Part shown: positions 1 through 64,000 of the stretch, piece after piece | How the letters are laid out: each line of letters opens with the position of its first letter | Position numbering within the stretch: position 1 is the stretch's first letter | Assembly: GCA_037481875.1 (NCBI GenBank) | Contig: JBBFKY010000002.1 | Span: 229,264-293,263, forward strand | Source: Desulfosoma sp. | Lineage (GTDB): Bacteria; Desulfobacterota; Syntrophobacteria; Syntrophobacterales; DSM-9756 | Length of the DNA: 64,000 nucleotides | Direction: 5' to 3' | The notes under the pieces: generated by a model | What the model was told of the DNA's origin: nothing | Databases searched by the model: none | The model's input: only the letters and a program-made list of their open reading frames with translations | Made by a program: the position numbers and the translations under genes

Positions 1-768
1 CGCGAGGCATTGCGGATAGAAGCGGACGAGGACGGCCTCCAGATCTATTTGGATCATAACCGGTGTCTTTTGTGTGAAGTCTGTGCTTATGTGTGCCCTG
101 TCTCGGCCGTATCTCTTCATTACCAAGATCGAGCCAAAGATCTGCTGCGCCTTTCCGGCGGGTTGCCATCCATACCGGAAAAGCTTCATGTGCAAGTAAG
201 CCGTTGTCCGCACCGATGTGAACTTTTGGAAAAACAAGAGGAGCACTGGTGCCGACAGCAGCGCCGCCTTGTGGAAAACCGAGAAGCCTCATGCCCCAAG
301 TACTGCTTTCGTTGTGTCCAGACGTGCCCTCGAGGCGTTTATCGAGAAACACTTGAAGGGACATCGCCTGAGTCCACCTTGTGCCTGCGGTGTGAACAGT
401 GTTTGAAAACCTGCCCTCACGGATCCATTGAGATCAGCCCTCTTTTTCAAGGGACTGTGATCCTCAACGCAGATCTTTGCCCCGACGATTGCGCTCTCTG
501 CCTTGATATTTGTCCGGTCAAGGTCATCCAGCGTCGCGAAGGACGCGTCACATTAGTTCACGACACATGCGCTCTGTGCGGGGCCTGCGCCAACATTTGT
601 GATCGAGACGCCATTCAGGTTGTGCGCGAAGGAGTCCTTGTTTCCGATGAAACCGCATGTCCCTTGTGGATCCGTATTCGGGACGCCCTCACGGGCGCCT
701 TGAACCGAGAAGGCTCCATGCTGAAAGCTTCACCCTCGTCTTCCGTCGGCCGGTGCGAACGTCCATGA
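1..768 (+). CDS. Polyferredoxin (FwdF-like), 5' end outside the window
   Basis: The reading frame is open to base 1, so the gene probably starts upstream; a TTG at 10 is a weaker alternative. The protein carries repeated 4Fe-4S motifs: CLLCEVCAYVCP, CPKYCFRCVQTCP, CLRCEQCLKTCP, CPDDCALCLDICP and CALCGACANICD, plus extra Cys in CPHRCELL. Such multi-cluster ferredoxins act as cytoplasmic electron wires; the spacing and the FwdB/FwdA homologues downstream suggest the FwdF/FmdF type. The stop overlaps the next start as ATGA (765-768), so it is translationally coupled to the HdrA-MvhD gene. The role as an electron conduit between Hdr flavins and the Fwd-like subunits is inferred. I am confident of the ferredoxin class and less sure of the exact subfamily. 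Confidence 0.85.
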   Translation, partial: REALRIEADEDGLQIYLDHNRCLLCEVCAYVCPVSAVSLHYQDRAKDLLRLSGGLPSIPEKLHVQVSRCPHRCELLEKQEEHWCRQQRRLVENREASCPKYCFRCVQTCPRGVYRETLEGTSPESTLCLRCEQCLKTCPHGSIEISPLFQGTVILNADLCPDDCALCLDICPVKVIQRREGRVTLVHDTCALCGACANICDRDAIQVVREGVLVSDETACPLWIRIRDALTGALNREGSMLKASPSSSVGRCERP

Positions 769-2903
769 GTAAAATCGGTGTCTATATTTGCCATTGCGGG
801 CAAAATATCGCCGGAGTCCTTGACGTCGAGGCTTTGCGGGATCGGGTGTGCCGTTCCCGGGATGTGTCGGTCGTCAAAACCAACGTTTTTTGTTGTTCCG
901 AACCCGGCCAAAGGGAAATTCAGGCGGATATTGAAACTTACGGCTTGGAACGGGTTCTTGTGGCGGCCTGTTCCCCAAGGCTTCATGAAGTCACTTTTCG
1001 ACGAACCATCACCCATGCTGGTTTGAACCCCTATCTCCTGGAAATGGCCAACATACGGGAACATTGTTCTTGGGTTCACCGGGGCCCGGAAGCCTTGGAC
1101 AAAGCCCTGGACCTTATCCTCATGGGTTTGGCTCGACTTTCCCGCCTGAAACCGCTTTCAGACCGGCTGGTTCCAGTGACGAGCCGTGCGCTGGTCATTG
1201 GAGGTGGTGTGGGAGGGTTGAGTGCCGCTTTGGAATTGGCGGACTGCGGTGTTCCGGTCATCTTGGTGGAAAAAGAGGCTACTCTGGGCGGCCAAGCCAT
1301 CCGATGGCGCATTGGACCCCCGAAAACGGATCCCTTGTCATGCTTTCTGCGTCCCCTTGTCACTCGAGCGGTGCTGCATCCTCAAATCCATGTCTTGAAA
1401 GGCCACATCCTTGAAAGTGTCAGCGGCTATGTGGGCCGCTTCAACGTGGCCTTGAGAGACACCTCACGGCAAGAAATTCGAACCGAAGAAGTGGGCGCCA
1501 TTGTGGTCGCCACAGGATACGAACCCTATGAACCGGAAGTCTCCCGCTATCCGTTTGTCTGCCTGCCTCAGGTGATGACTTCCGTGCAACTGGAAGAAAT
1601 GTTTTCATCCCCTGGGCAAGAGGCCCTGCCGGCTGCTCTTCAAGGGGTAAGTTCCGTCGCTTTTTTGCAGTGCGTGGGATCGCGTTTAGAAGACGAGTAT
1701 CCACACTGTTCCCGCATCTGTTGTGCCGTGACCCTTAAACAGGCTCTGGCTCTGCGAGCTTTCGGCATCAATGTGCACGTTTTTCATCGCGATATTCGAC
1801 TTTATGACAAGAGCCAAGAAGAGGAGCTGTACGGTTCAGCGCGACGGAGCGGGGTTTTGTTTCATCGAGGTTCCCTGATTAGGGTGGAACCGGACGGATC
1901 TGAAAGACTTCTGGTTGAATGGCAAGATGAGTTTCTTCAATCGGCTTTCCGGGTTTCTGTGGATCGATTAATCTGTGCCGTGGGACTTCGACCTCGAGCC
2001 GATGCCGAATCTCTGCGCAGGGTCCTTCGCTTGGCGGCGAGCCAGGATGGATTTTTGCTGGAATCACACCCCAAATTGCATCCTTTGGAATCGGCTGTGG
2101 AAGGGGTGTTCCTCGCAGGTTCATGTCAAGGTCCTAAGGATGTTCGAGAGACTGTGGCAGCTTCGTTAGGGGCCGCCGCCAAAGCGTACCAGCTTTTATG
2201 CAAGGATGTTTTGCGGCTGGACGGCATGATCGCCGTCATTGATGCAGAAAGATGCGTGGGATGCGGCGTCTGCGCCTCGGAATGCCCTTACCAAGCCGTG
2301 GAAATGCGAAAGGACGAGCACGGAGACCAAAAGGCTTTCGTGGAAGCGGCTGCTTGTAAAGGGTGCGGCGTGTGTGCCGGAGCGTGTCCCTCTCAGGCGG
2401 CAGACCACCTCGGGTATCCCACGGAAGCGCTCAAAGCCGTGATTCGCGAGGCTCTTGCCGAAAACGCAAGGGAAAAGATACTAGCTTTTTGCTGCCACTG
2501 GTGTGCTTACGCAGGGGCTGATGCCGCCGGCGTCTCACGCCTTTCGTACCCTGCCAATGTTCGGATTGTGCGCGTACCCTGTTCAGGACGTGTCAGTGTT
2601 TCGCTGGTCTTACAGGCTTTTAAAAAAGGGGCTGGTCGTGTCCTGGTAGCTGGATGTCATCCGCCGGGAGATTGCCATTACATTTCAGGAAATCTGCGAT
2701 TTGAAGGCCGGATTCCGCGGATTCGAAAGGTTCTTGCCAAAAAAGGTTACGATCCGAACCGATTCGTGTGTCAGTGGATTTCGGCCACCGAAGGCCCTCA
2801 GTTTCAGCAGTTGATAAGGCGCTTGGCCGAGGAGATAACAGCGGGCACAGTCTCCCCAACGGATGCCGAGTCCCATACTCGGCCCATGACCATGAACCCG
2901 TAG
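765..2903 (+). CDS. HdrA-like flavoprotein fused to an MvhD domain
   Basis: The ATG at 765 overlaps the upstream stop and starts exactly at the HdrA N-terminal motif MSKIGVYICHCG. The 712-residue protein contains an N-terminal HdrA domain, an FAD-binding GGGVGG at about residue 146, the HdrA-type CVGSR and CSRICC cysteines, two C-terminal 4Fe-4S motifs near 497 and 531 (CVGCGVCASECP, CKGCGVCAGACP), and from about 575 an MvhD-type domain (FCCHWCAYAGAD, VPCSGRV, GCHPPGDCHY). HdrA is the flavin subunit of heterodisulfide reductases and can bifurcate electrons; MvhD delivers electrons to it. HdrA-MvhD fusions are known in sulfate reducers. The last codons and the TAG stop lie inside a palindromic repeat cluster (2865-3004), so the C-terminus has probably been altered by repeat insertion. 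Activity and partner are inferred. Confidence 0.9.
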   Translation: MSKIGVYICHCGQNIAGVLDVEALRDRVCRSRDVSVVKTNVFCCSEPGQREIQADIETYGLERVLVAACSPRLHEVTFRRTITHAGLNPYLLEMANIREHCSWVHRGPEALDKALDLILMGLARLSRLKPLSDRLVPVTSRALVIGGGVGGLSAALELADCGVPVILVEKEATLGGQAIRWRIGPPKTDPLSCFLRPLVTRAVLHPQIHVLKGHILESVSGYVGRFNVALRDTSRQEIRTEEVGAIVVATGYEPYEPEVSRYPFVCLPQVMTSVQLEEMFSSPGQEALPAALQGVSSVAFLQCVGSRLEDEYPHCSRICCAVTLKQALALRAFGINVHVFHRDIRLYDKSQEEELYGSARRSGVLFHRGSLIRVEPDGSERLLVEWQDEFLQSAFRVSVDRLICAVGLRPRADAESLRRVLRLAASQDGFLLESHPKLHPLESAVEGVFLAGSCQGPKDVRETVAASLGAAAKAYQLLCKDVLRLDGMIAVIDAERCVGCGVCASECPYQAVEMRKDEHGDQKAFVEAAACKGCGVCAGACPSQAADHLGYPTEALKAVIREALAENAREKILAFCCHWCAYAGADAAGVSRLSYPANVRIVRVPCSGRVSVSLVLQAFKKGAGRVLVAGCHPPGDCHYISGNLRFEGRIPRIRKVLAKKGYDPNRFVCQWISATEGPQFQQLIRRLAEEITAGTVSPTDAESHTRPMTMNP

Positions 2904-3004
2904 GGGCGAGCCCCCGTGTTCGCCCACGAACAAAAACCTGTGGGGGCGGCCGATGGGTTGGCCCATGCATAAAAACCCGTAGGGGCGGACCGATGGGTCC
3001 GCCC
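2865..3004. repeat. Cluster of four palindromic repeat units at the end of the first hdrA
   Basis: Four hairpin units lie in tandem. They are GCCGAGT/ACTCGGC (2865-2883), GGGCGA/TCGCCC (about 2903-2925), an imperfect unit at 2943-2965, and GGGCGGACC/GGTCCGCCC (2983-3004). The last three are preceded by related linkers of the type AAAAACCCGTAGGGG. The stop codon of the upstream hdrA is the TAG in the GTAGGGG of the second unit. The same palindrome occurs at several other intergenic sites in this window. Confidence 0.8.
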
Positions 3005-3027
3005 GAAAACACGGCCCAATTGTTGAC

Positions 3028-4794
3028 ATGAGTGATTCCCTCATTTCCACACCCGCACAACCACAAAACCGGAAGTTCTCGGTACCCATCTTCCTGTGTC
3101 GGTGTCCGGAAAGGCATGCCCATCTGAACCTGGAAGAAGCGGCGCAGCGCTTGCGCTCCGATGGCCTCGTCGTTCGTGTCGTGGACACTTTATGCGATGC
3201 CACAAGGTTTCCCTATGAAGTTTTGAAGCCCCTTAGCGCCCAAGGAAAACAGATCCTCATCGGAGCCTGCTCCTTTTCTCTCATAGGTGAACTTTTGCAG
3301 CAAACCCTGGGCCCGGCAGCCCATCTTCCTTGGACCTTGATCGATCTCAAGGAAATTCCGGACGCCACAGCCCTCTACGGAATTCTTAAAGCCCGTCTGC
3401 GCACATTGGAACATGGCTCATCGCCCTTATGCTCGACACCTTTCGTTCGAGGTGGACCGTGGGCTTCGCTGCGCCCTCTCGGCGCCAAGGTTCCACGCCG
3501 GGTCTTGGTTATCGGCGGGGGGGTAGGCGGCTGCCAAGCCGCCCTGGATCTTGCCAACATGAACATTCCGGTCACTTTGGTGGAAGCGGAAGATTCCCTG
3601 GGTGGAAACATGGCCCGGCTGGATAAGACATTTCCCACCTTGGATTGTTCCATCTGCATTCTTGGACCTCGCCTCGTCGACACGGCATCCCACCCCAATA
3701 TCACCGTTTGGGCTTCCTCCCGAGTGAAAAGAATCAGCGGGCGTCCAGGCCATTTTCTTGCGGAAATTGAGCATCGCCCGCGTTATGTGGACATGAACCT
3801 GTGCTCCGGATGCGGAGCCTGTGCCGAAGTCTGCCCTGTCATTGTGCCCAGCGCCTGGAATGCCGGTCTTCGACCTCGTAAAGCCATAGGCATTGTTTTT
3901 GAGCAAGCGGTTCCTTTACGTTCCGCCATTCAAAAGGACTACTGCATCGAATGCGGCTTATGCGAAAAAGCTTGCGAAAGAAAAGCCATTCGCTTGGATG
4001 AAAAACCTCGCGTCAGCCGCCTGCATACGGCGGCCATCATTCTCGCCGAAGGCGCACGCCTTTTTCACGCTACCCATCTCGGTTCCTACGGTTATGGACG
4101 TTTTCCGGAGGTACTCACTAATTTGGAATTTGAGCGGCTGGTGTGTGCTACGGGACCCACCCAAGGCGCTTTGATCACACCGTCCGGGTCAAAGCCGAAA
4201 TCCGTTGCTTTCATTCAATGTGCAGGATCCAGAAACCGCCGGTTTTTGCCTTATTGTTCCGTGACATGCTGCACGGCAAGTATCAAAGAAGCCATGCTTG
4301 TTCTAGAACATGAACCGCAGGCTCAAGTAACCGTTTTTTTCAATGACCTAAGAACGACAGGCAAAAGCTTTGAAGGCCTTCTCATGCGGGCTCGAGAACG
4401 GGGTGTGCGATTCATAAAGGCGCTACCGGATCGGGTGGATCGACTTCGTGATCAGGGTCCCCTCACGGTGCATTATCGATCCTCCTGGGCACCTGGAACC
4501 CAAACCTTAGAAGCGGATCTGGTGATCCTGGCCGTCGGGGTTCAAGCGCCCAATGCGGATTCCAGATGGGTTGTTCGTTCGGCACCTCAAAGGGACAATT
4601 ACGGTTTTTATCAAGAAGCCTTTTATTGGGGAGGCCAAACCCACAGCACGGTTCCCGGCATCTTTTTGGTCGGAGGATGCCATGGTCCAAGGGACATTAC
4701 CCAAACAGTGACCGAAGCGTCCGCGGCTGCGGCTCATGCCGCCAAGTGGTTGCGTCAGGTATCAAGCTCCTCGGTAAAGAGCGAAACGCTATGA
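3028..4794 (+). CDS. HdrA-like FAD/4Fe-4S protein (second copy)
   Basis: This is a 588-residue HdrA homologue. It has a short, divergent N-terminal domain (IFLCRC near residue 22), FAD-binding GGGVGG at about 163, and the HdrA motif DKTFPTLDCSICIL. It also has two inserted 4Fe-4S motifs near 259 and 306 (CSGCGACAEVCP, CIECGLCEKAC), a CAGSR motif near 399, CSVTCC near 410, and a C-terminal FAD motif with GIFLVGGCHGPRDI. It lacks the C-terminal ferredoxin and MvhD domains of the preceding gene, so it is a distinct HdrA type. No convincing ribosome-binding site precedes the ATG; the region just upstream is the palindrome cluster, which may have replaced it. The stop overlaps the next start (ATGA at 4791). 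It probably forms part of the same electron-transfer complex (inference). Confidence 0.88.
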   Translation: MSDSLISTPAQPQNRKFSVPIFLCRCPERHAHLNLEEAAQRLRSDGLVVRVVDTLCDATRFPYEVLKPLSAQGKQILIGACSFSLIGELLQQTLGPAAHLPWTLIDLKEIPDATALYGILKARLRTLEHGSSPLCSTPFVRGGPWASLRPLGAKVPRRVLVIGGGVGGCQAALDLANMNIPVTLVEAEDSLGGNMARLDKTFPTLDCSICILGPRLVDTASHPNITVWASSRVKRISGRPGHFLAEIEHRPRYVDMNLCSGCGACAEVCPVIVPSAWNAGLRPRKAIGIVFEQAVPLRSAIQKDYCIECGLCEKACERKAIRLDEKPRVSRLHTAAIILAEGARLFHATHLGSYGYGRFPEVLTNLEFERLVCATGPTQGALITPSGSKPKSVAFIQCAGSRNRRFLPYCSVTCCTASIKEAMLVLEHEPQAQVTVFFNDLRTTGKSFEGLLMRARERGVRFIKALPDRVDRLRDQGPLTVHYRSSWAPGTQTLEADLVILAVGVQAPNADSRWVVRSAPQRDNYGFYQEAFYWGGQTHSTVPGIFLVGGCHGPRDITQTVTEASAAAAHAAKWLRQVSSSSVKSETL

Positions 4795-6065
4795 CGGCAA
4801 GAACCCTCTCTTCCCTTGTGTGCTGTGGCTGCAGCTGCCTGTGCGACGACATCGACGCCGTTCTTGAAAACGACCGTGTCGTGGAGGTGGGGAATGCTTG
4901 TGCCTGGGGAGCTGCTCGGTTCCTCGAATGGAAAAAGTTCAGTGCTTCCATACCTCGAGCCCGCTGCGGATCTTATCGAAGGCTGAACCGTCAACGTCGT
5001 CAGGTGTTGCAGGCCCACGAGGCCGTGGCGGAATGTCGAGAGTATCTGTTTCATGCCCAGCGGGTGGTGGTCTACGGTTTGGGCCAAATGTCCATGGAAG
5101 CCTTGGAAGGGCTCTTGTTAGGGCTTAGGCGTAGGTCGACCGTCTGGATTCCGTCGGACGGTCACCTTCTGCAAGCTGCCGTCGATCTTTACCGTCAGCA
5201 GTGTCCAGCTTCTACAACCTTGGAATGCGTCCGCAATCACGCCGATTTTGTGCTCTTTTGGGGAGCCAATCCACTACGAAGTACCCCGCGACTTCTTTCC
5301 CGTTACGCCCTGTTTCCCCGAGGAAGATTTACGGAAAGAGGCGCTGAAGATCGCAGCGCCTGGACCGTCGATATTCAGACAACGGAAATGGCCACAGTCA
5401 CGAACCTCATAAAGATTCCCCAGCAAGCCGAAGAAGACTGTGTACAAGCATTGCACGAAGCGAGTCTCGGCCGAGCCTCGACTTTTTCGAAGGAACTTCC
5501 GGCCAAAGAGTTCAAGAGGCTTCTCAAGGATTTGGGAAAAAGTCGGTATCGCGTCTTTTTCTTTGGAAGAGGTCCCCTGTTTCACGAGCACGGTTCGGCG
5601 GTGCTACGGGCTCTGGTTTCCTGGGTGAAGGATCTTGGCGCGACGGCCCCTACGTTTCTTTTGCCTTTACCTTCCGATTTCAACACTGCCGGATTCTTAC
5701 ACATGTTCTTAAGCTATGGTGGATTGTCCAATCCGTTATGGCATCTTCAGGGAGATGTGTACGGATGGATACCGCAGCCCGGGGACGTGCTTTTGGCCGT
5801 CTCGGGAGACTGTTTCTGGTTTTTAACGGACGAGCAAAAACAGGCCGTACGGAACCTGCATATTCCCGTTTTAGCGTTTTCTGCTTACGAAACCATGACC
5901 ACGGCGGAAGCGGATGTGGTCATCGCTGTGGGGCTTCAGGGTCTGGAGGCTTCGGGTTGGGCGGTGCGTCTGGATGGTGTGTCCCTTTTTGCGGAAAAGC
6001 TAAGGGACCATGGTCTGATTTCGGATGAAACCGTGGTAGAGGAATTGTTCGAGCCGTTTTCTTAA
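4791..6065 (+). CDS. Formylmethanofuran dehydrogenase subunit B homologue, apparently lacking the Mo/W ligand
   Basis: The 424-residue protein has the length and layout of FwdB, the molybdopterin subunit that reduces CO2 to formate in methanogens. The N-terminal cluster motif is kept (CCGCSCLCDDI with a later NAC, C-x2-C-x3-C...C). So is the block ADFVLFWGANPLRSTPRLLS, which corresponds to ADVxVYWGCNPMHAHPRHMS, followed by FPRGRFTERG. Counting back from that block without gaps, the position of the Cys or Sec that binds Mo/W is Leu126, and there is no Cys between residues 83 and 137. The protein may therefore be catalytically inactive or work differently. The comparison is from memory. It sits between hdrA and fwdA homologues and overlaps the former by 4 bases. 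No fwdC or fwdD homologue is visible in the window. Confidence 0.82.
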   Translation: MTARTLSSLVCCGCSCLCDDIDAVLENDRVVEVGNACAWGAARFLEWKKFSASIPRARCGSYRRLNRQRRQVLQAHEAVAECREYLFHAQRVVVYGLGQMSMEALEGLLLGLRRRSTVWIPSDGHLLQAAVDLYRQQCPASTTLECVRNHADFVLFWGANPLRSTPRLLSRYALFPRGRFTERGAEDRSAWTVDIQTTEMATVTNLIKIPQQAEEDCVQALHEASLGRASTFSKELPAKEFKRLLKDLGKSRYRVFFFGRGPLFHEHGSAVLRALVSWVKDLGATAPTFLLPLPSDFNTAGFLHMFLSYGGLSNPLWHLQGDVYGWIPQPGDVLLAVSGDCFWFLTDEQKQAVRNLHIPVLAFSAYETMTTAEADVVIAVGLQGLEASGWAVRLDGVSLFAEKLRDHGLISDETVVEELFEPFS

Positions 6066-6079
6066 GAGGACCGAAGAGT

Positions 6080-7507
6080 TTGAAAACATTGCTCATTCAA
6101 TCCGGCACGGTCTACGATGTGGCCTTGGGCTGTGAAGGCCGGATTCAGGATATTGTCGTGCGCGGGGAGACCATTCTCTCCCCGAACGAAGTGTCCCAGG
6201 TGGATGAAATCGTGGACGCTTCCGGCTTTGTGGTGACAGCCGCCGCTGTGGATTGCGCGGCGCACGTGACTTTTCCCGGCGTCTGGCATCTAAGAGCTGC
6301 AGGGCTTTTCCCCGATGCAGAAACCATCGCGCTTCGTTATGCCCAGAGAGGCTTCGGTCATGTCCATGAAAGCTGGACGACTTTGGAGCATGCAGGGTTG
6401 GTACACCAGGCGTGGAATCGAGTGACGAGCCTTCAGGCTTCCATTGGTCTCTGTCTTTCGCTCTACGAACTCATCCCATGGATCGAAACCCAGGATGTGG
6501 AAACCGCAGGCAAAGTGCTCGAACATCTTTGCCGAGTCTTGGGATTATACGGATTTTATCTTTCAGAACCGAGGCTACGGTTTCGAAACGAAGTTTACAA
6601 ACACCGAGAAAAATCAGCCGAAGATCTTCTTCCTTTTCTATGCGAAGCTTGTGCTCATCTACCGGGACCCCTCATGGTGCCTGCCACGGGTTTTTCCGAT
6701 GAGGATATGCAGGCTTTGCCGTCCGGGATGCATCTGCAGAGGATCACCGAACTCTTGGAGCCTAGGGAAAATGACGCATCGTTGAACGCTTCTCAAATTC
6801 TTTACTCTAGCTTGAGCGCCGATCTCGGGCTGACATGGCCTGAAGAAAGTATTCAGCTTACCTGGGTTCCTCCATCTTCGGCTACCGAAGGCTACGTCTG
6901 GGATGTAGGCCCCTATCGCCTTCTCAAAGCTGAACCTCTGCCTAAGCATGACTTCCGAAACCAGAACGAAACTTTGGAACTTATGGCTCACGCCGCTGAA
7001 AAAGGGTGGGCTTTTTCTTGTCGCCATGCCAACCTGGCACTTGTGAAAGACTGGCAAGCTCTCGTGCATGCCGTCTTGAATGTATGGAACCTTCGAGAAT
7101 GGTTACTGGCCACAAGACTTCATGCGGCCAAGGCTTTGGGACTGTCGAACAAGGGGCACCTGTGTCCCGGAGCCCAAGCGGATGTGGCCTTGTATCGAGA
7201 ACCGTCGAAGGATTCACCAGTCGGTTGGGCTCAAACCTTCAGTCGATGCGAGCGGCTTTACGTAAAAGGAAGATTGGTTTACGACGCGTCCCGTGGTGAT
7301 CGACTGCTTCGGTCGAAACCCGAGAGCCGGCGCCCACTTGTGAGGCCGGATGTGGACAAGGCCTTGTTGGGTCCCCTTTTCGAAGGATTGAGCCTGCGGC
7401 CGCAGACCCTGAGCCGTTTGGCTCCCTATCTTGGCTCCAGGATATTGTGCAAGACTAACGCCGAAACCCGCAAGGAAGATTCCGCTCATGAAGCAACGAA
7501 TTCTTGA
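6080..7507 (+). CDS. Formylmethanofuran dehydrogenase subunit A homologue, degenerate amidohydrolase
   Basis: The start is a TTG at 6080 behind AAGAGGA. The N-terminus (YDVALGCEGRIQDIVVRGE, VDASGFVV) and C-terminus (ATRLHAAKALGLSNKGHL followed by GAQADVALY) match the amidohydrolase-fold FwdA, which joins formate to methanofuran using a binuclear metal site. The metal site looks lost. The usual VDxHSH is VDCAAHV, with Ala60 for the first His. The carboxylated-Lys segment YTIKIV reads YGFYLS, the HLHCND segment reads VPATGF, and the TTDxPN segment is not recognisable. At 475 residues it is roughly 90-100 shorter than archaeal FwdA as I recall it. I infer a structural pseudoenzyme retained with the FwdB homologue. 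A diverged dihydroorotase-like enzyme is the alternative, but the FwdB neighbour makes FwdA ancestry more likely. Confidence 0.78.
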   Translation: MKTLLIQSGTVYDVALGCEGRIQDIVVRGETILSPNEVSQVDEIVDASGFVVTAAAVDCAAHVTFPGVWHLRAAGLFPDAETIALRYAQRGFGHVHESWTTLEHAGLVHQAWNRVTSLQASIGLCLSLYELIPWIETQDVETAGKVLEHLCRVLGLYGFYLSEPRLRFRNEVYKHREKSAEDLLPFLCEACAHLPGPLMVPATGFSDEDMQALPSGMHLQRITELLEPRENDASLNASQILYSSLSADLGLTWPEESIQLTWVPPSSATEGYVWDVGPYRLLKAEPLPKHDFRNQNETLELMAHAAEKGWAFSCRHANLALVKDWQALVHAVLNVWNLREWLLATRLHAAKALGLSNKGHLCPGAQADVALYREPSKDSPVGWAQTFSRCERLYVKGRLVYDASRGDRLLRSKPESRRPLVRPDVDKALLGPLFEGLSLRPQTLSRLAPYLGSRILCKTNAETRKEDSAHEATNS

Positions 7508-7937
7508 GCTGCTTCCAAAAACGGACTGCCAAATGTGCGGTATGACCTGCACCGATTTTGCCGATTTTCTTCTCTCGGGTGATCTGACTCCACAGGAATG
7601 TCCAACACTACAGGAAGATGCCTACACGGTCCAAAGAGAAGCTTTGGCCGAACTGCTGGCACAACTGGCGGCTCGAGCCAAAACAGGGCATCTCATCGAC
7701 CGTGACAAGTGTTCGGGCTGCGGTATCTGCCTGATTGTGTGCGAATACAATGCTGCCAATGACTCCGAAAGCCGACAGGGCAAAGGCCCTTACGCCGGCG
7801 CCAAAGTGGTGCTTCGAATCATCAACGGGCGGGTCGTTTTGGCTGACGAGACCTTGTGCACTCGACTGCTGCAAGCTGCGGACAAATGCAGCAAATGCCA
7901 GGATCATTGCCCCACTCAGGCCATTGTTTTGGTGTAG
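7488..7937 (+). CDS. Ferredoxin with an N-terminal FeS (PF04060-type) domain
   Basis: The ATG at 7488 has AAGGAAG upstream and lies inside the end of the fwdA-like gene (20-base overlap). The 149-residue protein begins with a C-x2-C-x3-C-x16-C cluster (C14, C17, C21, C38) of the kind found in RnfB and corrinoid Fe-S proteins. Two 4Fe-4S ferredoxin motifs follow, CSGCGICLIVCEYNA and CSKCQDHCPTQAI with a preceding Cys. It is soluble with no signal peptide. By position it should pass electrons between the Fwd-like pair and the Hdr subunits (inference). FeS-domain ferredoxins next to fwd-like genes recall FwdG/FwdE-type subunits, but I cannot assign it to one. Confidence 0.85.
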   Translation: MKQRILELLPKTDCQMCGMTCTDFADFLLSGDLTPQECPTLQEDAYTVQREALAELLAQLAARAKTGHLIDRDKCSGCGICLIVCEYNAANDSESRQGKGPYAGAKVVLRIINGRVVLADETLCTRLLQAADKCSKCQDHCPTQAIVLV

Positions 7938-7949
7938 AGGCCAGGAGAT

Positions 7950-8456
7950 ATGAGCCTCATGGAAGCGATTGAGAAAAAGAAAATGGGGAAGGCGGAACTC
8001 TTGACCGGCGATTCTGGTTTTGCCGAAGAGATTATGGCGGCTCCAGGCGGCGAGACCTTGTCCCTGTGTTATCAGTGCGGTACATGCACGGGCTGCTGCC
8101 CGGTCAGTGCCGTGGACGAAGGGTTCAGTCCCGCACAAATCATTCAATGGATTCTATTGGGTCTGCGCACGCTTGTCCTGAGTTCTTCCAAGATATGGCT
8201 GTGCCTTCGATGCCATCGCTGTTCTTTTTATTGTCCGCAGGGAGTGCGATTTGCGGATATCAACGCCACATTGGCGCATCTTTCCGTGCAGGAAGGTTTC
8301 ATGAGCGCTTCAAAGGTGGAACGCCTTTCGGCGTTGGAATCTCATCTGGCGGCTTTGCGTTGTGCCGCCATTCAAAGGGTGTTGAACCTGTCAGAGCAGG
8401 ACACGGAAGACATGGACACCTTGATTCAAAACGTTCTGAGGGAACGGCATGGGTAG
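7950..8456 (+). CDS. HdrC-like 4Fe-4S protein
   Basis: A good ribosome-binding site (AGGAGAT) precedes the ATG. The 168-residue protein has two classical HdrC cluster motifs, CYQCGTCTGCCP (from residue 40) and CLRCHRCSFYCP (from residue 85). Helical segments follow, as in HdrC, DsrK-like N-termini and QmoC. HdrC links the flavin subunit HdrA to the catalytic HdrB. No hdrB gene (CCG domains) is present in the window, so its partner is either upstream of the window, encoded elsewhere, or absent. It overlaps the next gene by 8 bases. Confidence 0.87.
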   Translation: MSLMEAIEKKKMGKAELLTGDSGFAEEIMAAPGGETLSLCYQCGTCTGCCPVSAVDEGFSPAQIIQWILLGLRTLVLSSSKIWLCLRCHRCSFYCPQGVRFADINATLAHLSVQEGFMSASKVERLSALESHLAALRCAAIQRVLNLSEQDTEDMDTLIQNVLRERHG

Positions 8457-11400
8457 CACGTCGTGGCGACACGAACGCTCGGGGAAGGCACCTTACCAGA
8501 CCATCGTGGTTGTGGGAGGGGGCGTGGCCGGGCTTCATGCCGCATTGCAGGCTGCCGATTTAGGCCATGACGTGGTCCTTTTGGAAAGAGATCTGGCCTT
8601 GGGCGGGCATATGGCGCAGCTGGACAAGACGTACCCGACCCTTGACTGTTCCTTGTGCATTCTGTCCCCACGTCTGCTCGCCGTCGGCCGTCACCCGAAG
8701 ATTCGGGTGCTGGTCCGAGCACGATTGGATCGAGTGGAAGGATGTGCCGGGTCTTTCGTGTGTTCGGTAACCCGTGAACCCACCTACGTGGACGCTTCGA
8801 AATGTATCGGCTGCGGCAGCTGCCAGCGAGCCTGTCCTGTGGAAAGACCGGACCCTTACAATCTGAACCTTGGCATGACCAAAGCCATTCGAATCCTTTA
8901 CCCGCAGGCCTATCCCGCAGTCCCGGCCATCGATACGGCAACATGCTTGCATTTTCAGGGGGAAACCTGTTCACGATGCGCCGATGTGTGTCCCACAGGA
9001 GCCATTCATTTTCAAGACCAACCTGAGGCCATGGAAATTGACGCGGGCGCTCTCATCCTCGCTTCGGGTTTTGATCTTTTGGACCGCGAAGACCTTCAAG
9101 AACCGTATTGGCTTGACAGCCCTCATGTTTTGACCAACCTGGAACTGGAAAGATACCTGAGCGCCACCGGACCCACTCGAGGTGTCCTTCACCCATCAGG
9201 GCTTCCACATCCGCCACGGCATATCGTTTTTGCTCAGTGTGTTGGATCCAGGGATCCTTCCTATGGTGTGCCCTATTGTTCACATTATTGTTGCGCCGCC
9301 GCTTTAAAGCAGATCTACGTGGCCGCTTCTTTTCCTCATGTGGAACGCATTACCCTCTGTGCCATGGACGTCAGGGCCCATGGAAGGGACTGCGAACCCT
9401 TTTTTCGAAGGGTTCAGGCCTTGGAAAAGGTGCGTCTTGTCCACGGCAAAGTGGCCCGTATTTTACCGAAAACCAAAGATACCGGGGTCGAGGTATGGGC
9501 TTCGCACGGCGGCCTTGTCTGGCATGCGGAAGCTGATCTCGTCGTTTTGGCCATGGGCATGCGGCCTTCACGAGAAGCCGTTGGGATCGCCAAGGCTTTG
9601 GGACTCCACATGGATCCCCACAACTTTGTTCGCATCAAAGAACACCACACGGTGCACACGTCCTTGGACGGTGTCTATGCGTGTGGCACCTTCATGGGCC
9701 CTAAGAGTATTCCCTCCACGGTCCAGGAAGCCTACGCGGCGGCCGTGGCGGCCAGCGCCCGTTTGTCATCGGGCATGATTACCGCCGGGCGCCCTTGTCA
9801 GAGCTTTTTATCCTCATCGCCATCTCCTTCCCAGGACTTGACTGAAGCGTCCAGATATCTCGGCGCATTTCCTGAAACAAACACTTATGCGGACGTGAAC
9901 ACCTCTGTTCGTGTCGGTGTTTTTGTGTGTCGATGCGGAACGAACATCGCCGGCGTTATCGACACAAAACAGCTTGCTCAATGGGCGAAACAGCTTCCTT
10001 GTGTGGCTCACGTGGCCGAGAACCTCTTTTCCTGTTCCACCGACGCGACCGCACGCATGGCCAGGATCCTTCAAGAGAAGAAACTGAATCGAGTCGTGGT
10101 GGCCGCCTGTTCTCCTCGAAGTCATCTTCCCGTGTTTCAAGACGTTTTGGCAAAAGCCGGACTTCCTCCAGGTTATGTGCGCATGGTGAACATTCGAGAA
10201 CAAGGTTCCTGGGTGCACAAGGACGAGCCTGAAAAGGCCCTGCACAAAGCCAAGGTTCTCCTTGCAGCGGCCGTAGCCCAGGTGCGGGCGGCGCAGCCGG
10301 CACGGGTTATAGAAATCCCCGTGGCTCCTTCAGCCCTGGTTCTGGGAAGCAGCGCCGCGGCACTGACGGCTGCGCTGCGCCTGGCGGACAACGGAATCCA
10401 TGTTCTGGTAGTGGAATCGGGAAACACGTTCGGCGGCCGTCTTTCTCAGGCTTCTTTTGAAAAACCCCATGTCAATGTGGATCGATTGTACCGACATTTT
10501 TTGAGCCGCATTCGAACACAGTCTCGAATTCGCGTCTTGATGAATACAAGCCTTGTGGAATGCCGAGGAAGCCTGGGACGGTTTCAAGTGGAACTGCATC
10601 GCAAGGTGCCGGGAACCGAAGTCGTTGAAGAACGTGTGCTCGAAATCTTTGGAACCATTCTCATCGCCGTGGGAGCTCAGGTCTGGAAGCCGGGAAATCT
10701 CTTTTCATACGGCACGGTGCCGCAGGTGATCACACAAGAGGAACTGGCCGAAGCTTTAGGGCAAGGGAGCCTGGATCTGCGCAACGCTCGTCGAGTGGTC
10801 ATGATCCAGTGCGTGGGATCTCGCAACGATGAGCGCCCCTATTGCAGTCGATCCTGCTGCCAGCAGGCCGTGTCCCATGCTTTGGAACTTCGCGCCCGGT
10901 TTCCACATCTCACCATCACCGTGCTTCATCGAGATATGCGTACCTACGGCCTTGCAGAACTCATTTACCAAAAGGCCCGTCGCGAGGGTATTCGGTTCCT
11001 GCGTTATGACGAAAAACAGCCGCCGCATGTGGTACCGACACGATTCGGCCGCCGTTCCACGGTGGACCTTCATTGGAACGATCCCGACAGCGGAAGATCC
11101 TTTCACGAACGAGCAGACCTTCTGGTTCTAAGCACAGCCACGGTGCCGGCTTTTGAAAATCAGCACATAGCCTCCATTCTTCGAGTGCCCCTGACCGCCG
11201 AGGGGTTTTTCATGGAACGACACGTGAAACTGGCCCCGGTGGAAACTTCCGTGGAAGGCATCTTTATCGCGGGCCAGTGTCATGCCCCGAAAACCCTTGC
11301 GGAGGCCTTGGTCCAAGGCGATGCGGCTGCTGCCAAGATGCTGGCCGTTTATCGGGAAGGCGTGGTGCGACGTCCTGCCTTCATTGCGACGATCGACTCA

Positions 11401-11637
11401 GGCCGTTGTTCCCGATGTCTGAGTTGCGCTGCAGTGTGCCCCGCCCAGGCTGTGCAGGTGCCGGCTGTGGGGGGGGTGCGGGTGGATCCGGGAGCATGCC
11501 GCGGATGCGGTTTATGTGTTGCTGAATGTCCCGCCGAAGCCATCGATCTTGCAGGTGCGGAAAACCATGGTTTGTTAAAGGGCATGCCGCTGATGGAAGG
11601 GATCGACAAGACTGTCCAAAAAGAGACGCGTGGATAA
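8449..11637 (+). CDS. Tandem HdrA-HdrA fusion protein
   Basis: The 1062-residue protein contains two HdrA modules. Module 1 (about 1-450) has GGGVAG at 23, DKTYPTLDCSLCIL, 4Fe-4S motifs near 119 and 174 (CIGCGSCQRACP, CSRCADVCP), CVGSR near 264 and CSHYCC. Module 2 starts near 488 with the HdrA N-terminal signature VGVFVCRCGTNIAGV, then a nucleotide-binding segment, CVGSR near 788, CSRSCC near 800, and two ferredoxin motifs near 987 and 1017 (CSRCLSCAAVCP, CRGCGLCVAECP). In module 2 the FAD glycine motif reads GSSAAA instead of GGGxGG, so its flavin binding may be weakened or lost. Together with the two other HdrA genes this gives four HdrA modules in one operon. The function is inferred to be flavin-based electron transfer; the electron acceptor is unknown. 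Confidence 0.88.
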   Translation: MGSTSWRHERSGKAPYQTIVVVGGGVAGLHAALQAADLGHDVVLLERDLALGGHMAQLDKTYPTLDCSLCILSPRLLAVGRHPKIRVLVRARLDRVEGCAGSFVCSVTREPTYVDASKCIGCGSCQRACPVERPDPYNLNLGMTKAIRILYPQAYPAVPAIDTATCLHFQGETCSRCADVCPTGAIHFQDQPEAMEIDAGALILASGFDLLDREDLQEPYWLDSPHVLTNLELERYLSATGPTRGVLHPSGLPHPPRHIVFAQCVGSRDPSYGVPYCSHYCCAAALKQIYVAASFPHVERITLCAMDVRAHGRDCEPFFRRVQALEKVRLVHGKVARILPKTKDTGVEVWASHGGLVWHAEADLVVLAMGMRPSREAVGIAKALGLHMDPHNFVRIKEHHTVHTSLDGVYACGTFMGPKSIPSTVQEAYAAAVAASARLSSGMITAGRPCQSFLSSSPSPSQDLTEASRYLGAFPETNTYADVNTSVRVGVFVCRCGTNIAGVIDTKQLAQWAKQLPCVAHVAENLFSCSTDATARMARILQEKKLNRVVVAACSPRSHLPVFQDVLAKAGLPPGYVRMVNIREQGSWVHKDEPEKALHKAKVLLAAAVAQVRAAQPARVIEIPVAPSALVLGSSAAALTAALRLADNGIHVLVVESGNTFGGRLSQASFEKPHVNVDRLYRHFLSRIRTQSRIRVLMNTSLVECRGSLGRFQVELHRKVPGTEVVEERVLEIFGTILIAVGAQVWKPGNLFSYGTVPQVITQEELAEALGQGSLDLRNARRVVMIQCVGSRNDERPYCSRSCCQQAVSHALELRARFPHLTITVLHRDMRTYGLAELIYQKARREGIRFLRYDEKQPPHVVPTRFGRRSTVDLHWNDPDSGRSFHERADLLVLSTATVPAFENQHIASILRVPLTAEGFFMERHVKLAPVETSVEGIFIAGQCHAPKTLAEALVQGDAAAAKMLAVYREGVVRRPAFIATIDSGRCSRCLSCAAVCPAQAVQVPAVGGVRVDPGACRGCGLCVAECPAEAIDLAGAENHGLLKGMPLMEGIDKTVQKETRG

Positions 11638-11647
11638 GGAGCCGACG

Positions 11648-12637
11648 ATGCAGACGGAAGCACCTGAAAGGAACTTGGGACTTGACTTGGTTCGCGTCAC
11701 AGAGGCCGCCGCCTTGGCGGCGGCTCGATGGCTCGGCCGCGGAGATGGCAAGGCCGGTGACAAAGCGGCGGTAGACGCCATGAGGTTAAGCTTCAATGCG
11801 GTGGATATCGACGGCATTGTGGTCATCGGGGAAGGGGAAAAAGACAAGGCGCCGATGCTCTACAACGGCGAGAAATTAGGGACGGGCCGAGGTCCGAAGG
11901 TGGACGTGGCCGTAGATCCCGTTGAAGGCACACGCCTTTTGGCCCAAGGACGTCCCAACGCCATATCGGTCGTGGCCATGGCCCCCCGGGGTTCCATGTA
12001 CAACCCAGGTCCTGCCTTTTACATGAATAAACTGGCCGTGCCCGCTCCGGCTCGTGACGCCATCGACCTGGATGCTTCACCCGAAGACAATCTGAAAAAC
12101 ATTGCCAGGGCTTTAGGAAAAGATGTGGACGACCTTACGGTCTTTGTCCTAGACAAACCGCGCCACAGGGAACTCATCGCGCATATTCGAAAAGCCGGAG
12201 CTCGCATCCAGCTTCACACCGACGGGGATGTGGCGGGAGCCCTTATGGCCGTACTGCCGGACAGTTCCGTGGATGTCATGATGGGCACCGGAGGAACTCC
12301 GGAAGGTGTGCTGGCCGCTGCCGCCATCAAGGTTGTGGGCGGCGAAATGCTGGGCCGTCTGGATCCCCAGTCTGCTGCTGAAAAAGAAGCCTTGTTGAAA
12401 GCCGGCTATGATTTGCAGCGGGTGCTCAGCACCCATGATCTCATTCGAAGTGATGATGTGTTTTTTGCCGCCACAGGAATCAGTGGAGGGGATTTTCTTC
12501 CCGGAGTCCGTTTCACGGGTCGAGGAGCTGTCACCTACTCCCTGGTGATGCGCGGCAAAACAGGAACGGTCCGCCGTATCGAAGCGCTCCACTCCTTCGA
12601 ACAACTCATGCAGATCAGCGCCATCTCTTACGACTGA
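11648..12637 (+). CDS. glpX: Class II fructose-1,6-bisphosphatase
   Basis: The ATG at 11648 lies 6 bases after AAGGAG, 10 bases past the stop of the HdrA fusion; a GTG at 11630 overlapping that stop is less likely. The 329-residue protein shows the GlpX signatures GEGEKD (about residue 61) and DPVEGT (about 90), which bind metal and the sugar phosphate. The enzyme hydrolyses fructose-1,6-bisphosphate to fructose-6-phosphate in gluconeogenesis, as expected in an anaerobe that builds sugars from small carbon compounds. Its position at the end of the Hdr/Fwd-like operon may mean co-expression with that redox module, or simple read-through; no terminator is visible between them. Confidence 0.93.
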   Translation: MQTEAPERNLGLDLVRVTEAAALAAARWLGRGDGKAGDKAAVDAMRLSFNAVDIDGIVVIGEGEKDKAPMLYNGEKLGTGRGPKVDVAVDPVEGTRLLAQGRPNAISVVAMAPRGSMYNPGPAFYMNKLAVPAPARDAIDLDASPEDNLKNIARALGKDVDDLTVFVLDKPRHRELIAHIRKAGARIQLHTDGDVAGALMAVLPDSSVDVMMGTGGTPEGVLAAAAIKVVGGEMLGRLDPQSAAEKEALLKAGYDLQRVLSTHDLIRSDDVFFAATGISGGDFLPGVRFTGRGAVTYSLVMRGKTGTVRRIEALHSFEQLMQISAISYD

Positions 12638-13119
12638 CCCAGCCGTCTAGTCTTGCAAAGGCGCTTTACCACGAGGGAAGCTTAGAAGCGGAGTGACAAT
12701 AGGGATTATTCATAACAAGCCGTTGAATTCATCTGGAGAATGTCTGAGACCCGTTTGAGAAAAAAACCGGAATGACCTCAGCGGTCGAGCTTTCTATCTT
12801 GAAGACTCACGTTAGCATACGAACTTGTCCGAGAATTGAGAACGAGCCACTCCAGGCAAATCCGTAAGGGCACGGTGCGCCGTGCCCTTACGTCCGAGGC
12901 CCTTTGTTTTCCTGGAAGCCTCTTCGTCCCGCCCATTTTGGGCGGACTGGAGGCCAACGATTGCGAAGGAAAACCGGTTCACAAGCGCTTCGGCGATCTC
13001 AACACGCACTCGGTGGATCAGAGTCGACGAATCAAGATTATCGATGTAGCTTACTGCTTGGTTTCCGCGATGATGAAAATCGGCTGGGAAGTCCTTTGGG
13101 AGTATTAACACACGAGCTT
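12638..13119. other. Intergenic region, no supported gene
   Basis: About 480 bases between convergent genes. Short frames exist on both strands but none has a ribosome-binding site or recognisable product. The only structure seen is a perfect palindrome at 12863-12892. A 90-codon plus-strand frame at 12836 runs through this palindrome and is rejected. Confidence 0.6.
12863..12892. repeat. Perfect 13-bp-stem palindrome
   Basis: CGTAAGGGCACGG pairs with CCGTGCCCTTACG around a TGCG loop. There is no T-run on either side, so it is unlikely to be a simple intrinsic terminator. It shares the ends (GTA-GGG / CCC-TAC) of the dispersed GTAGGGGC palindromes elsewhere in the window but has a different core. 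Confidence 0.75.
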
Positions 13120-14622
13120 TTAAGGAAGTTTCGCCGCTTCGGCTGCGCTGGAAGCCTTTTCTTGATGCTCTTCGAATTCATGCTCCTGAAACCTTGGTAA
13201 AGAAATGGTAAAGACGGCGTAAGGTTCTTCCCAGGAAAAATTGAGGACTCCTCCCATGGAGCGAATCAAGCGGTAACAGAGAGGCAAACCGATGGTTTGC
13301 CCGCCCTCGTCAAAGGGAAGAAATAGAGCGTCTGGATGGGCGGGAAGAGACTTGCGGCATGGGTTCTGGAAACGAATGAGCACATGCTGGGCACTGCCGT
13401 AGGCCCGAACCGTGAGTTCGTCACCTTTCTGCATGGCTTGAATGGCGTTTCGCACCAGGTTGATAAAAACCTGGAGAAGAGCGTTGGCATCCACGGGTAA
13501 GGGTTCCAATCCAGGTTCCAAGTCCAGTCGACACCGCATGCCCCTTCTTTCCAGTTCCAGGCCCATGAGTTCCTTACAGCGAAGAAGGATCTCTTCCAGG
13601 GAATGTTTGCCAAGAGAGGTCTCTACCGGTGACAGGTAGTTTCGAATGCGGTCCAAGATCCTTTCCAGCCTTCGGCATTCATCCAAAATAATGGCCGCTT
13701 CAGAAGCTTCAGGATAACGCACTAGTAAACGGCGCGCAAAGCCGCCGATGGCCACCAAAGGGTTTCGAATCTCATGGGCCACTTCTGCCGCCACGGCCCC
13801 TAAAGTTTTAAGTTTTTCTTTTTGAACGAGAGCTTTTTCCAAAAGCACTCGATCTGTGATGTCCACCGCTATGCCTTCCAATTGCTTAGCCCGTTCGACC
13901 TTAGGGGTGTTCTCAGGGACAAAGGTTTTTAGAAGGCAATGAAGCACATGACCCTCACGGTGTCTCAGTCGGCATTCCAAAAAACCGGACTCTTTCTGGC
14001 CATCAAAAACTCCTTGGACATGTTCTGTCAATCGAGCTCTATCTTCCTCCACGACCCGTTCCAGCAACCATCCTTCTCGATCCACCACTTCGGCCGGATC
14101 AAACCCCAAAACCGTGCGACAGGCTCGATTGATAAAGCCGAGGCCAAAATCCTTTCTCAGGGAAAAGATCATCATGGGCGCATGCTGGACGAGGTTTGCG
14201 TAGCGCTGCTCAGCGCGGTGAATCCGTTCCCGGAAAGCCTCTCTTTCCCGATGTCTTCGAATACACATGATGACATCTTCGATACTGAAAGGCTTTCGAA
14301 TAAAATCCACAACTCCCATCTTGATGGCCTGAACAGCATTTTCCAGGGTTCCGTAGCCTGTCATGATGACCACGTCCATGTGAGGGTCCTGAGCTTTAAG
14401 ACGTGCGGTGAGATCAAGACCGCTCATGCCGGGAAGCTCTATGTCGAGAAAGGCCATAGAACAATATTGAGATGCGAGCCGGCTCAAAGCTTCTAGGGGA
14501 TTTGAGGCCAGCACAGGACAGCAGCCTTCACTGCGAAGAACTTCGCCCATGATCTCGAGAACATGGGGATCATCGTCCACGACCAGAATGTGTTTTTCTG
14601 AAAAAGAAACATCGTCGTGCAT
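13120..14622 (-). CDS. Sensor histidine kinase with N-terminal receiver domain (REC-PAS-HisKA-HATPase)
   Basis: The 500-residue cytoplasmic protein starts with a receiver domain (about 10-125; acidic pocket VVDDD, phospho-acceptor Asp60 in FLDIELPG, KPF). A PAS domain follows (about 140-255, ending in VDITDRVLLEKAL), then a HisKA domain with AHEIRNPL near 283, and an ATPase domain with the N-box NLVRNAIQAM. The G-box region (DEGGQTIGLPL) is diverged from the usual GTGLGL. No membrane segment is present, so the input is probably another kinase acting on the receiver, or a ligand of PAS. No response regulator or output gene is adjacent; it is an orphan in a phosphorelay. Confidence 0.9.
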   Translation of the reverse strand: MHDDVSFSEKHILVVDDDPHVLEIMGEVLRSEGCCPVLASNPLEALSRLASQYCSMAFLDIELPGMSGLDLTARLKAQDPHMDVVIMTGYGTLENAVQAIKMGVVDFIRKPFSIEDVIMCIRRHREREAFRERIHRAEQRYANLVQHAPMMIFSLRKDFGLGFINRACRTVLGFDPAEVVDREGWLLERVVEEDRARLTEHVQGVFDGQKESGFLECRLRHREGHVLHCLLKTFVPENTPKVERAKQLEGIAVDITDRVLLEKALVQKEKLKTLGAVAAEVAHEIRNPLVAIGGFARRLLVRYPEASEAAIILDECRRLERILDRIRNYLSPVETSLGKHSLEEILLRCKELMGLELERRGMRCRLDLEPGLEPLPVDANALLQVFINLVRNAIQAMQKGDELTVRAYGSAQHVLIRFQNPCRKSLPAHPDALFLPFDEGGQTIGLPLCYRLIRSMGGVLNFSWEEPYAVFTISLPRFQEHEFEEHQEKASSAAEAAKLP

Positions 14623-14867
14623 CGGTGCCTCCTATCCATCAGCCTTTTTGGGCAAACGGCAACCACGACAGGAAAAGGAGACGGTCGTGCTAAAGATCTT
14701 CTTTTCATTTTTGACCAAGCGAATCGCAAAAGAAAGGGGGTAGCAACATTTTTTCAAAGGTTTGGAATGCCTTCAGGATCGCGGGCTTTCTGAGGAAAGT
14801 TCGTTCCAGGATTGTCCCCTAGAAAGCCTACCGAAAGCAGGTTGAGGAACGCGCCGTCGCGAGTTCC

Positions 14868-15737
14868 TCATGAACGGTTGGTAAGGGTGACGCCCAGACA
14901 GATCATCGAGGCACCCAAAAGCAGGGAGGCTTCAAGGCGTTCCCCGAGAAAAAGCACGGCCATCAAGACCGCACTCAATGGCACCAGGTTAATGAAAACC
15001 CCCGCTCTGGCCGCTCCAATGGCTTGAATGCCTTCGTAGTACCAACGGAATCCCAAAAAGGATCCGAAAAAACCCAGGTAAAACAAGCCGATCCAGGAGG
15101 AAAGACTGTAGGTGAAAAGGTGCGACCAAACCCGTTCAGCCCCTGCCGGAATCGCCAAAAGCACGGTTCCCATCAGGCAGGAATAGGCCACGGCGATTTC
15201 CGGAGAAACCCCCTTCATGACCGTTTTGCCCACCAGCGAATAAGCAACCCAGCTCGCTACGCATCCTAGAATCAAGAGATCCCCTAGACCAATGCCAACA
15301 TTCCATACAGCCACAGGATCGCCCCTGGAAATGACCGTGAAGGCTCCAAGCACCGAAAGAGCGACCCCTCCGGCTCGAACCGGCCCCAGCCGCTCTTTAA
15401 ACAAAACGGCCGAAAAAAGCGCAATCATGGCCGGATTACAAGCAATGATCAACGAAGCGCGGCTTGCGGGGATCAGCTTAAGCCCTGAAAAGAAAAAGGC
15501 ATTGTAGGCAAAAATGCCCGTGAGCCCCAAAACCAGGAAGACCGGCCAGTGTTTTCGGGGCACAGAGACCAAAGTGCCACGGGTCCTAAGAAAACCAAAA
15601 AGAAATATAGAGGCCCAGAGAAAGCGAAGAAAAGCCGCCGAAAAGGGCGGCACCTCCTGGGCGATCCATCTGCCGGCAATGAAGGTCCCCCCCCAAAAAA
15701 AAGCCGTAATAGTCAACTTAAGGTAGATTTTACCCAC
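14868..15737 (-). CDS. EamA-family (DMT superfamily) transporter
   Basis: The 289-residue, very hydrophobic protein has about ten predicted membrane segments in two repeated halves, with the EamA/RhaT-type N-terminus (FFWGGTFIAGRW) and the second-half features GFFGSFLGFRWYYEGI and FLGERL. Members export or import small metabolites such as amino acids; the substrate cannot be told from sequence. The start chosen is a GTG at 15737, immediately before the first membrane segment; the ribosome-binding site is weak. It is flanked by non-coding DNA and appears monocistronic. Confidence 0.87.
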   Translation of the reverse strand: MGKIYLKLTITAFFWGGTFIAGRWIAQEVPPFSAAFLRFLWASIFLFGFLRTRGTLVSVPRKHWPVFLVLGLTGIFAYNAFFFSGLKLIPASRASLIIACNPAMIALFSAVLFKERLGPVRAGGVALSVLGAFTVISRGDPVAVWNVGIGLGDLLILGCVASWVAYSLVGKTVMKGVSPEIAVAYSCLMGTVLLAIPAGAERVWSHLFTYSLSSWIGLFYLGFFGSFLGFRWYYEGIQAIGAARAGVFINLVPLSAVLMAVLFLGERLEASLLLGASMICLGVTLTNRS

Positions 15738-16461
15738 AGAGGCTTAGAACCCCTCGCAAAGAAAGCCCGCGTTGCTCAACGGCGCGTTTCAGTCCAAGTC
15801 TCATGAACCTTCAGAAAGTCCGAACACCAAAACCAAAAGGTCGTGACACTCTAGCCCTCTCACCATCCCCGCCATCATGGGCACTTCATGCCGCTGTATA
15901 GGGGCGAGGCGGCGCCTCGCCCTCTCCAAGCCTAAAACTGTGTCTTTTCCCTGAAGCACATGCCCCCGCACCGATCATGGTGGGCTGAAAAGAACACGCT
16001 CTCGGGAAAACAAGCGCTTTCAGACGTACGGACCAGGTGGCGCCTCGCCCCTACCTCGAAACAGTGCGGCCTGGTGCGGCTCATTTTGAGTTCTCCGACT
16101 GAATCCTTTCCCACTGTGCATTCAACTTCTTTGCGAGTCAAAAGAAAACATTCCTTGATCCGTTTAGCCATTATTGCTACAGGAAAAGCTGACTATAGGG
16201 TAAATGATCGTTACAGAATTGATCCGTTTTTTAGAAGCAAAGCCGTAGCTCGTCCTATCTCAAGTTTCAGAACATATAAGAGGTGTTCTGTTGTTAAGTG
16301 AACTTTATCTTCGATCAAGTTTCGGCGGTCGGAACGAACCGTTGATGCCCTCTGGTGATTGTGATTCCCCTGCGGCATCGGCTTGAGGTCTTTTGACATG
16401 ATCATTGCCTTCACGACCTGTGAACTTGAAAGGTTTGTCCTTTGGAGGGGAGGGAGATGAT
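15738..16461. other. Long intergenic region with two copies of the dispersed palindrome
   Basis: About 720 bases lie between divergent genes. I see no supported coding sequence. The region contains a palindrome GGGCGAGGC/GCCTCGCCC at 15902-15922 and an inverted half-element (GGCGCCTCGCCCCTAC) at 16039-16054. The AT-rich stretch 16130-16320 (including ATATAAGAGG near 16280) may hold the promoter of the downstream reductase, but I could not define one. Confidence 0.5.
15902..15922. repeat. Dispersed palindrome copy
   Basis: GGGCGAGGC and GCCTCGCCC form a stem; TA precedes the left arm as in other copies (TAGGGGCG). A half copy in the opposite orientation lies at 16039-16054. Confidence 0.6.
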
Positions 16462-18072
16462 ATGGCCCGTAAAGAAATCTTGCCTAAGGATGTCGCTCGG
16501 TATCTGAGGGACCTCTTTGACAAGCTACCCTACGACGTCACCATTCTCGTATTCTCGGACAAGAGACATGCGGAGATGGATGAAGCGGTCAAAACTTTTG
16601 TTTCCATGTTCAAGGACTTGTCCAGTAAGGTTCATATGTTCCACAAGGACCTTGGTGACCCCGAAGCCGCAACCTTTCAGGTGGATCGCACGCCCGTACT
16701 CCTTTTTTGCCCGGATCGCTATCACGTGCGCTATCTGGGACTGCCTTTAGGCGAAGAAGGTCGTACCCTGGTGGAAACCATCATCCACATGGGAACGCGT
16801 TCCGATGGCTTGAGCGATCAGTCGAAAAAAGTCCTTTCCAAGCTGGCAGAAAAACGCCACATTAAGGTATTTGTCAGCGCCACTTGCCCGTATTGCCCCC
16901 AACAGGCGATCAATGCGGTCAAGGCCGCCGTAGCGTTGCCTGAAAAGGTTTCCGTGGAAATTGTCGATATCGAATTCAACCCTGATTTGGCGAGAGCTTA
17001 CGAAGCTTTCAGCGTGCCCCAGGTCATAGCCAACGAAACCCTCACGGCTCAAGGAGCTCAGCCCGAAGAACTTTTTATGGCTTCTTTAGTGAAACTGGTA
17101 CCTCAGACCATTTTCATTCCGGACATCGATGCGGAAGAAGTGCAAACGGATCTTGTCATTGTGGGCGGAGGTCCCGCCGGATTGACAGCGGGCATTTATG
17201 CCGTCCGAAGCGGACTTCGAGCCGTGGTTGTGGAGCGAGGGAATTTAGGAGGCCAAGTGGCCAGCACACCCATGGTCGAAAACTATCCGGGATTAAGCCG
17301 TGTGCCCGGAAAAACGCTCGTGGATATCATGGTCTCCCATGCTCTGGAATATGTGAAGATCTTCCCCAATGAAGAGGTCGTGGAGGTTCATCCTAACGAG
17401 GAGATAGAAGTTTTGACCACGCGGCGGCGATTTAGGGCTCGGGCAGTGCTTCTGGCGACAGGAGCCTCTTATCGGCGGTTAGGAGTCCCTGGAGAGGAAC
17501 GGCTGGCTGGTCGAGGGGTAAGTTATTGTAGCACTTGCGATGGTCCTTTGTACCGAGGCAAAAAGGCTTTGGTGATCGGAGGCGGCAATAGTGCTGTCAC
17601 AGAAGCTTTGCACCTGAATCACATCGGGGTGAAAGTCACTCTGGTGCACCGTCGCGATGCCCTCCGAGCCCAAGAACATTTGGTGAAGTCCCTCGAGACG
17701 TCCGAAATCCCGGTGCTGTGGAACACGGAAGTGCAAGAGATCGTGGGCGATCGCTTGGTCAAATCCGTTATTCTCAAGAATAATAAAACCGGAGAGACTT
17801 TTTCTCGTGAAACGGATGCGGTCTTTGTGGCCATAGGATACGTGGCGGAAACCACTCTGGCCCAAAAACTCGGGCTTCCACTCACCCCCGACGGGTTTGT
17901 GCAGCATGATGGGTCACACCGCACAATCATTGCCGGGATCTACACCGCAGGAGATGTGGAAGGAGGTTACCGGCAAATTGTGACAGCGACGGCAGCCGGG
18001 GCGGCAGCCGCCTTAACCATCTTTGAAGATCTCTCCAATCCCTATTGGACCCGGCACAAACAAACGGGATGA
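16462..18072 (+). CDS. Glutaredoxin-like (PDO-type) domain fused to thioredoxin reductase
   Basis: The ATG at 16462 follows GGAGGGGAGGGAGATGAT. The first ~220 residues form two thioredoxin folds. The first has no CxxC; the second has CPYC at about 142-145, the arrangement of AhpF N-termini and archaeal/bacterial protein disulfide oxidoreductases. The rest (from about 228) is a complete thioredoxin reductase with FAD motif GGGPAG at 235, redox-active CSTC near 356, NAD(P)-binding GGGNSA near 373 and the C-terminal TAGDVEGG. The 536-residue protein should carry electrons from NAD(P)H through FAD to its own glutaredoxin-like domain and on to disulfide or peroxiredoxin partners. No ahpC is adjacent, so an AhpF role is not supported by context. 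Confidence 0.9.
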   Translation: MARKEILPKDVARYLRDLFDKLPYDVTILVFSDKRHAEMDEAVKTFVSMFKDLSSKVHMFHKDLGDPEAATFQVDRTPVLLFCPDRYHVRYLGLPLGEEGRTLVETIIHMGTRSDGLSDQSKKVLSKLAEKRHIKVFVSATCPYCPQQAINAVKAAVALPEKVSVEIVDIEFNPDLARAYEAFSVPQVIANETLTAQGAQPEELFMASLVKLVPQTIFIPDIDAEEVQTDLVIVGGGPAGLTAGIYAVRSGLRAVVVERGNLGGQVASTPMVENYPGLSRVPGKTLVDIMVSHALEYVKIFPNEEVVEVHPNEEIEVLTTRRRFRARAVLLATGASYRRLGVPGEERLAGRGVSYCSTCDGPLYRGKKALVIGGGNSAVTEALHLNHIGVKVTLVHRRDALRAQEHLVKSLETSEIPVLWNTEVQEIVGDRLVKSVILKNNKTGETFSRETDAVFVAIGYVAETTLAQKLGLPLTPDGFVQHDGSHRTIIAGIYTAGDVEGGYRQIVTATAAGAAAALTIFEDLSNPYWTRHKQTG

Positions 18073-18196
18073 TTGGTGTATGTCTTGAGTTTTCAACAGC
18101 CCTTCACAGGGAAGGGTGTTCAGGCATGCCTTAGGAGCCCTTTGCAAGTTACTCAAATAGAGCCTTTCCTCATCCCCGCGAGGGCGTCCACCGCAC

Positions 18197-18217
18197 AAAA
18201 AGCGGGCCCAAACCCGC
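18197..18217 (-). terminator. Intrinsic terminator of the HDOD-kinase gene
   Basis: Read on the minus strand, a GCGGG/CCCGC stem with a six-base loop (18202-18217) is followed by TTTTT (18197-18201). It lies 45 bases beyond the stop of the minus-strand kinase gene. On the plus strand it is followed only by ATTTTC and could weakly serve the reductase gene as well. Confidence 0.6.
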
Positions 18218-18261
18218 ATTTTCAAATAAACAGCTTTCTGTTTCGACTTTCGATGAAGCTT

Positions 18262-21200
18262 TTAGGATTCCTGTTCTATGAGGTGGCGCACGAATTCTTT
18301 GTCTTCTTCAGAGGTGTTTTCGAAGTGCACGCCCACCAGATAGGAGCCTCCGTGACCGTTGGTGGCATTGACTCGGGACCACACCACGCGTCCCACGAAG
18401 CGCCGCTGGGTTTCATGATCCGCTTTGAGGTTTAGGGAGATCGTCGCCTCCGGGTTCAAGGGCACATGACAGTCGACGAGCATGCCTTCCTCACTCAGGT
18501 TCATGGTGCTGGCCAGAAAAGTGGTACCCTCCGTTTCCACCATCACAGGGCGTTTCACTCTCTTTCTCTGAAAGCGGCGCCTTTCCTTCATGGGCACCAC
18601 CCTTTGAAGGGTTTCCGAGAGCTTGCGAATGGTAAACGGTTTGGTGATCAACGCGGCGAAGCCGAATTCTGCAAACCGGTCCACGACCTCGTCCTGAACG
18701 TAGCCGCTGGAAACAATGACCTTAGCCGAAGGGTCCAGGGCGAGAATTCGTTCCATCGTTTCTTTGGCACCCATTCCCCCTCGAACGGTCAAATCCAAAA
18801 TAGCGGCCGCAAAGGGTCTCTCCTGCATAAGGGCCGCTTCGTATTTTTCTATGGCTTCCCGACCATCCTTGGCCATGTCCGCCTCGTAGCCAAGATGCGT
18901 CAACATTTCTCGAACAATGTTTCGCACAGATTCCTCGTCGTCCATGACCAAAATGCGGCCTCGACCCGTCTGGATCGCCTCGGCTTCTGCAGAAACCGAG
19001 GGCGGCACCGCATCCGCTGCAGGAAGGTACAGGTGAAAAACCGTTCCTTTTCCTTCCTGGGACTCCACCGTCACGCACCCTCCATGACGTTTCATCACCG
19101 AATAGACAATGGCAAGGCCGAGCCCTGTCCCTTTTTCGGCGGTGCGGTCTTTAGTGGTAAAGTAAGGATCGAAAATGCGATCCAGGTATTCCGCTTTTAT
19201 CCCAACTCCTTCATCACGAAAGGCGATATGCACATAGGAGCCACTAGGTAAAGGTAAACCCGTCTCCTCATTCACTTCGCAATTCTCCGCCGAAATCCAC
19301 ACCGTTCCTCCATTGGGCATGGCTTGCTTGGCGTTGATAAGCAGATTGCTGATCACCTGATGCATTTGGGCCACATCCACATCCACAGGGCGTAAATCTT
19401 TAGGAAGATCAAAATGAACCCTTACGTTGGACCCTGAAAGCACAAAATCTGCCCCCTCTCGAAGAAGATCCGATATGGCCGTCGTCTTTTTGATCGGCGC
19501 TCCGCCCTTACCTAGTCTCAACAATTGCTGGGTCAGTTCTTTGGCACGATGAACACCCTTTTCCGCTTCCGAAAGCCGAGACTCAAGCTTTTCGGGATCG
19601 TTCAGGTACATGCGGGCCAGGTTAAGGTTTCCTAAGATGCCCATCATAATGTTGTTAAAATCATGGGCAATACCTCCAGCCAGAATACGAATGGAGTCCA
19701 GTTTACGAGCTCGAAGCACCTCCGTTTCCATCTTCTTTTGATAGGTCAAGTCACGAATGGCAAAGATCACGCCCAAGGTTCGACCTTCTTCATCAATGAT
19801 GGGGGCGGCACACATGGCCACAGGCTTGACCGACCCTTCTCGAGTCTTTAAAGCCAGCTCGTTGGAGTATTCCACAGGGCCGCCTTTCGCCACAACCAAG
19901 CCAACGGGATTTGGCAGAGGTTCATCAGTCGGGGTGCGCACCAGACGCAGCACGTCTGCGGCCGACTTTCCAAGGACTTCCTCCTCGTTCCAGCCTGTCA
20001 GCTTGGAAGCTCCTTCGTTGAAAAGAACCACGCGGCCCTCCGTATCCGTCGCAATGACCGCCTCGGCTATGCTCTTGAGCGTCACGGCAAGACGCTCTTT
20101 TTCATCTCGATACCTCGCTTGGGCCTCTCGAAGCTCCTTCATGGTACGACCGGCTTGAGCCAGGGCCGCGGAGAGCTTGTCATTGAGGTCCCGAGACTTT
20201 TCCACCAGCCGAATCTGGCGCACCGCTGATGACAGCACGCGACCCAGCTTTTCGTAGACACTTAGAGGACGTGCCGCATCCGGTTCCTCATAATGAAGAG
20301 ACTCTTCGTGAAGAATGGCTTCTCCTACGACGGTGTCGTCTACAACAATCGGCACGGCGATAAAGGGAGGGTGATACTGCACACGGCGATCCATAAGGGC
20401 GCCACCAGCCGTGAAGCTGTAGCGTTTGCGAAAACCACCGAGGAGCTGACGCATCTCAAAGGGCATACTATTAAGCGTTTCCCGGCCGTTCCCTCCCTCC
20501 TTGGACAAGGTAAAAGAACGGGGCGCATCCTCGGCTTTCCACCAGCACCCGTGAAGCGTGGGGCTTGAATCGTCCCAGACGTAGACCACCCCTTGATCCA
20601 CACCCAAAACCTCGGCCACTCGCCCCGCGGCCTCTTCCACCATGGTGGGGATGTTCCCAAGAACGGGAAGCACCGTCTCCAAGTCTTCTAAAGCCTCTGG
20701 TTCCCTTTCACGTCGACCTGCGCTTTCCAGCCGTAAACCCTGGGAAGCCATTCGACTCAGATGCTGATTGGCCCGCTGTAAGGCACGGAAATAAAAAGAG
20801 ATTTCATCCTGTTCAAAATCCAGCAGAGCGGTTCGAGCACTATAGCGCTTGGCGATGCGGCTTTTAACTTCATGGCAGTCCGTAAGGTTCAATCCGAAGT
20901 GGGACAGAAGCGTCGGGTCAGGGTTTCGAAAGAGTTCCACAGCCACCGCATCCGCCATGAGCTCGTGCACCACATGGTCCGACAGATTGATCAAGAGGCT
21001 CAGATCTCGAATCTCAGGATCCGGAATATCCATCATGGACAGGACGTCCGGGCTGTGATGATGCCACCATAAAGGAAAAGTAAGGATGGGAGGAAGTTCC
21101 CACTTTTCCGCAAGCCAGCGTGCCACCGTGGCATGATCGACACCTAAAAGATCCTGTTCCGCCTCAGCCATGGTGACACCCCGCTCACGAGCCGCCTTTT

Positions 21201-21729
21201 CCACTTCTTGATAAGTTTCGGCGGCGCATTCCACAAAAAGGAGCTTACCCACATCGTGCAAAAGTCCCAGGACAAAGGCTTCCGACGCTCTTTTTGGCAG
21301 AACTTTTTCCGCAAACAACTCACAACACACGGCACAAGCCAGCGAATGCTCCCAGAGAGCCTGTTGATCCTTGCGTGCTTTTCGTCGCAACTCCTTGATA
21401 AGGGATTCGGAAACCGTCACGCTCAGCAGCACGCACCGAAGCTGTTCCACGCCGAGCAAGGCCACGGCCCTTTGCAAAGTGGCCACCTTTTTTGAAAGGC
21501 CGTAATAACTGGAATTGACAAGGCGAAGAAGCTTCATGGCCAGTCCCTGGTCCGTTTCCAGAAGCTTGACCACGCGCTCCATGTCAGGCCGGGCTTGGGT
21601 CAGGGCATTGAGGATGTTGGAAGCCACAGCGGGGGCTGAGGGAAGGGCTTCCAGGGTTCGAATCACCTTGCGTACTTCGTCACGAAAAGATCCGTTGACA
21701 GGTTTCGTGCTTCTTCCCTTCTCGGTCAT
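18262..21729 (-). CDS. HDOD-GAF-PAS-histidine kinase-REC-PilZ multidomain signalling protein
   Basis: The ATG at 21729 (AAGG upstream) is preferred to an in-frame TTG at 21747. The 1155-residue protein has, in order: an HDOD domain (about 20-290, LLHDVGKLL near 157, LVNSSYYGLS); a GAF-like region (about 360-510); a coiled coil; a PAS domain (from about 553); a HisKA domain with GGIAHDFNN near 690; an ATPase domain (NLLINAKQAM, GTGLGLAIVY); a receiver domain from about 925 with its Asp in AILDLTVRGG; and a C-terminal PilZ domain (RRRFQRKRVKRP, NLSEEG) from about 1048. PilZ domains bind c-di-GMP, although the RxxxR motif here is only approximate. The protein could tie a phosphorelay to c-di-GMP level and to HDOD signalling. 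It has no membrane segments and no adjacent partner. Confidence 0.9.
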   Translation of the reverse strand: MTEKGRSTKPVNGSFRDEVRKVIRTLEALPSAPAVASNILNALTQARPDMERVVKLLETDQGLAMKLLRLVNSSYYGLSKKVATLQRAVALLGVEQLRCVLLSVTVSESLIKELRRKARKDQQALWEHSLACAVCCELFAEKVLPKRASEAFVLGLLHDVGKLLFVECAAETYQEVEKAARERGVTMAEAEQDLLGVDHATVARWLAEKWELPPILTFPLWWHHHSPDVLSMMDIPDPEIRDLSLLINLSDHVVHELMADAVAVELFRNPDPTLLSHFGLNLTDCHEVKSRIAKRYSARTALLDFEQDEISFYFRALQRANQHLSRMASQGLRLESAGRREREPEALEDLETVLPVLGNIPTMVEEAAGRVAEVLGVDQGVVYVWDDSSPTLHGCWWKAEDAPRSFTLSKEGGNGRETLNSMPFEMRQLLGGFRKRYSFTAGGALMDRRVQYHPPFIAVPIVVDDTVVGEAILHEESLHYEEPDAARPLSVYEKLGRVLSSAVRQIRLVEKSRDLNDKLSAALAQAGRTMKELREAQARYRDEKERLAVTLKSIAEAVIATDTEGRVVLFNEGASKLTGWNEEEVLGKSAADVLRLVRTPTDEPLPNPVGLVVAKGGPVEYSNELALKTREGSVKPVAMCAAPIIDEEGRTLGVIFAIRDLTYQKKMETEVLRARKLDSIRILAGGIAHDFNNIMMGILGNLNLARMYLNDPEKLESRLSEAEKGVHRAKELTQQLLRLGKGGAPIKKTTAISDLLREGADFVLSGSNVRVHFDLPKDLRPVDVDVAQMHQVISNLLINAKQAMPNGGTVWISAENCEVNEETGLPLPSGSYVHIAFRDEGVGIKAEYLDRIFDPYFTTKDRTAEKGTGLGLAIVYSVMKRHGGCVTVESQEGKGTVFHLYLPAADAVPPSVSAEAEAIQTGRGRILVMDDEESVRNIVREMLTHLGYEADMAKDGREAIEKYEAALMQERPFAAAILDLTVRGGMGAKETMERILALDPSAKVIVSSGYVQDEVVDRFAEFGFAALITKPFTIRKLSETLQRVVPMKERRRFQRKRVKRPVMVETEGTTFLASTMNLSEEGMLVDCHVPLNPEATISLNLKADHETQRRFVGRVVWSRVNATNGHGGSYLVGVHFENTSEEDKEFVRHLIEQES

Positions 21730-22290
21730 TTGGGTTACCTTGGGCAAGAGTCATCATCTGGGGAAAGTCCACCAACTCCTCAGTCTTTTATTCGGCAAGA
21801 CATTCCAAGAACTCAAGGAAAAAATCAAAGCCGTGCGGACCTGGCCGATCCTTCTCGATCCCCACGCCCAGAGACTGGATAATTTGAATCCATGCGTGGC
21901 ATTCCTGGATCCAAATGATCCATGAACTGGAGGAAGCCGTTGGAACGCCAGGACACAGCACCAGCGGCCCCCATGCTTTCTCGTGGATCGGTTCTTTGCG
22001 GTCCTTAAGGGTGCCTCAGAACTTTTTGCTTTACAGGAGTGTTTATTCGGTATTCGCTGGGAATTAAGTATTCAACGGAGGCACGTTGCTTAGAAAAGCA
22101 CCCAGGACCTCTTGGCGAAGGGGCCGGGTTCCTCCACTCAAACCTATGATACGCCTTCAGGGGGAAAAATGCGCTGGATAAAACCTCTTTTTCTGGCGCG
22201 GTTTTTGATATGATGCTTTCTAACGACAAGGGCTGATATGTCGGCGGTCGATGCCTTTGCAAGCTTTGACTTTTGGCGAGATGCAGTCTT
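21730..22290. other. Divergent intergenic region upstream of the ZraSR-like operon
   Basis: About 560 bases without a supported gene. A candidate sigma-54 promoter lies at 22193-22209. Two direct GTATTC motifs lie near 22050-22075. Nothing else was recognised. Confidence 0.5.
22193..22209 (+). promoter_or_regulatory. Candidate sigma-54 (-24/-12) promoter
   Basis: CTGGCGCGGTTTTTGAT fits the consensus YTGGCACGRNNNTTGCW at all but two defined positions (A to G in the -24 box, C to A in the -12 GC). The GG and GA dinucleotides are correctly spaced. It lies 81 bases before the kinase start, and the operon encodes a sigma-54 activator, so autoregulation is plausible. The lost C at -12 is a real weakness. 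Confidence 0.5.
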
Positions 22291-24120
22291 ATGGCGAAAC
22301 GTCCTTCACTCTTTCCTCTGAAACCTGGCCCTGCCGTGGATGGTCCGTGGTTTTCGCCGTGGCTGATTCTTGGGGCGGTAGGTCTTTTAGCCGTTATCCT
22401 CAGCGTGGTGGCTTTTAGAAATGCGGATCGGGAACGGCGCTTCATGGAAGCTGCCCTTTCCGCTCAAGCTCATACGCTCATGGAATCCCTTGAAGCCGGA
22501 ACTCGAACCGGCATGATGGGCCGCATGGGATGGGGACGGCACCACGTGCAGATGCTCATGGAACAAATGGCACAAGAACCATCCGTCCTTTACCTTCGCC
22601 TTGTGGATCAATCAGGACGCGTCATGGCTTCGAGCCATGCTGAAGAAACAGGGCAGGAAATTCCTCCGACACATCAAGCGGCGCTTTCCGGGCATGCCTA
22701 TACCGATTTTCAAGGGAAAAAGGTCTTTGAAGTGGTTCGCGCTTATCAACCCTGGGCGCGCTGTGCCACGAGTCCGCGAGGACCCTGTACAGGAGAAGGA
22801 GCAAGACAAGGTCATGGAAAGGCTCGAGGTCAGATGGGTCAAGGACAGGATCCCTTCGCTCAAGCCGGACCCTTGCGGCTCGTGGTAGGCTTGGATGCCA
22901 CGCCTTTGAAAGAAGCCGTCCGCCAGGACATCTTTCATCACGTGGTTCTTCTAGCCTCCCTGTTTGCTCTGGGCGCCACCGGCTTGGTCGCCCTCTTTTG
23001 GGCTCACGGCTATCGGCTGGCTCGTCGATCCCTAAGAACCATGGAAGTCATGACCCAGGCCATCTTTTCTCGCATGCCCGTGGGTCTTGTCGCCACGGAT
23101 TCGCACGGTATCATCCGCCAAATCAATCCGGCCGCCGCATCCCTGCTGGGTCCTCTTGTGAAGCCAGGCGGCAGCTTAAAGGATTTTCCAGGATTGGAAA
23201 ACCTGAGGAGCCGCCTGGAACGGGGGGAAGACCCCGTTGAAGACAATATCCTTTGCGAAACGGGGCGAAAGTCGCGAAAAGCTCTGCTTGTCCACGCCAC
23301 GGCGATCCAGGAAAGCGAAAAAAGTCCTGCGGGCTTTGTCTTCTTGCTTTCAGACATGACCACCGTACGAAACCTGGAAGAAAAACTTCGCCGGCATGAA
23401 CGTTTGGCAGCCTTAGGGAAACTTGCCTCGGGAGTAGCCCACGAAATTCGTAACCCCTTGAGCTCCATTAAAGGGTTTGCGGCGATTCTTGCTCGCAAGG
23501 CGTCCAATGATGCCTCAGCCCAGGAAGTGGCGCGAACCATGACCCATGAAGTGGACCGGCTGAATCGAGTCATTTCGGAACTGCTGGAATTTGCCCGCCC
23601 TGCTGAATTGGACCTTAATCCTGTCTGTCTTCAAGACATCATTGAACACACTCTAAAGCTCGTGGAAAGAGATGCCGCTCATGCAGGGGTGGAACTGGCT
23701 GTGGATCTATCCCCACCCGATTTGATGGTCGTTGTGGACGCCGACCGCTTTTCTCAAGTTTTGCTAAACCTCTACCTCAATGCCGTCCAAGCCATGGATC
23801 GAGGCGGAAAACTCACCGTCCGCGCCTTCATGGATCAGGAGTTTCTTCGAGTGGAGGTGGAGGATACGGGACCGGGAATTCCTGCGGAGGTCGTAGGGCA
23901 TATCTTTGATCCCTATTTCACCACGAAACCTACAGGTGTGGGATTGGGTTTGGCCATCGTTCATAAGATCATAGACGCCCACGGCGGCGAAATTGTGGTG
24001 GACCCTTCCACGGAACAAGGAACCCGATTTGTGATTCGCCTTCCTCAGAAGGTTTCGAAACCTTCCCTTGCGGCAAGCCCAAAAATTATGAAGGAAGGGG
24101 AAAACCAACCGGTTGGTTGA
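22291..24120 (+). CDS. ZraS/HydH-like membrane sensor histidine kinase
   Basis: The ATG at 22291 is preferred to a TTG at 22273 because the membrane segment follows directly. The 609-residue protein has a membrane segment (about 18-40) and a periplasmic domain with the HydH-type GTRTGMMGRMGW. A Gly/Gln-rich insert follows (about 155-190), then a second membrane segment (about 218-238), a PAS domain, a HisKA with AHEIRNPL near 383, and an ATPase domain (NLYLNAVQAM, GVGLGLAIVH). ZraS/HydH sensors respond to periplasmic zinc or envelope stress; the signal here is not established. The gene precedes its NtrC-family regulator by 58 bases. Confidence 0.88.
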   Translation: MAKRPSLFPLKPGPAVDGPWFSPWLILGAVGLLAVILSVVAFRNADRERRFMEAALSAQAHTLMESLEAGTRTGMMGRMGWGRHHVQMLMEQMAQEPSVLYLRLVDQSGRVMASSHAEETGQEIPPTHQAALSGHAYTDFQGKKVFEVVRAYQPWARCATSPRGPCTGEGARQGHGKARGQMGQGQDPFAQAGPLRLVVGLDATPLKEAVRQDIFHHVVLLASLFALGATGLVALFWAHGYRLARRSLRTMEVMTQAIFSRMPVGLVATDSHGIIRQINPAAASLLGPLVKPGGSLKDFPGLENLRSRLERGEDPVEDNILCETGRKSRKALLVHATAIQESEKSPAGFVFLLSDMTTVRNLEEKLRRHERLAALGKLASGVAHEIRNPLSSIKGFAAILARKASNDASAQEVARTMTHEVDRLNRVISELLEFARPAELDLNPVCLQDIIEHTLKLVERDAAHAGVELAVDLSPPDLMVVVDADRFSQVLLNLYLNAVQAMDRGGKLTVRAFMDQEFLRVEVEDTGPGIPAEVVGHIFDPYFTTKPTGVGLGLAIVHKIIDAHGGEIVVDPSTEQGTRFVIRLPQKVSKPSLAASPKIMKEGENQPVG

Positions 24121-24178
24121 AGAAATTGGAATGTCGGCACCGAACACCCTCACATGGAAAGGAAAACGAAAGAGAGCC

Positions 24179-25579
24179 ATGAAAGGCAAAAGTCCCGCCC
24201 ATATTCTCATCGTGGATGACGATCCGGCCCATCGGCTGATGCTCACCACACTTCTTGAGGATTGGGGATATCGAGTGCATGAGGCGGATGGAGGACTTTC
24301 CGCCGTTCAAAGAGTGCAGGAGCAGCCTCTGGATGCCGTGATCATGGATGTGCGCATGCCCGACATGGACGGTATCGAGGCCACACGACGTATCCATCAC
24401 TATAACCCGGCTTTGCCGGTGATCGTGCTCACCGCTTTTTCGTCGGTCCCCTCGGCTGTGGAAGCCCTCAAGGCAGGCGCCTACGATTATCTCACCAAGC
24501 CCCTGGATTTTGACGCTCTGCGCCTTACCCTGAATCGAGCTTTAGAACACATGCAGTTACGCACTGAAAACGAGGAGCTACGAGAGCAACTGGCCAAATT
24601 GCGTCTGCCGGAAATCATCGGAAAAAGCACCGCCATGCAACGTCTTGTGGAACTGCTGGCTTTGGTGGCCCCTAGTGAAGCCACCGTGCTTATCACCGGG
24701 GAAAGCGGCACAGGAAAAGGTCTGGTGGCTCGAGCCATCCACGCCAACAGCCCGCGGAGTCACGGGCCTTTGGTGGAAGTCAACTGCGCCGCCATTCCTG
24801 AAAACCTTATGGAGTCTGAACTCTTCGGCCATGACAAAGGAGCCTTTACCGGAGCGGACAAGCCCCGTCGAGGGCGGTTTGCGCAAGCCGATGGAGGCTC
24901 CATTTTTCTTGACGAGGTAGGGGAATTGTCCCTGCCCATGCAGGCCAAGCTTCTTAGGGTCCTTCAGGATGGCCATATTCAAAGGGTGGGAAGTGACCAA
25001 ACCATTGCCGTGGATGTGCGCATTCTGGCAGCCACCAACAGGGACTTACAACGCATGACCCAAGAAGGCACCTTTCGCGAGGATCTCTATTACCGACTCA
25101 ACGTGGTCGCGGTGGAAGTCCCACCGCTTCGTGAGCGCAAGGAAGATATCCCCCTTCTCGTGGAACATTTCATCAAAACCTTTGCCTCCAAAAACAAAAG
25201 AGCGGTACGAGGAATAACACCTCGCGCCATGGACCTTCTCGTTAGATACGATTGGCCGGGAAATGTGCGTGAACTGGAAAACGTTATGGAACGAGCCGTC
25301 ATTTTGCTGCGAGGCGAGTATCTCACTGAGGCGGAACTTCCCCTGCACCTTCAAAGAACAGCAGCCTCCGTCCCTTTGACGCCCCAACGACAAGGAGACC
25401 ATGAAGACGAAGACCCAGCTCCATCCATGACGCTGGCGGAAATGGAAAGGCGTCTGATTGAACAGGTTCTAGAAGAAACGGGCGGGAACAAGAGCGAAGC
25501 GGCTCGGCGGCTCGGAATCACGCGTCGCACCTTAAAACTCAAGTTGAAAAAGTACGCCGAGGAATTCTCCTCCACTTAG
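24179..25579 (+). CDS. NtrC-family sigma-54-dependent response regulator (ZraR-like)
   Basis: The ATG at 24179 begins directly before the receiver domain; in-frame TTG (24113) and ATG (24131) starts upstream would add a basic extension. The 466-residue protein has a receiver domain (IVDDD, Asp in VIMDVRMP), an AAA+ domain with Walker A GESGTGKG and the sigma-54 contact loop GAFTGA, LDEVGEL for Walker B, and a C-terminal Fis-type helix-turn-helix (NKSEAARRLGITRRTL). It activates sigma-54 promoters when phosphorylated, presumably by the adjacent kinase. The candidate promoter at 22193 may be one of its own targets (inference). Confidence 0.93.
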   Translation: MKGKSPAHILIVDDDPAHRLMLTTLLEDWGYRVHEADGGLSAVQRVQEQPLDAVIMDVRMPDMDGIEATRRIHHYNPALPVIVLTAFSSVPSAVEALKAGAYDYLTKPLDFDALRLTLNRALEHMQLRTENEELREQLAKLRLPEIIGKSTAMQRLVELLALVAPSEATVLITGESGTGKGLVARAIHANSPRSHGPLVEVNCAAIPENLMESELFGHDKGAFTGADKPRRGRFAQADGGSIFLDEVGELSLPMQAKLLRVLQDGHIQRVGSDQTIAVDVRILAATNRDLQRMTQEGTFREDLYYRLNVVAVEVPPLRERKEDIPLLVEHFIKTFASKNKRAVRGITPRAMDLLVRYDWPGNVRELENVMERAVILLRGEYLTEAELPLHLQRTAASVPLTPQRQGDHEDEDPAPSMTLAEMERRLIEQVLEETGGNKSEAARRLGITRRTLKLKLKKYAEEFSST

Positions 25580-25673
25580 ATTTCAACACTTTTTCCAGGC
25601 ACATTATCAGCTTACTATTGTCCTTGAGCGTTCCTATAAGTGAAACACCTCTTGATTTTTTCGCCTTACATAC

Positions 25674-25688
25674 GGTATGCGTAATACC
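25674..25688. promoter_or_regulatory. Possible operator upstream of the Rrf2 regulator
   Basis: GGTATgcgtaATACC is a short inverted repeat, overlapping CATACGGTATG, 83 bases before the regulator start. A TTGATT lies about 17 bases upstream, so the dyad would overlap a promoter's -10 region. Autoregulation is inferred only from position. Confidence 0.3.
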
Positions 25689-25770
25689 ATTGAAGAACGC
25701 TCCGTGAATCCCACTTGTTTTGGGATCGAGCGGTGAGTTTGCAACCTCAAGGTAAAAGGAGAGCGCACCC

Positions 25771-26262
25771 ATGGTCAGCCTTTCGACGCGCAGCCGGTAT
25801 GGAATCCGCCTTCTCATGTCTCTGGCGCGCCATTCGGGGCCAAATCCAATGCAGATTTCGGATGTCGCCAAAGAACAGAACATTTCCGTCAAGTATTTGG
25901 AACAAATCGCTTTGATTCTTAAAAAGGCCGGAATTATTGAAACCGTGCGTGGACGCAAAGGGGGCCATAGGTTAGCCAAGTATCCCGAGGAGATCACTCT
26001 TGACTGGATCGTAGGGCTTCTTGAAGGGGGATTTGACCTTGCACCTTGTGTGTCCAAACCTCATAGGTGTCCGCGTTCTGTCCAATGCGCTCCTCGCTTG
26101 GCCTGGCAGGAATTATCCCAGACTCTTTTTGAAAAACTTCGACAATGGACCTTAGGGGATCTTCTTCGGTTGGAAGAAAGCTTGTTGGAGCGCGAAGACG
26201 CACCGGAAAAGGAGGAAAGGGAGGTCTTTTATTGTCCGTCTTCCTTTCACGGCTCCTTCTGA
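25771..26262 (+). CDS. Rrf2/IscR-family transcriptional regulator
   Basis: The 163-residue protein has an N-terminal winged helix (MVSLSTRSRYGIRLLMSLA, ISVKYLEQI, VRGRKGGHRLAK) and three Cys in a CVSKPHRCPRSVQC loop, the pattern of Rrf2 proteins that bind a 2Fe-2S or 4Fe-4S cluster. Spacing to the ATG is good (AAAGGAGAGCGCACCC). Family members sense iron-sulfur status, nitric oxide or sulfur metabolites. The adjacent convergent gene pair is sat with a small partner; control of sulfate activation by this regulator is conceivable but only inferred. Confidence 0.92.
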   Translation: MVSLSTRSRYGIRLLMSLARHSGPNPMQISDVAKEQNISVKYLEQIALILKKAGIIETVRGRKGGHRLAKYPEEITLDWIVGLLEGGFDLAPCVSKPHRCPRSVQCAPRLAWQELSQTLFEKLRQWTLGDLLRLEESLLEREDAPEKEEREVFYCPSSFHGSF

Positions 26263-26311
26263 GCCTTGGGAGAATTGCCGGGGTGGGATCGGTGGGATGT
26301 TGCCCGAATTT

Positions 26312-26384
26312 GGGGCGGACACATGGATCCGCCCCTACAGGGTTTCGGCGGTTAGGGGCGGACAGATGGCTTGTCCGCCCTTTT
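26312..26384. repeat. Two palindrome copies between the Rrf2 and sat-operon genes
   Basis: GGGGCGGA/TCCGCCCC (26312-26335) is followed by GGGCGGACA/TGTCCGCCC (26356-26380). The second stem runs into TTTTCG, so it could also terminate the plus-strand Rrf2 transcript. Both belong to the dispersed palindrome family. Confidence 0.7.
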
Positions 26385-26445
26385 CGTTTGACAGGCATGG
26401 GGCCGAAGATATGATCGGCCGGAATCCCCATGCCGTTCAAAGCTT

Positions 26446-26745
26446 TTAGTAGGCGCTTAGGAACTCATCCAGAACATCCACGGATTTTTTCTCCACCACA
26501 ATGTCAAAGATCTTGTCCTTCACCTGTCTGGGCAAAAGCTCGATGCTTTTAGTGGTAGCCGAATCAAACTTGGCTGTAGGAAAGACCTTGAGAATCTTGT
26601 CCCGTTGAGCTGCATTGGCATAAACGCGAATGACTTTCATGCCGGCGAGCATTTCTTCACACATGTGGGCCAGCCCTGCCTCTTTAAGCTTTTCATAGCG
26701 CTCTTCGTTGACCCAAATGTTGATGGGATATTTTTCCTCGGCCAT
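26446..26745 (-). CDS. Small conserved-looking protein encoded with sat
   Basis: The ATG at 26745 is preceded by AGGAGGTG and lies 14 bases after the sat stop, so the two genes are co-transcribed and both well expressed. The 99-residue soluble protein is charged (starts MAEEKYPINIWVNEERYEKL, one Cys in HMCEEML) with no membrane segment or known motif. I do not recognise its family. A small open reading frame beside sat is known in Archaeoglobus, but I cannot say whether they are related. A role as a Sat partner or regulator is a guess from position. Confidence 0.75.
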   Translation of the reverse strand: MAEEKYPINIWVNEERYEKLKEAGLAHMCEEMLAGMKVIRVYANAAQRDKILKVFPTAKFDSATTKSIELLPRQVKDKIFDIVVEKKSVDVLDEFLSAY

Positions 26746-26759
26746 GACCTCACCTCCTG

Positions 26760-28019
26760 TCAGCCCGCCAGCGGCGGAATGGTGAAAACGGGCGTTCTTT
26801 TTGCCAAGTATTCGTCGGTGACAAACGGAGAGCCGAACCCGTACTTTTCGGCGCATTCCATGACGAGATCAAAGACTTCCGGACGGAAAATGAGTCGAGG
26901 CGGTTTGACGCCGTCTTCGACGATGCTTCGAATCAGAGTACCGCTGAACTTTTGCCATTCGTTCTTGTGATTGCACAAACCTTCGCTGGTGATCTCGCCG
27001 CAATGTGGACAATAGAGCCAGTTCATGGAATAAACCGGGGTGATGTTCAGCTCGTCTTGAACCGTCGCCAACAGGTGGTGCGCGTCATAAGGCCCATAGT
27101 AGGTGCCGACCCCCGCATGGTCCCGACCGTACATATGATGGGTCAGACCGAGGTTCGTCCGCAGCGCCGCATGAAAGACGGCTTCTTTGGGGCCAGCGTA
27201 TCGCATATCCCAAAAAGTTAAGGATGTCATATGATTATGGTCCCCAAAATAGCCCGATTTGCGCAGTTCGTCTTGGGTTAAGATAATGGCCTCGTCAATG
27301 TAGTCCCCCTTGCGCTTTTCACCGATAATGGCATTGACAAGGACCCCGACCAGAGGCTTTTCAATGGGCAGTTCCGCATAGGTCTGGAACCAGGCGCCCT
27401 TCATAAGCCATTCATGACCTGTGTGCGGCACGTTGCGGGTCTGGTGGGCTACAATCCGCTGCCATCCCTTTTCTCGAAAACGCTTGCGCATTTCCAGGGG
27501 CGGAATGAAGTAGGGATCGAACGGAGGATTGATTTTGGGTGGCGTCACCAAGGTGATGTCGCCGCCCAGAAACTTGTCCTTGTAGGCGTAGGTTCGAGCG
27601 CATCCGGGATGTTTGCTTTCGGCCGTCCCGAAAATGGATTGGCACATGGCCTCCTTGTCGTAGGAGTAAATTTCGGAGATTTCAAAAATAGCCATGGGGT
27701 TGTCATGGTAGGTCAAGCAGATGGAGTCTCCCGCCTTGATGCCGTAGTCCGACAGCTCCTGGTCGGACATGTCAAAGAGAATGGGAATGCTCCAGATGGT
27801 TCCATCCTTGAGACGCATTCTCTTGACCACGGAATCCAGGTCTTCCTTGCCCATGAAACCGGTCAGAGGACAGAAAAACCCGTAGGCGATTCCGATCACT
27901 TCATTGGCAATCTGACTCCGGACCGGCACCTGTTTCAACCCCTTCACCCTTGCGGGAGCCTCCTTGGGGTCCAGAATCCGTTCCACAATTTCCTTGCCGC
28001 CATGCCCGATTTCAGCCAT
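26760..28019 (-). CDS. sat: Sulfate adenylyltransferase (ATP sulfurylase), dissimilatory type
   Basis: The ATG at 28019 has AGGAGAGGTGG upstream; an earlier in-frame start would add an unsupported N-terminus. The 419-residue protein has the ATP-sulfurylase motifs QTRNVPHTGHE (about residue 200-210) and YGRDHAG (about 300). It also has a zinc-type Cys set CPHCG...C near 340, as in archaeal and Desulfobacterota Sat. It makes adenosine-5'-phosphosulfate from sulfate and ATP, the first step of sulfate respiration. No apr, qmo or dsr genes are in the window. It heads a two-gene operon with the 99-residue protein and is divergent from a cNMP-domain protein gene. Confidence 0.96.
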   Translation of the reverse strand: MAEIGHGGKEIVERILDPKEAPARVKGLKQVPVRSQIANEVIGIAYGFFCPLTGFMGKEDLDSVVKRMRLKDGTIWSIPILFDMSDQELSDYGIKAGDSICLTYHDNPMAIFEISEIYSYDKEAMCQSIFGTAESKHPGCARTYAYKDKFLGGDITLVTPPKINPPFDPYFIPPLEMRKRFREKGWQRIVAHQTRNVPHTGHEWLMKGAWFQTYAELPIEKPLVGVLVNAIIGEKRKGDYIDEAIILTQDELRKSGYFGDHNHMTSLTFWDMRYAGPKEAVFHAALRTNLGLTHHMYGRDHAGVGTYYGPYDAHHLLATVQDELNITPVYSMNWLYCPHCGEITSEGLCNHKNEWQKFSGTLIRSIVEDGVKPPRLIFRPEVFDLVMECAEKYGFGSPFVTDEYLAKRTPVFTIPPLAG

Positions 28020-28491
28020 GATCCACCTCTCCTGTCTCGCCGTCCCGTCCATTGTGCCTTGCATGAAGCAGGCAGGTCCCTCAACCCAAAGGTCGAACAG
28101 CCTACAATCACCCCCCTTCCCGAAAGGTTTTTTCGGCGCCCTTAAAACTAAGCCGACGCCGTGAGCCTCTCTCTGGGCTCCTTCAAGGAAGACCGGCCGT
28201 TGAGCCTCTTTCGATGAACCTCGGAGCCGAAACAGCCATCCCGTCGCTCATGTTTTCAGTATGAGGGCACCATGAGATGCACCAGGCACTCGACAAAGAA
28301 CGCGAAGCCAGGCATAGATAGTTTCCACGGGAAAAGCCCAGGAGGTACCCCCACACCTCCCGATTCCCAATGTGTTTTATTTTAGTTCTTTTTTTCTCAA
28401 ATGGTCAACGGCCAAAAAGGGTTTTTTCCGTGTTCGGAAAAAGCGGCTGGAATTCGGTGATGGGAAAAGAGAGCACCAAGGGAGGAAGACC
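28020..28491. other. Divergent control region of sat and the cNMP-domain gene
   Basis: About 470 bases with no supported gene. A GGAGGT/ACCTCC stem-loop lies at 28341-28360. I found no convincing promoter by eye on either strand, although promoters for both divergent genes must lie here. Confidence 0.5.
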
Positions 28492-28914
28492 ATGATTCTG
28501 AAGAAGGCGGAAATCTTTGATGGTATCAGCGCTGAGGTTTTAGACCGGATTCAGGCCATGGCACAGGAGGAGCAGGCTCAGGAAGGGCATGTTTTTTTTA
28601 GGGCTGGCGAACCTGCCGTGTATCTTTACGTTTTAAAGGAGGGGCAGGTAGCTTTGACCACGGGGGGAGCTTCACCTATCACCTTTCCCATCGGGGAGTC
28701 CGGAGCTGTCTTCGGCTGGTCGGCTCTTGTGGAACCGCGCACCTACACGGCTACGTGCGAAACGACCATGCCGACCACGGTGATCAAGTTGGACGGTGCG
28801 AAGCTCCTTCAGATTTTCGAAGAAAATCCTAAGGATGGCTTGCTGGCGCTTCGTCGTCTCGCGCGCGTCATGGCGTCTCGATTGAAAGCGAGTTATGAGC
28901 GCTTTGGGCGCTGA
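28492..28914 (+). CDS. Cyclic-nucleotide-binding-domain protein without DNA-binding domain
   Basis: The ATG at 28492 follows GGGAGGAAG. The 140-residue protein is essentially one CRP-type effector domain (FFRAGEPAVYLYVLKEGQVAL, FGWSALVEPRTYTATCET), ending in a helix where CRP/FNR proteins would continue into a helix-turn-helix. The arginine of the phosphate-binding cassette is not clearly in its usual place (the segment reads GWSALVEPRTYTA), so ligand binding is uncertain. It may act by protein-protein contact. It is divergent from sat and its stop is one base from the convergent VKOR-like gene. Confidence 0.85.
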   Translation: MILKKAEIFDGISAEVLDRIQAMAQEEQAQEGHVFFRAGEPAVYLYVLKEGQVALTTGGASPITFPIGESGAVFGWSALVEPRTYTATCETTMPTTVIKLDGAKLLQIFEENPKDGLLALRRLARVMASRLKASYERFGR

Positions 28915-28915
28915 T

Positions 28916-29797
28916 TCAGTCACAGCTATTGACCGTGCAGCTTCCGCCGGCCTCCAGAGGAAGCAAAAGATCCTCAGGGTTAAGACCCTTCTGAGGGTCC
29001 TGAAGGACGCTTAAAAGGTAGCCAGGCACTTCGGCACCGGTCACAATGCGCCCCTGATGGACGATGAGGGGAACATAAGGAAGCCCTCTGGCCATGCAGT
29101 AAGCGTTGTTGGCCCGCACCACCGTCAAGGTGGCCAAAAGACATCGAGTCCGCTGGGACCACCGGGTGCAGGTTTGGCAATGGTCCTTCGCCAATTGCCA
29201 CACCGAAGCCAAACTCCAGGCTTCGGGACACAAACGTACGCGGTCCTTGTCGGTCATTTTCTCGAGCAAAGCCAAAACGTCATGGCAGTGGGTGCAAGTG
29301 GGTTCGAAAAAGAGGTAAAGGGTTCGGTCATCCCCGGTTATAGTCGAAAAGGGGGATTCGGAGCAGGCACAGACGGCTTGTGTCAGAGGCACGATAATGA
29401 GAGCCACGCCCAGGGTGGTTGCGGCCAAGGCCCACGAAGCTTTCCTGGCCATGGGGACAATCTCCGGGCCGGAGAGAAAAACCCAGAGCAAAAACAAGGC
29501 GGTATAGCCCAAACAGGCAGGGCAGTAGAGGTTTAGCAGCACCTGGGTGAGGACAAGCACGCTTTCGACCGCCATCCCCATAATGACGAGACCGCCCAAA
29601 AGGATTTTAGCATAGCGGTAAGCAGCAAGAAGTATGGCTGCATAGAGGACCCCGGCCCACCACAAAGCGTTCTTTTGGAGAGCCTGACACCCAAAGGAAT
29701 CGCACAACAGATTTCCGGTTCCGATCGCGTTTGCCAAGGCATAAATAAAAAGAACCAGCCCCAAGGCTTGGACGACGATCTGTCTTTTCGAAATCAT
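28916..29797 (-). CDS. VKOR-like membrane protein fused to a thioredoxin-like domain
   Basis: The ATG at 29797 (MISKRQ) has GGAGCG upstream; a longer TTG start is possible. The 293-residue protein begins with membrane helices containing a Cys pair (CDSFGC) and a later CPAC at the start of a helix, the disposition of bacterial vitamin-K epoxide reductase homologues. A further membrane segment follows, then a thioredoxin-like domain with CTHC after a beta strand (LYLFFEPTCTHC) and several more Cys. VKOR homologues reoxidise DsbA-type proteins using quinone; the fusion suggests a self-contained disulfide-forming unit. The catalytic arrangement is inferred from Cys spacing only. No dsb gene is adjacent. 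Confidence 0.72.
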   Translation of the reverse strand: MISKRQIVVQALGLVLFIYALANAIGTGNLLCDSFGCQALQKNALWWAGVLYAAILLAAYRYAKILLGGLVIMGMAVESVLVLTQVLLNLYCPACLGYTALFLLWVFLSGPEIVPMARKASWALAATTLGVALIIVPLTQAVCACSESPFSTITGDDRTLYLFFEPTCTHCHDVLALLEKMTDKDRVRLCPEAWSLASVWQLAKDHCQTCTRWSQRTRCLLATLTVVRANNAYCMARGLPYVPLIVHQGRIVTGAEVPGYLLSVLQDPQKGLNPEDLLLPLEAGGSCTVNSCD

Positions 29798-29973
29798 AGA
29801 CCCACGCTCCAACGTCCTTTCGGGAATTGTCTCTTGAACCGCAAGAATCTTGTCATCCCAGCGAGTTTGTGTCAATCATGGGCTGAAGGAGTTTTCCGAT
29901 TCCGTGAAGAAAGTCGGATCTCACATGACAGAAGTTAAACCGTTTTCTGAAGCTTTCAACATGGGAGGGCCCT

Positions 29974-30657
29974 ATGAGCGTGACAGTGACGTGGTACGGC
30001 CATGCCTGCATTTTGATTCAATCCAAAGGGACCCATCTTCTGGTGGACCCCTTTTTGACGGGAAATCCTTTGGCGACGATCAAAGCCGAGGAAATTCCCG
30101 CCGACTATATCTTTGTTTCCCATGGGCATGGGGATCATTTGGGGGATACGGTGGCTATTGCCAAGCGTACCGGCGCCACAGTGGTTTCCAACTTTGAAAT
30201 TTCCAACTGGCTCGCTGCTCAGGGACTGACCAAGCTACACCCTCACCATATTGGCGGAGGCTCAAATCATCCCTGGGGACGGGTGAAATTGACCACCGCG
30301 CACCATGGGTCGGCGTTACCCGATGGATCGTACGGGGGAAATCCGTGCGGATTCCTTTTCACCGTAGACGATTTCAAAATCTATCATGCCGGCGATACAG
30401 GGCTTTTTTACGATATGGTTCTTATCGGCGAGGAAGGTATCGACTTAGCCATCTTACCCATCGGAGACAATTTCACCATGGGACCCGACGATGCCCTGAG
30501 GGCGGTGAAGCTCATCAAACCGTCCAAAGTGCTTCCCATTCACTACGACACTTTTGACATGATTCATCAGGATCCAGGGGCATGGAAAGAACGCGTGGAA
30601 AAGGAGACCTCCACCCATGTGGTGTTTTTGAAACCAGGGGAAAGTCTGGTTTTGTAA
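29974..30657 (+). CDS. UPF0173 metal-dependent hydrolase (metallo-beta-lactamase fold)
   Basis: The ATG at 29974 has GGGAGGG upstream. The 227-residue protein matches the UPF0173/YtkL family throughout: WYGHACILIQ, VDPFLTGNP, the metal motif SHGHGDHLGD, HHGSA, YHAGDTGLFYDM and PIHYDTF. The family's substrate is unknown. It stands alone between divergent and unrelated genes. Confidence 0.93.
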   Translation: MSVTVTWYGHACILIQSKGTHLLVDPFLTGNPLATIKAEEIPADYIFVSHGHGDHLGDTVAIAKRTGATVVSNFEISNWLAAQGLTKLHPHHIGGGSNHPWGRVKLTTAHHGSALPDGSYGGNPCGFLFTVDDFKIYHAGDTGLFYDMVLIGEEGIDLAILPIGDNFTMGPDDALRAVKLIKPSKVLPIHYDTFDMIHQDPGAWKERVEKETSTHVVFLKPGESLVL

Positions 30658-30928
30658 CAGGCGCGTAATCTGTTTGACAGGCGACGGGCTCTGTGCGAAG
30701 GTGCTCGGGACATCCTGGCCCGCCGAGGTCGTCAGGGAACCGTTTTTGGCACGTGCCGTCTGATCGAGCTCGCCACGCATGGTTCTCCTTGTTTTTCATG
30801 GGCCGACGCCGGTTATTCGGGATGCGACGAAGCTTCACCGACGGTTCGGTGATGGGTTGGCCTTTCGTTCTCGTGGTTGGAAACGGCCGACCCTTTCATG
30901 CCATGAAACCACGCGCAAAGGATACTCT

Positions 30929-31201
30929 ATGAATCTTTACGTTGGAAACCTCGCCTACAGTGTCACGGAAGACGATCTGCGTAACGCTTTTGCCAAGTAC
31001 GGCGAAGTGAGCAGTGTCAACATCATCGTCGATCGTCAAACCGGACAGTCCAAAGGCTTCGGCTTCGTGGAAATGCCACAGAACGCCGACGCGGACAAGG
31101 CCATCAAGGCCCTTAACGGTGCAGACCTGAAAGGCCGCACCCTGAAGGTCAATCAGGCCAAGCCGCGACCCAGCCGCCCCTCTCGGGGCCCACGATACTA
31201 G
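30929..31201 (+). CDS. RNA-recognition-motif protein
   Basis: The ATG at 30929 follows AAAGGA; in-frame codons upstream lack a ribosome-binding site. The 90-residue protein is a single RRM with RNP2 LYVGNL and RNP1 KGFGFVEM and a short basic Pro/Arg/Ser tail (PRPSRPSRGPRY). Such bacterial RRM proteins bind single-stranded RNA and are often cold- or stress-induced. A strong terminator follows directly. Confidence 0.94.
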   Translation: MNLYVGNLAYSVTEDDLRNAFAKYGEVSSVNIIVDRQTGQSKGFGFVEMPQNADADKAIKALNGADLKGRTLKVNQAKPRPSRPSRGPRY

Positions 31202-31223
31202 GCTGAAGGTTTCCCCCCAGCTC

Positions 31224-31256
31224 AAAACGCCTCGGCACCATGGGCCGAGGCGTTTT
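31224..31256. terminator. Bidirectional intrinsic terminator
   Basis: A 13-base stem AAAACGCCTCGGC/GCCGAGGCGTTTT with a short loop lies between the convergent RRM and aminotransferase genes. A-runs and T-runs on both flanks allow termination in both directions. Confidence 0.9.
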
Positions 31257-31263
31257 CGTCTGT

Positions 31264-32484
31264 TCAGCCCAACTGTTTTTCAAACCATTGTGTGAAGCGC
31301 CTCATGCCCTTATCCAACTCTTCTTCCGTACCCCCAAAGGAAAGCCGCACGTGCCCTTCACCTCCCGGACCAAAGGCGCTGCCGGGTATGGTGATTACGC
31401 GGGCTTCTTGAAGGAGTCGAAGGGCCACGGTCATGGAATCACCCGCCTGCGACGGAAACTTGACCATGACATAGTAGGCGCCTTGGGGTTTGATGTAGGA
31501 AAGATGCGGAGCCATGCGGTCCAGGTGAGCACAAACCTGGTCTCGTCTGGCTTGCAGGGTGTCTCGAAACTGCCTCACGCATTCCTGAGGTCCTTCCAAT
31601 GCTGCTAAAGCCGCCACCTGAGATGGCGTTGGAGCGCAAATGACGGTAGCGTCATGGACCTTCATCATATGATCCAAAATGTCTTCAGAGGCCACAACGG
31701 CCCCGACCCTCCATCCGGTCATGGCGTATTTTTTGGAAAAGCTGAAAATACCGATCACCTGACGCCGAAGTTCCGGGATCGACAGCAGACTGAAATAGGG
31801 ACGTCCGTCATAGGTGAGGAAGTCATAAGTTTCATCGCAAATAATGAAAAACCCTTGTTCCAGAGCCCACTGGGCCACCATTCGTAGGTCTTCTTCGGGA
31901 AAGACGGCACCGGTGGGATTATGAGGATGGCACAGCACGAGCGCCTTGGTGCGAGGGGAAATGGCGTCACGAAGCCCGTCCAGGTCCAGTTGCCAGTTTT
32001 CGAGTTTGAGTGGAAAAAAGACCGGGCGTCCTTGGGCTAGAAGGACTTGTTCGATGTGGGAAGCATAGTTGGGTGAGGGCAAGAGCACCTCATCGCCGGG
32101 ATCAACCAATGTGAGCATCGCGGCGCACAGCCCTTCCATGGCCCCGACCGTGATACAGATCTCTGTTTCAGGATCAACCCAAAGGCCCCTTTCTCCAACG
32201 AGCCTATCCGCAAAGGCTCTGCGAAGCGTGAGAAGTCCCGGCCCTAGAGTGTATTTTCCTGACCAGGAAGCCTCCCTGAGATGCCGACACACCGCCTCCA
32301 CGATGTGACCAGGAGTGGGAAACGATGGAATCCCTTGACCTAGAGAGATACAGTCAGGAACCTTTTGGGCCAGAAGCGGCATTTCCTTGATGGCGGAAAC
32401 CGCGATACCCCGAACCCTATCACTGATCCCCTCTTCCCGATACCGCTTGCCTGCAGCTTCCAAAGCCGATCGTTCCAAAGCCAC
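31264..32484 (-). CDS. Class I/II aminotransferase
   Basis: The 406-residue PLP enzyme shows ISLGQGIPSFPTP near the N-terminus, CHPHNPTGAVF, and the lysine motif FSFSKKYAMTGWRVG that forms the Schiff base. It resembles aspartate or LL-diaminopimelate-type aminotransferases; the substrate is not resolved. The GTG start at 32484 lies 3 bases after the stop of the upstream oxidase gene with GGAGGG 8 bases before it, so the pair is one operon. Coupling of an alpha-hydroxy-acid oxidase to an aminotransferase would convert a hydroxy acid to an amino acid through the keto acid (inference). Confidence 0.9.
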   Translation of the reverse strand: MALERSALEAAGKRYREEGISDRVRGIAVSAIKEMPLLAQKVPDCISLGQGIPSFPTPGHIVEAVCRHLREASWSGKYTLGPGLLTLRRAFADRLVGERGLWVDPETEICITVGAMEGLCAAMLTLVDPGDEVLLPSPNYASHIEQVLLAQGRPVFFPLKLENWQLDLDGLRDAISPRTKALVLCHPHNPTGAVFPEEDLRMVAQWALEQGFFIICDETYDFLTYDGRPYFSLLSIPELRRQVIGIFSFSKKYAMTGWRVGAVVASEDILDHMMKVHDATVICAPTPSQVAALAALEGPQECVRQFRDTLQARRDQVCAHLDRMAPHLSYIKPQGAYYVMVKFPSQAGDSMTVALRLLQEARVITIPGSAFGPGGEGHVRLSFGGTEEELDKGMRRFTQWFEKQLG

Positions 32485-32487
32485 CGT

Positions 32488-33921
32488 TTAGACCCTCCGT
32501 GATTCCTGCTTCCAAGGAAAGATCTTTCCCGGATTCAGCACAAGGTTCGGATCAAAAAGCTTTTTGAGTGCCATCTGTAATCGAATGATTTCGGCGTCTT
32601 GTTCCAGGGTAAGGTAATGTTGTTTGGCTACCCCGACGCCGTGCTCCCCCGAAATCGTCCCGCCCCTTCGCACGACTTCCACGAGCAAAGCACGAACGCC
32701 CTCTTCCACCCGTTGCGGAAGAAACCCTTCACAGGCTGTGATGTTCAAATGAATATTTCCATCCCCTGCATGCCCGAAACAATAAATCTTCAAGTCAAAG
32801 CGCTTTTCTATTTCAGGAATGCCGCTGATGAAGTCGGCGATTTGACCCAAGGGGACAACCACATCTTCGGGAATGTAGACAGCGGCGCTGTGCTCGATTC
32901 TCAGAGATACTTCCCGACGCACCGCCCACATTTTTTCCCTTTTAGCGGCATCGGGAGCCAACAGCACGTCACGGGCTCCATGTTCCAAGCACACTTCACC
33001 CATGCGTTCGATTTCCTGAGCGATCATTTGAGGATGTCCGTCGGCTTCCACAAGAAGGAAAGATCCCGCACCCTGGACTTCCTGAAACGGGAGTAAATCC
33101 CCGACCAGCTCCAAACAGCGTCGGTCCAAAAATTCCAAGGCCGACGGAACCAAACCCGCGGTCAGGATACCGGAGACTGCATTCATGGCCTGGGTCATGT
33201 CAGAAAAAAGGGCCACCAGGGTGGTGACTGCGGGAGGATGGGGTATCAGTTTCAGTATGAGTTTCGTGATAATTCCGAGAGTGCCTTCACTTCCCACGAT
33301 AAGTCGCGTCAGATCATAGCCCACGACCCCTTTGCGCGTTTGGCATCCCGTGTGGATCAGAGAACCCGTAGGGAGAACCACGTCCAGTCCAAGCACATAA
33401 TCCCGAGTGACCCCGTACTTGACACAGGAAGGCCCGCCGGCGTTGGTGGCGGCGTTTCCGCCGATGCTGCAGGTGTCAATGCTTGCGGGGTCTGGAGGAT
33501 AATAGAGACCACAAGCCTTGGCGGCACGTTTGAGATCAGCCGTTATCACACCGGGTTCAACCACAGCCACGAGGTTTTTCGTATCGATGCACAGGATGCG
33601 ATTCATGCCGGAAAGGTCCAGCACCACACCGCCTTCAATGGGGCTGGCACCGCCGGCCAAGCCAGTTCCCATACCTCGTGGTGTCACCGGAAAGCGATAC
33701 CGATTGGCCAGTTCCATGAGGCGCACAACCTGGTGTTCGTTGCGGGCTGTGACTACCGCTTCCGGAACCCCTCGCGTGTGCGAAGCATCTTCGGCGCATG
33801 CCGCCAGTTTTTCCGGATGGACCGAAACAATGTCGTCCCCTAGAGCCTGACGCAGCGCGGCCATGGCCTTGGTTGTCACGCGATATGAACGAGATCCGTT
33901 TTGAAACGACACATTTTGCAT
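32488..33921 (-). CDS. FAD-linked oxidase, glycolate/D-lactate dehydrogenase subunit D type
   Basis: The 477-residue protein has the PP-loop FAD-binding domain of the vanillyl-alcohol-oxidase superfamily (VTPRGMGTGLAGGASPI, DLSGMNRIL, GGNAATNAGGPSCVKYG) and the C-terminal motif FGHAGDGNIHLNI with SGEHGVG. These define GlcD/LldD-like oxidases of alpha-hydroxy acids such as glycolate or D-lactate. The usual iron-sulfur partner gene (glcF or lldE/F) is not adjacent, so its electron acceptor is unknown. It is upstream of and tightly coupled to the aminotransferase gene. Confidence 0.93.
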   Translation of the reverse strand: MQNVSFQNGSRSYRVTTKAMAALRQALGDDIVSVHPEKLAACAEDASHTRGVPEAVVTARNEHQVVRLMELANRYRFPVTPRGMGTGLAGGASPIEGGVVLDLSGMNRILCIDTKNLVAVVEPGVITADLKRAAKACGLYYPPDPASIDTCSIGGNAATNAGGPSCVKYGVTRDYVLGLDVVLPTGSLIHTGCQTRKGVVGYDLTRLIVGSEGTLGIITKLILKLIPHPPAVTTLVALFSDMTQAMNAVSGILTAGLVPSALEFLDRRCLELVGDLLPFQEVQGAGSFLLVEADGHPQMIAQEIERMGEVCLEHGARDVLLAPDAAKREKMWAVRREVSLRIEHSAAVYIPEDVVVPLGQIADFISGIPEIEKRFDLKIYCFGHAGDGNIHLNITACEGFLPQRVEEGVRALLVEVVRRGGTISGEHGVGVAKQHYLTLEQDAEIIRLQMALKKLFDPNLVLNPGKIFPWKQESRRV

Positions 33922-34250
33922 AGGTCCTGTCTTAGCCTTTTCTCACGGGGTCTAAGCCACCGAAAACGTCGGCGCATCCAATCCAAGTTGTTGGAAAAGC
34001 ACTTCGGGGTTTCAGGTAAAAAGCCGCAGGGGCATGCCCCTACGGCTTGAAGGTTCCGAAAACGGCTTCAAGGGATGGTGAAAGACTGTCCTAGAACTCG
34101 CAATACCAAAGTCTTTTGCCACTTCGATTGAGGGTGAGGGGTCGCCTTGCCCCCATTGTGCCCGATCCCGAAAGCGAAGACCTTCGGCCCTCTCATCAGC
34201 CGGCCGTGGCGCCTCCACTTCCGTGGAAAAATTCGTTCTCGAACAAGACC
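33922..34250. other. Intergenic region with a palindromic terminator
   Basis: About 330 bases without a supported gene. It holds the promoter region of the oxidase operon (not resolved) and the palindrome at 34017-34048. Confidence 0.5.
34017..34048 (-). terminator. Palindrome acting as possible terminator
   Basis: AAGCCGcAGGGGC/GCCCCTaCGGCTT forms a long stem with one mismatch (34021-34048). Read on the minus strand it is followed by TTTTTA, so it can terminate the solute-binding-protein transcript about 200 bases downstream of its stop. The GGGGC/GCCCC core and flanking TA link it to the dispersed palindrome family. Confidence 0.5.
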
Positions 34251-35003
34251 TTAGAGCTGGTACTTTTCTTTCAGTTCCTGCCACTTGGGTGATTTCATCA
34301 GCTTTTCCAGACCCTCGTTAAGCATCTTGAGAAATTCCGTATCTTCCTTACGCACACCGTAGGCAAAGGTCTCGTCCGGCATACCGAAGCTGCCTAAAAT
34401 CTTTAAGGGTTTTTCACGAACCACTTCATGGGCCGGGGCGTCATCCATGGCTGCCGCAATGATTCTGCCGTTTAGCACATCTTCGGCCGCCAATGGTCCA
34501 GAATCGTAGTAAACCAGTTCAAATCGCTTACCCTTATCGATCAGGTTTTCCTTCATCCATTTGGCTTCGGAAGTTCCCCGCTGAACCCCCACTTTCTGGC
34601 CGCTGTTCAAAACGTGGTCCACAGTAAGATTGGCATCTTTCTTGACGACGAGTACCTGTTTGATTTGCCAGTAGGGAATCGTAAAAGCAATCTGTTTCTT
34701 CCGTTCTTCGGTAACGCTCAGTCCCGATGCAATGACATCGATCTTGCGTGCCGTGAGACTGGGAATAATGGCGTCCCAATCGATGGCTTTGTGCTCGACC
34801 TTGAAGCCCATGTTTTGAGCGATCCAGTCCAGAGCTTCCACATCGAATCCGGCGGGCTTTCCGTCTTTATCGATGTAGGCGAACGGTGGAAAGTTGGCAT
34901 CGATTCCGTTGATGTAAACCTTATCGGCCGCCTGCCCCCCGTTTACAGCGCCCACCATAAGAATCAAAGCCGCCAAAACACCCCACCAAAATCCTCGTCG
35001 CAT
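34251..35003 (-). CDS. Periplasmic amino-acid-binding protein (SBP family 3)
   Basis: The ATG at 35003 is preceded by a strong AGGAGGAG. The 250-residue protein has a signal peptide (RRGFWWGVLAALILMVGA...GQA) and the family-3 fold (NFPPFAYIDKDGKPAGFDVE, GLSVTEERKKQI, KVGVQRGTS). It binds a polar amino acid or similar ligand in the periplasm. No permease or ATPase genes are adjacent, so it is either an orphan serving a distant transporter or a sensory binding protein. Confidence 0.92.
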   Translation of the reverse strand: MRRGFWWGVLAALILMVGAVNGGQAADKVYINGIDANFPPFAYIDKDGKPAGFDVEALDWIAQNMGFKVEHKAIDWDAIIPSLTARKIDVIASGLSVTEERKKQIAFTIPYWQIKQVLVVKKDANLTVDHVLNSGQKVGVQRGTSEAKWMKENLIDKGKRFELVYYDSGPLAAEDVLNGRIIAAAMDDAPAHEVVREKPLKILGSFGMPDETFAYGVRKEDTEFLKMLNEGLEKLMKSPKWQELKEKYQL

Positions 35004-35055
35004 GTTTTCTCCTCCTTTTGTCCAAATTTTCCACACGCCTTTTGCAAACCCGTAG

Positions 35056-35084
35056 CCTATACCTTTCATTCACCCCTTTCGCAA
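35056..35084 (-). promoter_or_regulatory. Candidate sigma-70 promoter of the solute-binding protein
   Basis: On the minus strand TTGCGA and TATAGG are separated by 17 bases, about 55 bases before the ATG. It begins directly after the stop of the upstream hypothetical gene. Confidence 0.45.
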
Positions 35085-35100
35085 GCGGAAGATGCCCGCT

Positions 35101-35421
35101 TTATGCCGAGTCCTCGTTCTCTTCCGCTTCGGCGTTCCACCATTCCTGGCACGCTTCTTCAATGGCCTGCCGCACCGTTGGGTTCACTTCATGCCGTAGG
35201 CTCCAGGCCATGGCAACCCACTCCTCCATGACCCTATGGGCTTCAGCTTCCTGCCCCTCATCGTCCAGGTCACTCGCCCAATCCACTAAATCGGCCAGAG
35301 ACTCACCTACGGGTCGCATGCCGTTGCTGGAAGCCAACACCATGCCGTTGCGCACATATTCCCATGCCAAAAGTCCTTTGACAGGGTCCCACGTCCATCG
35401 AATCCTTTTCTTTCGAGCCAT
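35101..35421 (-). CDS. Hypothetical acidic protein, 106 residues
   Basis: The ATG at 35421 has GAGGA upstream. The protein starts with a short basic stretch (MARKKRIRW) and is otherwise acidic and helical (DWASDLDDEGQEAEAHRVME, WWNAEAEENEDSA). There is no membrane segment or known motif. It lies 51 bases downstream of the HEAT-like gene on the same strand and is probably co-transcribed with it. I do not recognise a family. Confidence 0.65.
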   Translation of the reverse strand: MARKKRIRWTWDPVKGLLAWEYVRNGMVLASSNGMRPVGESLADLVDWASDLDDEGQEAEAHRVMEEWVAMAWSLRHEVNPTVRQAIEEACQEWWNAEAEENEDSA

Positions 35422-35472
35422 GAACCGTCCTCGATTTGCATCAATTCCGTAACGAACGTGTCTTCGCCTCCC

Positions 35473-36294
35473 CTATTCCACACCGTTTCCTTTGTCCTGT
35501 CGTGCCATCAACATTCCTCGGGCCGTGGACAGAGCCTCTTCCACGGCATCGACAATTTCAGGATCGTCACTATTGAGCAGATCGCCGAGAAGTTCCGTGG
35601 CTCTCTCAGGCATGACGGTGCCGACGGCTTCTAGGGTAGCGAAAAAGAGATCTTCGTCGATTTCATCTGATTCCAAAATTTTTTGCAACACGGGAGCTGC
35701 TCCTGAGACACCCCAAGCTCCTGCAGCGCACACGGCTTGGTAAAGAATGTCAGGATCTTCGGATTGAAGGGATTCCAAAATTTCCTTATCAAAGCCTTCC
35801 AACCAGCGCATGGCAAACACGGCGGAAAGTTTCCAGTCCTTTTGAGGCGACTTATAGGCGCTGGCGACGGCTTCTCGATGCCATTCCAAGGGGGCTCTCA
35901 CCGAAGCTTCCAGCACCGAGCGTCGCACCTCGTCAGGTGTACGAGGATCCCGGTAAAGATCATGAAATTTCTCTTGAATTTCATCGAAAAGCTCTTCAGA
36001 GAGCGGGCTTTCTTCGGGATCCTCAAAACCTTCCATATCGACGTATTCCAAGGACGCTCCCAAAGCCACGGCGGCCGTGCCTCGAAGGGATGCATCTTCA
36101 TCGGGATCGGCCGCGATTTTTAGTAAGAGTCTCGCCAAAGCATCGTCCATGAGGGAGACATCCGAAAGAAGTTCGGCGGCCATTTCCCGATCCCGGATGG
36201 CTGCTTTTCTGTTTTGCAGCACGCCCACCAGTGTTTCCTTCGTTCCTTCGGGCCATTCCCAGGGCGCCAGTTCATAGAGGGCTTCCAAATCCAT
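35473..36294 (-). CDS. HEAT-repeat-like protein
   Basis: Two in-frame ATGs are possible: 36303 lies only one base after AGGAGA, while 36294 is about 10 bases from it, so 36294 is chosen. The 273-residue acidic protein is made of repeated helix pairs with HEAT-like signatures (DASLRGTAAVALGASLEY, PDEVRRSVLEASVRAP, DPDILYQAVCAAGAWG, DDPEIVDAVEEALSTA). Such scaffolds bind other proteins. Partner and function are unknown; it forms a probable operon with the 106-residue protein. Confidence 0.75.
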   Translation of the reverse strand: MDLEALYELAPWEWPEGTKETLVGVLQNRKAAIRDREMAAELLSDVSLMDDALARLLLKIAADPDEDASLRGTAAVALGASLEYVDMEGFEDPEESPLSEELFDEIQEKFHDLYRDPRTPDEVRRSVLEASVRAPLEWHREAVASAYKSPQKDWKLSAVFAMRWLEGFDKEILESLQSEDPDILYQAVCAAGAWGVSGAAPVLQKILESDEIDEDLFFATLEAVGTVMPERATELLGDLLNSDDPEIVDAVEEALSTARGMLMARQDKGNGVE

Positions 36295-36437
36295 GAGCGT
36301 CATTCTCCTGTCATGATAATGGGTGATAAGCTTTTAAATTTTGGTCGGCATACCTTTCAGCCTTTTTGCGACCCTTACCTACCACAACATCGGCTTACGG
36401 TGTCGAAAAATCTGAGCCTTGGCCTGTCATTTTTCTT

Positions 36438-36465
36438 TTAAGTTTTTCTTAAGCCCTGCCGACCT
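36438..36465 (+). promoter_or_regulatory. Candidate sigma-28 (flagellar) promoter of the chemoreceptor
   Basis: TTAAGTTT matches 7 of 8 bases of TAAAGTTT, and GCCGACCT keeps the GCCGA of GCCGATAA, with a 12-base spacer (consensus 11). It lies about 80 bases upstream of a methyl-accepting chemotaxis protein gene, a typical sigma-28 target. Confidence 0.5.
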
Positions 36466-36543
36466 TCAACATGACTCTTTGTGGAAGGCATCACGAAAAG
36501 GCTGGGAGTAACCTTGGTCAAAAGCTGGAAAGGAGTGGAAAGT

Positions 36544-39500
36544 ATGCGTTTCAATCTGAAAATGAAACTTATCGCCTTTGCGGTTAGCCTTGTCGCCGTG
36601 CCTCTTGTGGCCAACACCCTGGTCAACATGGCCCTGTCCGGCAAACAATCCGCGGACATCTCCCAGTACGTCACAACGGTTCTCCAAGAAGATGCAGCCC
36701 AATTGCTCACGGCCCTGCTCGAAGGAGATTACACGGTCGTCAGCGACATCGTATCCAGGGTGGAAGACGATGCAAAACGATTAGCGGCATCACCAATTCT
36801 GGCCAATTTTCTTGCCATCAGTCGCGGCACACAGGCCGAAGTGCGTGCCGCCGTGGAAGCCCAGGCTAAAGGGCAACTCGGCACAATCCAGGCCTTCTTT
36901 GATGCTCAACGCCAAATGGTTTCAAAGCAGCTTCAAAACGACATCAAGCTAGCTGAAACGCTCGTTCAGCGATACGGCAAACCGGATCTTTCTGACACAC
37001 CGTATCGCTGGAATGCCGTCAACCAGTTCACCAAAGAAACCAAAAACGTGGAACTTCCTCTTCTCCGTCTGGGATCCCAATTGATCTACCCTGTCAAAGA
37101 ATTCGATACTCGAGCTTATGTGGTGGATGAACTCACGGAGCTTACGGGAAGTACCTGCACCATTTTTCAAAAAATGAACGATGACGGTGATATGCTACGT
37201 GTGGCCACTTCCGTGAAAACCAAAGAAGGAAAACGCGCCGTCGGAACCTTTATTCCTGCCGTCAACCCGGACGGCACCCCAAATGCGGTCGTCACTACGG
37301 TCACCCTGGGAACACCTTTTACGGGTCGGGCTTTTGCGGTCGATGACTGGTACCAAACCATTTACAAACCGTTAAGGAACCCGTTTGACGAAGTTATCGG
37401 CATGCTTTACGTGGGTGTACCCGAAAAGAGTATTGGAACCATTCGCGACCAAGTGGCCGAAGCCAAATTGGGCACAACGGGTTTTGTCTTCATTGCTGAT
37501 GAGGAAGGGCGGATCGTACTTCATTCGGACCGTAGCCTTGAAGGTCAGGATGCCGCCGAAGCCATCGGTATTCCCTCCTGGCATGAACGCATCAAAGAAG
37601 TGGTTCAAAAGAAAGAAGTTTTCAGCAGTTTCAAATCCTCGGACGGTCGGGATGGCTTTGTTTCTCTTCTGCACTACCCCGAATGGAAATGGATTCTCGT
37701 CGGTGTGGGATTCTGGAACGAGTTTACCGCAGCTTCCGCGGAAAACGCTTTCAATCAATTCGCTTCTGAACTTAAAGCCCTGTGGCAGGTTGGTGTCGTG
37801 AAAACCGCCGATGGTACCCAGGCACTCTACCCTCAGGTGCGTTACCTGGATGTTTCCGGTATGGAACGTATCAAAATCGTCGATGGATCTTTCCGGCAGG
37901 ATTTTCAATCCAGAGCCGATACCGACTGGTTTCAACAAGCCCTCAAGGCCGAAACGATTCACAACACCGGAGTGGAAATCGCTCGAAACACCGGAAAACC
38001 TGAGCTTCGAGTGGCCGTGCCGGTCCGCTTTGAAGGGCGGCAGGAAGGGGTTGTTGTTGTCAATCTCGACTGGAGCGCTGTCTGGAACATTCTGAAAACC
38101 CGAAAACATGGGAAAACTGGCTATCCAGCCGTGATCGATTATCAAGGCTTTATCGTCTCGCATCCCAAATACTCTCTGGCTGACAGCGTTCGCCTCACCG
38201 ATGACAAATACGGGCAACTGGCCGCTCTTGTGAAAGCGGGTCTCGGAGGAGCCGCCGGGACCGGTCAGTACACCTTTGAAGGGGTCGCCAAATTCATGGC
38301 TTACAGGCCACTGGCTCTGGGGTCAAAGACTTATCTGGTAGTCACGACCATGGCTCAAGATGAACTGATGGAAATGGCCGGCCGAGTGGCGGAAAAGCTC
38401 GCCGACGGAAGGTCCCAGACCATGAAATGGGCCGTAGGCATTGCGGCCGTCATGCTTGTTCTCGGCGTCGGGGTCTCTGTTCTTTTCGGGCGACGTATCA
38501 CCAATCCTATCGTGCAAGCTGTTCAAGGCCTTAACGAAGGAGCGGACCAGGTGGCCGATGCTTCCGCCCAGGTAGCTGGATCCAGCCAGCAGTTGGCGGA
38601 AGGATCTTCCGAACAAGCGGCATCGTTGGAAGAAACGTCGTCAGCTCTGGAAGAAATGGCTTCCATGACGCGCCAGAACGCCGACAATGCAGCTCAAGCT
38701 AACACCCTAGTAAAGAGTTCAGCTTCGAGCCTTGAAGAGGCGCAGACGGCTATGGTCAATTTAGAAAAAGCCATGGCCGAAATCGAAACGGCCAGTGCAG
38801 ATACCCAAAAAATCATCAAGACCATTGATGAAATCGCCTTTCAGACCAATCTGTTGGCCTTGAACGCCGCCGTGGAAGCCGCTCGGGCCGGGGAAGCCGG
38901 AGCCGGTTTTGCCGTGGTCGCCGATGAAGTACGAAGCCTTGCCATGAGGGCCGCCGAGGCGGCACGCAGCACCTCGGGAATCATTGAAGAAACGGTACGC
39001 AAAGTGCAAACGGGTCATCAAGCGGCGAGTCTGGTTTCAGAATGTTTTTCCAAGGTGACCGAATCGGCGACCAAGATTGGCGAACTGGTCGCTGAAATCG
39101 CCGCCGCCAGCGGGGAACAGGCCGAAGGCATTGATCAAATCAATCGTGCCGTGGCGGAAATGGATAAAGTGGTGCAACGCAACGCGGCCAACGCGGAAGA
39201 ATCAGCCTCCGCCAGTGAAGAACTCAGTGCCCAGGCTGCCGTTGTGCGCGAATATGTCCAGCAGTTGGCACGAGTGGTGGGAATCATGAGCGATACGATG
39301 CGGGCTCAAAGTTCCCACAAAAGCGGCCGGGAACCAGAGGATTTTCTGAGGGAAAAGCCGATAAAGAAAACCTTCCTTTCCGAAAAAGGTAATGAAACAT
39401 CTAATACCCCATCCCATTCCAATCCCGTAGCTTTTCGAACCCGAATGTCCAAAAGAACCCAAGGCAATCAACACGGCGGCGTTGTGTCTTTGAACACACG

Positions 39501-39921
39501 CCGCGTTAAACCCCTTATGGAATGGTCTTCGGAATACTCGGTCGGTGATTTTGACCTCGACCAACAGCACCAGAAACTCTTTAAGCTGGTGAATCGGCTC
39601 AACGAGGCCATGCAGTTGGGGCAGGGACAATCCATGCTGGAAAAGGTTCTTGCGGAGCTCGTGGATTACACGGGAAAACACTTCGAAGCGGAAGAAAAAG
39701 CCATGGAACGGGCCGGGTATCCTGATCTGGATCAGCACCGAGAAATCCACCGAAAACTCGTTCAGAAAGTAACTCAGATGGTCGAGAGATTTCAAAACGG
39801 TGAAACACGGCTCACGCTGGAGCTATTGAATTTCCTCGAAAAGTGGCTCAAACAACATATTCTGGGTGCCGATAAAAAATACGCCCCCTATTTGCAGGGA
39901 AATGAAGAGGCGATATTCTGA
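36544..39921 (+). CDS. Methyl-accepting chemotaxis protein with C-terminal hemerythrin domain (DcrH-like)
   Basis: The ATG at 36544 follows AAAGGAG. The 1125-residue protein has an N-terminal membrane segment, a long periplasmic part with two Cache-like regions ([22 protein letters not shown]...[17 protein letters not shown]; then [16 protein letters not shown]), a second membrane segment near 627-650, a cytoplasmic signalling domain with [20 protein letters not shown] near 765, and from about 993 a bacteriohemerythrin domain. The diiron ligands are visible as H in [20 protein letters not shown] and KQHILGAD. This is the layout of DcrH of Desulfovibrio, an oxygen sensor for aerotaxis in an anaerobe. 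Ligand of the Cache part is unknown. Confidence 0.95.
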
Positions 39922-40249
39922 TGAGGAATAGGGTTACGAAAACGGCCCTGGCAGGTCGGCCATTGGAAACCATTGAACCATGATGAACGAGGATCAAAAA
40001 CCGTCCGTAGCGGTATCTTGGGGCGGAGATGTGGCTCCGCCCCTACAGGAACGTTGGTTCGGGGAAGGCCACATGGCTCTGCCCAGATGGTTGTTCTTTG
40101 AGGATCACACCTAAGAGGACCCTGAAGCCACCCATTTTCGAACAAGTCCAAGAAGCTACGACCATGATCGCAGCGGAAACGGCGCGTTCTGAAGACACAC
40201 ACTCCATGAACCCAAAGTCCTTTATGGTGCGTGCACCGGGTGGTTGACA
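39922..40249. other. Intergenic region with palindrome copies
   Basis: About 330 bases without a supported gene. It contains one perfect palindrome (40020-40043) and a degenerate copy at about 40054-40085. Confidence 0.5.
40020..40043. repeat. Dispersed palindrome copy
   Basis: GGGGCGGAG/CTCCGCCCC with a six-base loop, followed by TAC as in other copies. A degenerate second copy follows at about 40054-40085. Confidence 0.7.
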
Positions 40250-41380
40250 GTGAAGAAAGTTAAAGTTTTTCTCTATGTTGGCTTCCTGCTTCTCTGTGCT
40301 GCAGGATGCGGCCGTGAACCCATTCGACTGGGCTTTTCGGGAACATTGACAGGACCGTACTCGGACTTGGGTATTCACGGACGCAATGGCGCTCGCATGG
40401 CCGTTGAAGACGTGAACGCCGCGGGAGGCATTCACGGGCGTCCCTTGGAACTCATCGTGGTCGACGATACAGGCCTTCCTGAGGGAGCCGTTCAAGCAGA
40501 TCGAGATCTTGCCTCCCGAGGCGTCGTCGCCATCATCGGTCACATGACCAGTTCCCTTTCCATGGCCGCCCTCTCGGTAACGCGTGAAAACGGAGTGCCT
40601 CTGATCTCCCCAACTACGTCCACACCGCTTCTAAGGGGTCAAAAGGACCTTTTTTTCCGTGTGTATCCGGCCACAGATGCTTGTGCTCGAAGCCTCGCCC
40701 GCTGGGTAACCGGAAAGCCGCAGATCCAAACAGTATGCACGGTACGAGACCTGGTCAACGACGCCTACACAAGGCCATGGGAGACAACTTTTGTGGAAGA
40801 GTACGAGGGTATGGCGGGGAGCGTTTCCTGTCGTCTCGCCTACAACTCCTTGGAACCCTCTTTTCTGAAAACCTTGACGGAGACACTTAGCAAAGTGAAG
40901 CCCGATGCCGTGCTTTTTGTCAGCTCCGCTCGGGATACGGCCTTGATGGTGCGCGCTCTTGCTGAAGCCGAAATTCCAACCCTGATCCTCAGTGCCGGGT
41001 GGGCGCAAACGGATGCCCTATTGGCTGAAGTGGGACCCCTTGCCACGCGGCTTCTTATCGCTGCGGATAATCCTCCGATCGACACGACCGAGCGCCTTCG
41101 TGAGTTTTCTTGGCGATATCGCAAACGTTTCGGCATAGATCCTTCTTTTGCTGCTGTCCGAGCCTACGATGCCGTGAACTTTCTTGCCACAGCTTTAAAA
41201 GAAGCTAAGGGCCGTCGAGAGCAACTTCCGGACACCTTGTCGCGTCCTCGAACCCTGGACGGCCTGTCAGGAAGGATTCACATCGACGCGTTTGGAGATG
41301 CTTCGGGCGATTTTTACATCGTGGCCGTGAGAAACGGGCGGTTCGTCGTGTTGGAGTGGATGAGCGGAGGCATGCCGTGA
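40250..41380 (+). CDS. Lipoprotein substrate-binding protein of the branched-chain amino acid (periplasmic type I) family
   Basis: Start is uncertain: a GTG at 40250, about 6 bases after GGGTGG, is preferred to a TTG at 40244. The protein has a signal sequence ending in LLLCAAGC, a probable lipobox, then the type I periplasmic fold (IRLGFSGTLTGPYSDLG, GRNGARMAVEDVNAAGGI, PLISPTTSTP). It should bind a small ligand outside the inner membrane. The neighbour is a membrane hybrid kinase that overlaps its stop (GTGA), and no transporter genes are present, so it is more likely a sensory binding protein feeding the kinase than a transport component (inference). Confidence 0.88.
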   Translation: MKKVKVFLYVGFLLLCAAGCGREPIRLGFSGTLTGPYSDLGIHGRNGARMAVEDVNAAGGIHGRPLELIVVDDTGLPEGAVQADRDLASRGVVAIIGHMTSSLSMAALSVTRENGVPLISPTTSTPLLRGQKDLFFRVYPATDACARSLARWVTGKPQIQTVCTVRDLVNDAYTRPWETTFVEEYEGMAGSVSCRLAYNSLEPSFLKTLTETLSKVKPDAVLFVSSARDTALMVRALAEAEIPTLILSAGWAQTDALLAEVGPLATRLLIAADNPPIDTTERLREFSWRYRKRFGIDPSFAAVRAYDAVNFLATALKEAKGRREQLPDTLSRPRTLDGLSGRIHIDAFGDASGDFYIVAVRNGRFVVLEWMSGGMP

Positions 41381-44376
41381 ATCCAAAACCACCACTCCGC
41401 AACTTGGTGCAGACTTATTTTCTCAAACACCTTTTTGTCCCGCTGGTACTTTTGTCATTGCTTGCCGTTTCTATGGCCGCTTTGGTGCAACTGCAGGAAA
41501 TTTCCAGAGCCCAGAAATTGTTTGTCAAAACCGTCGATCGCTACATCGCCGTGCTGCTTACCGGCGCTCATCGCACCTTACGGAACATGGCTTTTTCTGC
41601 AGAGGAGACAAACAAGGGCGAGCAGGCGTTCCTTGTCTCTTCACCCCTTGAGTTTCACGGGGTTTTTGTTTTTCAGGGAACGGTGGAAAATCGAGAAGAC
41701 ATGCCGGCGCTTCCGTCCCTACCCGCCTCGGTGGATATTCCTTTATCGCTTTTTCCCGACCTTCAGGAATGGCCCGCCCTGTCTGTTCCCTATTTCAGTG
41801 CAAGGTTGAAAACCCTAACCCTTTCGGTTTTGGTCCGTGCCGATCGCTATGTCGCCGTAGGAGAACTGAACTTGGAAAATCTGGAGCGTCTGATTCGAGA
41901 CTTTTTGGAAAGCGCTCCGGAAAACGTGGTGCTTGTGCTGGATCCGTTCGGAAACGTGATTTATCATCCAGATCCTCGCCTGATGCGCTCCCAGGAAAAT
42001 CTGAGCCACGAACCTCTCGTGAAGCGAGCCCTTTCCACCTGGCAACCGGGATTCCTTGTGGGTGCTTTAGACCATCGGCTCATGGTCGCCTACACATGGC
42101 GGGTGACCCCCTGGAATTGGATCCTCGTCGTGGGTAAGCCTGTCGTGGAGACTCTGTTGCCTCCTCTGCTTTGGGCCGTTGGAGGCGTTCTCTTTTTGTT
42201 CTTGGCCGTTTTTAGTGTCTTGATCGCGTTCAAGAGAAACATCGACCGAATCATCGTCCAGCCCATCATGCACCTCAAAGATCAGTGGGATGGCTTTGCG
42301 CGACATAAGAAACCCGATGGGATTCTCAAAGCCGCCGAAGCCTCCCCGTTTATGGAATTGCAACTTTTTGCAAACGAACTTCAACGTAGCTCCCAAGCCG
42401 TGCTTGAACGTGAAAAAGCTTTGATAGCCCAAAGCAGTGTGCTCCATCGGATTCTGGAATCCATCGAAGACGGAGTGATCGTCACCGACGTGTCGGGACG
42501 GATTGTGCGGATGAATGCGAAGGCGGAACTCATCACAGGCTGGTGGTGTCCCCAAGCTTTGGGAAGACCTGCGCAACGGATCCTCACTATTGTGGACAGC
42601 AAAACAAAAAAGCCCGTTCCAAGCCTGGATCAACTTGTTCTGGCAAGCGGCACCCCCCATCATCTGCCCGGTTACGGTTTGCTTTTTGGCGCCGACGGAT
42701 CTCTTGTGGTTGTGACGCACAGTGCGGCACCATTTCGGGATGATCGAGGCACGATTCAAGGTGTGGTCATGGTCTTGAGGGATGCCACGGTGGAATACGA
42801 AGCTCAAAAAAGGCTGGAAGAAAGCGAAAGAAAATACCGGCAAATCATGGAAACCATGGATGAGGCCTATATGGAGCTGGAACCGAACGGTCGTGTAAGT
42901 TTTTGTAACCCTGCGACATTGAAGATATTGGCATGCTCCTGGGAAGAGCTTCAAAAACGAACCTATCTGGATTTTACAGATGAACAAACGGCCCAAAAAA
43001 TGCGTGCTTTTTTCTCAGAAATCTTCGCTTCGGGGAGTTCTCTAGGTCTTCAGGACTTCACCATCCATGACACGCAGGGCCGGCGCAAGACGGTGGAAAT
43101 TTCCGCAGGAGTGCGACGAGATGAAGAGGGACGCAAGATCGGTTTTCGCGTCTTGGCTCGGGATATCACCGAAAAAACCGAAGCCTTGGAGCGAAGCCGA
43201 AATCTTGAAAGAATGCTCGCCCAAACCCAGAAAATGGAATCCCTCGGGACGCTGGCCAGCGGTATCGCTCATGAATTCAACAATCTTTTGCAGGCCATGT
43301 CCGGCTACTTGGAAATGGCTTTGAGGCGAACGGATCCCGAAGATCCTCGAAGCCGTTGGTTGTCTCGAGTGCAGGAGGCTTCTTTTAAGGCCCGCGATTT
43401 GATTCGACGTCTTCTTTCTTTTGCTCGACAAACCGAACCCGTTCCAGAGCCGATGTCCTTGAACGTGGTGGTTCAAGAAACCTTGGATCTTCTCCAAAAG
43501 AGTATTCCTCGCATGATTGAAATCGAGAAAGACCTGGAAGAGGATTTGCCTATACTGGCCGCGGATCGTTTGCAAGTGGAACAGGTGATCATCAACTTGA
43601 TCGCCAATGCTCGAGATGCCATCGGGGTAGACAACCCAGGAACCATTCGCGTGCGGACAAGATCCCATAAAGACGAAAAAGGCCAAGTTTGGCTTCGATT
43701 GGAGGTAGAGGACACAGGCGCGGGCATTCCTGAGGACATTCGGGACCGTATCTTCGATCCCTTTTTCACGACCAAAGGGCCCGGAAAAGGCACAGGGTTA
43801 GGGCTTTCCACCGTCTATGGTATCGTGGCGAACCATGAGGGACGGGTCTTCTGTGAGAGCCGACCCGGCCAAGGAACCACCTTTACGGTGGACTTTCCTG
43901 TGAAACCCTGGGCGCTGCAAGAGCCGCCCCTTGAAGTTGAACCGGTGCCTCAAGACCACGAACCGGTTGGATTGGGTGCGAGGCTTCTTGTTGTGGATGA
44001 TGAGCCCATGCTTTTGGAGCTCGTTCAAGGCATGTTGGAAGCCGAAGGGTACAAGGTGGACACGGCTGATTCGGGCGAAGAAGCTTTGAATTTTCTGGCT
44101 CGAAACAACGGATCCGTCGACGTTCTCATTCTGGACCTCAGCATGCCCGGCATGGGGGGACGACGTTGCCTGGAAATCCTGAAGGCTCAGCACCCCCACA
44201 TTCCGGTATTGGTCGCCAGCGGGGATACCGCCCATGAAATCTTTCGGCATCCAGAAAAGTTCGGCGCCGGCGGATGCATCATGAAGCCATATCGTCTGCG
44301 AGACCTAACGCATGCTTTGCAAAAGCTTCTTACCGAGAAACGTGGTGCCGCCGATAAGGGTACGGATGGAGCATGA
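41377..44376 (+). CDS. Membrane hybrid histidine kinase (sensor-PAS-PAS-HisKA-HATPase-REC)
   Basis: The GTG at 41377 overlaps the stop of the binding-protein gene and has GGAGG 6 bases upstream. The 999-residue protein has a membrane segment near 17-39, an extracytoplasmic domain resembling Cache ([17 protein letters not shown]), a second membrane segment near 262-284, and two PAS domains from about 354 and 487. A HisKA follows with GIAHEFNN near 629, then an ATPase domain ([12 protein letters not shown]) and a C-terminal receiver domain from about 868 (VVDDE, Asp in [12 protein letters not shown]). No separate regulator is adjacent. Its last 47 bases overlap the convergent aroC gene. Confidence 0.92.
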
Positions 44377-45397
44377 AATCCGCCAAGGTCAAGAGGACCA
44401 TGGCTTCGCAGACAGGCACGATGCGAGGAATGGCGGACACATCATGGCGCCCCACGATGCGCACGGTGGTTTCCGTTCCATCTCGAGTCACGGTTTTTTG
44501 AGGCACTGCCACAGACGGAATGGGCTTCACCGCCACTTTCACCACCAGGTCCATGCCTGTGGATAGCCCTCCCAGGACGCCGCCCGCATTGTTGGAAGCA
44601 TATCCATTGACCGTAATCGGGTCATTGTGATGGCTTCCCAACAAGGAAGCCGCCTGAAATCCGGCTCCGATCTCCACACCTTTAACCGCTCCAATGGACA
44701 TGAGGGCTGACGCCAAACGGGCATCTAGTTTGTCAAAGACGGGTTCTCCCAAGCCTGCCGGGCATCCCGAAGCCAGAACCAGCACTATGCCTCCGACGGA
44801 ATCCCCGGCAGCCTTAACAGCTTGAAGATGTTCTTCCATGGCCTTTGCAGCTTCAGGATTCGGGCAAAAAACGGGATTCTTCAGGGCTTCGTCCCAATCG
44901 GTAGGGTCACAGCGGACAGATCCTAAAGCCACCGTTCCGGCCCGAACATGAATCCCTTCTTGGGCCAAAAACTTCCTGGCTACGGCTCCGGCGGCCACAC
45001 GAGCCACCGTTTCCCGTCCCGAGCTGCGCCCTCCTCCACGCCAATCTCGAATGCCGTACTTTTGTTCGTACGTGCGATCGGCATGGCCTGGCCGGTACAG
45101 GTCCTTTAGGGCTTCATAGTCTCGGCTGCGAACATCTCTGTTTTCGATCATCAAGCTGATAGGCGTGCCTGTGGTCAAACCTTCAAAGACGCCGGATAAG
45201 ATACGCACTACGTCAGGTTCCTTGCGGGCTGTGGTGAGCTTCTTGCCAGGCCGACGACGCTCCAGATCCTGTTGAATGTCGGCTTCACAAATGGGGATAC
45301 CTGGAGGACACCCGTCTATGACCGCGCCCAATGCCGGACCATGGGATTCTCCCCATGTCATCACGCGAAAAAGCCGACCAAAGGTGTTCCCTGCCAT
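44330..45397 (-). CDS. aroC: Chorismate synthase
   Basis: The 355-residue protein carries the chorismate synthase signatures [34 protein letters not shown] and [20 protein letters not shown], and a late [12 protein letters not shown]. It converts 5-enolpyruvylshikimate-3-phosphate to chorismate with reduced FMN in aromatic amino acid synthesis. The 3' end overlaps the hybrid kinase gene on the other strand by 47 bases. No other aro genes are nearby. Confidence 0.97.
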
Positions 45398-45539
45398 ACC
45401 TATGCCTCCTCGATTCTTCGCCCTTTGACGCCGCGCTTGACTCCACGGCTCAGGGCGTTATTTTTCAAAAGCAGGCTCTCAAAGCATAATGGAATCATGC
45501 GTTCTCAAGAAGGAGAAATTGGAAAAGGGGCCGAGGCCT

Positions 45540-45854
45540 ATGAGCGAACACGATCCTGAATACCGAGAAGGCCTAGAAAGTCAACTGGAAGAGGAAGTGG
45601 TCGAACCCCCCATGTTCAAGGTTCTCCTGCACAATGACGATTATACGACCATGGAGTTTGTCGTCGAAGTTTTGGAAAAGGTTTTTCATAAAACCACAGC
45701 CGAGGCCACGGAGATCATGTTGCATGTGCACCGAAACGGTGTGGGCGTCTGTGGTGTTTATCCGGAAGAAATTGCGGAAACCAAGGTGGAAATGGTGCAC
45801 CATTTGGCCCGCAAAAACGGTTTTCCTTTGAAGTGCACCATGGAACAAGCCTGA
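45540..45854 (+). CDS. clpS: ClpS adaptor protein
   Basis: The ATG at 45540 gives a 104-residue protein of normal ClpS length; an in-frame ATG at 45489 would add 17 residues. It has the N-degron-binding motif HNDDYTTMEFVVEVL, the conserved His in MLHVHRNGVGVCGVY, and a typical C-terminus. ClpS delivers proteins with bulky N-terminal residues to ClpAP. It is followed by clpA 20 bases downstream. Confidence 0.95.
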   Translation: MSEHDPEYREGLESQLEEEVVEPPMFKVLLHNDDYTTMEFVVEVLEKVFHKTTAEATEIMLHVHRNGVGVCGVYPEEIAETKVEMVHHLARKNGFPLKCTMEQA

Positions 45855-45874
45855 AGTAAGGAGAGGCTCCCGCC

Positions 45875-48163
45875 ATGATCAGCCGGGAATTGGAAATGGC
45901 TTTTTCGGCGGCGGTACGCGAGGCGAAGACGCGCCGTCATGAGTTTTTTACTTTGGAACATATTCTTTACGCCATTCTGCAAGACTCAGGAGGCGCCGAG
46001 ATTCTTTACCATTGCGGTGCGGATTTGGATCGTCTGAAGCAGCAGCTGGAGGAATTCTTTGAACACCGTCTGGAACGCTTGCCTCAGTCGGTGGAAAGGG
46101 ATCCCATTCAGACGTTGGCGGTCCAGAGGGTCTTGCAAAGAGCGGTATTACATGCGCAGGGGGCGGAAAAACGCCGTGTGGATGTTGGGGACATTCTCGC
46201 TGCGATGTTCCATGAGGAAAGTTCGCACGCTGTCTATTTCCTGAAAACGCACGGGGTGACACGCCTTGATGTTTTGGAATACATCTCCCACAAGATATCC
46301 AAGGTCGGCGAAAACCACATGGAAAGACCAGGAGCGGGACTGGCTCCGCGACCTCAAAAAAAGCCCGAAAAATCTTCGGCTTTGGAACGATTTACCACCA
46401 ACCTGACGGAAAAGGCGGCTCAAGGCCTCATCGACCCCCTTATCGGGCGGGAAACGGAAATCCTACGTACCATTCAAATTCTCGGGCGACGCACCAAGAA
46501 CAATCCTATCTTTGTTGGAGATCCGGGTGTCGGCAAGACGGCCATCGCCGAAGGTTTGGCACTCAAAATTCATCGCAAGGAAGTGCCGGAAAGCTTTCAA
46601 AAGGCTGAAATCTATGCCTTAGATATGGGGGCCTTGCTGGCGGGAACCAAATTTCGAGGTGATTTTGAGGCAAGGCTCAAAGCAGTGATCAATGAACTGA
46701 GAAACAAACCCGGGGCCATTCTTTTCATCGACGAGATTCACACCGTGGTCGGGGCGGGTGCCACCAGCGGTGGATCCATGGACGCCTCCAACATTCTGAA
46801 ACCCGTGTTGGCTTCGGGAACCATTCGTTGTATCGGCTCCACGACATACGAAGAATACAAGAACCACTTCGAAAAAGATCGGGCCCTGAGTCGGCGTTTT
46901 CAGAAAATCGAAATCCATGAACCTAGTGTCGAAGAGACCTACAAGATTCTTCTGGGGCTTCGAGAATCGTATGAAAAACATCACGGAGTGCGTTATACGG
47001 CTGCCGCTCTGAAAGCTGCGGCTGAACTTTCAGCACGACACATCAACGACAGGTATCTTCCGGACAAGGCCATCGATGTCATGGACGAAGCAGGAGCCAG
47101 CTTGCACTTGAAGGCCGATCATCGAGCTCGGCGCGTGGTTCATGTCAGAGACATCGAAGAAGTTGTGGCCAAGATGGCCAAGATACCGCCTCGTTCGGTG
47201 TCCGCCTCCGATCAGTCACGGCTGAAACATCTGGAAGAGGAGCTGAAACGAAAAGTTTTCGGCCAAGACGAAGCGATTCGAGCCCTTACCACCGCCATCA
47301 AAAGATCTAGGGCAGGATTGCGTGTCCCCGATCGTCCCATTGGTTGCTTTCTTTTGATCGGCCCTACGGGTGTGGGAAAGACGGAAGTGGCCAAGCAGTT
47401 GGCGGCCATCTTGGGGATTCAATTTTTGCGCTTTGACATGAGCGAATACATGGAAAAACACGCCGTCGCCCGCCTCATTGGTGCTCCACCAGGCTACATC
47501 GGCTTTGACCAAGGGGGGCTTCTTACCGACGCCATTCGAAAACATCCGTATTGTGTTCTGCTTATGGACGAAATCGAAAAGGCTCATCCGGACCTCTTCA
47601 GTATTCTTTTGCAGGTGATGGATTACGCCACCTTGACGGACAATAATGGAAAGAAAGCCGACTTTCGTAACGTGGTGCTTCTTATGACGTCCAACGCCGG
47701 GGCTCGAGAAATGAGCAGTTCTTCTATAGGATTTGGTACGGCTAAGGAAAAGGATGACCGTGCCTCTAAGGGGATGAAGGCCGTCGAACAGCTTTTCAGC
47801 CCCGAGTTTCGAAATCGTTTGGACGGAATCATTCCCTTTGCCGGGCTGGATCTTTCTATCATGGAAAAAATCGTGGACAAGTTCTTGGACGAATTGAACC
47901 GGCAGGTGGCCGAAAAGAAAATCGTCGTTCAATTGTCTTCAAAGGCTCGGCGATGGTTAGCCGAAAAGGGCTACGACCCGGCTTTCGGAGCCCGCCCCTT
48001 GGCTCGCGTGGTGCAAAAGGAAATTAAGGACCCTCTGGCGGAAGAAATCCTTTTCGGTCGCTTGCAGAAAGGCGGCCGAGTGACCGTGCTTTGTCGAGAC
48101 GAAGCGGGGGAGCAAGAGAATGTGGTGGTGACCGAGACCATGGCTTTCGTCTTCGAGGATTGA
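45875..48163 (+). CDS. clpA: ATP-dependent Clp protease ATP-binding subunit ClpA
   Basis: The 762-residue protein has an N-terminal Clp_N repeat domain and two AAA+ modules, with Walker [10 protein letters not shown] and GPTGVGKTE and Walker [16 protein letters not shown] in the first. The second module carries [13 protein letters not shown] and a C-terminal D2-small domain. ClpA unfolds substrates for the ClpP protease; clpP is not in the window. Ribosome-binding site AAGGAGAGG precedes the ATG. It sits between clpS and aat, giving the complete N-degron recognition set. Confidence 0.97.
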
Positions 48164-48203
48164 GAAAGCACGGGTGTCGTTTGAGACGTTTTTTCAAGGC
48201 GTC

Positions 48204-48893
48204 ATGACGATCTTCAGCCTCAATGAAGACCTGGTGTTTCCACCGCCCGAACTGGCGGATCCTGACGGTCTTTTAGCCGTTGGAGGAGACCTAAGCCCTC
48301 GAAGGCTTCTTTTAGCTTATCGTCAGGGCATTTTCCCCTGGTACGCTCCAGGAACCCCCATCCTGTGGTGGTCTCCAGATCCAAGACTTGTGCTCTTTCC
48401 CCAAGAATTGAAAATTTCCCACAGCCTTCGCCGCGTGCTGAAAAAAGGTCGGTTTCGCATCACCTTTGATACGGCTTTTCGAGCCGTCATCGAGGCATGT
48501 GCTTTGGTGCGCATACGTAAAGGCGAAGAGACCTGGCTTGTGCCGGAGATGATCGAGGCTTACCACCGCCTGCATCGGCTGGGAGCGGCTCACAGTGTGG
48601 AAGCTTGGCAGGACGGACGTCTTGTGGGAGGCCTCTATGGTGTGTCCCTGGGCCGTGTCTTTTTCGGCGAATCCATGTTCAGCCTCGTGTCGGATGCGTC
48701 CAAAGTGGCTCTGGTCCATCTTGTGGAACGCCTCAAGGCCTTGGACGACGCCTTCATTGACTGCCAGGTCACCACAGGGCATCTCAAACGCCTGGGAGCC
48801 CGGGAAATTCCTCGTTCGGAATTCCTGAAACGACTTCAAACCGCTGCACGCTTGCCGACGCCTCCCCTGTGGCTGCAGCATCCGCCCTCTTAA
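48204..48893 (+). CDS. aat: Leucyl/phenylalanyl-tRNA-protein transferase
   Basis: The ATG at 48204, with AAGG just upstream, gives a 229-residue protein starting at the normal Aat N-terminus; an in-frame GTG at 48174 would add ten residues. Signature motifs are [58 protein letters not shown] and [17 protein letters not shown]. It adds Leu or Phe to N-terminal Lys or Arg, creating degrons for ClpS/ClpA encoded upstream. Confidence 0.95.
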
Positions 48894-48924
48894 GTTCTCG
48901 ACGGCTGCAGCACGAACATTTCCC

Positions 48925-48952
48925 TTGAAACACAAACAAGTTGTGCTAAAAG
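48925..48952 (+). promoter_or_regulatory. Candidate sigma-70 promoter of lysC
   Basis: TTGAAA and TAAAAG are separated by 16 bases, 46 bases before the lysC ATG, in the short gap after aat. Confidence 0.4.
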
Positions 48953-48998
48953 CCATAGGCCTTGAGGGCGTAGATCGTACAAAGGAGGATTCCCTGAA

Positions 48999-50252
48999 AT
49001 GGCTTTGGTCGTGCAAAAATATGGCGGAACATCCGTCGCCGATGTAGAACGTATTCGTTCGGTGGCGAAACGGGTGGTTGAGCGAAAAAAATCTGGAGAC
49101 GATTTGGTGGTGGTTCTTTCGGCCCGAGCCGGCGATACGGATCGACTCATTGCTCTGGCGCACGAAATGAGTCCCCACCCGGATCCCCGTGAATTGGATG
49201 TGCTCTTGGCCACTGGAGAACAGGTCACCATTGCGCTGTTCAGCATGGCCGTCAAAGACATGGGCTTTGAGGCCATTTCCATGACGGGTTACCAGGCCGG
49301 GATCATCACCGATCACCAATATGGGCATGCCAGAATCAGCTGGATTGAAACCCTGCCCGTTGTGGAAAAGCTTCGGGAAGGAAAGATTGTCGTGGTGGCC
49401 GGATTTCAGGGCTATGACGATGAGGGCAATATTACCACTCTGGGGCGCGGGGGCTCGGACACCACAGCCGTTGCTCTGGCAGCGGCCTTGAAAGCTGATG
49501 CTTGCGAAATCTATACCGATGTGGAAGGTGTTTACACCACGGACCCCAACGTGTATGCCAAAGCCCGCAAGCTTCGACGCATCAGCTACGAAGAAATGCT
49601 GGAAATGGCCAGTATGGGCGCCAAGGTTTTGCACATACGTTCTGTGGAATTCGGCATGAAATACAACGTGCCCATTTGGGTGCGCTCATCTTTTACAGAC
49701 GATCCGGGAACGCTTGTCACCCAGGAGGATGCGGACATGGAAAAGGTCGTGGTCTCAGGGATCACGTACAGCAAGAAAGAAGCACGTGTTACAGTCACCG
49801 ATGTGCCCGACGTGCCGGGTATGGCTTTCAAATTGTTTCACCCCATTGCGGAAGCCGGTATTAATGTGGATATGATCATTCAAGGAAGCAGCGCAGTGCC
49901 GGGTCGCGCCAACATTTCCTTTACGGTGCCCAAGGCCGATTATGAAAAAACATTGGCCTTGGCAGAAAAAGTGTCCAAGGAAATTGGTGCCGGTTATGTG
50001 CACGGCAATCCCAACATCGCCAAAGTGTCCATCATCGGTGTGGGAATGCGCAGCCATACGGGCGTGGCCAGTGTCATGTTCAATGCATTGGCCAAGGAAA
50101 ACATCAACATTCACATGATCAGCACCTCCGAAATTAAGATTTCATGCGTGATCGACGAAAAATATACCGAACTGGCCGTACGAGTCCTGCACGATGCCTT
50201 TGAGCTGCATAAGGACCCCAGTAACGGTATCAGGATCGGTGAAGAAAAATAG
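48999..50252 (+). CDS. lysC: Aspartate kinase
   Basis: The ATG follows AAAGGAGG. The 417-residue monofunctional enzyme has the kinase signature [16 protein letters not shown], the [19 protein letters not shown] segment and two C-terminal ACT domains ([39 protein letters not shown]). It phosphorylates aspartate at the start of lysine, threonine and methionine synthesis and is presumably feedback-inhibited through the ACT domains. Confidence 0.96.
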
Positions 50253-50267
50253 CCGAAAGAAAAGCCC

Positions 50268-50792
50268 ATGACGACCCGAGGCCTCCTGATGGTCTTTACC
50301 GGGGACGGCAAGGGAAAAACTACGGCCGCCTTAGGCTTGGCATTGCGCGCTGCAGGCCATCACATGCGTGTGCTGGTCCTCCAGTTCATCAAAGGTGCCT
50401 GGCCCTCGGGAGAGCAGACCGCAGCGCGTGCTTTGCCAACGGTTGAATGGGTGACTCTAGGAAAAGGCTTCACCTGGCGAAAGGCCTCTCCAGACGAAGA
50501 CCGCGCCCTCGCTGGCCAAGGTTGGGAAAAGGCCTTGCAGGCCATCATGTCGGACCATTATGACCTTGTTATTCTTGATGAACTCAATGTGGTGCTTTCC
50601 CACGGATTTCTTCCGCTCGCCGATGTCCTTGAAGGTCTGCGGCGAAGATCACCTCGATGTCATGTGGTGATCACCGGCCGAAACGCCCCGAGGGATCTCT
50701 GTGCCATGGCCGATTGCGTCACAGAAATGGTGTCACTCAAACACCACTATCGCGAGCAAGGCATCAAAGCTCAAAAAGGCATCGAATTTTAG
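50268..50792 (+). CDS. cobO: Cob(I)yrinic acid a,c-diamide adenosyltransferase
   Basis: The 174-residue protein is a CobO/BtuR/CobA-type adenosyltransferase with a P-loop GDGKGKTTAALG, VLVLQFIKGAW, VILDELNVVLSHGFL and the ending HHYREQGIKAQKGIEF. It adenosylates corrinoids in coenzyme B12 synthesis or salvage. It lies 15 bases after lysC and may share its transcript; other cob genes are not nearby. Confidence 0.94.
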   Translation: MTTRGLLMVFTGDGKGKTTAALGLALRAAGHHMRVLVLQFIKGAWPSGEQTAARALPTVEWVTLGKGFTWRKASPDEDRALAGQGWEKALQAIMSDHYDLVILDELNVVLSHGFLPLADVLEGLRRRSPRCHVVITGRNAPRDLCAMADCVTEMVSLKHHYREQGIKAQKGIEF

Positions 50793-50826
50793 CTGTCGAA
50801 TCAAAAGAAACGATCTCACGCTTGTG

Positions 50827-50849
50827 GGGGCGAGGCCGGTCCTCGCCCC
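50827..50849. repeat. Dispersed palindrome copy
   Basis: GGGGCGAGG/CCTCGCCCC with a five-base loop, followed by TAC. It lies between the convergent cobO and metallo-beta-lactamase-fold genes and could help termination, but there is no T-run. Confidence 0.7.
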
Positions 50850-50975
50850 TACTTTCAAACGCCATAAAAAACCTTGGTCTTGAGAATTCTTGGGAAAGCT
50901 CCTAGATCGACATGTCCGCCCGAAGGCTTCGTACATGTCCGGCAAAGAGGCTTTCTTCGCGCCTTGAATACACCC

Positions 50976-51782
50976 TTACAAATGGATTGTATCGCCTGAA
51001 GTGGGAACAAACACGTCCAGGTCCTCACAGGCGGCGGTCGTTTCTTGAATCTCACGCCAATGTTTTCGGCGGACATCCCTTTGAATGTGCACCAGAGCCA
51101 ACCGACGAACGCCCGCCGCTCGTGCCCATTCCAAACACCCGTTGATGGTGCCGTGGCCGGCTACGGAATTTTCGCCGTTGAGCACAAAAGCTTCATGAAC
51201 CGCCAAATCACAGCCTTTCGCCAGAATTTGCGTTTCCGTCGTGGGACGACCGTCCCCACTGTAGAACAAACACCACCCAGGACCGTCAACACGCACACTG
51301 AAATTTTTCTGCCCGTGTTCCGTCGAGGCTGCGCGCCACGTGGTGCCGCACACATGAACCGTGTTTCCCTCTGCCAGGACCACTTCTTCCAGAGGATAAG
51401 TGAGCTTCTTTACAAACCCAGGGTATGCGAGGTCCATGACTTGCAAGATCCTATCCATCGCGCCGGGCTGAGAGACCACAACGAGCGGCTTCAGTCTTTT
51501 CATTTCCCAAAAACGCAGCAGTAATAAAGGAATCCCGAAAAAGTGGTCTCCATGAAAATGAGAAACCCACAGAACATCCAAAGATTCGGGATTCGCACTC
51601 ACCTCAAAATAGCGATGCGGCACAGAAAAGCCACAATCCAGAAGAATCTCAACGGGCGTGGAAATGGTATCCGCCTGCCGAGCTCGAACCAGAAGGCTGG
51701 TGTTAGGCTGGGTTTCGTCGCACGCCTCACCCACACCTAAAAAACATAGCGAAATTTTCGACTCTTCGGCGCCATTTTTCAT
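50976..51782 (-). CDS. Metallo-beta-lactamase-fold protein (RNase Z-like)
   Basis: The ATG at 51782 has GGGAGG upstream. The 268-residue protein has the metal motif SHFHGDHFFG, a later EHGQ, FYSGDGRPT and HIQRD near the end, the order seen in RNase Z and related phosphodiesterases. The exosite of tRNase Z is not obvious, so the substrate (tRNA 3' ends, cyclic nucleotides or other phosphodiesters) is uncertain. It is divergent from efp. Confidence 0.85.
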   Translation of the reverse strand: MKNGAEESKISLCFLGVGEACDETQPNTSLLVRARQADTISTPVEILLDCGFSVPHRYFEVSANPESLDVLWVSHFHGDHFFGIPLLLLRFWEMKRLKPLVVVSQPGAMDRILQVMDLAYPGFVKKLTYPLEEVVLAEGNTVHVCGTTWRAASTEHGQKNFSVRVDGPGWCLFYSGDGRPTTETQILAKGCDLAVHEAFVLNGENSVAGHGTINGCLEWARAAGVRRLALVHIQRDVRRKHWREIQETTAACEDLDVFVPTSGDTIHL

Positions 51783-51800
51783 GAAGCTTTACCTCCCTTC

Positions 51801-51830
51801 TTGACCAACCTTTCTTGTGCTCTGTATGAT
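51801..51830 (+). promoter_or_regulatory. Candidate sigma-70 promoter of efp-epmA
   Basis: TTGACC and TATGAT, each 5 of 6 matches to consensus, are separated by 18 bases, about 53 bases before the efp ATG. Confidence 0.6.
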
Positions 51831-51882
51831 GCGCCGATGTTTTGAGGTCAACTGAAAAGAAACGGCAGAGAGGACGAAGACC

Positions 51883-52461
51883 ATGGGTGTCACATTGACG
51901 GCAAGCGACCTGAGAAAGGGTCTGAAACTGGAAATCGACGGAGAACCTTACCTCATCGTGGATTTTGAATTTTCCAAGCCTGGTAAAGGCCAGGCACTGT
52001 ATCGGTGCCGATTACGTAACATGATTACAGGCACCCAATTCGATCGCACCTACCGTTCGGGTGATAAATTCATGGCCGCGGACTTGGACGAACAGGAAAT
52101 GGAGTTCCTTTATAAAGAAGGCAACCGGTACCACTTCATGAACACGAGCACCTATGAACAGGTGGAACTTACCGAAGAGTCCGTCGGAGATGCCAAGAAT
52201 TTTCTTACGGAAAACCTTCACGTAGACATGCTTTTTTTCAAAGGTTCTCCCATAGGCATTTCTTTGCCTAATTTTGTCGAATTGAAAGTCATCAAGTCGG
52301 ATCCGGGCGTTAAAGGAGACACGGCTTCGGGAGCTACTAAGCCCGCGACTCTGGAAACGGGCTACGAGATTCAGGTGCCTCTTTTCATTGAAGAAGGCGA
52401 TGTACTCAAGCTGGATACACGAACAGGAACCTACGTGGAAAGGGTAAAGGCTTCCAGCTGA
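51883..52461 (+). CDS. efp: Translation elongation factor P
   Basis: The 192-residue protein has the EF-P KOW-like N-domain (LRKGLKLEIDGEPYLIVDFE) and the modified-loop motif SKPGKGQA with Lys35 at its tip, then two OB domains. EF-P relieves ribosome stalling at polyproline. Overlap with epmA (TGATG at 52459-52463) indicates that Lys35 is aminoacylated by the EpmA encoded next. Confidence 0.96.
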   Translation: MGVTLTASDLRKGLKLEIDGEPYLIVDFEFSKPGKGQALYRCRLRNMITGTQFDRTYRSGDKFMAADLDEQEMEFLYKEGNRYHFMNTSTYEQVELTEESVGDAKNFLTENLHVDMLFFKGSPIGISLPNFVELKVIKSDPGVKGDTASGATKPATLETGYEIQVPLFIEEGDVLKLDTRTGTYVERVKASS

Positions 52462-53390
52462 TGACGTCCCTCGAGGCTCTTGCCGCTAAACGCGGCCGTT
52501 TGGAAATGCGGGGCCGTATCCTTCACGGGATACGGCTCTTCTTTGTGGAACGCGGTTTCCTGGAAGTGCAAACCCCCGTGCGCACTCCTGCCCCTGCTCC
52601 CGAATGCCATATCGACGCGGTGCGTTCCGAAGCATGGTATCTACAAACCAGCCCTGAACTTTATATGAAGCGGATCCTCGCCGCCGGCTACGATAAGATT
52701 TTTCAGATCTGCCCTGTCTTTCGAAAGGGAGAAAGAGGAAAGCGTCACCATCCTGAATTCACGCTTCTGGAATGGTACCGGCGAAGGGAAAACTATGAAG
52801 CGCTCATGAAAGACTGCGAAGATCTTCTGGTCCACGTATGCCGCTACGTGGGACAATATCCGCGTTTTCTCTACCAAGGGCATGAGTTGTCTGTGCTTAA
52901 GCCGTGGGATCGCTGGACGGTACGTACTGCTTTTCAAAAATGGGCGGGCTGGGATCCCTGGACGCACTACGATGCCGATCGATTCACCGAAGATGTCGTC
53001 AATCATATTGAACCTCGTTTAGGTTTTCCGCGACCCGCTTTTCTTTATGATTACCCACCCGAGGAAGCAGCGTTGGCACGGCTCACCAGACACCAGGATG
53101 TGTGGGTTGCCGAACGTTTTGAACTCTATTGGGCCGGCGTGGAACTGGCCAACGGTTTCTCGGAATTAACGGACCGCCATGAGCAGGAGAAACGATTTCA
53201 AGAAACGCTTGCTCGTCGATCCGACGAAGGCCGTGAGGTATATCCTTGGCCAAAAAAATTCTTGGAAAGCCTGGATTTTTTAGATACGGCCGCGGGGATC
53301 GCTCTTGGTGTAGATCGACTGGTCATGCTTCTAACCGATGCGCCCAGCCTAGACGATGTGACGACCTTTTCCCCGGAACATGAACCGTGA
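52461..53390 (+). CDS. epmA: EF-P lysyltransferase EpmA (GenX, LysRS paralogue)
   Basis: The 309-residue protein matches the catalytic core of class II lysyl-tRNA synthetase without the anticodon-binding domain (FLEVQTPVRTPAPAPECHID, FQICPVFRKGERGKRHHPEF, LLEWYRR, VELANGFSELTDRHEQ, ALGVDRLVML). EpmA attaches beta-lysine to EF-P. The aminomutase EpmB, needed to make beta-lysine, is not in the window. Its start overlaps the efp stop, a direct genetic link between enzyme and substrate. Confidence 0.94.
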   Translation: MTSLEALAAKRGRLEMRGRILHGIRLFFVERGFLEVQTPVRTPAPAPECHIDAVRSEAWYLQTSPELYMKRILAAGYDKIFQICPVFRKGERGKRHHPEFTLLEWYRRRENYEALMKDCEDLLVHVCRYVGQYPRFLYQGHELSVLKPWDRWTVRTAFQKWAGWDPWTHYDADRFTEDVVNHIEPRLGFPRPAFLYDYPPEEAALARLTRHQDVWVAERFELYWAGVELANGFSELTDRHEQEKRFQETLARRSDEGREVYPWPKKFLESLDFLDTAAGIALGVDRLVMLLTDAPSLDDVTTFSPEHEP

Positions 53391-53443
53391 AAGGCCGGCG
53401 AAGAGTGTGCAGGGAAGATGTAGGTTTCCATGAAAGGGATACA

Positions 53444-53515
53444 GGGCGGACACGTCGGTCCGCCCCTACAGATGGTTTACCTTGGGGCGGGCGTGTGGGT
53501 TCGGTCCTGCGGGGC
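53444..53515. repeat. Palindrome copies downstream of epmA
   Basis: GGGCGGAC/GTCCGCCC (53444-53465, followed by CCTAC) and a degenerate second unit at about 53484-53515 lie between convergent epmA and the MEMO-family gene. Confidence 0.65.
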
Positions 53516-53540
53516 TTGGAATTGAGGGCCGTAACGGTTT

Positions 53541-54761
53541 TCAGGATGCAGGCGACTTTAAGGGCACGAAAGCCATGGCTGCAAAGGTGACAAAAGATCC
53601 CTGTGAATCCACGACGGCATGATCATGATGAAGGATTCGGCCTTGGGCTTTGCCCTGAAGCACGCGGCTCAACACATAAAGTGGAGGAACACCGCAAACC
53701 TTACGACCGTTGCCGTCTCGAAGAATTTCTTCCATAAAGGCTTCGGAATGCGGATTTACCAGCGTCTCCAAAAGCTTTCGGTCCGCCTCCATGTGTTCCT
53801 GCACGGTCAGACGATTGGGCCGAAAATCGTCACCGTACCTTGGGCCGATGTGAGCCAGATCCACACTGGCCAAAAAACCCACGGATTTCCGCGACTCTTC
53901 CGACACCTGACGCAGGACCTCACAAAACTTGTCTATCTCCGGTTTTTGAGAGTCCCACTTTTCCACTCCAAAAGAACACAGAACAGGTACCAGTAGAGCC
54001 TCGGGTTGCACGTGTGCGAGAAAGACCGCCTGAAACTCGATGGTGTGTTCCCTGCTGTGAGCATATTCCCCTGCCAGGACGTCCCGCGGGGCTCGTCGAA
54101 CGATTTCTGAAGCAAGATCCCGATCACAGGCAACGAGTCCAAGGGGTGTTTCGAAATCCTTCAGGGTGACGGCGAAAGCATTTTCAATGGGTTCATGACC
54201 TGTCCCCAAGACGATCCATACGTCCGGAGGTTCCATACGCGTGAGTGCTGCAAAAGCGCAGCCAAAGGTAGTCGATCCTGCCTTCAGGTCGATGTGTGGG
54301 GCCACCAAACCCATCAATTCTTCACGGCTGGTGCCTTCAACAAGGGGAAGACCGGCCCGAAGCATGGCATCCAGAAACGCCCGAAGTTCCTCAGGTTCCT
54401 TCGGATAACTCTTTCCCTCGTGGCGCATGTGCCTCACAGGGTCTTCTCGAAACTTCTGGGTTTCCCTCTGCACACAATCGGCAAAACGCTCATTGTCGAG
54501 AAAGAGGTTTTCATCCAGTAGGCGAACCACCTCTTCAATCTGTTCGCTGTAGAGAAGTTGGCCTGTTCGGCGCAAGAAGTAAGCCTGAATATCGCGAATG
54601 GAATGCCGCCCGTCCATTAAGACCAGAAACGGGGCAAACTCCGGATGAAGGAGCAGGGGTTTCTCATTGTATCCAAGGCGGTCTCTCAACAAGATGTAAG
54701 AACGCCCTGCATGTTGCACGGGAACCGCTTCCAAACCAAAACGGAGTCGTGGGTATTCCAT
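53541..54761 (-). CDS. MEMO-family protein with N-terminal PqqD-like domain
   Basis: The ATG at 54761 has GAGG 8 bases upstream; an in-frame ATG at 54791 lacks a ribosome-binding site and would add ten residues. The first ~110 residues resemble a PqqD-type peptide-binding winged helix (MDGRHSIRDIQAYFLRRTG, VVRLLDENLFLDNERF). The rest is a MEMO domain (VAPHIDLKAGSTTFGCAF, VLGTGHEP, EHTIEFQAVFL, FLASVDLAH). MEMO proteins usually belong with AMMECR1 and a radical SAM protein; neither is adjacent. Some metal-like ligands of the canonical PHAGY motif differ here. Function is unknown. Confidence 0.82.
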   Translation of the reverse strand: MEYPRLRFGLEAVPVQHAGRSYILLRDRLGYNEKPLLLHPEFAPFLVLMDGRHSIRDIQAYFLRRTGQLLYSEQIEEVVRLLDENLFLDNERFADCVQRETQKFREDPVRHMRHEGKSYPKEPEELRAFLDAMLRAGLPLVEGTSREELMGLVAPHIDLKAGSTTFGCAFAALTRMEPPDVWIVLGTGHEPIENAFAVTLKDFETPLGLVACDRDLASEIVRRAPRDVLAGEYAHSREHTIEFQAVFLAHVQPEALLVPVLCSFGVEKWDSQKPEIDKFCEVLRQVSEESRKSVGFLASVDLAHIGPRYGDDFRPNRLTVQEHMEADRKLLETLVNPHSEAFMEEILRDGNGRKVCGVPPLYVLSRVLQGKAQGRILHHDHAVVDSQGSFVTFAAMAFVPLKSPAS

Positions 54762-54863
54762 CGGTTCTGCCTCAACGTTGACGGTTCTCATCAAATGTGA
54801 TACGTGACAACGTCCATAACTCCCAGATCGACTTATCTCTCACGCTCAAAGGGCAAAGTCCGC

Positions 54864-56570
54864 ATGCGGCACGCACAGCATACCTATTTGATGGTCATCT
54901 GCCTAATGCTTCTTAGTTCTTGCAGCACCATAGGTCTGCGAACGGGACCCACCGTTCCCGGTGACGTGCCCGAACTGCCCAAATCCCAGGCCTATGCGGC
55001 TTATCTGTTAGCCCAATACTATCTTCGGGTCAATGAACCCGAAGAGGCCGTCAAGGCATACCAACAGGCTCTAGCTTTCGATCCTGAAAGCCCTACCATT
55101 CTGACGGACCTGGCTGTTCTGTATGTGCGTCAGGGCAAGGTGCAAGAGGCACTGAAACTGGCGGAAAAAGCGGTGGAAGTCGATCCGAACTACGAAAGTG
55201 CCTTTGTGCTTTTGGGCCGCCTTTACGCCGGTACAGGTCACAATGATAAGGCCATACATGCTTACAGGCGAGTGATCACCCTTAATCCATCCAACCACGA
55301 TGCGTATCTTCTGCTGGGAACTTTGTACGCCCAGGAAAACCGATTTCGTGAAGCCTTAGAAGCCTTGGAGCATCTCAAGACCCTGCTTCCAGACAACCCT
55401 CTGGCGCACTACTACAAGGCAAGGGTTTTTCTGGACATGAAATTTTACGACCAGGCGGAAGCAGCGTACCTGGAAACACTTCAAATCAATCCATTCTTCG
55501 ATCGAGCGATTTTGGACCTCGCTTACATTTACGAGGTGACCGAAAGATTTGATGAAGCCGAAGCCACCTATCTTCGTCTGCTAAGCATCAACCCGGGCCA
55601 TGTCCAAGCGCGCCATCGATTGAGCAATTTGTACATTCGTCAACAGCTTTACGACAAGGCCCTGGAACAGCTTGAAGTGCTGTCTCAACAAAACGCCGAG
55701 GATCTGGAAACTCGGTTGAAGATCGGCATCATTCACCTTCAGCAGCGCAAGTACCAGGAAGCGATTTCCGACTTTCAGGCTCTCTTGAAAGATCGCCCCC
55801 AATACGATCAAGCCCTCTACTACTTGGCCGCTTCCTATGAAGAAAAAGGGGAACGCGCCGATCTGGAACAAGCCGTGGTCAACCTTCGACTCATTCCGGA
55901 AAACAGCCCCTTGTGGGAGCCGGCTCAGATGCGTTTGGCGCTTCTTTTTGCCAAGATGAACGATCACAAATCGGGTATTCAATGCCTGGAAAAGGCTCTT
56001 CGAATAAGACCCCAAGTAGTGGATTTTTATCTTTACCTGGCATACCTCTATGAAGAAACGAAAGATTTCACCAAGGCTTTGGAAACCCTCAATGCTGGTC
56101 TCACCGTAGGAGGAGAAACCGTCGTGCTCCTTTTCCGCAAGGGCATTGTTTTGGACCGCATGGACCGTAAAGACGAAGCCCTGGAAGTCATGCAAAAAGT
56201 TCTCAGTCTGGAACGAGACCATGCGGGTGCCCTCAACTACATCGGCTACACGTATGCAGACAGAGGCGTTCGCCTTGAGGAAGCCAAAGAACTCATTGAA
56301 CGCGCCTTGGAAAAAGAGCCTCAAGACGGTTACATCATGGATAGTCTTGCCTGGGTTCACTACCGCATGGGAAACCATATCAAAGCCCTGGAAGTCATTC
56401 GCAAGGCCTTGGAATTGGTTCCTGACGACCCCATCATTTTGGAACACTATGGAGACATTCTTAAGGCTTTAGGCCGATTGCAGGAAGCACAACAAGCCTA
56501 TGAAAAGTCCCTGGAAAAGGGACATGAAAAGCCTGCTACGATTCAAGAAAAAATACAGCAGATAAAATGA
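54864..56570 (+). CDS. TPR-repeat lipoprotein
   Basis: The ATG at 54864 begins a lipoprotein signal peptide (MVICLMLLSSC lipobox); longer in-frame starts lack a signal. The mature protein (total 568 residues) consists almost entirely of tetratricopeptide repeats, e.g. YAAYLLAQYYLRVNEPEEAV and DAYLLLGTLYAQENRFREA, more than twelve units. It probably anchors in the outer membrane and scaffolds an envelope complex. Its stop overlaps the start of a LolB-like lipoprotein gene (ATGA), so the two likely act together. Confidence 0.93.
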   Translation: MRHAQHTYLMVICLMLLSSCSTIGLRTGPTVPGDVPELPKSQAYAAYLLAQYYLRVNEPEEAVKAYQQALAFDPESPTILTDLAVLYVRQGKVQEALKLAEKAVEVDPNYESAFVLLGRLYAGTGHNDKAIHAYRRVITLNPSNHDAYLLLGTLYAQENRFREALEALEHLKTLLPDNPLAHYYKARVFLDMKFYDQAEAAYLETLQINPFFDRAILDLAYIYEVTERFDEAEATYLRLLSINPGHVQARHRLSNLYIRQQLYDKALEQLEVLSQQNAEDLETRLKIGIIHLQQRKYQEAISDFQALLKDRPQYDQALYYLAASYEEKGERADLEQAVVNLRLIPENSPLWEPAQMRLALLFAKMNDHKSGIQCLEKALRIRPQVVDFYLYLAYLYEETKDFTKALETLNAGLTVGGETVVLLFRKGIVLDRMDRKDEALEVMQKVLSLERDHAGALNYIGYTYADRGVRLEEAKELIERALEKEPQDGYIMDSLAWVHYRMGNHIKALEVIRKALELVPDDPIILEHYGDILKALGRLQEAQQAYEKSLEKGHEKPATIQEKIQQIK

Positions 56571-57370
56571 AATGTGTTGAGCGCTTTCTGCCCGTGGCGA
56601 TCTTTTGCGCCATGTCCCTTTTCATAAGCGCATGCGCGGTGCCTCGCCTTACATCCAAGGACCATCAAGAACCTGTCACGTTCTGGACTCCTGATCAATG
56701 GCGACAGACCATGCTGGAACGCCTTGAGCGTTGGCGTCATTTTCAAGCCGGTTATCAGGCCAAATGGACGGACTCTCTGGAAAGGGTTTGGCGTGCGAAA
56801 ATCCTTGTGACCGCTTCCCTACCGGATCAACTGCGCGTGGAAATTCTGAATACGTGGGGACAAGTTCAAGGGCTTTTTCTTCTTAAGGACTCGTGGGCCA
56901 CGCTTTGGGTGGTGCCGGAAAAAACCGTCTACACTTCAACGCGCCATGAAGCATTGCTGGAAAAACTGGTTGGAATCGCACTCGCCGGCACAGAATTGGC
57001 TCCAGCCCTCCTAGGATTGCCGTCTGAAAAAGTTCTTGAAGGATCCTTACCAAGAAGGCTTCAGGACGGCACGGTGGTTTTGGCTGCCAAGGAATCTCAA
57101 CACCAATGGCGAAGACTCTTAACCCTGTGTTCCGATCAGGAACGGTTATGCGGCATGGACTTTACCGAAGCCGGTACCTCTCTTTCCGTCCTTTTTCGTT
57201 ACGAGGCTCAGGGTAACGACCGCGATATTCCGAGCTCTTTGACCTTTCATGGCCCTACAGGGCTCGTGGAACTGACCCGCACGTTCCTAGATCGGCCGGC
57301 ATCTTTTTCCCCAGAAAACTTTGAACTTCCTCCTTTGGGCCAAACCGTTCAAGTTGTCGAAATACCTTGA
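56567..57370 (+). CDS. Outer-membrane lipoprotein, LolB-like
   Basis: The 267-residue protein starts with a lipoprotein signal peptide (FCAMSLFISAC lipobox). The remainder has beta-strand-rich sequence with LolB-like features (KWTDSLERVWRAKILVTASL, RVEILNTWGQVQGLFLLKD, LWVVPEKTVYTSTRHEALLE). It may receive lipoproteins at the outer membrane or carry other lipids. Similarity is weak, and DUF4292-type proteins are an alternative. It is translationally coupled to the upstream TPR lipoprotein gene. Confidence 0.7.
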   Translation: MKCVERFLPVAIFCAMSLFISACAVPRLTSKDHQEPVTFWTPDQWRQTMLERLERWRHFQAGYQAKWTDSLERVWRAKILVTASLPDQLRVEILNTWGQVQGLFLLKDSWATLWVVPEKTVYTSTRHEALLEKLVGIALAGTELAPALLGLPSEKVLEGSLPRRLQDGTVVLAAKESQHQWRRLLTLCSDQERLCGMDFTEAGTSLSVLFRYEAQGNDRDIPSSLTFHGPTGLVELTRTFLDRPASFSPENFELPPLGQTVQVVEIP

Positions 57371-57452
57371 ACCCGAAAGCCCTCATTAGCTATCGTTTAA
57401 GAAAAAAGGCCGTCGATTTCTCGACAGGCAGAAAAAGCCTGAGGGCGAGACC

Positions 57453-57953
57453 ATGAAAGCTCCAAAACGATTTTTTGTTGATCGCATGCTGGGAAAGGTG
57501 GCAAAATGCTTACGTATCTTAGGCTATGACGCACGCTACGGCTCCATTGAAAACGCCTCTCAGATCCAAGCCTTGCGCGACGAAGGAATCGTTATTGTCA
57601 CAGGCAACACGCGCTGGCGGCATATTCCTGGTGTTTTTTTCTGCGAGGCGACTCGGCCTGAAGAACAGTTTCGCAAATTGGCTCAGGCCGGACTGATTCA
57701 GCCAAAAGAGACGGACCCTTTCAGTCGATGCATACGGTGCAACAGTGTTCTGGAGGATGTGGCAAAGGAAGAGGTGGCGCTATGTGTGCCGGAATATATT
57801 TATGCCACGGCGCCTTCCTTCAGTCGATGCCCTTCCTGCAAGCGCGTGTACTGGGCCGGGTCCCATTTGGCCAGAATGGCGGAGTGGTTTCGACGAATCA
57901 TGGATTGGAATTTAGAGGATGCGGGTGAAAGGAGGAACGGATGGGCGGAGTGA
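57453..57953 (+). CDS. Mut7-C RNase-domain protein
   Basis: The 166-residue protein has the Mut7-C signature at its N-terminus (KRFFVDRMLGKVAKCLRILG, VTGNTRW) and a zinc ribbon made of CIRC and CPSC pairs. The family has a PIN-like RNase fold and occurs widely in archaea and bacteria; activity is not established for this protein. It overlaps the following small gene by 13 bases. Confidence 0.9.
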   Translation: MKAPKRFFVDRMLGKVAKCLRILGYDARYGSIENASQIQALRDEGIVIVTGNTRWRHIPGVFFCEATRPEEQFRKLAQAGLIQPKETDPFSRCIRCNSVLEDVAKEEVALCVPEYIYATAPSFSRCPSCKRVYWAGSHLARMAEWFRRIMDWNLEDAGERRNGWAE

Positions 57954-58342
57954 TTCAAAGCGTCATTTCCATACTGACCAAAATGGGCTATTGGGTTTTG
58001 GAGTACGGGACCATCGTGTATTTATGGAAAATGAAGCTGTTGAAGACCCAAATGAAGCGGTTTGCGGTGAACAAGAGCCGAAAAAACCTTACCAAAGCTT
58101 ACAGTGGATTGGGTTCCGTGGTTTATGCCATGCTTAAGGAAGGGCAGGAGTCCTTGATATCGGATCCCGCTGTGATGACCCAAATGCGACACGTAGACGA
58201 GGCCGAAGCCCAGGTGAAAAAAATTGACGAAGAGATTCAAGAGATCTGCAACGAGTATGAAGCTAAAAAACGGGCCGTTCGCGAAAGCTATGCGGCGAAA
58301 AGAAATCAGGTGGGAACGGTCGGCGAAGGGGAGAATGACTGA
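57941..58342 (+). CDS. Hypothetical protein with N-terminal hydrophobic segment and coiled coil
   Basis: An excellent ribosome-binding site (AAAGGAGG) precedes the ATG, inside the end of the Mut7-C gene. The 133-residue protein has a hydrophobic N-terminus (GVIQSVISILTKMGYWVLEY) that could be a membrane segment, then a basic stretch, and a charged helix likely to form a coiled coil (EAEAQVKKIDEEIQEICNEY). I do not recognise a family. A strong terminator follows, so it is the last gene of this operon. Confidence 0.75.
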   Translation: MGGVIQSVISILTKMGYWVLEYGTIVYLWKMKLLKTQMKRFAVNKSRKNLTKAYSGLGSVVYAMLKEGQESLISDPAVMTQMRHVDEAEAQVKKIDEEIQEICNEYEAKKRAVRESYAAKRNQVGTVGEGEND

Positions 58343-58380
58343 GGCCTTGACGATGGTCTTCATGGATAGGCTTAGAAAGA

Positions 58381-58406
58381 GGACGCGCCGGAGCGCGTCC
58401 TTTTTT
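58381..58406 (+). terminator. Intrinsic terminator
   Basis: GGACGCGC/GCGCGTCC with a CGGA loop is followed by TTTTTTC. It closes the operon that begins with the TPR lipoprotein. Confidence 0.92.
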
Positions 58407-58410
58407 CTTT

Positions 58411-58911
58411 TCACCCGCCGCAGTCAGTGGAATCTCCTTGAATTTTTGCTAAAGCATGAGGCAACGCAGGAAGCAAGACCTCCAGGTTTTCAAGGCATCC
58501 CTTGAGGCTACCAGGTAAATTGATGATCAGGCTTTGACCTCGAATGCCGACGACGGCACGAGAGAGCATGGCGTTCGGCGTCTTTTTAAGGCTTTCCAGG
58601 CGCATGACTTCCGCCATGCCTGGAACAAGCCGGTCACAAACAGCGGCGGTCGCTTCGGGCGTGACATCCCTTGGGGAAACGCCGGTGCCGCCTGTGGTGA
58701 CAACAAGAGCTGCCCCATGGTGTTCCACGGCTTCCAAAAGGGCACGCTGAATGGCGGCGGACTCGTCCGCTACCACAGTGCGCCACACTCCGATAAAACC
58801 TTCTAAATGCAACCGTTGCCAGAGCTGCGCCCCTGCAAGATCTTCGCGTTCTCCGCGACTTCCCTTGTCACTGACTGTGATGACAGCCATGGTTTTTCGA
58901 AAAGAGGACAC
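58411..58911 (-). CDS. MoaB/Mog-family molybdenum cofactor protein
   Basis: A GTG at 58911 with AGGAGGG 7 bases upstream is chosen over an ATG at 58890 that lacks a site. The 166-residue protein has the family motifs VITVSDKGSRGEREDLAG, TTGGTGVSPRDVTPEAT and INLPGSLKGCLENL. Members adenylylate molybdopterin before Mo or W insertion. It is relevant to any Mo/W enzyme in this organism, but no other cofactor gene is adjacent. Confidence 0.94.
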   Translation of the reverse strand: MSSFRKTMAVITVSDKGSRGEREDLAGAQLWQRLHLEGFIGVWRTVVADESAAIQRALLEAVEHHGAALVVTTGGTGVSPRDVTPEATAAVCDRLVPGMAEVMRLESLKKTPNAMLSRAVVGIRGQSLIINLPGSLKGCLENLEVLLPALPHALAKIQGDSTDCGG

Positions 58912-58935
58912 GTTTAAGCCCTCCTTTTTATGTTT

Positions 58936-59394
58936 TCACTTTTGGGCTCGTTGCAACTGGCGTTGAGCCGCTTGAGCAATCACACTGGAAATCGACTTGC
59001 TCTTGGCAAGAATTTTCAAATCCTGAGGGATGAGTGTGGAAACCATTTTGAGGGCGATACCTACAGGGGTTTTGGGGTTTTTTACCAAAGCCAAGCGCAC
59101 GGGGTAGAGTTTGGACCATTCTCGATTTTCGGCGATCTTGCGCAAGACCTCGTCACTGATATTTCTGGAATTGGCAAACCCCACCACTTCCGACTGTGTG
59201 ACTTTGGGGTTGTCCAAGACGGCCAACTGCACCACACGGTTAGGGTCCTGAATGAGAAGGGTCCGTGCTTCCTTGTTGCCAACAAGAGCCATTTTGATGC
59301 GTTCAGAAACGGTCATGTTCTGGATCTTCATGGCCAGGGGAAGTCGGTCCCTTTCGCGGGTTTCCCGTGACGCTGTCTTCGACTCCTCTGTCAT
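58936..59394 (-). CDS. Hypothetical helical-repeat protein
   Basis: The ATG at 59394 has GGAGAAG upstream. The 152-residue basic protein has repeated short helices of leucine-rich-variant type (NPKVTQSEVVGFANSRNISD, IAENREWSKLYPVRLALVKN, TPVGIALKMVSTLIPQDLK). Similar proteins are common as uncharacterised neighbours in Desulfobacterota, but I cannot name the family. It is upstream of the Mog-family gene on the same strand (24-base gap) and probably co-transcribed. Confidence 0.78.
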   Translation of the reverse strand: MTEESKTASRETRERDRLPLAMKIQNMTVSERIKMALVGNKEARTLLIQDPNRVVQLAVLDNPKVTQSEVVGFANSRNISDEVLRKIAENREWSKLYPVRLALVKNPKTPVGIALKMVSTLIPQDLKILAKSKSISSVIAQAAQRQLQRAQK

Positions 59395-59535
59395 GCATCT
59401 TCTCCATCGTAAGTCTGAAAGTCTTCCTCAAACCTTCTTGACGTTTCACAAGACCCGCGAACAGCTACACGCGCCTGCATGGGGTATTTATACGGAACTT
59501 TGCGGATAAGGAAAAGGCGTCTTGGGTGCAAAGCG

Positions 59536-59571
59536 GAAAAGAAAAGCGGAACCCGCACCTGGGTTCCGCTT
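59536..59571 (-). terminator. Intrinsic terminator of the EF-G-like gene
   Basis: On the minus strand AAGCGGAACCC/GGGTTCCGCTT (59544-59571) forms an 11-base stem followed by TTCTTTTCC, about 80 bases after the stop. Confidence 0.75.
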
Positions 59572-59652
59572 AGCATTTCAAAAGGAGGATTCACGCTTCC
59601 TTGGCGCCACGAAACGCTTCGAAAAAACCAGGGAAACGACGCAGCAAACTCA

Positions 59653-61740
59653 TTAACCCTTTTCCGCTTTTTCCGCTTTTGCCGCTTCGATGATCTTTTC
59701 TTGAAGTTGAGCCGGCACTTCTTCGTAGTGTGAAAATTTCATGGAAAACATGCCTCGGCCCGCCGTCATGGATCTCAGATCCGGCGCGTATTTCAGCACT
59801 TCCGCTAAAGGCACTTGGGCTCGCACAATCTGCTTGTTCCCCTGACTGTCCATTCCCAGGACCTTCCCGCGCCGGGAATTGAGATCTCCGATGACATCCC
59901 CGAGACAATCGTCTGGAATGATCACTTCCAAATGTACGATTGGTTCCAGCAAAGTGGGCTTGGCGTCCGCCACAGCCTTCTTAAAGGCCATGGACCCGGC
60001 GATCTTAAAGGCCATTTCCGACGAATCCACGGCGTGGTAAGACCCATCGACAAGATCCACCTTGAAGTCGACCACGGGATACCCTGCCACAACACCTTCC
60101 TGAGCGGCTTCCACAATACCTTTTTCCACGGCCGGAATGTACTGTCTGGGGATCACACCCCCCACGATCTTGTCCACGAACTGAAAGCCTTCTCCTCTGG
60201 GCAAGGGTTCCATTTCGATCCAGCAGTCTCCGTACTGGCCACGTCCTCCGGTTTGTTTCTTATATTTGCCTTGCACCCGGGCTTTCCCTTTAATGGTTTC
60301 TTTGTAGGGCACTTTAGGAAGACGCAGGTTGACCTCGACGCCAAATTTACGTTTGAGCTTGTCGATGGTGGCTTCGATGTGGATTTCACCCATGCCCGAA
60401 AGGATCATTTCCTTGGTCTCATCATTGCGTTCCAGCTTGAGCGCCAGGTCTTCTTCCATAAGCCGGGCCAGCGAACTGAAAATCTTCTCTTCATCCCCTT
60501 TGCTCTTGGGTTCGATGGCCAAAGAATAAACGGCAGCGGGTAGTTCGGGGAAAGGAAACACAACGGGATTCTTTTCGTCACAAAGAGTATCTCCCGTAGT
60601 GGTTTCCTTGAGTTTAGCAACGGCCACAATGTCGCCGGGGCCCGCTTCCTGAATCCCTTCCTGCGCCTTTCCTTTGATGCGCAGTAACTGCCCGTAACGT
60701 TCCTTGGATTTTTTCGTGCTGTTATAAACGGTGGCATCGGGCTTCATGGTTCCGGAAAAGATGCGTAGCACGGAAAGACGTCCGGCATAAGGATCGCTGA
60801 TGGTCTTGATAACCAAGCCTGCAAAGGGCGCCGTAGGGTCGGGTTCTCGTACCACTTCGCTGCCGCCATCCAGGGACTTACCCTTCTTGGCTCCTCGATC
60901 CAAAGGGGACGGAAAACAGTCCACGATAATGTCCAGCACCTGCGCCGTGCCCACATTGCCGACGCCGGAACCGCAGGCGATAGGGATCAAACGCCCGGCG
61001 ATGACAGCCCCACGTAATCCTCCGATGATTTCTTCCTGAGTCAATTCCTGGCCTTCCAGATACTTTTCCAAAAGAGCGTCGTTGGCTTCGCAGACGTTTT
61101 CCACAAGCATTTCTTTGTACTGAGCCGCCAATTCCAGAACATCCGAAGGCGCCTCCTTGATTTCAAATTTGCCAGTGTCACCCTGGTTGTATATAAAGGC
61201 TTTGCCTGTAAGGACGTCTGCTACCCCCTGAAAGTTCTCCGCGCTGCCGATAGGCACGGTCAAGGGCACACATCGAGAACCTAATTGATGCCGAATGTTT
61301 TCCACCGTCTTTACAAAATCGGCCCGTTCTCGGTCCATCTTGCTCACAAAGATCATACGCGGCAAATGCAACTCTTCTGCAAATTCCCAGACCTTTTCCG
61401 TCTGGACCTTGACACCGTCGATGGCATCCACGACCACCAGAGCCGCATCCGCCCCTTGCAGGGAACTCTTTGTTTCTGCAATGAAGTTGAAATCACCCGG
61501 AGTGTCGATGACGGTGCAGGAATGCTTTTTCCATGGAAAGGTATTGAAGGCCGTGCTGATGGTGATCTTACGGCTCACCTCTTCCGGCTCAAAATCCATG
61601 ACCGAAGTGTTGTCATCCACTTTGCCCAAGCGTGTGGTCACACCCGCCGTAAAGAGCATAGCCTCCGCCAAGGAGGTCTTGCCCGCTCCCCCATGGGAAA
61701 TAATGGCAAACGTTCGAACCTTGCCGACAGATTCGCTCAT
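59653..61740 (-). CDS. Elongation factor G-like GTPase (EF-G paralogue)
   Basis: The 695-residue protein has the EF-G domain order: GTPase with G1 SHGGAGKTS, G3 DTPGDFNF, G4 VSKMD, a domain II, and the domain IV-V region (QTGGRGQYGDCWIEMEP, GRGMFSMKFSHYEEVP). Canonical EF-G has AHIDAGKTT, DTPGHVDF with catalytic His, and NKMD. Here the G3 His is Asp and the G4 Asn is Ser, as in EF-G-like paralogues. It may lack normal ribosome-stimulated GTPase chemistry or serve a different step such as recycling or stress. A canonical fusA should exist elsewhere in the genome. It is monocistronic with its own terminator. Confidence 0.88.
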   Translation of the reverse strand: MSESVGKVRTFAIISHGGAGKTSLAEAMLFTAGVTTRLGKVDDNTSVMDFEPEEVSRKITISTAFNTFPWKKHSCTVIDTPGDFNFIAETKSSLQGADAALVVVDAIDGVKVQTEKVWEFAEELHLPRMIFVSKMDRERADFVKTVENIRHQLGSRCVPLTVPIGSAENFQGVADVLTGKAFIYNQGDTGKFEIKEAPSDVLELAAQYKEMLVENVCEANDALLEKYLEGQELTQEEIIGGLRGAVIAGRLIPIACGSGVGNVGTAQVLDIIVDCFPSPLDRGAKKGKSLDGGSEVVREPDPTAPFAGLVIKTISDPYAGRLSVLRIFSGTMKPDATVYNSTKKSKERYGQLLRIKGKAQEGIQEAGPGDIVAVAKLKETTTGDTLCDEKNPVVFPFPELPAAVYSLAIEPKSKGDEEKIFSSLARLMEEDLALKLERNDETKEMILSGMGEIHIEATIDKLKRKFGVEVNLRLPKVPYKETIKGKARVQGKYKKQTGGRGQYGDCWIEMEPLPRGEGFQFVDKIVGGVIPRQYIPAVEKGIVEAAQEGVVAGYPVVDFKVDLVDGSYHAVDSSEMAFKIAGSMAFKKAVADAKPTLLEPIVHLEVIIPDDCLGDVIGDLNSRRGKVLGMDSQGNKQIVRAQVPLAEVLKYAPDLRSMTAGRGMFSMKFSHYEEVPAQLQEKIIEAAKAEKAEKG

Positions 61741-62082
61741 GTGTCATTCCTTTCTGCGCCTGTGCCCCGTAATCTGGAGCCATGTCTTCGATGCTTTTCG
61801 AAAACCATAAAACGGCGTATCACCGGCCGAATCCGAACCGTTGCGGTGTTTGTGGCGAAAACGGTCAGTGTCGCCGCGGACTTTACGAGGAAAAGCACAA
61901 GTGACGTACATAGATGAAGCCCGGCTGAAAAGTCAAGAACAATCCCGAGTTGGCATGGGAAAGAGTCAAGGCGGGGTTTTTCTACGGCCAAGCAAGAAAA
62001 GTCTTTCTCTTGAGAGAGTTTTCTGATTTTTTATAGTTTTTCGACGGTGCAATCTTTTCCGGGCCAATGCAGGAGCGTTTCC
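61741..62082. other. Divergent promoter region of the EF-G-like and xer genes
   Basis: About 340 bases without a gene. A good plus-strand promoter lies at 62010-62037. On the minus strand TTGACT (61931-61936) and TATGTA (61907-61912) form a weak 18-base-spaced candidate for the EF-G gene. Confidence 0.5.
62010..62037 (+). promoter_or_regulatory. Candidate sigma-70 promoter of the xer gene
   Basis: TTGAGA and TATAGT, each 5 of 6 matches, are separated by 16 bases in an AT-rich stretch, 45 bases before the ATG. Confidence 0.6.
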
Positions 62083-63066
62083 ATGAGTAAGCCATCGGCG
62101 TCTCTGCTCCAACGGGTCTTTGAGGACCTTGAGGGGCCGGCGGTTTCGGCGCTTAATAATTTTCTGGAATTTCTTGCGTCCCAAAGGGCTTTGAGCCAGG
62201 CTACGGTAAAAAGTTATGGAGCCGACCTGGCCCAGTGGTTTCTTTATCTCGGAAAACTTCTGGGGCGGTCGCGTCTTGAGATGGAAGACCTCTCCGAAAC
62301 GAACTTACGCCGCTTTGTTTTTCACAGGCATCCACGTCTCGCCAAGAGCAGTCAGGCGCGTTCCCTGGCAACATACCGATCCTTTTTTCGATTTTTGACA
62401 GAAAGGTATGAACTGACATCCAATCCCGTTCGATCCCTGCGTTCTCCTAAAGTAAATGTCACGCTCCCGTCCTTTCTTGATGTGGATGATATGGTCGGTT
62501 TCCTTAACGACTTGCAAAAAAAAGCCCAAGCCCCCTCCGCCCCTTGGACCAGAGTGCGAGATTGGGCTCTTTTTGAAACGCTTTACTCCACCGGGCTGCG
62601 TGTTGGAGAACTGGTTCGACTCAACCGCGACCATGTGGACATGCAGGAGGGTTTGGTGCGTACATTGGGCAAAGGATCCAAGGAACGCATTGTGCCCATA
62701 GGGTCCAAAGCGTTGCAAGCCATCGGCAGCTACTTCAAAGCCTTTTACAACCAGTGGCGTGGGCCGTACGATGCGAAAGCCTTGTTTCTCAACGTTCGAG
62801 GAACTCGGTTGTCGGATCGTTCCGTGCGTCGTCTTCTGACGGAAAGACTTCGGGATGCCGGCCAATGGCGCCCTTTAAGCCCCCATGGTATTCGCCATAG
62901 TTTTGCCACGCACCTTTTAAGTTCCGGGGCGGATCTCAGAAGTATTCAGGAAATGCTGGGGCACGCCGGTCTTTCCACCACGCAGAGATATACTAAGGTC
63001 GATCTGGACCATTTAATGAGTGTTTATGACGCGGCACATCCTCGAAGCCGCAAAGAAACACCTTAG
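62083..63066 (+). CDS. xerC: Tyrosine recombinase XerC/XerD
   Basis: The ATG at 62083 follows AGGAG; an earlier in-frame start lacks a site. The 327-residue protein has a SAM-like N-terminal core-binding domain and the catalytic residues R in STGLRVGEL (about 172), H-x-x-R in HGIRHSF (about 268), H in LGHAGLSTTQ and Tyr in QRYTKVD (about 302). It resolves chromosome dimers at dif. The hslV-hslU genes follow, an arrangement common in Gram-negative and Bacillus genomes, which supports XerC rather than a phage integrase. C versus D cannot be settled from sequence alone. Confidence 0.93.
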   Translation: MSKPSASLLQRVFEDLEGPAVSALNNFLEFLASQRALSQATVKSYGADLAQWFLYLGKLLGRSRLEMEDLSETNLRRFVFHRHPRLAKSSQARSLATYRSFFRFLTERYELTSNPVRSLRSPKVNVTLPSFLDVDDMVGFLNDLQKKAQAPSAPWTRVRDWALFETLYSTGLRVGELVRLNRDHVDMQEGLVRTLGKGSKERIVPIGSKALQAIGSYFKAFYNQWRGPYDAKALFLNVRGTRLSDRSVRRLLTERLRDAGQWRPLSPHGIRHSFATHLLSSGADLRSIQEMLGHAGLSTTQRYTKVDLDHLMSVYDAAHPRSRKETP

Positions 63067-63111
63067 GAGGCCGGCCGGGAACGAAAAAGACCCTGCATCG
63101 AAGGCTCTAGT

Positions 63112-63138
63112 TAGGGGCAAGGCGCCGCCTCGCCTCTA
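63112..63138. repeat. Dispersed palindrome copy between xer and hslV
   Basis: TAGGGGCAAGGCG and CGCCTCGCCTCTA, an imperfect copy with two mismatches, lie in the 190-base gap between the genes. Confidence 0.6.
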
Positions 63139-63257
63139 CGCGAATGTTTCATGGAAGGCGGCCTTCGACCGCTTACGATGCAGGCGGCACGGTCGCGATC
63201 CCAGAAAGAAATCTTTCTCGAACAAGGCCTTGGCCCCTGATGCCGGAAAGGAGATGC

Positions 63258-63821
63258 ATGACTCCACAACCCTCATCGCACACTCCATGGGCTCGATGCC
63301 ATGGAACGACCATCCTGGCCATTCATCGAGACCATCACGTGGTTATGGCCGGAGATGGCCAGGTTACCTTTGGTGACACGGTCATGAAGCAACAGGCTCG
63401 TAAAGTGCGAAAAATGTACCATGATCAGATTTTGGCCGGGTTTGCCGGCGCGACCGCTGATGCCTTTACGCTTTTTGAGCGGCTGGAAACCAAACTCGAG
63501 CAATACAACGGTAATCTCAAAAGGGCCGCCGTGGAACTAGCCAAGGATTGGCGAATGGATCGTGCGCTGCGACGTCTGGAAGCACTCCTTGTCGCGGCGG
63601 ATCACACGCAATGCCTGATTTTGAGCGGCACAGGCGATGTCATCGAACCTGATGACGGCTTGGCGGCCGTGGGTTCGGGAGGGCCCTATGCCCTCGCGGC
63701 GGCTCGAGCCCTTCTTCTGCACACGGATCTTCCCTTACGTGCGATCGTCGAAGAGGCTATGAAGATCGCCGCTCGGTTATGTATTTACACCAATGAAAAC
63801 TTTACCATAGAGGAGTTGTGA
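63258..63821 (+). CDS. hslV: HslV (ClpQ) protease subunit
   Basis: The ATG at 63258 has AAAGGAG five bases upstream. The 187-residue protein has the threonine-protease core of Hsl[55 protein letters not shown], and the C-terminal [13 protein letters not shown]. The active Thr should be Thr17 (after HG), so there is a 16-residue propeptide ([16 protein letters not shown]), longer than the single Met of Escherichia coli. It partners the HslU encoded 4 bases downstream. Confidence 0.95.
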
Positions 63822-63825
63822 CACC

Positions 63826-64000
63826 ATGCAGCAGCCCTTGACGCCTGCGGAAATCGTGCGCGAACTGGACAAATTCGTTATCGGCCAAAAAGAGGCCAAG
63901 CGCATGGTAGCCATTGCTTTGCGGAACCGATGGCGCCGCCAACAGGTACCGGAACACCTGCGTGATGAAATCGCCCCCAAAAACATCATCATGATCGGCC
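63826..64000 (+). CDS. hslU: HslU (ClpY) ATPase, truncated by the window end
   Basis: The ATG at 63826 lies 4 bases after the hslV stop with AGGAG upstream. The visible 58 residues match the HslU N-terminus ([36 protein letters not shown]), ending in KNIIMIG just before the Walker A motif. HslU unfolds substrates for HslV. The remainder lies outside the window. Confidence 0.95.

Follow-up and report, generated by a model that had tools for sequence, protein, structure and literature searches.

In methanogens, electrons pass from Hdr to Fwd/Fmd via the polyferredoxin FwdF and FwdG. The electrons that Hdr gives to Fwd/Fmd are of low potential, as in the Fdh-Hdr-Fmd and Mvh-Hdr-Fwd systems (PMC12054007, PMC12350162). 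Catalytically dead subunits of the MopB fold are already known in Hdr systems, namely ElpA (PMC12350162) and the Molybdop protein of those ANME and Methanosarcina clusters whose HdrA is fused (type II; PMC12054007), and FwdB-family matches without the Cys have been mentioned in passing (PMC10100899). Here we describe a module of a FwdB homologue and a FwdA homologue (hereafter FwdB* and FwdA*), encoded among Hdr genes in a 64,000-nucleotide stretch of Desulfosoma DNA, the whole of which is hereafter termed the window.

The FwdABCDFG/Hdr supercomplexes (5t5i, 7bkb, 8rja) share with this locus the FwdB and FwdA folds and their adjacency, a FwdF-like polyferredoxin, and clustered HdrA and HdrC; the locus differs in that the Cys, His and Arg of FwdB and most ligands of FwdA are lost, FwdC, FwdD and HdrB are missing, and an extra PF04060 protein is present. 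The Fhc complex of methylotrophs (FhcABCD, 6s6y) likewise pairs a Mo-free FwdB relative, serving as a scaffold, with a FwdA relative, but the N-terminal Fe-S domain is missing from FhcB, and FhcA is active together with FhcC and FhcD, whereas the module described here retains the cluster ligands, has lost the FwdA* site and has Hdr genes in place of FhcCD. The Molybdop of ANME-2/3 and Methanosarcina also combines a dead molybdopterin-oxidoreductase fold with an HdrA-HdrA fusion and MvhD, though it falls in a clade close to FdhG/FhcB and has FdhB and HdrBC as companions (PMC12054007); FwdB*, by contrast, is of FwdB descent by profile and Foldseek and is accompanied by FwdA* and the PF04060 protein, neither FdhB nor HdrB being present. 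ElpABC-Hdr of Methanothermobacter marburgensis (8rvu, PMC12350162) contains a Mo-free relative of a formate-active subunit within an Hdr complex, and the FwdB* model matches 8rvu_D; ElpA, however, derives from FdhA, has lost its pterin domain and is served by a donor module, the F420H2-oxidising ElpB, that is absent here. NuoG of complex I likewise has the MopB fold without Mo and serves in an Fe-S electron-transfer complex, but that complex is a membrane one, the neighbours are different and identity is only ~13%.

The module is set apart from these systems by its descent from FwdB proper, by a FwdA* partner in which loss is graded, by the PF04060 protein as a regular companion and by the lack of HdrB. 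With ElpA and Molybdop as the earlier cases, it looks like the third time that a dead Mo/W formate-active subunit was independently recruited into Hdr-type electron transfer, and is the only one of these in which FwdA is seen to have joined and likewise decayed. No description of it was found in mostly open-access literature on bacterial Fwd with Hdr, and PMC13101534, PMC6085437 and PMC5109826 do not describe it.

Organisation of the operon

A tight single operon running from a polyferredoxin gene to glpX takes up the initial 12.6 kb of the window; its genes overlap or lie at most 15 bases apart, with the exception of a 124-base gap before hdrA (3028-4794):

10-768, + strand: polyferredoxin, closest to FwdF (NF042909 FwdF, 1.8e-18; Fer4 domains), truncated by the window start
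657-2903, + strand: HdrA with a C-terminal MvhD (FlpD) domain (NF040770, 708 bits; PF02662, 1.9e-45)
3028-4794, + strand: HdrA-like flavoprotein with two ferredoxin-like cluster motifs (NF040770, 450 bits; Fer4 domains)
4791-6065, + strand: FwdB*, FwdB homologue of 424 aa (TIGR03129, 205 bits; alignments; AF2/Foldseek)
6080-7507, + strand: FwdA*, FwdA homologue with ~4/6 metal-ligand positions gone (TIGR03121, 59.7 bits; alignments; AF2/Foldseek)
7488-7937, + strand: PF04060 and Fer4 iron-sulfur protein, the regular partner of FwdB*/FwdA* (profile/domain matches, synteny)
7950-8456, + strand: HdrC (TIGR03290, 3.1e-20)
8449-11637, + strand: HdrA-HdrA fusion of 1062 aa (NF040770, 776.6 bits in three stretches)
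11630-12637, + strand: glpX, class II fructose-bisphosphatase (TIGR00330, above cut-off), overlapping the operon end

The polyferredoxin gene is intact at L048/L049, and relatives of the protein are ~280-310 aa long. The HdrA-MvhD reading frame, which probably starts in reality near 765, has an intact FAD motif (GGGVGG). In the HdrA-HdrA fusion the second such motif is degenerate in the window (GSSAAAL) and also in family f1. The start of FwdB* overlaps the stop of the upstream hdrA (ATGA at 4791-4794). The glpX gene adjoins the module in the window genus only and is not conserved with it. Of the HdrABC heterodisulfide reductase set, HdrA and HdrC are present in the operon and HdrB with its CCG domains (PF02754) is absent, whilst 17 PF02754 matches occur elsewhere in the window genome; profile and domain searches found no FdhB among the operon genes.

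FwdB* has lost its catalytic residues and kept its cluster ligands

FwdB* matched TIGR03129 over its whole length with 205 bits, under the curated cut-off of 327.8, which some f42 members exceed (372 bits). The top PDB match of its AF2 model (pLDDT 84) was the FwdB of 5t5i (5t5i_B, TM 0.84), followed in the Foldseek order by NuoG, FhcB (6s6y) and, lower down, 8rvu_D (Elp-Hdr). Taken with the FwdA* matches given below, profiles, phylogeny and AlphaFold/Foldseek comparison identify FwdB* and FwdA* as true FwdB and FwdA homologues.

The initial annotation had put Leu126 of FwdB* at the position of the Mo/W-binding Cys, and both HMMER (against 8rja_B, 5t5i_B and 7bkb_H) and MAFFT (with 34 homologous ORFs) aligned this residue with Cys118 of 5t5i_B. 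It was also correct in finding no Cys from 83 to 137, the cysteines being residues 11, 12, 14, 16, 18, 37, 59, 82, 138, 146, 217 and 341, and in describing the 4Fe-4S motif as intact, with C11, C14, C18 and C37 all kept and invariant in the clade. What it overlooked was the additional loss of His119 and Arg288 (5t5i_B numbering), which act in catalysis at the FwdB active site; in the window protein Gln replaces the His of CHGP and Pro replaces Arg288. Across the clade the CHGP Cys is replaced by L, F, W, V or M, and the RGHYN loop has become xDFN. The DPGAHFP loop reads D-x-FWFL in the majority of members, and Trp343 is invariant across a 21-sequence alignment.

FwdD carries the domain for dinucleotide binding by which the bis-pterin site is completed. 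No stand-alone FwdD-type PF01568 protein was found in the window genome, in which all PF01568 matches lie in ORFs of at least 543 aa, or in the well-assembled FwdB* genomes G316, G187, G044, G336, G214, G110 and G075; the fragmented genomes G086, G144 and G039 have some short or partial PF01568 matches. Stand-alone PF01568 proteins of 116-133 aa adjoin FwdB-type genes in G108, G182 and G208. FwdC was likewise not found over the cut-off in the window genome (TIGR03122, best 20.5 vs 130.65 bits), and the FwdB*/FwdA* clusters contain neither FwdC nor FwdD. As FwdD is absent from both operon and genome, pterin binding, one of the roles initially suggested for the pair, is disfavoured, and on this gene content Mo/W binding by FwdB* is unlikely.

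The same evidence bears on the idea that FwdB* binds Mo/W-bisPGD without a protein ligand and catalyses another reaction, as in AioA, which has no amino-acid Mo ligand (PMC10100899). FwdB* and catalytic FwdB do have in common a segment WGxNPxxxxPRxxxRYxxFxRGRFTERGxxDR, with a VD beyond it, which could be either a leftover pterin site or a partner interface. Nevertheless, with His119 and Arg288 lost, the two loops altered, with an invariant Trp343, and FwdD missing even though related FwdB loci with FwdD exist, we regard an AioA-like enzyme as improbable.

Graded loss of metal ligands in FwdA*

The window FwdA* matched TIGR03121 weakly (59.7 bits, in two end segments), and the f42 proteins bridge it to genuine FwdA, with 209 bits against TIGR03121 and ~140 bits against 5t5i_A. 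The first PDB match of its AF2 model (pLDDT 87) was 5t5i_A, with a TM of 0.72 and an E of 1.6e-19. Whilst the FwdA fold is present, the site for two metals, made up of HxH, a carboxylated Lys, two further His and an Asp, is incomplete: in the ligand columns His, His, Lys, His, His and Asp the window protein has A60, H62, Y160, H218, a deletion and R315, whereas f42 FwdA* has His, His, Lys, His, a deletion and Asp, so that ~2/6 ligands are kept in the former and 5/6 in the latter. The VDCAAHV motif, which begins at residue 57, and Tyr160 in the carboxylated-Lys column, both pointed out initially, were borne out by alignment. The broader claim that the ligands had been lost holds for A60, Y160, R315 and the deleted stretch, but the alignment indicates that His62, the second His of HxH, is retained, as probably is His218. 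The deletion, of the stretch FTHLQFHSY, is common to all FwdA*, and by analogy with amidohydrolases its His would be a metal ligand. In families f1, f10, f54 and f16 no FwdA* has the Lys, a single one has the Asp, and none has both His of HxH.

These losses weigh against a reading in which FwdB* is inert, as in Fhc, and FwdA* is an active metal-dependent amidohydrolase of a C1 pathway. Although the HxH, the Lys, a His and the STDxP Asp survive in f42 FwdA*, and CODH/ACS beta occurs in 28/30 FwdB* genomes (Fisher 0.0009, relatedness ignored), the ligands gone from the other four families, the universal deletion and the lack of an above-cut-off FwdC, the joining subunit, from the window genome leave such an enzyme very improbable. 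For the window FwdA*, judged by its residues, the hydrolase reading fails.

FwdB* was already dead in the common ancestor and FwdA* decayed later, because f42 FwdA* keeps five of the six metal ligands. On this comparison f42 looks like the Fhc state, with a dead B and a possibly active A subunit, and the window like the end point. The initial proposal that both partners had lost catalysis accordingly describes the window, but not a single shared loss, as f42 FwdA* keeps most metal ligands.

Distribution, phylogeny and selection

Homologues were present in 35/395 sampled genomes of Desulfobacterota. A single-protein scan of genome contigs retrieved no FwdB* relatives, which were found with an alignment-based scan. 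In the FwdB tree, which was midpoint rooted and in which L078 and L102 form long branches, a branch with support of 100/99 separates 36 FwdB* rows from all other FwdB, and this clade spans five families of Desulfobacterota. The combined alignment showed that Cys, His and Arg are absent from every full-length FwdB*, whereas CHGP and RGH are retained by the complete FwdB that the same scan drew from methanogenic and alkane-oxidising archaea. Separate Cys losses were seen in other lineages, to Arg (L076), Ser (L133), His (L123) and Ala (L135). Since the same loss of Cys, His and Arg is found in all full-length members of the 36-row clade, it is not due to chance; the loss is ancestral and clade-wide. 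The initial observation is confirmed, and the survey of other Desulfobacterota that the initial annotation suggested extends it to five families.

Relative to a congener, FwdB* had a dN/dS of 0.14 and FwdA* one of 0.15, close to the rest of the operon, these values being approximate as dS exceeded 1; both genes are shown to be under purifying selection. FwdA* is the fastest-evolving protein of the operon, with 41% identity to Desulfacinum, and this, together with the degenerate second FAD motif of the f1 HdrA fusion, might be taken to mean that the pair is decaying and functionless. Such a view is scarcely credible in the face of open frames, translational overlaps, kept synteny, a dN/dS of ~0.15 and residues invariant across five families, and was rejected on the last two grounds.

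Some FwdB* pass the NCBIfam FwdB cut-off yet are not that enzyme, and reconstructions of bacterial C1 pathways can consequently err.

The conserved trio and its Hdr partners

FwdB*, FwdA* and the PF04060 iron-sulfur protein form a trio found in five families and in three gene orders. The module is usually accompanied by HdrC, the HdrA-HdrA fusion, HdrA-MvhD and the polyferredoxin: HdrC and the HdrA fusion follow the trio in f1, f10 and f54, and most f1, f10 and f42 loci have HdrA-MvhD close by, alone or together with HdrA. In f16 the trio has no Hdr genes nearby, and Hdr is therefore not obligatory in cis. Genes for a cyclophilin and a DUF3795 protein lie within the f10 and f54 operons and are absent from that of the window. 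CdhA*-type genes adjoin the trio in f42 and G077 alone, and the f1, f10 and f54 genomes have none; given this, and the commonness of CODH/ACS beta in the phylum (267/395 genomes), a CODH/ACS link was dropped as a functional argument.

In the PF04060 protein 12/12 cysteines are invariant in 30 sequences, giving room for three cubane clusters, and in HdrC 8/8 cluster cysteines are invariant in 17 sequences. Electron-carrying ligands are thus retained throughout, whilst the catalytic ligands are gone. This pattern is relevant to the view that FwdB*/FwdA* is a pure structural scaffold, with electrons bypassing the FwdB* cluster, for which there are precedents in FhcB, which serves Fhc as a scaffold without Mo (PMC10100899), and in the same role proposed for archaeal Molybdop (PMC12054007). 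The four cluster cysteines of FwdB* are invariant, however, as are the 12 of its regular partner, and FhcB (6s6y_B) aligns only from profile position 69, without the cluster domain, which makes a purely structural role rather unlikely.

Proposed role in an Hdr complex

The reading that we favour, and consider probable, is that FwdB*-FwdA* is a pair derived from Fwd, free of Mo/W and catalytically dead, that joins the 12-Cys protein in an arm for electron transfer and scaffolding within a soluble flavin-based Hdr complex. Its mode of action would resemble that of FhcB, ElpA and the archaeal Molybdop. Of the initial proposal, retention in a non-catalytic role beside Hdr proteins is upheld by the clade-wide loss, purifying selection, Fe-S cysteines and synteny, with electron transfer and/or scaffolding as the favoured functions. 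From gene order, we infer that the polyferredoxin, HdrA-MvhD, HdrA, HdrC and the HdrA-HdrA fusion would form one complex with the trio. Within it, the FwdB* [4Fe-4S] cluster would relay electrons between the iron-sulfur protein or polyferredoxin and the HdrA flavins, in the position held by the FwdG/FwdF-to-FwdB relay of methanogen Hdr-Fwd; on the simplest model the methanogen Hdr-to-Fwd wire would have been kept and its CO2-reducing end removed. FwdA* would be mainly structural, holding the arm. Electrons could pass to or from a docked partner via the HdrA flavins, polyferredoxin, iron-sulfur protein and FwdB* cluster, the partner probably being a ferredoxin, with low-potential ferredoxin the likeliest other partner.

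A possible but more doubtful alternative is an HdrB-less bifurcating or confurcating flavin complex of Desulfobacterota with up to four HdrA domains, in which the dead Fwd module and 12-Cys protein would replace the substrate-reducing end and dock an interchangeable redox partner, for instance ferredoxin or a CODH-type protein.

In the favoured electron-transfer and scaffold arrangement, the oxidising end or acceptor usually provided by HdrB would have to come in trans, from another locus, because the operon is without HdrB. The module represents a conserved HdrB-less Hdr gene set in sulfate reducers, and the cultured relative Desulfacinum hydrothermale makes it testable.

Altered CODH/ACS paralogues

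Paralogues of CODH/ACS alpha and epsilon, here termed altered CdhA and CdhB, were found at the following homologous loci.

L066, 12851-15849: altered CdhA/CdhB
L141-L146, L149-L154, L156 and L157: further altered CdhA/CdhB
L147: altered CdhA/CdhB
L148: altered CdhA/CdhB

In these proteins the conserved His of the GHN motif is gone (GND or GFD), one Cys is lost from ICC (IGS or IGP) and the His of GPH is replaced (GPN and others), with the other cluster cysteines retained. All of these residues are retained in the true-looking CdhA of genome G182 (L155). One altered pair adjoins the trio of catalytically altered FwdB and FwdA and their iron-sulfur protein in family-level group f42. The altered CdhA/CdhB represent a second dead C1 enzyme, having met the same fate as the altered FwdB/FwdA.

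Other FwdB homologues

Within the same phylum, f37 Desulfobacterota genomes (L074 and L075) encode a genuine-looking bacterial FwdB (527 bits) retaining the Cys and Arg, along with a FwdA with all ligands present and FwdC. In a second FwdB-like group the gene is flanked by sequences for a PF04060-like iron-sulfur protein and for an FwdD-type domain; altered CdhA/CdhB lie close by in L072 and altered CdhB in L076.

L072, 6201-12863: second FwdB-like group, Cys at the Mo-ligand position
L076, 6635-8761: second FwdB-like group, Arg at this position

The f42 FwdB lacking the catalytic Cys (L066, 9427-10710) scored 372 bits, exceeding the NCBIfam equivalog cut-off of 327.8, hence automatic annotation would name it formylmethanofuran dehydrogenase subunit B. 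An altered FwdB of the f16 type (L124, 2920-3774) lies on a short contig labelled as a Thermoplasmata archaeon, which is probably misbinned, though transfer is possible.

HdrA fusion and additional operon genes

In the HdrA-HdrA fusion (window 8449-11637), FAD motif two is degenerate (GSSxAAL) in each of the four f1 members that carry this fusion and intact (GGG type) in the f10/f54 members. Two genes recurred in the f10/f54 operons, and one f42 genome carried retron-type genes directly upstream of the trio.

L051, 10649-11179: cyclophilin, between the altered fwdB and fwdA
L051, 16675-17094: Cys-rich DUF3795 protein, 3' of the HdrA fusion
L066, 6452-8499: retron St85-type reverse transcriptase and effector

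Follow-up and report, generated by a model that had tools for sequence, protein, structure and literature searches.

Our analysis points to a chemoreceptor gene of Desulfosoma that would be transcribed by the flagellar sigma factor FliA (sigma-28) and whose product combines a periplasmic Cache sensor with a cytoplasmic hemerythrin domain. We consider it likely that this receptor serves oxygen avoidance and that its hemerythrin has come to stand in place of an older tether. The gene lies in a window of 64 kb, i.e., the whole stretch of DNA that we analyzed, within a genome of 3.4 Mb (G000; 99.56% complete). The domain order, the metal ligands, the conservation of the promoter element and the occurrence of genes for FliA, CheA and the flagellum can be read directly from the sequence. 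The features of the locus are as follows:

36438-36465, + strand: sigma-28 (FliA)-type element TTAAGTTT-N12-GCCGACCT, read directly and kept across genomes
36530-36535, + strand: ribosome binding site AAGGAG, 8 nt 5' of the ATG, read directly
36544-39921, + strand: coding sequence of 1125 aa with the order TM-Cache_3/Cache_2-dCache-TM-MCP-linker-hemerythrin, from translation, Pfam and NCBIfam
36550-36639, + strand: transmembrane helix 1, residues ~3-32, by hydropathy
36829-37734, + strand: Cache_3-Cache_2 fusion domain, residues 96-397 (PF17201, 218.4 bits, above cut-off)
37894-38319, + strand: main stretch of dCache_1, residues 451-592 (PF02743, 90.8 bits, two stretches, above cut-off)
38419-38502, + strand: transmembrane helix 2, residues ~626-653, by hydropathy, with no detectable HAMP after it
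38710-39171, + strand: MCP signaling domain, residues 723-876 (PF00015, 141.8 bits, cut-off 34.6)
39280-39513, + strand: flexible linker, residues ~913-990, of low pLDDT and poorly conserved
39514-39897, + strand: bacteriohemerythrin domain, residues 991-1118 (NF033749), which aligns with 2avk and 4xpx

The reading frame extends from the ATG at 36544 to the stop codon at 39921. As judged by hydropathy, only two segments (residues 3-32 and 626-653) pass as membrane helices and nothing in between comes near that level, so that the two helices flank the sensor in the manner of a methyl-accepting chemotaxis protein (MCP). Residues 646-905 match the structure 3zx6, which is named methyl-accepting chemotaxis protein I. 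A HAMP domain was found neither among the 13 Pfam families matching the receptor at E<=1 nor, at E<=0.01, in the orthologues L003 and L006. The sequence-only reading had placed the gene correctly, and the MCP with two Cache-like regions and a C-terminal hemerythrin that it had described is borne out by Pfam and NCBIfam. Within the linker, residues 921-980 reach a pLDDT of only 25-29 in a full-length AlphaFold model that is poor overall. This model, built from five sequences, was discarded at a mean pLDDT of 43.7. As the linker comprises ~78 residues, a rigid coupling of the hemerythrin to the signaling domain is less obvious.

An AlphaFold model of the sensor (residues 31-628, 14 sequences) reached a mean pLDDT of 86.7 and, by our reading of its strands and helices, would contain four PAS-like modules. 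Comparison of the model with known structures by VIA-align gave Z-scores of 18.8-23.6 among the best 50 matches listed, which are mostly double-Cache structures and align over 216-269 residues within the model range ~9-587. For instance, the double-Cache structure 2p7j superposes with a Z-score of 23.1 over 250 residues (rmsd 3.9). Both the Pfam scores above cut-off and the fold place this region among the Cache sensors. The structure matches and the two stretches that Pfam assigns to dCache_1 lead us to read the modules as probably nested, an extra Cache_3-Cache_2 module being placed after the long first helix of a dCache domain.

At the C-terminus, the Pfam Hemerythrin family matches residues 1004-1117, and the curated NCBIfam bacteriohemerythrin model NF033749 scores 149.7 bits against a cut-off of 84. 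All seven diiron ligands, i.e., five histidines, one glutamate and one aspartate (H1009, H1046, E1050, H1065, H1069, H1105 and D1110), are present, are invariant across five aligned sequences including that of the window, and align with those in the crystal structures of DcrH-Hr (2avk) and Bhr (4xpx). Model score and ligand set together make the domain a bacteriohemerythrin with all expected ligands, as had been claimed on comparison with DcrH. We infer that the domain would carry iron, bind O2 and sense redox state.

DcrH of Desulfovibrio vulgaris consists of two membrane helices, a periplasmic region, a HAMP and a cytoplasmic C-terminal hemerythrin (PMC9388753), and negative aerotaxis has been proposed for it (PMC9388753, PMC13401364). 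Our receptor likewise is an MCP with two membrane helices, a periplasmic region and a cytoplasmic C-terminal hemerythrin, and the latter matches DcrH-Hr 2avk with an E-value of 8.7e-16 and all ligands aligned. It differs from DcrH in that no HAMP was detected and in that its hemerythrin scores better against the bacteriohemerythrin 4xpx than against 2avk. On this comparison, which joins the alignment of the hemerythrin domain with the published architecture, the receptor would work like DcrH; we do not file it as a DcrH orthologue, because the HAMP escaped detection. The proposed likeness to DcrH thus holds for the MCP-hemerythrin fusion and the intact diiron ligands but not for the HAMP.

The receptor belongs to an already known type, as MCPs with a C-terminal hemerythrin and no HAMP have been published; according to the accessible text of PMC4919030, they are the commonest architecture with known partners (33 sequences, with 14 more that include a HAMP). 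Our receptor follows these HAMP-less fusions in placing the hemerythrin C-terminal to the MCP domain but carries a Cache_3-Cache_2 plus dCache sensor, and the sole mention of Cache in that accessible text is Cache_1 in Spirochaetes sequences. Closer at hand, a sister family (G008, G010 and G012) has hemerythrin-MCPs of the 4HB/CZB and NIT types, which resemble the receptor in that their hemerythrins group with its own and in that the terminal Phe is kept; they differ in having other sensor domains, and three of the four are without the promoter element described below.

The genome holds the machinery that such a receptor would serve. FliA scores 249.2 bits against a cut-off of 189.6, and the genome contains two flagellin-family genes, fliD, a flg/mot gene run (named by our reading), one CheA and six MCPs including the receptor. 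Pfam detects two hemerythrin-family domains, of which one, that of the receptor, is a bacteriohemerythrin. A lack of motility genes had been named as an observation that would speak against flagellar control; we looked for such genes and found FliA, the flagellin-family genes, fliD and CheA. The description of the organism as a sulfate reducer agrees with the presence of dsrA.

Upstream of the receptor gene, TTAAGTTT at 36438-36445 and GCCGACCT at 36458-36465 are separated by N12, exactly as the sequence-only reading had reported, and the element starts 106 nt 5' of the ATG. We scanned the genome with the pattern TNAAG(T/G)TT-N10..13-GCCGA, in which N is not G, using the reversed pattern as control. 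Exact matches with spacers of 10-13 amounted to 14 sites as compared to three for the control, and nine of the 14 have N12 spacing. A list of N12 sites with one mismatch proved unusable as evidence by itself (74 sites vs 43 in the reversed control). Sites with N12 spacing precede fliD (TCAAGTTT-N12-GCCGATAA), the gene run leading to flgK (TCAAGGCT-N12-GCCGATAA) and cheW-mcp (TCAAGTCT-N12-GCCGATAC); together with three more MCP genes, four of the five other MCP genes have such a site upstream. For the MCP on C14 this site lies 442 nt from the gene start, and for the MCP on C12 no N12 site was found upstream. The flagellin gene fliC is preceded by TAAAGGGA-N12-GTCGATAC, which was picked by eye, the scan having listed nothing there. 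Exact N12 sites are also located before four genes that have no evident flagellar role, encoding a DHH-CBS protein (L083), a receiver-NMT1-like protein (L085), a CHASE4-PAS protein (L091) and a protein of no family (L096). The first three of these are possibly non-flagellar members of the regulon, or else chance matches. As a side observation, the MCPs L103 (G000 C2) and L104 (G000 C12) have an equal Pfam score of 164.2 bits and look similar by eye; an N12 sigma-28-like site is present upstream of L103 and absent upstream of L104.

A matrix was then built from seven sites of the genome with the site of the window left out; as these training sites were picked by motif and by their place before motility genes, the scores flatter the matrix. 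The site of the window obtained 11.9 bits, below six of the seven training sites, which yielded 10.0-21.4 bits when each was left out, the flagellin site being the weakest at 10.0 bits. On both strands of the 64 kb window, 11 N12 positions reach 11.9 bits, with the receptor site included and ranked last, and 12 of 2000 shuffles of the 200-nt upstream region reach the same score. Taken alone, the site is thus only suggestive. Simple scans revealed neither a sigma-70-like promoter in 36290-36560 (by consensus) nor a terminator near the gene. Two further observations concern the flanks of the gene. The motif TACCTACCACAA at 36376-36387, 50 nt 5' of the -35 element, has a similarly placed copy in the Desulfosoma orthologue L003 and might be a further regulatory site. 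In the intergenic region 3' of the gene, a perfect GC-rich hairpin (40020-40043) looks like a small dispersed repeat, with stretches of 31-41 bases that are 80-88% like the hairpin part at four other places in the genome.

The stronger case for the promoter comes from its conservation. We searched 59 genomes, our own included, at a threshold of 1e-100 and scored at most 12 candidates per genome. A receptor matching from the first or second residue (the match in G001 begins at residue 2) with at least 50% identity was found in seven of the 59 genomes. All seven, our own among them, possess the N12 element, located -96 to -143 from the match start when the best site was sought within 200 nt. This site scores 11.9 bits in our genome (G000), 16.1 bits in G001 (reached by 1 of 2000 shuffles), 19.4 bits in G002, 16.8 bits in G004, 16.8 bits in G007, 16.9 bits in G006 and 19.3 bits in G005, whose orthologue lacks the hemerythrin; none of 2000 shuffles reached the score in any of the last five. 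G004 and G007 count as one, since their sites are identical and their receptors nearly so. The divergent upstream neighbor is a gene common to the window and L003, both Desulfosoma (276 and 288 aa), and a gene of 127 aa in three Desulfacinum loci. Thus, the neighbor differs while the N12 element stays, and the element therefore outlasts a change of neighbor. Outside this group, the N12 site is weaker in two hemerythrin-free Desulfacinum paralogues (13.0 bits) and poor in the G027 paralogue (10.5 bits). Four hemerythrin-MCPs from the sister family gave a weak site in one case (13.7 bits) and no site in the other three.

Recurrence in seven of seven genomes is well beyond chance and argues for a promoter element. 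This element is conserved and of the genome's own flagellar type, although its copy in the window is weak, and from these comparisons sigma-28 control of the receptor gene appears well supported. The earlier assignment of a sigma-28 promoter therefore stands as regards the presence of the element and its retention in all seven genomes, but its own -10 is degenerate and the case is one of conservation. The broader proposal, flagellar control of oxygen sensing, is only partly upheld: the promoter element is in place, but that of the hemerythrin-free orthologue is stronger, and three of the four hemerythrin-MCPs of the sister family lack it.

In Escherichia coli, the aerotaxis receptor Aer employs a PAS-FAD sensor. 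Its gene, aer, is sigma-28 dependent, with a -10 of GCCGACAT, N11 spacing and activation by CRP (PMC2859248). Like aer, our receptor gene would be an aerotaxis receptor gene read by sigma-28; the two differ in the N11 spacing and CRP activation of aer as against the N12 of our receptor gene. Given this precedent (PMC2859248), GCCGAC is a variant that works in E. coli aer, and there is nothing new in an oxygen receptor being controlled by sigma-28. As far as the accessible text of the literature searched extends, we found no account of a hemerythrin receptor being controlled by sigma-28, and the accessible part of PMC2700814 describes no sigma-28 sites.

The hemerythrin-free orthologue in G005 also sheds light on the history of the fusion. 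It is 53% identical over residues 1-910 and ends in EEVIPFEEDFSDF, its tail DFSDF being CheR-tether-like. A tree of residues 1-910 places it as the sister of the six hemerythrin-bearing receptors (93/94), with three hemerythrin-free paralogues outside; topologies that join it to either half of the clade, and that would agree with a loss, were not rejected (p-AU 0.10 and 0.07). A single later gain of hemerythrin is the simplest reading, which the tree favors but does not prove. As the tree favors this later gain, the promoter would track the receptor lineage and not oxygen sensing. Probably, the receptor already had its flagellar promoter when, in the common ancestor of Desulfosoma and Desulfacinum, the hemerythrin took the place of a CheR-tether-like C-terminus. 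Each of the six fusion genomes has one bacteriohemerythrin, the fused copy, and a single free bacteriohemerythrin is present in each of two other genomes of the family, G005 and G003. A hemerythrin tree was calculated from 27 of the 33 bacteriohemerythrin matches; L198 and L192, which the ligand pattern missed, one match without locus and three partial matches were left out. In this tree, the fused domains of all six receptors fall together with the hemerythrins of the sister-family MCPs (89/93, open fork). The free bacteriohemerythrin of G005 was considered as a source of the fusion and found unsupported, as the fused domains group elsewhere, with weak support.

Chemoreceptors may carry a CheR/CheB-binding pentapeptide of the NWETF type. 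A hydrophobic-x-x-aromatic end, which resembles it, occurs in 77 of the 102 related MCPs that lack hemerythrin and in none of the 11 that have it; these counts cover MCPs with a readable end among the loci collected and, because the proteins are related, gathered by similarity and sorted by our own motif patterns, are neither independent nor exact. Similarly, none of nine further hemerythrin-bearing frames, four of which carry the MCP signature sought, has a tether-like end. The terminal Phe is kept in ten of the 11 hemerythrin-MCPs (L172, L174, L177, L178, L180, L181, L184, L185, L187 and L148), which belong to the family of the receptor and its sister family, the pentapeptide pattern being gone.

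On the reading that we favor, FliA would transcribe the receptor gene alongside the late flagellar and chemotaxis genes. The receptor would take up two inputs, a small molecule through its periplasmic pair of double-Cache modules and O2 through its cytoplasmic hemerythrin, which would bind O2 and auto-oxidize. Oxidation of the diiron site would alter the signaling helices and with them the activity of CheA, and the cell would turn from oxygen by negative aerotaxis, as proposed for DcrH.

This reading has to be weighed against others. One alternative is that the promoter motif matches by chance and that a different promoter drives the gene. The ten other equally good sites on both strands of the 64 kb window speak for it, yet the same N12 spacing in seven of seven genomes, also next to a different neighbor, and the outcome of the simple sigma-70 consensus scan make this very improbable. 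The hemerythrin might also scavenge or store oxygen rather than sense it, anchored to the receptor array at the membrane, with the receptor answering its Cache ligand only. The lineage does exist without hemerythrin, and the long linker does not require signaling; moreover, the fused copy is the only bacteriohemerythrin found in the six fusion genomes, as opposed to the free copies in G005 and G003, so the fused domain may serve in place of the free protein. Against this, among the partner domains known for O2-binding hemerythrin the MCP is the commonest (PMC4919030), the redox state of the hemerythrin controls the output of the diguanylate cyclase Bhr-DGC (PMC9388753), and at receptor expression levels a scavenger would presumably be scarce. 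We hence regard a scavenger as unlikely.

We rate as similarly unlikely, and as most worth testing, that the redox state of the hemerythrin alters access to the methylation helices, and thereby adaptation, rather than direct kinase output. The domain occupies the position that the flexible CheR/CheB-binding tether has in related receptors, the tail counts and the DFSDF end of the hemerythrin-free orthologue agree with an exchange of one for the other, and a redox-dependent N-terminal loop of DcrH has been proposed to act on the neighboring methylation domain (PMC9388753). However, the loss of the tail may merely result from the addition of a domain at that end, and the terminal Phe persists in ten of the 11 hemerythrin-MCPs. 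Many functional receptors are, besides, without the pentapeptide. We give slightly less credence still to the full form of this idea, in which a hemerythrin grafted onto a sigma-28-controlled Cache receptor in place of the CheR/CheB tether acts as a redox gate on adaptation. If true, oxygen would set the methylation rate, and one receptor would join a Cache signal with an oxygen-dependent memory.

Taken together, a FliA-transcribed Cache and hemerythrin receptor for oxygen avoidance, as favored here, offers a clear genomic example of a probable oxygen or redox receptor within the flagellar regulon of an anaerobe. The route by which a hemerythrin signals to its MCP is stated to be unsettled (PMC9388753, PMC13401364), and the exchange of tether for hemerythrin provides a testable idea on it. 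Orthologues that carry the hemerythrin and one that lacks it, all preceded by a promoter element of the same kind, constitute a natural experimental pair.
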